23,761 nt of DNA. Source: a virus. Both the position numbers and the translations under genes were made by a program. Location: positions 1-23,761 of IMG/VR virus record IMGVR_UViG_3300020438_000277; one strand, 5' to 3'. Below, piece by piece: positions 1 to 23,761 of this stretch (position 1 is the stretch's first letter; each line of letters begins with the position of its first letter). Under the pieces are notes generated by a model. The model made no database searches and was not told the DNA's origin. It saw only the letters and a list, made by a program, of their open reading frames with translations.

Positions 1-12
1 GAGGTGATTTAA

Positions 13-1827
13 ATGTCTAGTATTATCGAAAGATTGACCGAAGGAGTTGTCAATCGTGATATGCGTGCTGAAGGTTCTGCTCTTCTCAATAAATGGGAAA
101 AGACGGGTCTGCTCGAAGGTCTTACAGGATCTCGCGAGAGAGATTCCATGGCACGCTTGCTTGAAAACCAAGCAAAAGAACTACTGCGCGAGAGTTCTAC
201 TCTCGGCGGTGGAAATGTTGAGGGCTTTGCGGCCGTCGCGTTCCCCATCGTCCGTCGTGTATTTGCAGGCTTGATCGCAAACGATCTTGTTTCTGTCCAA
301 CCAATGAGCTTACCCTCGGGTCTCATTTTCTTCCTCGATTTCACATTCGGGGATACCATTGGTACGGGTGCCGCTACTGGTAGCCGTTTTGGAAACACAG
401 TTGATAAGTCCATTTATGGTACTGATCAGGTTGGTTCCCAAATCACTGGTGGTGTTGACCTTGTCGGCACCGAAGATAAGGAAGACCTTTCCGGTCCTCG
501 TAATTCTGCTCGCGGTTATGCATACGCATCGCCAACGGGTAGCAACACTTCTGCGGTTGTTGATGCAAACATTCAGGTTAAGTCCTCATTCATTTTGAAT
601 GGTTCTGTAACTGAAGCAAACTCAAAGCTTATCGAGTATGATGCCGATCTCTTGGCAGACACAGCAGGTACGCTTGGAGCGGTTGTCGTTGACATTGAAA
701 CGGCTGCGATTGTAACTACTCTCGGTTCTCCAGATTTGTTGAACCTTAGTGCCTTCGATCTCGATGCAACAGCAATGAATGCCATCTGTGATGCTTTGAC
801 CACAAACAACAACAAAGTTGTTCGTCGTTTGACCAGACAAGTTTCCGCAACTGAGTCTGCTACCTCATCGATCGCACTTCGTTTTGTAGTTGTCGATCAA
901 AGTGTAACTGCAGCCGACACTAGCAAAACAACCACTGATCTTGCCACTGGCAAAATGACTTTCCCCGTCGCTGATAAGCTTGGTGCTGCTGGTGCTGTGG
1001 GTGCTGTTGGTGGAGCCGGCGATACCTTGTTCCCTCTTGAAGCGAACGATAACATCCCAGAGATCGACATCAAAGTCGACTCGATTGCTGTTACCGCTCA
1101 AACCAAGAAGCTCAAGGCTAAGTGGTCTCCAGAGTTAGGTCAAGACCTTAACGCTTACCACAACCTTGATGCAGAGGTTGAGTTAACTAGCATCCTTTCG
1201 GAGCAAGTTGCTTTGGAAATCGATCGCGAGATCCTTGCTGACCTTGTAAACGAGGCTACAGCCGCTACCTACTACTGGTCGCGTGCTCCTGGTCTCTTCG
1301 TTAACCGTGTAACTGGTGCTGAACTTGGTGCGGCTTCTGCTGCTCCCGACTTCACCGGTACTGTTAGCGAGTGGTACGAAACTCTCGTTGAAACTATCAA
1401 CGATGTTTCTGCTCAAATTCACCGCAAGACTCTTCGTGGTGGTGCTAACTTCGTCGTTTGTTCGCCAGAAGTTGCCAACATCCTTGAGTTTACTGCTGGA
1501 TTCCGTGCTTCCGTCACTGCTGACGATGAGACCGGTTCCATCGGTGCGGTTCAGGTTGGTTCATTGAGCAAGAAGTTTGATGTCATTGTTGACCCTTACT
1601 TCCTTCGCAATGTTCTTCTTATCGGTCGTCGCGGATCTTCTTTCCTTGAAAGCGGATATGTGTACGCCCCATATGTACCACTGCAAACCACACCTACGAT
1701 CTTCGGACCAGAAGACTTCGTACCCCGTAAGGGAGTCATGACGCGTTATGCCAAGAAAATGGTGCGTCCTGATATGTACGGTCTTGTTATCGTCCGCGGA
1801 CTCTTGGGTGAGCAAGGCGCTACTTGA
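13..1827 (+). CDS. Major capsid protein, T4 gp23-like
   Basis: Forms the hexameric shell lattice of the phage head. The N-terminal third carries the gp23-family pattern seen here as LLENQAKELLRE (residues 49-60) and NDLVSVQPMSLPSG (about 90-103), followed by the aromatic-rich segment of the HK97-type fold. It has 604 residues against 521 in T4 gp23, so it carries extra length, probably in the Ser/Thr/Ala-rich middle (about 130-330). T4 gp23 loses its N-terminus to the gp21 prohead protease after an (L/I)xE motif. LRE at 58-60 would fit such a site, but this is inference. The ATG is six bases after GAGGTG (1-6). A strong intrinsic terminator follows the stop, so the gene can be transcribed at its own level. 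Family call is firm. Confidence 0.93.
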   Translation: MSSIIERLTEGVVNRDMRAEGSALLNKWEKTGLLEGLTGSRERDSMARLLENQAKELLRESSTLGGGNVEGFAAVAFPIVRRVFAGLIANDLVSVQPMSLPSGLIFFLDFTFGDTIGTGAATGSRFGNTVDKSIYGTDQVGSQITGGVDLVGTEDKEDLSGPRNSARGYAYASPTGSNTSAVVDANIQVKSSFILNGSVTEANSKLIEYDADLLADTAGTLGAVVVDIETAAIVTTLGSPDLLNLSAFDLDATAMNAICDALTTNNNKVVRRLTRQVSATESATSSIALRFVVVDQSVTAADTSKTTTDLATGKMTFPVADKLGAAGAVGAVGGAGDTLFPLEANDNIPEIDIKVDSIAVTAQTKKLKAKWSPELGQDLNAYHNLDAEVELTSILSEQVALEIDREILADLVNEATAATYYWSRAPGLFVNRVTGAELGAASAAPDFTGTVSEWYETLVETINDVSAQIHRKTLRGGANFVVCSPEVANILEFTAGFRASVTADDETGSIGAVQVGSLSKKFDVIVDPYFLRNVLLIGRRGSSFLESGYVYAPYVPLQTTPTIFGPEDFVPRKGVMTRYAKKMVRPDMYGLVIVRGLLGEQGAT

Positions 1828-1854
1828 TAAGTTAGCGAACTGTACACTAAACAT

Positions 1855-1886
1855 AACCCCCCTGTTTTCAGGGGGGTTTTTGTTTT
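1855..1886 (+). terminator. Intrinsic terminator after the capsid gene
   Basis: An 8-bp stem (AACCCCCC 1855-1862 with GGGGGGTT 1871-1878) around the 8-base loop TGTTTTCA is followed directly by a T-rich tract (TTTTGTTTT). It starts 27 bases after the stop codon, a textbook rho-independent terminator. Confidence 0.92.
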
Positions 1887-1961
1887 GGAAGTTAAAATCT
1901 CAAAATGTTGATCTGCCAAATTTTTTCGGCCCTAGTTTTTTGAGATTTTGCATTTGGGCAA

Positions 1962-1973
1962 ACTATTTACTGT
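1962..1973 (+). promoter_or_regulatory. Candidate late promoter box ACTATTTACTGT
   Basis: This 12-mer occurs again, identical, at 6733-6744 in the gap ahead of the sheath gene. Its ACTATTTA core also occurs in the gaps ahead of the genes at 3760 and 11561. Here it lies just past the capsid-gene terminator and ahead of a structured leader. A T4-late-type -10 box is the simplest reading, but no start site has been measured. The reading rests only on recurrence and position. Confidence 0.4.
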
Positions 1974-1989
1974 AACTTGTATTATTCTC

Positions 1990-2042
1990 CTTGGGCGAGG
2001 CCACTGCCCTAGAAAGAGAGTACTCCGAAGTGGCTGGAGTAC
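1990..2042 (+). ncRNA. Structured leader RNA with two complementary hairpin loops
   Basis: Hairpin 1 is GGGC/GCCC (1993-1996 with 2006-2009), extended by two pairs beyond a T-T mismatch, with a 9-base loop. Hairpin 2 is a perfect 7-bp stem GTACTCC/GGAGTAC (2020-2026 with 2036-2042), also with a 9-base loop. Loop 1 contains GCCACT (2000-2005) and loop 2 contains AGTGGC (2029-2034). These are exact complements, so the loops could kiss or swap partners. The element sits between the putative promoter box at 1962 and the ribosome site of the gene at 2099. I do not recognise a known RNA family. It could regulate translation or stabilise the mRNA. Confidence 0.5.
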
Positions 2043-2098
2043 AATCATTGAATGAGGCGGGTTATTGCAATAACATAATAAAAAGGAGAAATTAAATT

Positions 2099-2671
2099 AT
2101 GGGAAACAGAAGATTAGGCCGTAAAAGGCTTTACGGAATTGAAAAAGAAGGACAAGAGATTGATTTGGGTGCCGGCGTAGGTATTAAAGACACAATTGCT
2201 CGAACCACTCAACACAGATTGGGCCAAGAGCTTATCACTGAGATCGTTGTAGACCTCGGAGCAGCAGCGTCAGCAGGACTCATCCTCGGCGGCGGTGGCG
2301 ACACACAAGTCGTTGGTAAATCTGGCGCAGCATCCCAATTGGGTCGACTCTCTCGGGACAAAGTCGGTGTCGTTACTGAGATCCGGGCAGTCATGACCGA
2401 AGTACCAGCCGGCGGAAACACTGTTCTTGACCTCGAAATGAGCGCCGCGATCGTGAACCAAGGCGGTTCGCCGGGTACCACCGTTGTCGACACCTTGAAC
2501 GCTATTGGTGTGGATGCAAGCTATACTAACGATGCAGATGTCGCCGGCGGAACCGGTGGTGCAGGTATGTACCTTTACATCTGCAATGGTTCTGGCTCTA
2601 GTAGCGCTGCGATGACCGCAGGTAAGCTTACCATCTACATTTACGGCTTTGCTGTACCGGATGATCTCTAG
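2099..2671 (+). CDS. Putative virion decoration or structural protein (short paralogue)
   Basis: This is a 190-residue protein with no recognised enzyme motif. It begins with an Arg/Lys-rich tip (GNRRLGRKR, residues 2-10), then QHRLGQELITEIVVDL (38-53), VGVVTEIRAV (89-98) and a C-terminal beta segment TAGKLTIYIYG ending in PDDL. The same blocks at the same spacing occur in the next gene, so the two are paralogues. Position just after the capsid gene and a Gly/Ala/Val-rich beta composition suggest a head-surface or other abundant virion protein. That role is inferred from context only. A good ribosome site precedes the ATG, and it is followed after 38 bases by its paralogue in the same transcript. 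Confidence 0.6.
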   Translation: MGNRRLGRKRLYGIEKEGQEIDLGAGVGIKDTIARTTQHRLGQELITEIVVDLGAAASAGLILGGGGDTQVVGKSGAASQLGRLSRDKVGVVTEIRAVMTEVPAGGNTVLDLEMSAAIVNQGGSPGTTVVDTLNAIGVDASYTNDADVAGGTGGAGMYLYICNGSGSSSAAMTAGKLTIYIYGFAVPDDL

Positions 2672-2709
2672 GATGAAACTTAACACTTATAAACAAGGAG
2701 GAAAACAAA

Positions 2710-3675
2710 ATGGGAGTTAGAAGAAAATCTAGAGCAAGAGTTGCCGCGATAAATAAGGCAGGTTTGAAAAAAGATGTGTCACCATCACCTTTGGTGATGT
2801 CTGACAATATTGTAGAGGCTAGCCAGTTCCGAATAGGACAAATGGTTATTACCGATTTGGTGTTGGACCTCGCTAGTACAAAGAACACGCTGTTCAGTCA
2901 AGCACTGGCCGCAGCAGATCCAATCGGTACTAATACCACAAATGTTAGTTATCTTTGCCAGTTGACGAAAGCTGTTTTTGGTGTTGTTACACAAGTGGAA
3001 ACAATTAACCTTGAGCAATGCACCGATGGTACTTTAAAGGATTACGATCTTATGTTTGGTGACGGTGATGGTTACCTTGGGTCTGACGCATCCAACGATA
3101 CTGCACTGGCATCCGACATCTTTGCATCTGCCGGCACAGCACTTGGGAAGCACACAACGACACAAATTGATACATCAGTTAGTGCGAACGGTTTGTTGGA
3201 TAAGTATCTGTACATTACCGCAGGTGATGTTACAACTGCAAAGGCTAGCTGTACAATCGATTGTAGTTCTGCAACGGTTGGTAATGTTACAAGTGCCGTG
3301 ACAACAATTTTTCTTGACACGCACGCTGGCACACGAGTACCATTTGTCGCTGATTCCGGAACTGCTTTCGGCGGTTCACCGGCAGCTAATAAATTCAATA
3401 TTGGTTCTGTCACAACGACAGCAGAGTTGGCAGAAGGCATTAAACTTGGAGTTGACAACAATTCTAACTTTACTGCTGTGAGAACCGATTCTACAGTATT
3501 AGTTACGGTCTCGACCGTTGCGCTGAACAGCAATAATAACAACTTCCTTACGGATGATCCTGAAAAAGCTTCAGGGATTGTTGTTCCCAACATGACTGGT
3601 GGAATACCAAACCAAATTACCGCTGGCAAGCTTCTTGTCAGAATAACTGGTCACATTGAACCTGACGATCTGTAA
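2710..3675 (+). CDS. Putative virion decoration or structural protein (long paralogue)
   Basis: This 321-residue protein is paralogous to the preceding gene. Shared blocks are the basic N-terminal tip (GVRRKSRAR), QFRIGQMVITDLVLDL (39-54), FGVVTQVETI (90-99), KYLYITAGD (165-173) and a C-terminal TAGKLLVRITG followed by PDDL. It differs by an insertion at about residues 178-302, a Thr/Val/Asn-rich beta segment between the YLYI strand and the final strand. That insert resembles Ig-like or beta-sandwich modules common in phage surface proteins. Start ATG follows AAGGAGG at good spacing. The gene ends 21 bases before a strong terminator. Decoration is the best guess. A head fibre or adhesin is the alternative. 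Confidence 0.6.
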   Translation: MGVRRKSRARVAAINKAGLKKDVSPSPLVMSDNIVEASQFRIGQMVITDLVLDLASTKNTLFSQALAAADPIGTNTTNVSYLCQLTKAVFGVVTQVETINLEQCTDGTLKDYDLMFGDGDGYLGSDASNDTALASDIFASAGTALGKHTTTQIDTSVSANGLLDKYLYITAGDVTTAKASCTIDCSSATVGNVTSAVTTIFLDTHAGTRVPFVADSGTAFGGSPAANKFNIGSVTTTAELAEGIKLGVDNNSNFTAVRTDSTVLVTVSTVALNSNNNNFLTDDPEKASGIVVPNMTGGIPNQITAGKLLVRITGHIEPDDL

Positions 3676-3696
3676 TCTGTTGATTACAAAACTTTT

Positions 3697-3722
3697 AAGC
3701 CCCCAGAGATGGGGGCTTTTTA
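3697..3722 (+). terminator. Intrinsic terminator after the paralogue pair
   Basis: Stem AAGCCCCC (3697-3704) pairs with GGGGGCTT (3711-3718) around the loop AGAGAT and runs straight into a T tract. It closes the two-gene unit 2099-3675. Confidence 0.92.
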
Positions 3723-3732
3723 CTTATTATAA

Positions 3733-3740
3733 ACTATTTA
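3733..3740 (+). promoter_or_regulatory. Candidate late promoter box ACTATTTA
   Basis: An exact copy of the recurrent box lies between the terminator at 3697 and the gene at 3760, with 19 bases between box and ATG. The terminator-then-box order argues for an independent transcript of the small basic protein gene. Confidence 0.4.
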
Positions 3741-3759
3741 TTTAAAAGGAGAAATCACC

Positions 3760-3939
3760 ATGCCCGGTAAAGCTAGAAGAATAGCTGCTCAAAAGGCTAA
3801 AGCCCCTGCTCCTGCTCCAAAAGCTGCCCCCAAGGCGCCTGCTCCCAAAGCAGCACCTAAAGCAGCCCCTAAAGCAGCACCCAAGAGCGCAAGCCCCAAA
3901 GCAGCAACTAAAAAGCCTTCAAAATCAAAGAAAGACTAA
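3760..3939 (+). CDS. Small Ala/Lys/Pro-rich basic protein (histone H1-tail-like)
   Basis: ATG at 3760 after AAAAGGAG gives 59 residues. After a basic tip (MPGKARRIAAQKAK), about 30 residues are repeats of PAPK and AAPK units, ending in a Ser/Lys tail (KKPSKSKKD). No other residue type is common, there is no membrane segment, and the product must be strongly basic and disordered. The composition resembles the C-terminal tails of linker histones and bacterial AlgP or HctB-like proteins, so nucleic-acid binding or charge neutralisation of packaged DNA is possible. The Arg/Lys-rich start resembles those of the two genes before it, which could instead mark a shared head-binding tip. It has its own putative promoter and terminator. 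Function is unproven. Confidence 0.75.
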   Translation: MPGKARRIAAQKAKAPAPAPKAAPKAPAPKAAPKAAPKAAPKSASPKAATKKPSKSKKD

Positions 3940-3970
3940 CACTTAGTAGCAAATTATATTTGATATTAAT

Positions 3971-4000
3971 AAGCCCCCTGTATTCGCAGGGGGTTTTGTT
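3971..4000 (+). terminator. Intrinsic terminator after the basic protein gene
   Basis: CCCCCTG (3974-3980) pairs with CAGGGGG (3987-3993) around TATTCG, followed by TTTTGTTGT. This is the third strong terminator within 2.2 kb. Confidence 0.9.
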
Positions 4001-4009
4001 GTGGATTTT

Positions 4010-4017
4010 ACTACTTA
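4010..4017 (+). promoter_or_regulatory. Variant promoter box ACTACTTA
   Basis: This sequence differs from the recurrent ACTATTTA box at one base and sits 19 bases before the ATG of the neck gene at 4037. The following bases (GTTTATAGAGGG) also resemble those after the copy at 11533 (ATTTATAGGG). It is a promoter candidate by similarity and spacing only. Confidence 0.35.
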
Positions 4018-4036
4018 GTTTATAGAGGGACTATTA

Positions 4037-5311
4037 ATGCCAACAAACCTTAAACCCAAGTCGACTACGAGCGCAGTCATACTTACATCCACAGGCGATA
4101 CAGCCGATGTGGCTATCGCGGTTCCATTTGGGATCTACACCGGTTCAGCAAACTTTATTTCCGGCGCCGCTCTCCAAGTCGGATATGTTTATAAAAAACT
4201 TGGGGGCGATGTCGTCGATATTGAGTTAACTCCGGCGAATGTTTATTCTGCTTATGAAGAAGCAGTTTTAGAGTACTCATATATTGTTAATTTACACCAA
4301 AGTAAAAATGCTTTAGGTGACTCGATTGGAGATGTGACTGGTACCTTTAACCACAAAGGTGAGTTAATCGGTTCAGTACGCCCTACGGGCTCCAATCTTA
4401 GAGTTCCTAGGTTCCAAGCCAGTTATGCTCAGAGAGTCGGGGATGGCCTCATATCACAAACTGGCTATGGTGGTACTAGAACAATATACTCTGGCTCTTT
4501 CAAGCCTGCCGATAACCAGCAAGATTATGATTTACAATATATAATTAATAGTGCTAGCGCCGCAGGTGTGGACGATGGGAATAACGCGGTGCCTTTTTCT
4601 GGCTCCGTCGACGGCAAAAGAATATTTGTAACAAGAGTCTATTATAAGAGCCCGAGAGCAATGTGGCGCTTTTTCGGGTACTATGGGGGAATTAATGTTG
4701 TTGGGAACCTGAACACTTATGGACAATTCGCTGATGATTCAACATTTGAGCTAATTCCAACATGGCAGAATAAGATGCAGGCGATTATGTATGAAGATTC
4801 TATCTTTACTCGCACTTCTCACTTTTCTTACGAGATCAAGAACAACAAATTGAGACTTTATCCTTCGAGAATGGACTTTGGTTCCGGCTTCGATCGCTTG
4901 TGGTTTAATTTTTATATAAAAGAAGACTCCACCGAGGATCTTGCGGGTTATGACGACGGAACACTCGGAGTCAATAATGTAAACACATTGCCATACGAGA
5001 ATATTCCGTATAAAAACATCAATTCTATGGGTAAACAGTGGATCAGGAAGTATGCACTAGCCCTGTGTAAAGAAATGCTTGGGCAGATTCGAGGAAAGTT
5101 TACCACCATTCCGATTCCGGGAGAAAGCGTAACCTTAAATCACAGTGAGTTGCTTTCTCAGGCTAAATCCGAACAAGATGACTTAAAAGCCAAGTTAAAT
5201 GAGTTACTTGCTTCGACTGAGTACAAAGAACTCGTTAAAATCGACGCTGAAAAGGCAGATGCGACAGCGAAAACCTACGCATTCTCCCCAATACCAATTT
5301 TTGTAGGATAA
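4037..5311 (+). CDS. Neck / head-completion protein, probably gp13-like
   Basis: This 424-residue protein starts the run of neck and tail-terminator genes. It is followed by a gp14-like and a gp15-like gene, the order 13-14-15 of T4, and this is the main reason for the call. Visible blocks are a helix rich in Tyr and Glu around YEEAVLEYSY (about 74-83), an aromatic middle with RTSHFSYEI, and a C-terminal domain with WIRKYALALCKEMLG, then a helix of Glu/Lys/Leu and a Pro-rich end. Proteins with this C-terminal pattern occur beside neck genes in T4-like phages as I recall. T4 gp13 is shorter (309). It would seal the packaged head and join it to the tail. ATG after AGAGGGA. Confidence 0.55.
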   Translation: MPTNLKPKSTTSAVILTSTGDTADVAIAVPFGIYTGSANFISGAALQVGYVYKKLGGDVVDIELTPANVYSAYEEAVLEYSYIVNLHQSKNALGDSIGDVTGTFNHKGELIGSVRPTGSNLRVPRFQASYAQRVGDGLISQTGYGGTRTIYSGSFKPADNQQDYDLQYIINSASAAGVDDGNNAVPFSGSVDGKRIFVTRVYYKSPRAMWRFFGYYGGINVVGNLNTYGQFADDSTFELIPTWQNKMQAIMYEDSIFTRTSHFSYEIKNNKLRLYPSRMDFGSGFDRLWFNFYIKEDSTEDLAGYDDGTLGVNNVNTLPYENIPYKNINSMGKQWIRKYALALCKEMLGQIRGKFTTIPIPGESVTLNHSELLSQAKSEQDDLKAKLNELLASTEYKELVKIDAEKADATAKTYAFSPIPIFVG

Positions 5312-5318
5312 TTGATAG

Positions 5319-5807
5319 ATGTCAGAAGAATGGAAGAGACCAGATCAGCCCCCACCACCGCTTTTTCTTGGTAAGAAAGAACGAGACCTTGTAAAACAGG
5401 TAAATGATGAGCTTATCGAAAAGGTCGTCGGCCAAGCTATCTTATACTATTCAATTGATCTTGAAAGAACACAATTCCACGATTTATACGGAGAAGCTAT
5501 CGAGAAGACATTCTTGTCGCCAGTTAGAGTGTACGCTTTGGTTGCCTATGATCAAGAATCCACCAAGTATATGGAAGGTATGGGTATTGATGCTGACTCA
5601 ATCATTACCGTCAAATTTCACAAAAGAAGATTAAACGAGGATCAAAACTTGTTTGTACGAGAAGGTGACTTTATATTATATGGCGATAATTACTATGAAC
5701 TTACTAAGCTTTCTACCCCGCGCAAGTTGTTTGGCCAAGCGGATCAAACTTTTGAAATAATCGCGACAGCGAAGAAGGCAAGAAAGGGTCTTTTCGATGC
5801 TTCCTAA
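5319..5807 (+). CDS. Neck protein, T4 gp14-like
   Basis: This 162-residue protein has the layout of T4 gp14 in reduced form. There is an early strand after GQAI (LYYSIDLE), then LYGEAIEKTF, a central acidic stretch, and REGDFILYGDNYYELTKLS (114-132), which parallels the gp14 'EGDLIYFP ... FEI' region. In T4, gp14 with gp13 forms the neck that closes the filled head and docks the tail. T4 gp14 has 256 residues, so this form lacks an insert. The start has only a weak upstream AGGA inside the end of the previous gene, 7 bases away, which suggests translational coupling. The stop overlaps the next start by 11 bases. Confidence 0.55.
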   Translation: MSEEWKRPDQPPPPLFLGKKERDLVKQVNDELIEKVVGQAILYYSIDLERTQFHDLYGEAIEKTFLSPVRVYALVAYDQESTKYMEGMGIDADSIITVKFHKRRLNEDQNLFVREGDFILYGDNYYELTKLSTPRKLFGQADQTFEIIATAKKARKGLFDAS

Positions 5808-6678
5808 TAATTTTAATTTTACACAATTACCAAGTTTACCAAGAACTGGTTCGATATCTCTTCGTGAGATTGGTATGCTTGAATCGACGATTGAAGACAT
5901 CGATTATGCTATGACTTCTTGGCTCAAGACCGATTTAAGGCTTTTTGCAACCACAAACGAAGGCCGGAAGAAAGTAGATATATTGTGGCAGGTGCCAGAA
6001 AGAGCATATCAGATTAAAAACGACAAAGAGCTGAGAGACGAAACAGGTGCCTTGAAACTTCCTTTAATCAGTGTTCAGAGGACAGGTATAACAAAAGATC
6101 CCAACAGAAAAGGCGCATATCAGGCTCACATCTACTCAGACAAGGGTGACGGTCGTGCCGGCCGTGTTACAATCGCCCGAAGGATAGTTCCTGATAAGAC
6201 AAGAAATTTTGCTGTTGCCGGAGGCACCAGAACAAACACAGACGCGAAATTACAACAAAACTTCCCGAGAATAAACAAAAAAGTGGTAATCCAGTCACTG
6301 TCTATCCCAATCCCAGTATACATTAATGTAGATTATAAAATTAGTATTAAAACTGAATACCAACAACAGATGAATGAACTACTTGCGCCGTTCATTACCA
6401 GAACGGGGCAGATCAACTCATTCGTTATGAAAAGGAATGGACACTTGTACGAAGCGTTTATAGAACAAAGCTTTACAGCAGGTGATAATGTCGCCAATCT
6501 GGGAGAGGACATGCGTATGTTTAATTCTGACATTAAGATAAAGGTATTAGGCTACTTAATCGGAGAAGGCGACAACGATGATCGTAAGATTGTGAGAATC
6601 GATGAGAACATCGTCGAGCTGACATTTCCTAGGGAAAGTGTACCACTTCCGGGAGAAACTGACTTTTTTGGTGATTAG
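5797..6678 (+). CDS. Tail terminator / proximal sheath stabiliser, T4 gp15-like
   Basis: gp15 caps the finished tail and docks it to the neck. This 293-residue protein (T4: 272) has FPRINKKVVIQSLSIPIPV at about 156-174, then a strand, YQQQMNELLAPFIT and a stretch ending in NSDIKIKVLGYLIGEG. This matches the gp15 order of 'LPRI' segment, strand, 'IVEQILPYF' helix and assembly strands. It overlaps the gp14-like gene by 11 bases, so its start lies inside that gene and is probably reached by re-initiation. Gene order supports the call. A gap of 116 bases with a promoter-like box follows before the sheath gene. Confidence 0.65.
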   Translation: MLPNNFNFTQLPSLPRTGSISLREIGMLESTIEDIDYAMTSWLKTDLRLFATTNEGRKKVDILWQVPERAYQIKNDKELRDETGALKLPLISVQRTGITKDPNRKGAYQAHIYSDKGDGRAGRVTIARRIVPDKTRNFAVAGGTRTNTDAKLQQNFPRINKKVVIQSLSIPIPVYINVDYKISIKTEYQQQMNELLAPFITRTGQINSFVMKRNGHLYEAFIEQSFTAGDNVANLGEDMRMFNSDIKIKVLGYLIGEGDNDDRKIVRIDENIVELTFPRESVPLPGETDFFGD

Positions 6679-6732
6679 TTCCTGAAACCGGTTAATTTCT
6701 TCTTATATCAGGCGACTTTTGAAAATGGGTCT

Positions 6733-6744
6733 ACTATTTACTGT
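6733..6744 (+). promoter_or_regulatory. Candidate late promoter box ACTATTTACTGT before the sheath gene
   Basis: Identical over 12 bases to 1962-1973. It lies in the only large gap in this part of the tail cluster, 50 bases ahead of the sheath start. An AT-only region with TATAAT (6754-6759) follows and could instead be a sigma70-type -10 box, but no good -35 lies at 17 bases. Confidence 0.4.
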
Positions 6745-6752
6745 TGATTAGC

Positions 6753-6773
6753 TTATAATATATAACATTATAA
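6753..6773 (+). other. AT-only inverted repeat in the sheath leader
   Basis: TTATAAT (6753-6759) and ATTATAA (6767-6773) are exact complements around a 7-base loop, just ahead of the ribosome site AGAGAGGA. Seven A-U pairs are weak, so this may be no more than an AT-rich unstructured leader. Confidence 0.3.
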
Positions 6774-6794
6774 CAACAGAGAGGAATTTGCTAA

Positions 6795-9752
6795 ATGTCA
6801 ATTAAAAACTTTAAGTTCGTATCTCCGGGGATTTTTATTAACGAAATCGATAAGTCGTTTCGTGCAGATGCTCCGACTACTATTGGACCAGTAATTATTG
6901 GCCGCTCACAAAAGGGCTTGGCCATGACACCCACGAGGGTTGAGAATTATCAAGACTTTGTTGCCGCGTTCGGCGACACAGTACCGGGTAAAGGCGGTGG
7001 TGATGTGTACCGTAATGGAAACAACCAATCACCGATGTACGGCACATATGCTGCTAGAGCCTTTTTGGACGCACAAGTTGCGCCGATAACTTATATCAGG
7101 TTACTTGGTCAACAATCAGTCAATCAGGATGGAACAATTTCAGCAAGAGCCGGCTGGCAAACCACGGCGAATCCATCTGCTGGTGCAGGGGGTATTGGCG
7201 GAGGTGCTTACGGTCTCTTTGTTCAAGCATCTTCTTCTATAACTACAGACATCGGCGCGGCCGAAAAGTCATCTGAAACTGGATCGTTCCACTTAGGTGC
7301 GATTATATATTCTGACGGCGGCGTCCCACTTCTTAGTGGCGCGCTACATGGAAACCAAGGCCATGCATCTGTCGGTGCACCAACCCTATTAACCGCTTCT
7401 TTGTGTGCTTTTATTGATTCGGATGCCTCCGGTCAATTCAAGATCAAATTCCTTCGCGCCGGCGGTACAGAAGAAGTACAAGTTAGTTTTGACGATTCAA
7501 GCGGAAACTTTATTCGTAAGCGCATGAACACAAACCCTACTTTAATATCTTCAGGAAACTTCTACCCAGGATCAGCTAAGAAAAATTATTGGCTTGGAGA
7601 ATCATACGAACAATATCTTAGAGATAATGTCACTAGCCTAGGCGGTAACATGGTCGGGATTATGCTCCCTCTTGGTACTGCTTCTGTCACACCTACACAA
7701 GGTCCTAGCAAAATGAAAGGCATTAGCTCTCAAGAAGCCAAAGCCGGCTGGTTTTGCGCACAAGACTTCGGCCCGAATGACGGCTTTGCACCGTATACGA
7801 CGCAAAAGCTGTTCCGCTTGAAAGGCCGCGGCCACGGAGAATGGCTACACAAAAACGCAAAGGTCACTATTGAAAGAATTCGTGCCCCTGTTAGTTTAGA
7901 TCAAGAATACGGCTCATTCTCAGTTGTCCTACGCGCTATACAAGATACAGATGCCAACCCTCAAGTATTAGAAAGATTTGATAATTTGAATCTTGATCCT
8001 ACATCGCCAAATTTCATTTCGAAAGTCATCGGTGATACATACTACAAATGGGACGAAATCAACACAAGACTACGCAAGTACGGAGACTACGATAACGAAT
8101 CTAAATATGTGTATGTCGAACTTAACGATGATGTTGCAGCTGGTGCTTCAAACCCAGCATGTGTTCCTTTCGGGTATTACGGACCACCTAAATATGCCTC
8201 AGTTCAGGTAAGCTCGTCGAATGCCCCGGCTAACTGCTGGAAGAATACTGGACCTCAGTTTGAAGGTATCATTATCACCGGACCGGCGGCTAACCTCTAC
8301 GGCGGAGTTGATTCCAGTATCCGAGCATTAACTGGTGGTATCGATGGCAACATGAGAGCAACTCTCACATTCCCGTCAGCACCTCTTGTTAAAAATGTTG
8401 CAGATTCAGGCTTAACCGACCCCACAAGAGTTAATTTTGGTATGAGGTCAACTCGTACTGCAACATCTAATGCTCCTGCAGTAGGCTTAGGAGACATGCA
8501 CAGAATGCTTGACGCTGAACAGGCAGATGACCCCAGCGGAAAGGGTGCTGCGAAGGCTAACGGCGGGTATCACGGTTTTGGATACATCATGACCTTGGAC
8601 GATGTTATGTCCGGTTCTGTTAAGTCTGGCCTTAGAGGCTTCGCCTACAGATCTGGTTCACGCGCCCAAGGCCAGAGTCTAACCGCTACAGCAAGCAACG
8701 ATTATCGTACTCTGCTTGATTTTGGTTATGATTCCTTTACCGCTCCGTTCTTCGGAGGGTTTGACGGCTTTGATATCACAAAGCCAGATCCTGTGTTCCA
8801 GAAAGGCATGACTGGCGCCAGCAATGTTAAGAATAGCTATATTTTCCAAACATATAAGCAATCATTGGAAATGGTTTCAGACCCAGAATTATTAGACTTT
8901 AATGTTCTTGCAGTACCGGGTCTCACCAATGAAAGTCTCACTAACTATCAAATGCAATTGTGTGAAGATCGTCGTGACGCCATGGCAATCATTGACTTAC
9001 CCAATGTCTACACTCCGTTTAGTGAGGACTATGTAGACGCGACCGCAAGGGCAAACAGAGATGTCAGAGGGACAGTCACTGCATTAAGAAATAGAAGGGT
9101 TGATACCTCGTATGCTTGTACTTTCTATCCATGGGTCCAAACTCGTGATGCAAATACCGGCCAAACACTTTGGGTACCCCCCTCCGTCGCCATGATGGGC
9201 GTTTTAGCCAGCTCACAAGCAAAAGCTGATGTATGGTTCGCTCCAGCCGGCTTTAACCGCGGAGGTCTTTCTGACGGCGCGGCAGGGATTCCAATCCTGA
9301 ATGTTGCCTCGCGACTTTCTTCGAAAGAGCGCGATATGTTATATGACGGTAAGATTAACCCAATTGCTTCGTTCCCATCCAGCGGAATCGTAGTATTCGG
9401 ACAGAAAACGCTTCAAATGAGACCTTCGGCTCTCGACAGAATTAATGTTCGTAGATTGGTTATCTTTCTTAAGAAGCAAATCTCGGTCCTTTCAACTCAA
9501 GTACTTTTTGAACAAAATGTTCAAGCAACTTGGGACAGATTCAAAGGTCTTATTGAACCATTCTTGGCAAATGTCAAGACCAGATACGGTATTTCGGAGT
9601 ACAGACTTGTTCTGGACGAGACTACCACAACCCCCGATCTTATTGATCAAAACATTCTTTACGCTAAGATTATGATTAAACCAGCAAGAGCAATCGAATT
9701 CATCGCAATTGACTTCATTATTGCTAATACTGGCGCATCATTTGACGACTAA
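6795..9752 (+). CDS. Contractile tail sheath protein, T4 gp18-like
   Basis: Builds the sheath that contracts to drive the tube into the cell. The N-terminus has the family opening VSPGIFINEIDKS (9-21) and a GPVIIGRSQKG turn (about 31-41). A mid segment with VLERFDNLNLDPTSPNFI (about 390-407) matches the sheath 'VLE.F..LSLDP.S.NY' block. The C-terminal third holds LAVPGLTNESLTNYQM (about 705-720), WFAPAGFNRG (about 814-823) and the final strand and helix set ending in a gp18-type C-terminus. At 985 residues it is about half again as long as T4 gp18 (659), so extra surface domains are inserted between the conserved core blocks. The ribosome site is good and a tube gene follows after 42 bases. 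Confidence 0.93.
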   Translation: MSIKNFKFVSPGIFINEIDKSFRADAPTTIGPVIIGRSQKGLAMTPTRVENYQDFVAAFGDTVPGKGGGDVYRNGNNQSPMYGTYAARAFLDAQVAPITYIRLLGQQSVNQDGTISARAGWQTTANPSAGAGGIGGGAYGLFVQASSSITTDIGAAEKSSETGSFHLGAIIYSDGGVPLLSGALHGNQGHASVGAPTLLTASLCAFIDSDASGQFKIKFLRAGGTEEVQVSFDDSSGNFIRKRMNTNPTLISSGNFYPGSAKKNYWLGESYEQYLRDNVTSLGGNMVGIMLPLGTASVTPTQGPSKMKGISSQEAKAGWFCAQDFGPNDGFAPYTTQKLFRLKGRGHGEWLHKNAKVTIERIRAPVSLDQEYGSFSVVLRAIQDTDANPQVLERFDNLNLDPTSPNFISKVIGDTYYKWDEINTRLRKYGDYDNESKYVYVELNDDVAAGASNPACVPFGYYGPPKYASVQVSSSNAPANCWKNTGPQFEGIIITGPAANLYGGVDSSIRALTGGIDGNMRATLTFPSAPLVKNVADSGLTDPTRVNFGMRSTRTATSNAPAVGLGDMHRMLDAEQADDPSGKGAAKANGGYHGFGYIMTLDDVMSGSVKSGLRGFAYRSGSRAQGQSLTATASNDYRTLLDFGYDSFTAPFFGGFDGFDITKPDPVFQKGMTGASNVKNSYIFQTYKQSLEMVSDPELLDFNVLAVPGLTNESLTNYQMQLCEDRRDAMAIIDLPNVYTPFSEDYVDATARANRDVRGTVTALRNRRVDTSYACTFYPWVQTRDANTGQTLWVPPSVAMMGVLASSQAKADVWFAPAGFNRGGLSDGAAGIPILNVASRLSSKERDMLYDGKINPIASFPSSGIVVFGQKTLQMRPSALDRINVRRLVIFLKKQISVLSTQVLFEQNVQATWDRFKGLIEPFLANVKTRYGISEYRLVLDETTTTPDLIDQNILYAKIMIKPARAIEFIAIDFIIANTGASFDD

Positions 9753-9764
9753 AAATACCAACCA

Positions 9765-9772
9765 ACTAGTTA
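9765..9772 (+). promoter_or_regulatory. Variant promoter box ACTAGTTA before the tube gene
   Basis: One base from the ACTATTTA box, 22 bases before the tube start, followed by AATTAAAGGGAG as at other copies. It would let tube protein be made in excess of sheath. Weak on its own. Confidence 0.25.
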
Positions 9773-9794
9773 AATTAAAGGGAGAAAACATACA

Positions 9795-10400
9795 ATGCCA
9801 TTTTGGTCAACAAATTTTGGAAACACTGAGGAACTGCTCAAGGATCCAAAAAGAAATTTTAGATTTTATATCAACATTCAGGGAATTTCCACTGAAAACG
9901 GTGGTGCGATGATTTGGTACGCAAAACAAGTCAACAAGCCAACATTTACATTAGCGGAGGCTACTCATGAGTATTTAAACCATACTTATTATTATCCCGG
10001 TAAGGTTAGCTGGAATCCCATCGAAATTACCATGGTTGACCCCGGCGGCGATCCTGATGTTGTTGCTACTCTTGCAGGTATTGTAAGTGGCGCTGGGTAT
10101 AACCTCCCAGACACTCCCGATGCAGGAAAATTAACTAGTATGTCAAAACAAAAATCCGTTGGCGCTCTTGGGCAAGTTAAAATAACTCAAGTCGATGCTG
10201 AAGGAGTCATGGTTGAAGAATGGACACTTTGGAACGCATTCGCTCAAGAAATCGACTTCGGTGGTACTTTAGCTTATGGCAACGATGAATTAACCGAGAT
10301 TAAGCTTAAGCTGCGCTATGATTGGGCAGAACTTAACACCGCGACAGAAGGTTCCGCTATCGTGGATCCCGATACTAAATTCTTCGATATATCGAGATAA
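9795..10400 (+). CDS. Tail tube protein, T4 gp19-like
   Basis: Polymerises into the inner tail tube through which DNA passes. 201 residues (T4 gp19: 163). Seen here: an N-terminal strand NFRFYINIQG (20-29), WYAKQVNKPTFT (about 41-52) which is the tube family's 'A.SV..P' loop, the YYYPGKVSWNPIEITMVDP block (about 65-83) and a late strand VEEWTLWNAFAQEIDFG (about 136-152). This order is standard for myovirus tubes, and the gene sits directly after the sheath as in T4. ATG follows AAAGGGAG. Confidence 0.9.
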   Translation: MPFWSTNFGNTEELLKDPKRNFRFYINIQGISTENGGAMIWYAKQVNKPTFTLAEATHEYLNHTYYYPGKVSWNPIEITMVDPGGDPDVVATLAGIVSGAGYNLPDTPDAGKLTSMSKQKSVGALGQVKITQVDAEGVMVEEWTLWNAFAQEIDFGGTLAYGNDELTEIKLKLRYDWAELNTATEGSAIVDPDTKFFDISR

Positions 10401-10422
10401 AATAATTAAATAGAGGTGAACA

Positions 10423-11283
10423 TTGTCACGAAATAAAGATCGACTCGGCGCAGGAGACACAACTCCCGAAGCTGCGAGTCCACCGGTGGCGGCATATGAT
10501 TCAAATGTCTTTTCATTTGTTGCCCCAACCGAGTTTGTAAAACTCCCATCGGAGGGTAGACACTACTCTTCTGAACATCCATTGTTTAATGAGACAACAA
10601 TAGAAATTAAACAAATGACAGCAAAAGAAGAAGATATTCTTACTTCTGTCACATTGCTGCAAAATGGTGTAGCTCTAGAAAGACTTTTAGAAAGCATCAT
10701 TGTGAACAAAGCAATCAGTCCAAAAACACTGTTAGTTGGTGATAGAAACGCAATTGTCATAGCTGCCAGGGTCTCTGGTTACGGGAATGTCTATAACACT
10801 GCTATTACCTGTCCTGCATGTATAACCGAACAGAAACACAATTTTGATTTAAACCAAGCATCGGTTGTAACAGCTACCGACATATCAAAAACGCTTCCGG
10901 AAATCGTACAAGTGATGGATAACGGCAATTATGCGGTTGTTTTGCCGAAATCGCAGTTAAGAGTAGAAATGAGGCTCTTAACCGGCCGAGATGAGAAACT
11001 GCTCACTGGCCAGTTAGAAAAAAATAAGAAACAAAGCGCAGAGAAGTTAGTCACTACTCAGCTTGTCCACATGATCTGTTCAGTTAATGGAAATAGCACG
11101 AAAGAAGCAATTGATTATGTTTCACATAATATACCATCGGCAGATGCAGCTTTTTTAAGAAAAATATACAAAACAATTGTACCTAATGTTGAACTCTCAC
11201 TTGACTTCAACTGCGCACACTGTTCACATTCCGAGCAAATGGAGGTTCCGCTCTCCGCGGACTTTTTTTGGCCTGAACAGTGA
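10423..11283 (+). CDS. gp26-like baseplate / tail assembly protein with zinc-ribbon cysteines
   Basis: This 286-residue protein (T4 gp26: 208) opens its domain with FVKLPSEGRHYSSEHPL and an IEIKQMTAKEEDIL strand-helix, the start typical of the T4 gp26 baseplate family. Two CxxC pairs (C130/C133 and C264/C267) look like a zinc ribbon. The start is TTG, six bases behind the ribosome site GAGGTG (10413-10418). In T4, gp26 helps assemble the baseplate hub. Its place between the tube and tape-measure genes is where other phages keep the tail assembly chaperone whose longer form is made by frameshifting. The end of this gene has a run of seven T and overlaps the next reading frame, which suggests the same arrangement. 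Confidence 0.7.
   Translation: MSRNKDRLGAGDTTPEAASPPVAAYDSNVFSFVAPTEFVKLPSEGRHYSSEHPLFNETTIEIKQMTAKEEDILTSVTLLQNGVALERLLESIIVNKAISPKTLLVGDRNAIVIAARVSGYGNVYNTAITCPACITEQKHNFDLNQASVVTATDISKTLPEIVQVMDNGNYAVVLPKSQLRVEMRLLTGRDEKLLTGQLEKNKKQSAEKLVTTQLVHMICSVNGNSTKEAIDYVSHNIPSADAAFLRKIYKTIVPNVELSLDFNCAHCSHSEQMEVPLSADFFWPEQ
11263..11270 (+). other. Putative +1 programmed frameshift site (TTTTTTTG)
   Basis: The frame at 10423 reads GAC TTT TTT TGG and stops four codons after TTT. A phenylalanyl-tRNA on TTT at 11266-11268 can move one base forward onto an identical TTT (11267-11269) and continue GGC CTG AAC in the frame of the gene at 11288. The product would be 282 residues of the first protein plus 79 of the second. 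The downstream ATG has no clear ribosome site, unlike nearly all genes around it. Confidence 0.5.
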
Positions 11284-11287
11284 GTAC

Positions 11288-11509
11288 ATGGAAAATGTTT
11301 ATGAACAATTTTTCTTTCTTAAGCATTTTGGCGGCTGGTCTTTCACCGAAGCCTATAATCTTCCGATTGGTCTTAGAGATTGGTTTGTGAACAGACTCAT
11401 GAATCACATGGAAGATGAAAAAGCGGCCATGAAGACTTCTTCTTCAAGTAATACAAAAACTCTAAGTAACAATAATCAGCCCCGTCGACCGCCCGGTTTA
11501 GGGGATTAA
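11288..11509 (+). CDS. Short tail assembly protein or frameshift extension of the gp26-like gene
   Basis: From the first ATG after the upstream stop this encodes 73 residues. The open frame extends back through the end of the upstream gene. The core EQFFFLKHFGGWSFTEAYN followed by LPIGLRDWF resembles the C-terminal 'T' part of frameshifted tail chaperones: short aromatic helices with a 'W...E...LP...L..W' pattern. The last 30 residues are Ser/Asn/Pro-rich and disordered. No Shine-Dalgarno sequence lies before the ATG at 11288, so expression is by +1 frameshift at 11263-11270, by stop-coupled restart, or both. Such proteins bind the tape measure during tail assembly, and the tape measure gene is next. 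Confidence 0.6.
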   Translation: MENVYEQFFFLKHFGGWSFTEAYNLPIGLRDWFVNRLMNHMEDEKAAMKTSSSSNTKTLSNNNQPRRPPGLGD

Positions 11510-11532
11510 ATAATTATAAAAAGTTTATCTTA

Positions 11533-11540
11533 ACTATTTA
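11533..11540 (+). promoter_or_regulatory. Candidate late promoter box ACTATTTA before the tape measure
   Basis: Exact copy of the recurrent box in a 51-base gap, 20 bases before the tape-measure ATG and followed by ATTTATAGGG. The spacing matches the copies at 3733 and 4010. Confidence 0.4.
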
Positions 11541-11560
11541 ATTTATAGGGTTTATTACGC

Positions 11561-13915
11561 ATGGCTGCAGAAGACGAATTACAGGACATTAAAGCAATCT
11601 TGGGACAGATCCGCGATCAAAACGCGGCTAGTGCTGGTAAGGGCGGCGTTAATGCTGCCGATCTTGAGGCTTACACAAAAGAGTTAAAACTTGCTCGAAC
11701 CGAGCTTGACATGCTGGAGAAAGGCACTGGCGCCTATAATAGAAAACAAAAAGAAGTTGAAAGTTTAACTAGAAAAGCTCGAAATGCACTAAACGACCAG
11801 AGAGACGAAACAGACCTGCTGACCCTCTCTACCCAAGGCCTTAGCGGCGCACTTTCTTTGCTGGCCAATACAGCAGACAAAATAATTGTTAAATTTGGCG
11901 AGCTTGTCAAGGGTGTCTTTGATGAAGCCAAAACACTCGATACGCTGACAGTTCAGTTTCGAGCCACAACGGGCGCCAGTGCTCAATTAGCTGGAAATAT
12001 CGGTATGCTGACAGATCGATTACGACTGTATGGAGTCTCGTCCCAGGAGGCCCTTGCTGCCGTCTCAGGCTTGCAATCGGGATTCACTGGGTTTACCCAA
12101 CTAAACGAAGCACAACAGCTAGAAATCGGCCGTACCACCGCCATGATGGCGGAATTGGGTGTATCTGTCCAAGCTTCAGCACAGATTATGGAATCTAGCA
12201 CAAGAACGCTGGGTTATTCTCTTGGCGAATCTGAACAACTACTACTTGATATGAGAGGGACAGCGATGGCCCTAGAAGTCCCGATTGAAAATCTTACCAG
12301 GGACTTTGCTTCAGCCGAAAACATGATAGCCGCTCTTGGTAGAACAGGTCCTGATAGTTTTAAAGAGTTAGCGGCACAATCAAAAGCAACTGGCGTTGAA
12401 ATGAATACCATTTTGGGATTGGTTGAGAAATTTGACACTTTTGAAGGCGCTGCATCTGCTGTCCAAGGTCTTAATGCGGTCTTAGGCGGTAATTTCCTAG
12501 ACTCGCTTAGCATGGTTCAGGAAGTCGATCCTGCAAGACGATTTGAAATGATCCGAGATGCTGTATTTGAAGCCGGCCACTCGGTAGAATCCCTGGCGGA
12601 CTCAAATAATTATTACCTTAAAAAGTCTTTAGCGGCCACTTTAGGTCTTGGCGTTTCTGACTTCATGAAAATGCTATCTGGAGATGTTGAAGAACTTACT
12701 GGCCAAGTTGAAAACGCAAGTTATAGTTTTGAACAAATGTCCAAAGAGGCTTTCGGCCTTAAGGGTTTTGATTCAGTTGTCGACGGAATAATGGGCTCGT
12801 TTCAAAGACCAGTGCAACAGATTCAAGAAGCAACTAGGGCGATGTTCCAAGGAATGACGCCTCTAATTGGTATATTTGAAAAATACAACGCAGAACTTAT
12901 TACTAAAACAGAGTCTTTCGTCAAGAACAACACAGAATTAGTCGGTGCTGTTGGTCTATTATATAATTTGGCTGGTATCGACGGTGTACAGAAGGGTTAT
13001 GAGATCTTTAAAGGAATAGCAGGCTTCACCGGCACAGTGTTGAGTAACTTGTTCTCTGTAAAAGGAGTTTTGGCCCTCATGACAGGAGGTGTCTTATATT
13101 TGATTCGAAAAGATTTGACAGATATCTGGAATACTTTCCAGACAGATGGGCCGATCGCCGCGATTGGACAATTATTTAGTACTGTATTTACCCGAATGAA
13201 TGACCTTAGAAAAGAGTGGCACATCGATGCTGATTTCTTCACTTCGGTTTTTGGAGTAATGAAGGGATATGCGGTACAAGCATTTCAATTCATAAAAAGA
13301 GACTTTTTGGGGCCATTATTTGATTATCTTGAAAGAGAAGGTATCTTTTACTTTGAGAAATTTTTTGCGATTATCGCGAACAGCGCTAAAGGAATGGTAA
13401 AGAAGGAATTGAGTTTTGGTGACGCCGGCGGTAATATATTTGATAGAGGCCTCGCCGGCATGAGTGATATGCTATCCGACTCGCTGGGACTTAACACTCA
13501 AAGCCAAGGGCGCAGTCGCACACAAATTGAACAGGATCAAGGTTTTGCATTGCGCAAGACAATGCGCCAGCAAGATTATATGAACGCTCAAGTTGCAGCA
13601 CAGGACGCCCGGGCCAGATTTGACGCCAACAAGGGTGTTATGAAAATGACCAAGAAGATGGATGGAGTACTCACAGCCATGGCACCGCTTACCAAGCAGG
13701 CTGGAGACATGTTTTCTTCAATTACTGGCTATCTGGAAACTACCGGCGCCGATGCATGGGCTGAGACACTCGCACCGGCACTTCAAAAAGGTGCTGCGGA
13801 AATGCAGCTTGCAGTTGATGTGCATATTGATGGTGAGAAGTTGGATAGTCGTATTGGTCGCGCAACCCGAACAAATTTAGGTGGCGTTGGCCGCGGCGCT
13901 GTGCTAGACGGCTAG
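11561..13915 (+). CDS. Tail tape measure protein
   Basis: Sets tail length and is stored inside the tube. 784 residues (T4 gp29: 590), mostly helical and low in Cys. The N-terminus (1-90) is a Glu/Lys/Leu coiled coil. Residues 90-320 show repeated helices with Gly/Ala/Ser turns (for example LTDRLRLYGVSSQEALAAVS, GNFLDSLSMV), a pattern of phage tape measures. A hydrophobic stretch at about 498-517 (FSVKGVLALMTGGVLYL then IRK) could insert into the host membrane when DNA is ejected. The region 620-700 is polar and charged. It follows the chaperone-like genes and precedes the baseplate hub genes, as expected. The start follows TATAGGGTTT, a weak site. Confidence 0.8.
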   Translation: MAAEDELQDIKAILGQIRDQNAASAGKGGVNAADLEAYTKELKLARTELDMLEKGTGAYNRKQKEVESLTRKARNALNDQRDETDLLTLSTQGLSGALSLLANTADKIIVKFGELVKGVFDEAKTLDTLTVQFRATTGASAQLAGNIGMLTDRLRLYGVSSQEALAAVSGLQSGFTGFTQLNEAQQLEIGRTTAMMAELGVSVQASAQIMESSTRTLGYSLGESEQLLLDMRGTAMALEVPIENLTRDFASAENMIAALGRTGPDSFKELAAQSKATGVEMNTILGLVEKFDTFEGAASAVQGLNAVLGGNFLDSLSMVQEVDPARRFEMIRDAVFEAGHSVESLADSNNYYLKKSLAATLGLGVSDFMKMLSGDVEELTGQVENASYSFEQMSKEAFGLKGFDSVVDGIMGSFQRPVQQIQEATRAMFQGMTPLIGIFEKYNAELITKTESFVKNNTELVGAVGLLYNLAGIDGVQKGYEIFKGIAGFTGTVLSNLFSVKGVLALMTGGVLYLIRKDLTDIWNTFQTDGPIAAIGQLFSTVFTRMNDLRKEWHIDADFFTSVFGVMKGYAVQAFQFIKRDFLGPLFDYLEREGIFYFEKFFAIIANSAKGMVKKELSFGDAGGNIFDRGLAGMSDMLSDSLGLNTQSQGRSRTQIEQDQGFALRKTMRQQDYMNAQVAAQDARARFDANKGVMKMTKKMDGVLTAMAPLTKQAGDMFSSITGYLETTGADAWAETLAPALQKGAAEMQLAVDVHIDGEKLDSRIGRATRTNLGGVGRGAVLDG

Positions 13916-13944
13916 ACGGAAACTAATAAAAGGAGGTAATACAT

Positions 13945-14892
13945 ATGTCGAAAAGTGACGATGGCGACGATACCAATTATTTTGGTGTATCGAAATATGG
14001 TCGAGATAGGGGCGTAGTACAAGACACCTATGTAGATATGACTGATGCGTATGCCAACTATGGCCAATATGTAATTTCTTTTCAGCATTTAGCTACTCAA
14101 AGAACGGTTTTCTTCAAAGCTTTCATAAAAGATTATAGCGAAGCTTTTAATGCAAGCTGGACGCCAACCTCGGTTTACGGACGCACAGATCCAATTCAAA
14201 CCTACACGGGAACAACTAGGAAAGTTACTCTTGCCTTCGATGTGCCAGCAGCGTCGATGGGAGAAGCTTATGAAAATATGGGAAGAGTCTCCAAATTAGT
14301 GCAAATGCTTTACCCGACATACATACCCAATGAAGAATCCACGGGTAAAATCATAGGACAAGCACCTCTGGTCCGCGTCAAGATGATGAACCTCCTTACC
14401 AATGAAAGAACCATCAACGAACTCGGAGGTGACACGGTCGAAGAACAGTTACAAAATCATGAACGCCACCTCGGATTGTTGTCGCCTCGTGAAACTTTAG
14501 AAGCATATAGAACCTCCCCATTACCAGAAAATGGTGTTTTGGCTGCAATAGGGAACATTAACTATAAATCTGATTTTTCTAAGATTCAAATTTTTGAAAA
14601 AGCGCCAAATACAGTACTTCCGCAATCTGTAAGCGTGAGTTTGTCATTTGATGTAATACATGAAGAAACAATTGGCTGGGATTCAACTTCTAAACAACCA
14701 TTAGCTCGCTCCTTTCCTCACAAAGTAACGCTGTCCTCTGGAGGCGATATGACACAAGTTGGAAATGATCAACGGCCGGCCGATATTGAAACAAGAATTG
14801 CCCAAGAAGAAAGAAACCAAGCCTCTGATGATCAAAGATTGGCGCAAAGTGATGCTTTTTTTGATCTTCTTGGGGGGAGAAAAAACCGATGA
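13945..14892 (+). CDS. Baseplate tube-cap / hub protein (gp48- or gp54-like, tentative)
   Basis: 315 residues. A short acidic start is followed by a beta domain with FFKAFIKDYSEAFNASW (about 52-68), VTLAFDVPAASMGEAYENM and KLVQMLYPTY, then VRVKMMNLL, a helical charged insert (about 165-205) and closing strands NINYKSDF and SVSLSFDVIHEETIGW. This strand order resembles proteins that connect the tube to the baseplate hub, such as T4 gp48/gp54 or the hub-side tube initiators of other myoviruses. The final 40 residues are Gln/Asp/Arg-rich. Location between tape measure and LysM wedge protein supports a baseplate role. The exact T4 counterpart is uncertain. Strong AAGGAGGT ribosome site. Confidence 0.5.
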   Translation: MSKSDDGDDTNYFGVSKYGRDRGVVQDTYVDMTDAYANYGQYVISFQHLATQRTVFFKAFIKDYSEAFNASWTPTSVYGRTDPIQTYTGTTRKVTLAFDVPAASMGEAYENMGRVSKLVQMLYPTYIPNEESTGKIIGQAPLVRVKMMNLLTNERTINELGGDTVEEQLQNHERHLGLLSPRETLEAYRTSPLPENGVLAAIGNINYKSDFSKIQIFEKAPNTVLPQSVSVSLSFDVIHEETIGWDSTSKQPLARSFPHKVTLSSGGDMTQVGNDQRPADIETRIAQEERNQASDDQRLAQSDAFFDLLGGRKNR

Positions 14893-14916
14893 GTAGAGTA
14901 AACAAAGGAGGCAAGC

Positions 14917-15258
14917 ATGGGAAGGTATAGGGGAACAAAAAAGTTTAACAATAGTTCTGAGTACTATAAGTTTCTGAGGGAAAAAAGAAAGATCAGGATC
15001 GTTAGTCATTACGAGACACCTATCTTAAGACACCCCAAAGTCGCTGATCGGACTAGGATTATTGCCGATAAGCATATTTGGAGTTACGGGGATAGATTGT
15101 ATAAATTGGCAGATCAATATTATGGAGAGCCCTCTTTTTGGTGGGTCATTGCTTGGTATAATTCAGTACCTACCGAAGCCAACCTTAAATTTGGTGATAT
15201 TCTACAGATTCCAATTAATCTAAGCACAGTACTCGAAGTATTGGATATGGACTACTAA
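14917..15258 (+). CDS. LysM-domain baseplate wedge protein, T4 gp53-like
   Basis: 113 residues. A basic N-terminal arm (RYRGTKKF, REKRKIRI) is followed by a LysM domain at about 53-100 with YGDRLYKLADQYYGEPSFWW, the 'N.V' turn and FGDILQIP. Phage gp53 proteins use this domain to bind neighbouring wedge or hub proteins. T4 gp53 is longer (196), so only the core remains here. Strong AAAGGAGG ribosome site. Its stop overlaps the next start (TAATG), so the two are coupled. Confidence 0.75.
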   Translation: MGRYRGTKKFNNSSEYYKFLREKRKIRIVSHYETPILRHPKVADRTRIIADKHIWSYGDRLYKLADQYYGEPSFWWVIAWYNSVPTEANLKFGDILQIPINLSTVLEVLDMDY

Positions 15259-18200
15259 TGAGCGACGAAGGCGGTTCCATCTTTTCAACCCTCGCGTACT
15301 ATGCCTTCGTGCCGGCACCGGTCAAGATGGCCATTGGCGCCGGCGGTGAATTGCTTGACGCTACCCAGCCGGGCAGACTTCTTGGGCCACCGCTGCCACC
15401 GCCACCGGAAACTCCCACAGCAGGAACAGCCGCTGCGCCAAAGCGGAGGGTGAGCACTCCGGCCGGCCTGACTCCGGAGCAGCAAGCCCGGGCCGATGAG
15501 AGAATAGCTGCTATGCTAGCGGAGGAAAATGCCGACGCCGATGCCGAACGCGAGGCCGATGGCATGGCCGGCCCAGATCTTCCACCCGGTTACGAAGCAC
15601 CAGATCCCTCCACCGGAGGCTCCGTAAGCTCAGACCCCGCAGAAGAATCAAGAGCTGCGACAGATGCTACGAAGGGCGAAGAGTCTCCGCCAGATGAAAC
15701 TCTAACAGTCACCGCCACACGCAACCGGTCAACTCTTAGAGGGTTCACCGATCACACTTTTGTATTAATGCAGATGGCAAATTTGATCAATGCTCGAAAT
15801 GAAAAATTAGATCCTGCCTTAATAGATGAACAAGACGAAGACTTGAACACACTTTCTACACTTAAAGCGCTGAAAAAGCCTTTACCTTACGCCTACCATG
15901 TCCCAGAGAACAAAAAAGCAAAGGATGCGATATTCCTGACTAAGCTTGAAAATGCAGCAATTCAATGTTACGGAGAACCTCATTCATTTTTAAATTATAT
16001 GACTGCATGGCCCGGATATCAAAGATACTTAGATTCTACAACTGCCGATATATCTAAATTAGCTACCAAGATTAGGTTATTTAAAGTTTTTCACGAAGAC
16101 GGCCGGGAAGAAGCAGTAGAAATAGTATTTCCAACCAGCGGCATTTCGGGTCAAGAATTAGAAGAGCTTTTAAAAAATGGCTCAAAGAGAGGGTACGGTT
16201 CCGGTATAAAGAGCTTTAATTTCACTCTCGACGGGACTAACCCGCTTTTAAGGACTAGAAGTGTCTCAGCAACCTTGGTTATTTATGCTGACAGTATGGA
16301 GACACTTTTAAAACCCAGATTTGGGGGCATGGGTAATATGTATATTGAAAAAGACAGACTTCACTATAGGTACACAGACCTAGCCATGAAAACAGACACA
16401 GTTCCTGGCAAATCCGGCGGCACGGATACCGATGGCTCTTTCGGAGCTTTGGACGACTTAGACTATAAAATTTTGGTTGAGGTTGGTTTAGCTAAGGGCT
16501 CTGGCATGTCTTCGAAACTAAATGGGCACACCTCAATGGCTTTATCACTTGGCCCAGTCACTCACTCGTACGATATCGGTCAAGACGGCTCAATAACACT
16601 TACTATTGATTACAAAGGATATATTGAAAAAGAATTTTCTAACCCAGTTGTATACGATGTTTTTGCTTCGGTAGAATCTCAAGCAGATGACCTTTACAAG
16701 CAACTTGGTGCGTTTGGAATCACACAAACATGCGGTACGAAAGCTAGCAAAAAGTTTAATGAGCAAGTTTTAGCTGAAGGCAACAAACGACTAAAAGATA
16801 GGGTTTCTTCCTTGATGACTCAATTTAGAAAAGAAGGGGGCATATATTATATCAAAATTGAAGATAGTATCCTCCATGCATATAATGTAGCGTTTAACTC
16901 ATATGAAAAAAAAGTGGGCGCCGCTACAACAGGTGACGATGGCAAAGAAAAAAAAGAATTATCTGCCCAAGATAAGCTCGATATTGAAAAGGCGTATGAA
17001 ACCTTGCAGAAGGCTCTGGGGGCAATTGCGAAAGAAGGAGAAGAAGGGAACTCAATGGCAAATTCAATGAGTAATTCAGGAGATCTCGCAGAATCCGATA
17101 GGAAAGCCGCAGAAATTGAGAAAGCGGCAGAAGATAAAGAAGACGGTGAAGAAAAAACAAGCCTTAAACGCTGTGCAGTAGACCCCAACAATACTCAAGT
17201 TGCATATTTTTATGCGGGCGACCTTATAAATCATATTCTTTCCCGCCTAAGTGAAATTTATTCTCCCCATGGCATTGAAGAAATAACATCTGTTGCAGAA
17301 AAGAAGCTATTTGAAGATCCGGCTTTTGCAGAAATAATGGGAGCCATGGATGCAGCACAAGCTAACGCCAAAAATTATGTCAACGAGTCACTGGAGGGCG
17401 CCAATAACATTGCAATTATGCTGGGATACGGCACCGGTTCGACACGGGACAAAGAATTCAAAGAACTGCAAGAAGAAGAGGCACAAAAAGTTGTCGCCGC
17501 AGCCACGGGCCCACTCAAAGAGATAGGGGTGGGTATGAACGACATCAAAAACAAATTCTCTGCCCGCGGCGAACGATTTAAAAAGTTTAGAGTGGTGCTG
17601 GGTCCAGTAATGTTTAATGATTTTTTCTCAACCGACGAAATAATGTGCAGTATAGGAGATATTCCAATAGCTCTTAACCACTTTAACTCATGGTTAGCCG
17701 ATGAGGTTGAGGGCAAGAATAAATATCGGATAGGGTTAGCTGACTTTTTAAATAAGTTCATTAGTCACTATCTTCGGTCACATTTGTTGGGCGATAAAAA
17801 ACTAGATCAAGGTGTAATAACTCAAAAGAAAAGTTTTTCTTCTATGGCGTTGACCGCCTACAATCCTCGGTCTACCAAAGGAGTTGATGCGCTAACAGCA
17901 CACCGCACAAATATCCCCAGTCGCCGCGGCCTTCTATACGAGAAAGTCCCTCAAGCTAAAAGACCTATTTTAGACACGACTGGGACTTCGCTAAGAGCAA
18001 ATAACGCAAAAGAATCTTATGAATATATGGTATTTTTTGAGAAAATGGTACACCCAGTGATGCTAAAAAATGCCAAAGCAGCAGCGCTGTCTCATTTTGG
18101 CATTTCAATGTTCCAGCATGGTCGCGACCGCGGCATTTTAAAAACTGCGCAATATCAAGCAACCAATATTCAAGGACGAAAAGAAGCGCGCCACCAAGCC

Positions 18201-18824
18201 GGTAAGTTTAACGGACTAGAACAATTAACTGAAGTGTTTGATGTGACTTTGAACTGTTATGCAGACTTACAAAAATTTCCGGGGCATCGTATCTACTTAG
18301 ATGCAAAAAGTTTGGTGCCATATTTAAGTAAAGAAACCCTGGAGTCTCTCCACGGCTATCAGCTTGAAGACTTTGGCGTCGGCGGCTTCTATGTGATCAA
18401 TAGCGTTCAACACAACTTTGAACAGGGCAAATTTGATACAATTATAAGAGCACAATGGGAGATGTGGCAGAAAAACAAACCAAAGAAGCAGTACAGCCTC
18501 GAAACTCAAGCGGGTATTGACGAAATACAGAAGCCAATAAAAGAAGCCTGTAAATCGGTCATGGCCCCGGAAGGAGGTTCGCTTGGCGAGTTGTATGATG
18601 CCGCCCGGGCAGTCGCCGAGAGCATTTTTGGAGAAAATGTAACAAATAAAATAGTCGGATTTTTTAAAGGATTAACGGATGTGTTCGATGGCGAAGACCC
18701 AGAACTTATCATGCACAGTTTCCCGTCACAAAACCCAGAAGACTACTCCAATTGGGGAAACGCAGACGAAAACCCCGAAAGCTCGACCGGAGGGTCTCAT
18801 GACGGCCCACAAGGAGTTTCATAA
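15258..18824 (+). CDS. Very large baseplate hub-like structural protein
   Basis: 1188 residues. Residues about 30-155 are a Pro/Ala/Asp/Glu-rich disordered linker with much higher GC than the flanks. Two beta domains follow (about 165-360, and 405-480 with SYDIGQDGSITLTIDYKGYI), then a Lys/Glu-rich coiled region (about 560-635). The second half has LGPVMFNDFFSTDEI with IGDIPIALNHFNSW (about 777-820) and a C-terminal domain with FPGHRIYLD and FGVGGFYVINSVQHNFEQGK (about 1050-1065), patterns I associate with hub proteins of T4-like phages. It probably anchors the tube or spike at the baseplate centre. No lysozyme motif was seen. It overlaps both neighbours by two bases (TAATG). Confidence 0.6.
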   Translation: MSDEGGSIFSTLAYYAFVPAPVKMAIGAGGELLDATQPGRLLGPPLPPPPETPTAGTAAAPKRRVSTPAGLTPEQQARADERIAAMLAEENADADAEREADGMAGPDLPPGYEAPDPSTGGSVSSDPAEESRAATDATKGEESPPDETLTVTATRNRSTLRGFTDHTFVLMQMANLINARNEKLDPALIDEQDEDLNTLSTLKALKKPLPYAYHVPENKKAKDAIFLTKLENAAIQCYGEPHSFLNYMTAWPGYQRYLDSTTADISKLATKIRLFKVFHEDGREEAVEIVFPTSGISGQELEELLKNGSKRGYGSGIKSFNFTLDGTNPLLRTRSVSATLVIYADSMETLLKPRFGGMGNMYIEKDRLHYRYTDLAMKTDTVPGKSGGTDTDGSFGALDDLDYKILVEVGLAKGSGMSSKLNGHTSMALSLGPVTHSYDIGQDGSITLTIDYKGYIEKEFSNPVVYDVFASVESQADDLYKQLGAFGITQTCGTKASKKFNEQVLAEGNKRLKDRVSSLMTQFRKEGGIYYIKIEDSILHAYNVAFNSYEKKVGAATTGDDGKEKKELSAQDKLDIEKAYETLQKALGAIAKEGEEGNSMANSMSNSGDLAESDRKAAEIEKAAEDKEDGEEKTSLKRCAVDPNNTQVAYFYAGDLINHILSRLSEIYSPHGIEEITSVAEKKLFEDPAFAEIMGAMDAAQANAKNYVNESLEGANNIAIMLGYGTGSTRDKEFKELQEEEAQKVVAAATGPLKEIGVGMNDIKNKFSARGERFKKFRVVLGPVMFNDFFSTDEIMCSIGDIPIALNHFNSWLADEVEGKNKYRIGLADFLNKFISHYLRSHLLGDKKLDQGVITQKKSFSSMALTAYNPRSTKGVDALTAHRTNIPSRRGLLYEKVPQAKRPILDTTGTSLRANNAKESYEYMVFFEKMVHPVMLKNAKAAALSHFGISMFQHGRDRGILKTAQYQATNIQGRKEARHQAGKFNGLEQLTEVFDVTLNCYADLQKFPGHRIYLDAKSLVPYLSKETLESLHGYQLEDFGVGGFYVINSVQHNFEQGKFDTIIRAQWEMWQKNKPKKQYSLETQAGIDEIQKPIKEACKSVMAPEGGSLGELYDAARAVAESIFGENVTNKIVGFFKGLTDVFDGEDPELIMHSFPSQNPEDYSNWGNADENPESSTGGSHDGPQGVS

Positions 18825-20017
18825 TGAGCAAATTTTTTGTTGAAAATACTAAAGAGCCAGTAAAAGATATATTTAAGAAAAAGCAATTATTTAAAATTGT
18901 TTCAAGGTCTAAATATCCAAATTTGGTAGATTTCCGTTTTGCCGAAAAAGCATTATACGGCCGTGTAAACAGGCAATATCAACCAATGGTCCCAAACGAG
19001 TCCTTTCTTAAATTAGAATACTTGAGCGCCGGCAATCCAGACGGTATCCAAGCTTTTGATTTTGTTGCTGACGCCTTCCGAGACTTACAAAATAAATTCA
19101 AATTCCAAGTGGCATCTGGCCAGCTGGATTCTGGAGATGAATATCTGACCGAAATAGTGCCGACTGCGGGGTATAAAAGTGCATTAAACTTATATGAGAG
19201 CTACTCAAGCTCTTATTCGGTCGCAATCGGCAACATTATAAAAAAGAAAAATATTAAATTTACCACTTTCGAAGAATTTGTAGGCATTCTAATGCCATAT
19301 ATGAAAAATACAATTAAAAACAGCAAAACTGTAACCTATCCAGCTTTTATAAAAAGCAAAGATTGCCCAATACATGTTTCTGGACTGGTTATTGAGATAG
19401 CAACCATTAAAGCAAATGATGATAATTTTAAATATGAATCTTTCTATAAAAGCAGAAATTGGGATTTCTTTTTAAATGCTTGCAATACCTATGGGTTTAT
19501 GGTAGACTGCAACATGCCTAATCGATTAGTAGCTGATATAGGATCCGCAGCAATGGTTGAGAAAATGAGTAAGTACAACTCAGTAATCAACAGCACTGAG
19601 CGCTTCTTGGCCAATTGTTACGACACCGCAGTTTTTGATGATTTTACGAAGTTCAAGAAATTTCTTTTTCGTCTCTATCGAGACAACAAAAGAACAACGA
19701 TCCTCTCCACCACCCACAACAGCAATGATGGATCGCGCGCAGTTGTAAGAACAGTTAAAAGCTATACTTATCAAGATTTTTTATCTGAATTTGGAGATGA
19801 ATACTTCTTAAATCTGTATTGCGAACTTCGCTTTCTTGAAGAAGAGAGCAAGTTTACCAATGATCAAAAAAAATCTTTGATTGAGAATGCAATAGAACTA
19901 TCAAGGGTAGATTTTACCGCTGGTCTGCTGTGTTTTGAGAAAATTTTAAATAAAACATTTGACTATAATGGCTCTTTGAGTTATATTCTTAATAGGAATA
20001 GATTACTGGGGTTATAG
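18824..20017 (+). CDS. Conserved phage protein of unknown role
   Basis: 397 residues with no enzyme motif that I recognise, rich in Phe, Tyr and Lys. Visible blocks are a Tyr/Phe/Lys start, KYPNLVDFRFAEKALYG (27-43), the block PAFIKSKDCPIHVSGLVIEIA (about 177-197), NWDFFLNACNTYGFMVD with RLVADIGS (about 217-245), and a helical C-terminus. Start ATG is preceded by AAGGAG and overlaps the hub gene stop, and its own stop overlaps the polymerase start. I recall similar unannotated proteins in other environmental T4-like phages near baseplate genes. A virion or tail-assembly role is as likely as a replication role, and the sequence does not decide. Confidence 0.6.
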   Translation: MSKFFVENTKEPVKDIFKKKQLFKIVSRSKYPNLVDFRFAEKALYGRVNRQYQPMVPNESFLKLEYLSAGNPDGIQAFDFVADAFRDLQNKFKFQVASGQLDSGDEYLTEIVPTAGYKSALNLYESYSSSYSVAIGNIIKKKNIKFTTFEEFVGILMPYMKNTIKNSKTVTYPAFIKSKDCPIHVSGLVIEIATIKANDDNFKYESFYKSRNWDFFLNACNTYGFMVDCNMPNRLVADIGSAAMVEKMSKYNSVINSTERFLANCYDTAVFDDFTKFKKFLFRLYRDNKRTTILSTTHNSNDGSRAVVRTVKSYTYQDFLSEFGDEYFLNLYCELRFLEEESKFTNDQKKSLIENAIELSRVDFTAGLLCFEKILNKTFDYNGSLSYILNRNRLLGL

Positions 20018-21219
20018 TGTATTTTCAAGCGCTCGACGACAAAAAACAATGTGTCGGCATTTATCACGATGGTCGACTTGTGTTCGATGAAAACGAATTT
20101 CCCGAATCATTCTCAAATGCGAGAACTTGGAGATATTCAGGGTTCTTGGATGACGACACAATTGAGTATGGCTGGTTGTTGACGCTTGGTAAAACGCTTA
20201 AAGAATCATGCCCCGAACATCTTACGCAAGAGCTGACGCGACATGAGAAAAAGATGAATGCGTATAAAAAGTCATTTGAGATAGCTAAGATCAATTTCAG
20301 GGAACATTGCTTTTTTGACCTTGTTCCGCATGACTTTTTGGTTTCTTTTCTGGAGCTTAAGAATCAGATAACAAAAGATGTATTTGAAACCCGAGAAAAA
20401 CCACCAATTTATAATCATCTATTGAGTGTGGAAAAACTCCTATATAAAATAAGGTATCAAAGTCTGAATGTTAACAATCAAAATGCCCGGGCTCTGTTTA
20501 CTTCTTCGCGCAATAGAACTGCCGCCCAAAAGCTTTTAACAGGACCTAAACACATAGATTATAATATTTTCGGAACACGAACTGGGCGCCTTTCTACCTA
20601 TCCGTCGTCTTTCCCTGTCTTAACGATGCCGAAGGAATTACGCGCTCTTGTAAAACCTCACAATGACTGGTTTATATCGCTTGACTATAATGGTGCAGAA
20701 GCAAGAACTGTTCTTGGCTTGCTTGGGAAGAAGCAGCCCGCGGGAGATGTACATGAGTGGAATGTGGACAATGTTTTTAAGAATAAAGGTGTCTCTTCCC
20801 GCGATGCTGCCAAAACCTTCTTTTTCTCTTGGTTATATAATCCGGACTCTACAAAGATTGAAGAATCTTTCTATGATCGTGACGCGCTATTAAAAATGTA
20901 TTATCAAAACGGCGCCATCCGGACAATCTTTGACCGGCAGGTCGAGGTTGACGAATATAAAGCAGTTAACTATATTGTTCAAAGTACCTGCGCTGATCTA
21001 GTAAATGACCGTGCAGTCGCCATCGATGAATTTTTGGAAGGAAGACAATCCTTTGTTTCACATATCGTACATGATGAAATAGTTCTTGACATGCCGGCAG
21101 AAGAAAGGTATCTTATACCGGAGATTAAAGAAATATTCTCAAATAACAAACTTGACAAGTTTGTCACAAACCTTAAGGCCGGGCAAGACTATATGGATAT
21201 TGGAGTGTTAAATTTATGA
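20017..21219 (+). CDS. Compact family A DNA polymerase without exonuclease domain
   Basis: Template-directed DNA synthesis. Family A motifs are intact: TGRLS at 189-193, motif A LDYNGAEAR with Asp223 and Glu228, the O-helix with Arg262, Lys266, Phe270 and Tyr274 at the exact +4/+8/+12 spacing of E. coli Pol I, and motif C HDE at 352-354. Phe270 is the position that excludes dideoxynucleotides. With 400 residues there is no room for a 3'-5' exonuclease, and none of its motifs appears in the first 150 residues. Motif spacings are shorter than in Pol I (A to B 39 against 49, Tyr to motif C 79 against 116). Starts at GTG, overlapping the upstream stop (TAGTG). The role, main replicase or accessory, cannot be told. 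Confidence 0.85.
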   Translation: MYFQALDDKKQCVGIYHDGRLVFDENEFPESFSNARTWRYSGFLDDDTIEYGWLLTLGKTLKESCPEHLTQELTRHEKKMNAYKKSFEIAKINFREHCFFDLVPHDFLVSFLELKNQITKDVFETREKPPIYNHLLSVEKLLYKIRYQSLNVNNQNARALFTSSRNRTAAQKLLTGPKHIDYNIFGTRTGRLSTYPSSFPVLTMPKELRALVKPHNDWFISLDYNGAEARTVLGLLGKKQPAGDVHEWNVDNVFKNKGVSSRDAAKTFFFSWLYNPDSTKIEESFYDRDALLKMYYQNGAIRTIFDRQVEVDEYKAVNYIVQSTCADLVNDRAVAIDEFLEGRQSFVSHIVHDEIVLDMPAEERYLIPEIKEIFSNNKLDKFVTNLKAGQDYMDIGVLNL

Positions 21220-22079
21220 TTTCAATTATTGGCATTGGCAATGCGGCGTGCGCAATTGCAGAAAACTTTAAGACTCAAAAAAACAATTATAAAGTCTACC
21301 AACTTGGAAGTGAGCAAAAAAGTACCAAATACACCCGGAAATTGAAAAAATTTGATAACCCGGAAGATTACGAAAACAATACTCCGGATCTGCGTAAGTT
21401 TTTTAAAGAAGCTGGTGACGATGTCCAAGTCTTTCTAACAGGTTCTTCATATAGTTCAAACTACGCGTTGGCGATTTTAGAACAATTAAAAGATAGAAAT
21501 GTAGAAATATTTTATGTTAAACCAGACACAGAACTACTCACAGGAGTGCCAAAACTTTTAGAGAATCTAATGTTTGGGGTACTACAAGAATATGCAAGAT
21601 CCGGACTTTTTAAATCAGTTACGATACTTTCTAATTTAGAGATTGAAAAGAGTATTCCCGGCCTGTCAATTAAAAATTACTATGAAAAACTTAATCATAC
21701 CATCTTTTCATGTGTGCACTATTTAAATTTTTTCAATCACACTGAGCCTGAAATTGGCCAAATGGCTAAACCATCAGAAATTAACAGAATCCGCTCGATC
21801 GGAATATTAGATGTAAAAACTTTATCAGAAAAGTGGCTCTTTGAGCTTGACATGCCGCGAGAAACATGCTATTATATATGCATCAACCAAGAAAGACTTG
21901 AGAAGGAAAGCGGATTACACAAGCAGATTGTCGATCTCTTAAAAGAGAAACCAAGAAATGCATTTCGCAAGGTTTCATACGGGATTTGGGAGACACATTT
22001 GCACGATTTTGGGTTTGTCGTTACCCACACAAATGCGACACAACAACAAAATACTCTTGACAAGCTAGAGCAAGAGTGA
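21216..22079 (+). CDS. Putative divergent tubulin/FtsZ-fold protein
   Basis: 287 residues with a two-domain layout that follows FtsZ/tubulin step by step. An N-terminal strand and Gly loop ISIIGIGNAA (2-11) stands where FtsZ has its first nucleotide loop. A strand-loop-helix VFLTGSSYSSNYALAILEQL (72-91) stands where tubulins have the GGGTGSG loop. Then come strand EIFYVKP, TGVPKLLEN, strand VTILSN (135-140), a long helix with YEKLN (156-160), and a C-terminal unit CYYICIN, helix, VSYGIWET and FGFVVTHT like the second FtsZ domain. The G-rich loop is degenerate, so GTPase activity is doubtful. Start ATGA overlaps the polymerase stop by 4 bases. The fold call is my pattern match, and the cautious alternative is an unknown Rossmann-like protein. 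Confidence 0.5.
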   Translation: MISIIGIGNAACAIAENFKTQKNNYKVYQLGSEQKSTKYTRKLKKFDNPEDYENNTPDLRKFFKEAGDDVQVFLTGSSYSSNYALAILEQLKDRNVEIFYVKPDTELLTGVPKLLENLMFGVLQEYARSGLFKSVTILSNLEIEKSIPGLSIKNYYEKLNHTIFSCVHYLNFFNHTEPEIGQMAKPSEINRIRSIGILDVKTLSEKWLFELDMPRETCYYICINQERLEKESGLHKQIVDLLKEKPRNAFRKVSYGIWETHLHDFGFVVTHTNATQQQNTLDKLEQE

Positions 22080-22087
22080 TACATTAG

Positions 22088-22113
22088 ATATCAAGGAAAG
22101 CTTGATATACTTT
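22088..22113 (+). promoter_or_regulatory. Hairpin, possible pseudoknot, in the gp32 leader
   Basis: ATATCAAG (22088-22095) and CTTGATAT (22101-22108) pair perfectly around the loop GAAAG. Loop bases AAAG (22097-22100) can also pair with CTTT (22110-22113) if the lower A-U pairs open, giving an H-type pseudoknot. The rest of the leader to the ATG is A-rich and unstructured. T4 gene 32 is autoregulated by gp32 binding from a leader pseudoknot across an unstructured ribosome site, so a similar operator is plausible. Confidence 0.45.
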
Positions 22114-22138
22114 ATAACAACAAACAGGAGAAAAACTA

Positions 22139-22912
22139 ATGTCAATCAACATGGAACTAATGAAAAAGAAACTCGCCCAACTTCGTGGCGAGGATAAAGG
22201 CGACGGTAACTCGCCGTGGTTTAAGCCCGATGAAGGCGAACAAGTGGTTCGCATCGTGCCAACCAACGATGGAGATCCTCTTAAGGAAGTGTATCTCCAC
22301 TACAATGTTGGAGATCACAAGGGTGCAATTACTTGCCCCAAGCGCAATTATGGTGAGCGCTGTCCAATTTGCGATTTCGCTTCCCAGCTTTGGAAAGACG
22401 GAACAAGCAATAACGATGAAGAATCCAAAAAGCTTGCAAAGTCTCTCTTTGTCCGAGCGCGTTACTACTCACCTGTATTGGTTCGTGGTCGCGAAGCCGA
22501 AGGCATCAAAGTCTACGGATATGGTAAGAGAGCGTATGAGCTTCTTCTCGGTTACATTCTTGACCCAGAATATGGTGATATTACTGATACCCTTGAAGGA
22601 ACTGATATTTCGTTGGTTTATACCAAACCAACAACCCCGGGTGCATACCCACAAACAAGCCTCAAGATGCGTCGAAGCACATCTGCTCTACTGGAGGATA
22701 CTGAGGCCATCCCCGCCCTCCTAGAAGGCATCCCCGATATTGATTCACTCTTTGAGCGTCTGACCCCCGAACAAATTGACGCTATCTTAGATGAACAACT
22801 GGCGAGTGGTGCCTCTGCTGAGTCTCGCTCCAACGAGACAAGCAAATATAATAAAGAGCCCGCTATCAACCCAGTTGACAAAGCATTTGATGAATTGATG
22901 GCAACTAAGTAG
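22139..22912 (+). CDS. Single-stranded DNA-binding protein, T4 gp32-like
   Basis: Coats single-stranded DNA during replication, recombination and repair, and works with UvsX, whose gene starts 0.5 kb downstream. 257 residues (T4: 301). The basic N-terminal helix (MKKKLAQLRG) matches the cooperativity arm. The core has FKPDEGEQVVRIVP and a zinc site with C66, C75 and C78 in CPKRNYGERCPICDF plus a His (54 or 60), like H-C-C-C of gp32. The loop RARYYSPVLV follows. The C-terminus is acidic (EQIDAILDEQ, FDELMATK), the arm that recruits partners. CAGGAG precedes the ATG. The 59-base leader with a hairpin may be its autogenous operator. Confidence 0.9.
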   Translation: MSINMELMKKKLAQLRGEDKGDGNSPWFKPDEGEQVVRIVPTNDGDPLKEVYLHYNVGDHKGAITCPKRNYGERCPICDFASQLWKDGTSNNDEESKKLAKSLFVRARYYSPVLVRGREAEGIKVYGYGKRAYELLLGYILDPEYGDITDTLEGTDISLVYTKPTTPGAYPQTSLKMRRSTSALLEDTEAIPALLEGIPDIDSLFERLTPEQIDAILDEQLASGASAESRSNETSKYNKEPAINPVDKAFDELMATK

Positions 22913-22923
22913 CTTGTTAGTAA

Positions 22924-22956
22924 GCCGCTGGCACCCCGGCTGAAATTGGGTGCCGC
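22924..22956 (+). repeat. Intergenic RNA hairpin, copy 1
   Basis: GGCACCC (22930-22936) pairs with GGGTGCC (22948-22954) around an 11-base loop starting CGGC, framed by GCCGCT and GC. It lies between the gp32 stop and the next ribosome site. Its stem differs from copies 2 and 3 at both sides while keeping pairing. Confidence 0.75.
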
Positions 22957-22985
22957 AATTTTCTATAAACAAAAAGGAGAATGTT

Positions 22986-23228
22986 ATGGAATGGTTAAAA
23001 TCCCTATGGGCCCGCTGGAAGGTTCAAGTTAGTGTCGCCGGAGGCGTGCTTGTCATTGCTACCGCATATGGAACTTGCTCAGTCGAGCCGCCCGCTGTTA
23101 TTGAGGTTAGCGAAGCTACCCCAGCAGCTGAAACAGTGGAGGAGACCACCGCAGTCGAGGTTTCCGCTGAAGAAGCAACTTCCCCCGCTTCAACGGAAAC
23201 CACCACAGCTACTGAAACAACAGAGTAG
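22986..23228 (+). CDS. Small membrane-anchored protein with acidic Thr/Glu tail
   Basis: 80 residues from the ATG at 22986, chosen because AAAAAGGAG stands just upstream. The in-frame ATG at 22950 lies inside the hairpin and has no such site. MEWLKSLWARWK is basic and aromatic, then a hydrophobic segment (13-30) forms one membrane helix. The other 50 residues are Glu/Thr/Ala/Val repeats, very acidic and disordered. With positive charge before the helix, the tail should face the periplasm. Cys31 follows the helix but the sequence ahead of it (AYGT) is not a lipobox. A role at the envelope (superinfection control, lysis or assembly) is possible but unproven. Confidence 0.65.
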   Translation: MEWLKSLWARWKVQVSVAGGVLVIATAYGTCSVEPPAVIEVSEATPAAETVEETTAVEVSAEEATSPASTETTTATETTE

Positions 23229-23233
23229 CTAAA

Positions 23234-23264
23234 GCCGCTGGCAGACCGGTAAAAAGTCTGCCGC
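23234..23264 (+). repeat. Intergenic RNA hairpin, copy 2
   Basis: GGCAGAC (23240-23246) pairs with GTCTGCC (23256-23262) around a 9-base loop starting CGGT, framed by GCCGCT and GC. TATTTT and then the ribosome site AAGGAG follow. Confidence 0.75.
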
Positions 23265-23281
23265 TATTTTAAGGAGAGAAA

Positions 23282-23392
23282 ATGAGACTAGTTCTACCGG
23301 TCCTTGCCATGACCCTATTAATGGGCTGTGGGGATAAGGACGAAGACACGGCGGCTGACACCGCTGACTCTGTTGATACAGCAGCAGAGTAA
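23282..23392 (+). CDS. Very small lipoprotein
   Basis: 36 residues, ATG five bases after AAGGAG plus a short spacer. MRLVLPVLAMTLLMGC is a complete lipoprotein signal: a basic start, a hydrophobic core and the lipobox LMGC with Cys16. The mature part is only 21 residues, Asp/Ala/Thr-rich (DTAADTADSVDTAAE) and very acidic. It sits between two copies of the same hairpin and after another small acidic membrane protein, so the pair may act together. Small phage lipoproteins include outer-membrane spanin subunits and superinfection-exclusion proteins. The mature part is short for a spanin. The function is open. Confidence 0.75.
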   Translation: MRLVLPVLAMTLLMGCGDKDEDTAADTADSVDTAAE

Positions 23393-23398
23393 CAAAAA

Positions 23399-23428
23399 CC
23401 CGCTGGCAGACCGGTTAAAGTCTGCCGC
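23399..23428 (+). repeat. Intergenic RNA hairpin, copy 3
   Basis: GGCAGAC (23405-23411) pairs with GTCTGCC (23420-23426) around an 8-base loop starting CGGT. It begins six bases after the lipoprotein stop and is followed by CATTTCTT and AAGGAGG for uvsX. Confidence 0.75.
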
Positions 23429-23447
23429 CATTTCTTAAGGAGGCAAA

Positions 23448-23761
23448 ATGGCGAAAGCAAAAGCGGGTCGAGTTAATATGCAAGACCTCATGAAATTAGT
23501 GAATAAAAAAGCCGGCCAGAATGTGGCACACGACTTAACCGGCGACAACCCCACCTCTGTCAAAGAGTGGATACCAACAGGCTCTAGGTGGTTAGACTCT
23601 ATCGTATGTAAGGGCCAGGTTGCTGGAATTCCGGTTGGTAAAATTACAGAGATTGCAGGTCTTCAATCGACCGGCAAATCTTACATGGCAACACAGATTG
23701 CCTCAAACGCTCAGAAATCGGGCAAGATGGTCGTTTACTTCGATTCGGAGTCAGCCATCGA
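23448..23761 (+). CDS. uvsX: UvsX / RecA-like recombinase, N-terminal part
   Basis: The gene runs off the window, and 104 residues are visible of about 390 expected. Strand-exchange ATPase for recombination and recombination-dependent replication, working on gp32-coated DNA. Seen: a Lys/Ala-rich start, WIPTGSRWLDSIVCKG (41-56) like the RecA 'STG...LD..LG.GG' segment, GIPVGKITEIAG (60-71), the Walker A loop GLQSTGKS (71-78), and VVYFDSESAI (95-104) holding the acidic residue that activates water in RecA proteins. A gp32-type gene close by fits the T4 recombination module. Strong AAGGAGG site seven bases before the ATG. Confidence 0.88.
   Translation, partial: MAKAKAGRVNMQDLMKLVNKKAGQNVAHDLTGDNPTSVKEWIPTGSRWLDSIVCKGQVAGIPVGKITEIAGLQSTGKSYMATQIASNAQKSGKMVVYFDSESAI

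Follow-up and report, generated by a model that had tools for sequence, protein, structure and literature searches.

The gene at positions 21216..22079 of the window, the 23.8-kb stretch of phage DNA analysed here, encodes a divergent tubulin/FtsZ-superfamily protein of 287 aa (TubB) that lacks the canonical T4 and T7 motifs, is located between a family-A DNA polymerase and a gp32-like single-strand DNA-binding protein (SSB), and coexists in related genomes with a second, canonical FtsZ-like gene (tubA). The reading that we tentatively prefer, held with slightly less than even confidence, is that TubB is a GTPase-defective tubulin paralogue which links the replisome to canonical TubA filaments as an adaptor, seed or cap.

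Part of the genome of a contractile-tailed phage, the window encodes a major head protein, head-tail adaptor, sheath, tube, baseplate hub, tape measure and baseplate wedge. These structural genes are followed by genes for a 397-aa protein, the family-A polymerase, TubB and the SSB. All features of the window given below are on the + strand. The start codon of tubB is an ATG with a 4-base overlap with the polymerase stop (ATGA), and a GGAG is present approximately 10 bases 5' of the start. Comparison with three relatives showed a dN of 0.07-0.12 against a dS of 1.5-3.2 (dN/dS about 0.04-0.05), and the changes between close relatives were mostly at third codon positions, which indicates a constrained, functional gene under strong purifying selection. 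The position of the 287-aa ORF given in a preliminary description of this DNA was confirmed exactly, and the homologues and dN/dS showed that the gene is real. The motifs listed there were also present, namely the N-terminal MISIIGIGNAA, a strand-loop-helix at residues 69-89 with TGSSYSSN and YEKLN at residues 156-160. The C-terminal tail of TubB (residues 277-287, 22044-22079) is disordered with a TLDKL motif and could bind a partner like the FtsZ tail. TLDKL was found in 62/145 near TubB members and in no distant member, and on these counts a clamp-binding peptide was rejected as a general feature.

An AlphaFold2 model of the window TubB built with 81 homologues had a pLDDT of 90.1 and a pTM of 0.88. 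Foldseek produced 622 PDB matches at E ≤ 0.001 for this model, including FtsZ 4dxd and TubZ 4ei7 (both E 1.1e-12), and the best matches among viral models were FtsZ of an uncultured Caudovirales phage (4.9e-12) and Noxifer PhuZ (3.1e-8). VIA-align gave Z scores of 23.5 with CetZ, 22.5 with TubZ, 21.4 with FtsZ and about 21 with beta-tubulin, spanning 265-281 of the 287 residues. A second AlphaFold2 model, of the distant member L268 (34% identical to the window TubB), had a pLDDT of 95.0 and a pTM of 0.92 and showed the same fold, with a Z of 24.4 against CetZ. Overall, the two models aligned with known structures at Z 21-24 over 255-281 residues, and both contained an N-terminal nucleotide-type domain, a long central helix H7 and a C-terminal domain in the tubulin order. 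The assignment of the modelled TubB fold to the tubulin/FtsZ superfamily is secure. The two-domain tubulin/FtsZ fold had been proposed from secondary-structure order, which agrees with the AlphaFold2/DSSP model, and it was borne out by both models, by whole-length matches and by profile-profile comparison with PhuZ. The AlphaFold and Foldseek comparison suggested with that proposal found the tubulin topology, with FtsZ, TubZ and PhuZ among the matches.

Sequence kinship was detected with profiles. The profile of the diverse TubB family scored 32.5 against the PhuZ profile, a score reached by 0/200 column shuffles (best 23.4) and not by the reversed profile (17.7), and the similarity was detectable over T1 to T4. 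The score against E. coli FtsZ was 21.2, which was matched by 2/200 shuffles; the known pair PhuZ-FtsZ scored 26.2 by the same method. Pfam Tubulin gave weak matches in four divergent TubB members, the best of which (E 0.0034) was below the cut-off, and the window TubB sequence had no Pfam, PHROG (including phrog_4733) or PDB match above threshold. Common ancestry of TubB with the tubulin/FtsZ superfamily is likely. A Rossmann dehydrogenase or similar protein, to which weak Pfam matches pointed (CoA_binding_2, F420_oxidored, GARS_N and TrkA_N), was rejected since these matches stem solely from the N-terminal strand-loop-helix and the fold over the whole length takes precedence. Sequence matches to AF1502 and uteroglobin (PDB E about 0.1 or worse) were taken as chance.

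The TubB family is carried by hundreds of uncultured marine viral contigs. A single-sequence scan of viral contigs with the window TubB found 56 related loci and a profile scan, with alignment, confirmed at least 590 TubB stretches. A scan with the neighbouring polymerase reached TubB members 23-37% identical, and the gene was present in 73/76 such loci; the remaining three lie on contigs that stop shortly beyond the polymerase. A single-sequence query of the viral contigs with E. coli FtsZ found nothing. No credible TubB match was obtained in 50,697 phage records by tblastn with divergent queries included, so that no cultured phage with the gene was found, and matches of the L236 query to phage records at E 0.7 were regarded as chance. 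Likewise, tblastn of TubB to phage PhuZ genes matched no phage record, and TubB was found in none of 84,980 species genomes, which gave no bacterial or archaeal source.

At the nucleotide site, the T1-like loop and the start of helix H1 occupy residues 2-13 (ISIIGIGNAACA, 21219..21254), and hhalign paired this stretch exactly with its FtsZ equivalent (IKVIGVGGGGGN). The T1 glycines G6 and G8 are conserved in the window's clade. At the T4 position, alignment showed that residues 76-82 (21441..21461) are GSSYSSN replacing GGGTGSG, and the canonical GGGTG[ST]G loop was found in 0/175 TubB members. The loop of the window's clade is mostly G-[SA]-S-x-S-S-N, with G76 in 81/81 representatives and S78, S80 and S81 in at least 95%. 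Distant members have GSGNISG, GGGKISG, GSGLVTG and similar loops, their seven residues in register with GGGTGSG, and many of them retain GxGxx[ST]G-like loops. Together with the conserved GSSxSSN of the window's clade, these loops indicate that T4 was not subject to random decay. Judging from the aligned loops, the ancestral T4 probably kept glycines 1, 3 and 7, and the window's clade swapped the last two for serine and asparagine. The GTP loop is thus altered, as the preliminary description had stated from the missing GGGTGSG, but its term 'broken' is misleading since the loop was rebuilt and is conserved in the clade.

On the guanine side, S139-N140 (21630..21635) was identified by FtsZ alignment as the equivalent of FtsZ IPN and tubulin N206, and an N at position 140 was found in 142/145 near TubB members. 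YEKLN (residues 156-160, 21681..21695) at the start of helix H7 aligned with FtsZ DAFGAAND, and N160 is invariant in the near clade. N140, Y156 and N160, which we take to be tubulin N206, Y224 and N228 by established numbering, are kept in the near clade and absent from the six sampled lineages with the greatest divergence. Their retention in the window's clade argues for a retained nucleotide there, and a static guanine nucleotide in TubB of this clade is plausible from its sequence. The suggestion of a nucleotide-free protein was therefore not borne out for the window's clade, though the three equivalents are lost in the most divergent members. Because of that loss, nucleotide binding cannot be a family-wide need, and the motif pattern suggests that the family as a whole depends on neither a static guanine nucleotide nor hydrolysis.

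The catalytic T7 motif NxDxx[DE] was found in 0/175 TubB members when the region from H7 to the next strand was searched. In the window, the T7/H8 position (residues 176-191, 21741..21788) lacks NxDxxD, with no helix separating H7 from the next strand, and neither TubB model (window and L268) has a helix at the H8 position. GTP hydrolysis by TubB appears unlikely from these residues. An active cytomotive filament like PhuZ or TubZ, in which the Ser-rich phosphate loop still binds and hydrolyses nucleotide, would suit a length near that of PhuZ, the whole two-domain fold, and the conserved Ser loop and guanine-side residues of the clade. The missing T7 acidic motif and H8 helix make such a filament improbable; in phiKZ TubZ the T7 and H8 elements form the subunit interface and active site (PMC3678025). 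The earlier proposal that TubB is itself a cytomotive filament was thus unsupported, with T7 missing and the canonical filament-type GTPase encoded by the second gene, tubA.

The polymerase upstream of tubB (20017..21219, Pfam DNA_pol_A 8e-13) is a minimal family-A enzyme of 400 aa with palm and fingers, apparently without an exonuclease domain. Each of six large relatives has one family-A polymerase, the one adjoining tubB, and no family-B polymerase was detected in these six. The SSB is encoded at 22139..22912 (Pfam gp32 5.4e-14, phrog_1192 1.5e-27). The 397-aa protein directly upstream of the polymerase (18824..20017) had no family match in Pfam or PHROG; locus L135 has a similarly sized gene in the same place. 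The polymerase was found upstream of tubB in 169/169 loci with room, as would be expected from the preliminary description of a gene encoded with a polymerase, and the SSB was found downstream in 161/161 loci with room. The polymerase-tubB junction was ATGA or GTGA in 170/171, and the gene order was retained in lineages 23-37% identical. In the distant set, six loci had a gap of 0.2-2 kb between polymerase and tubB; L214, L248 and L205 have 0.8-2 kb of extra DNA there, possibly inserted genes.

Judged by sheath and SSB, the closest cultured phages are Microcystis phage Mel-JY01 and Flavobacterium phage immuto; their operons are ordered similarly, with other small genes in the tubB slot. A split tubulin in the slot of immuto or Mel-JY01 (151+171 aa and 129+110 aa) was rejected as there was no match to the TubB family profile. 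The two phages share a small conserved protein with an HRKKESNT motif between polymerase and SSB (L181:1346-1801, L180:23675-24064).

Gene position also bears on a very doubtful reading, that TubB is a host-takeover protein, an FtsZ mimic that poisons the division ring of the host and so blocks its division during infection. Phage inhibitors of FtsZ exist, and an FtsZ-like fold without the hydrolysis parts would suit a dominant-negative subunit. However, phage host-takeover genes are usually small, early and variable, whereas tubB is flanked by polymerase and SSB wherever the locus has room.

A second, canonical FtsZ-like gene, tubA, was identified away from the TubB locus; Pfam Tubulin matched over the curated cut-off in the records of 7/11 large relatives, with a product of about 383 aa. 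Examples, all outside the window, are L271:1297-2448, G001:94554-95684, G002:181060-182184 and G003:9066-10193; the window itself, as a 23.8-kb fragment, has no TubA. TubA matched FtsZ structures by phmmer (E 3.5e-10) with the T7 acids aligned, and its GVGGGGN, GGGGGTGSS and SFD..DLETC T7 acids were invariant in 20 sequences. At its N-terminus TubA has a conserved extension of about 65 residues, and its gene adjoins an SbcC-like recombination gene. At least 66 viral loci carry TubA, most of them with 81-91% identity; no close relative was found in a cultured phage, the best being that of Bacillus phage G (23.5%). The TubA-TubB profile score was 20.5, which places the two very distant from each other, and the genes are not adjacent.

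Both proteins were encoded in 8/8 near-clade records holding the polymerase (G001-G006, G011 and G012). Ten TubA records were without TubB and seven of these were checked for the polymerase, which was absent from 7/7; since both are missing, these records are probably fragments of the other genome half. The mean pairwise identity across the eight genomes was 89% for TubA, 78% for SSB, 59% for TubB and 57% for the polymerase. The extreme conservation of TubA fits a filament former; TubB changes about as fast as the polymerase, and its 59% identity, compared with 89% for the canonical TubA of these genomes, also speaks against TubB as an actively hydrolysing filament. Eight distant TubB-carrying records of 55-155 kb, which are incomplete, yielded no TubA, and TubB may therefore work without it there.

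These distributions give weight to the main rival of the preferred reading, in which the replisome has recruited the tubulin fold as one of its structural subunits, such as an accessory or clamp-like adaptor of the 400-aa polymerase, with no filaments involved. The linkage to the polymerase predates the near clade, the mean identity of TubB tracks that of the polymerase, and TubA is undetected in the incomplete records of distant carriers. Moreover, conservation is strongest not in the nucleotide loops but in QEYARSG (residues 124-130, 21585..21605) at the end of a long helix, a candidate partner-binding surface. No other stretch is as conserved across the family, and Q124, R128 and S129 are invariant in the diverse set. 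A subunit of this kind is nevertheless rather unlikely, as TubA is always present in near-clade records and as TubB keeps T1 glycines and several base contacts, features for which a plain scaffold would have no use.

Under the preferred reading of a GTPase-defective paralogue, TubB would be co-expressed with the DNA polymerase and SSB that the phage itself encodes and would bind the replisome or replicating DNA. TubA would form the GTP-driven filament, and TubB would not itself drive filament turnover and would act on TubA filaments as adaptor, seed or cap. With its guanine side kept and its hydrolysis residues lost, TubB of the window's clade may hold a guanine nucleotide statically. In this way the phage DNA would be positioned or sorted within the host cell as it replicates. 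We infer these interactions and the positioning role from the computed fold, motif loss, gene order, co-occurrence and relative rates. This explanation is weakened in that the links among TubA, TubB and the polymerase rest on gene order and co-occurrence, both indirect evidence, and compact phage operons commonly overlap genes. The wider proposal of a marine phage lineage with a two-component tubulin cytoskeleton, in which the pseudo-GTPase TubB of the replication operon tethers, nucleates or caps the TubA filament so that replication and positioning are mechanically coupled, is more speculative and less likely than not.

Phage tubulins themselves are already known; new here are the altered T4 and T7 across the family, the polymerase-SSB linkage and the co-encoded canonical TubA. 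A literature search on marine phage tubulin pairs found nothing on the TubB family, and none was found on family-wide loss of both hydrolysis motifs, a fixed linkage to polymerase and SSB, or a second canonical copy in the same genome. If the preferred reading is true, TubB would be, as far as we know, the first viral specialised pseudo-tubulin, a parallel to gamma-tubulin or the actin-related proteins, and a cytoskeleton would be tied to the replisome. The identification also names an abundant gene left blank by current annotation.

Among known systems, TubB resembles the PhuZ/phage TubZ of phiKZ-like jumbo phages as a phage-encoded tubulin-superfamily protein of about 290-330 aa. The known phage tubulins, PhuZ in jumbo phages and TubZ in c-st, are single active GTPases, and they position DNA in known cases (PMC7950403). 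PhuZ keeps a glycine-rich T4 of the GG[SA]SGS type and has the catalytic T7 (PMC7950403, PMC3678025), whereas TubB has neither the canonical T4 nor T7; unlike PhuZ, TubB is also flanked by polymerase and SSB genes and shares its genome with a second, canonical gene. A query with phiKZ gp54, the chimallin shell protein of the nucleus-forming phages (Chimalliviridae), had no match in five records, a search run without a positive control. The TubZ of plasmids and prophages (RepX) is similar to TubB in fold (Z about 22 over 270-280 residues), but it is an active GTPase with a partner, TubR, and TubB has no GTPase motifs. Archaeal CetZ (Z 23.5-24.4) and FtsZ (Z 21-22.6) were the best structural matches, although TubB is only about 10-19% identical to them and lacks GGGTGSG and the T7 acids. 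To our knowledge, no partner in the known tubulin pairs has lost both T4 and T7. In alpha/beta tubulin and BtubA/B there are likewise two superfamily members per genome, and Odinarchaeota have dual FtsZ paralogues (PMC12583498). In the present phages, the two members are putative partners, very distant and not adjacent, unlike those of the dual-tubulin systems, and one is canonical and the other divergent.
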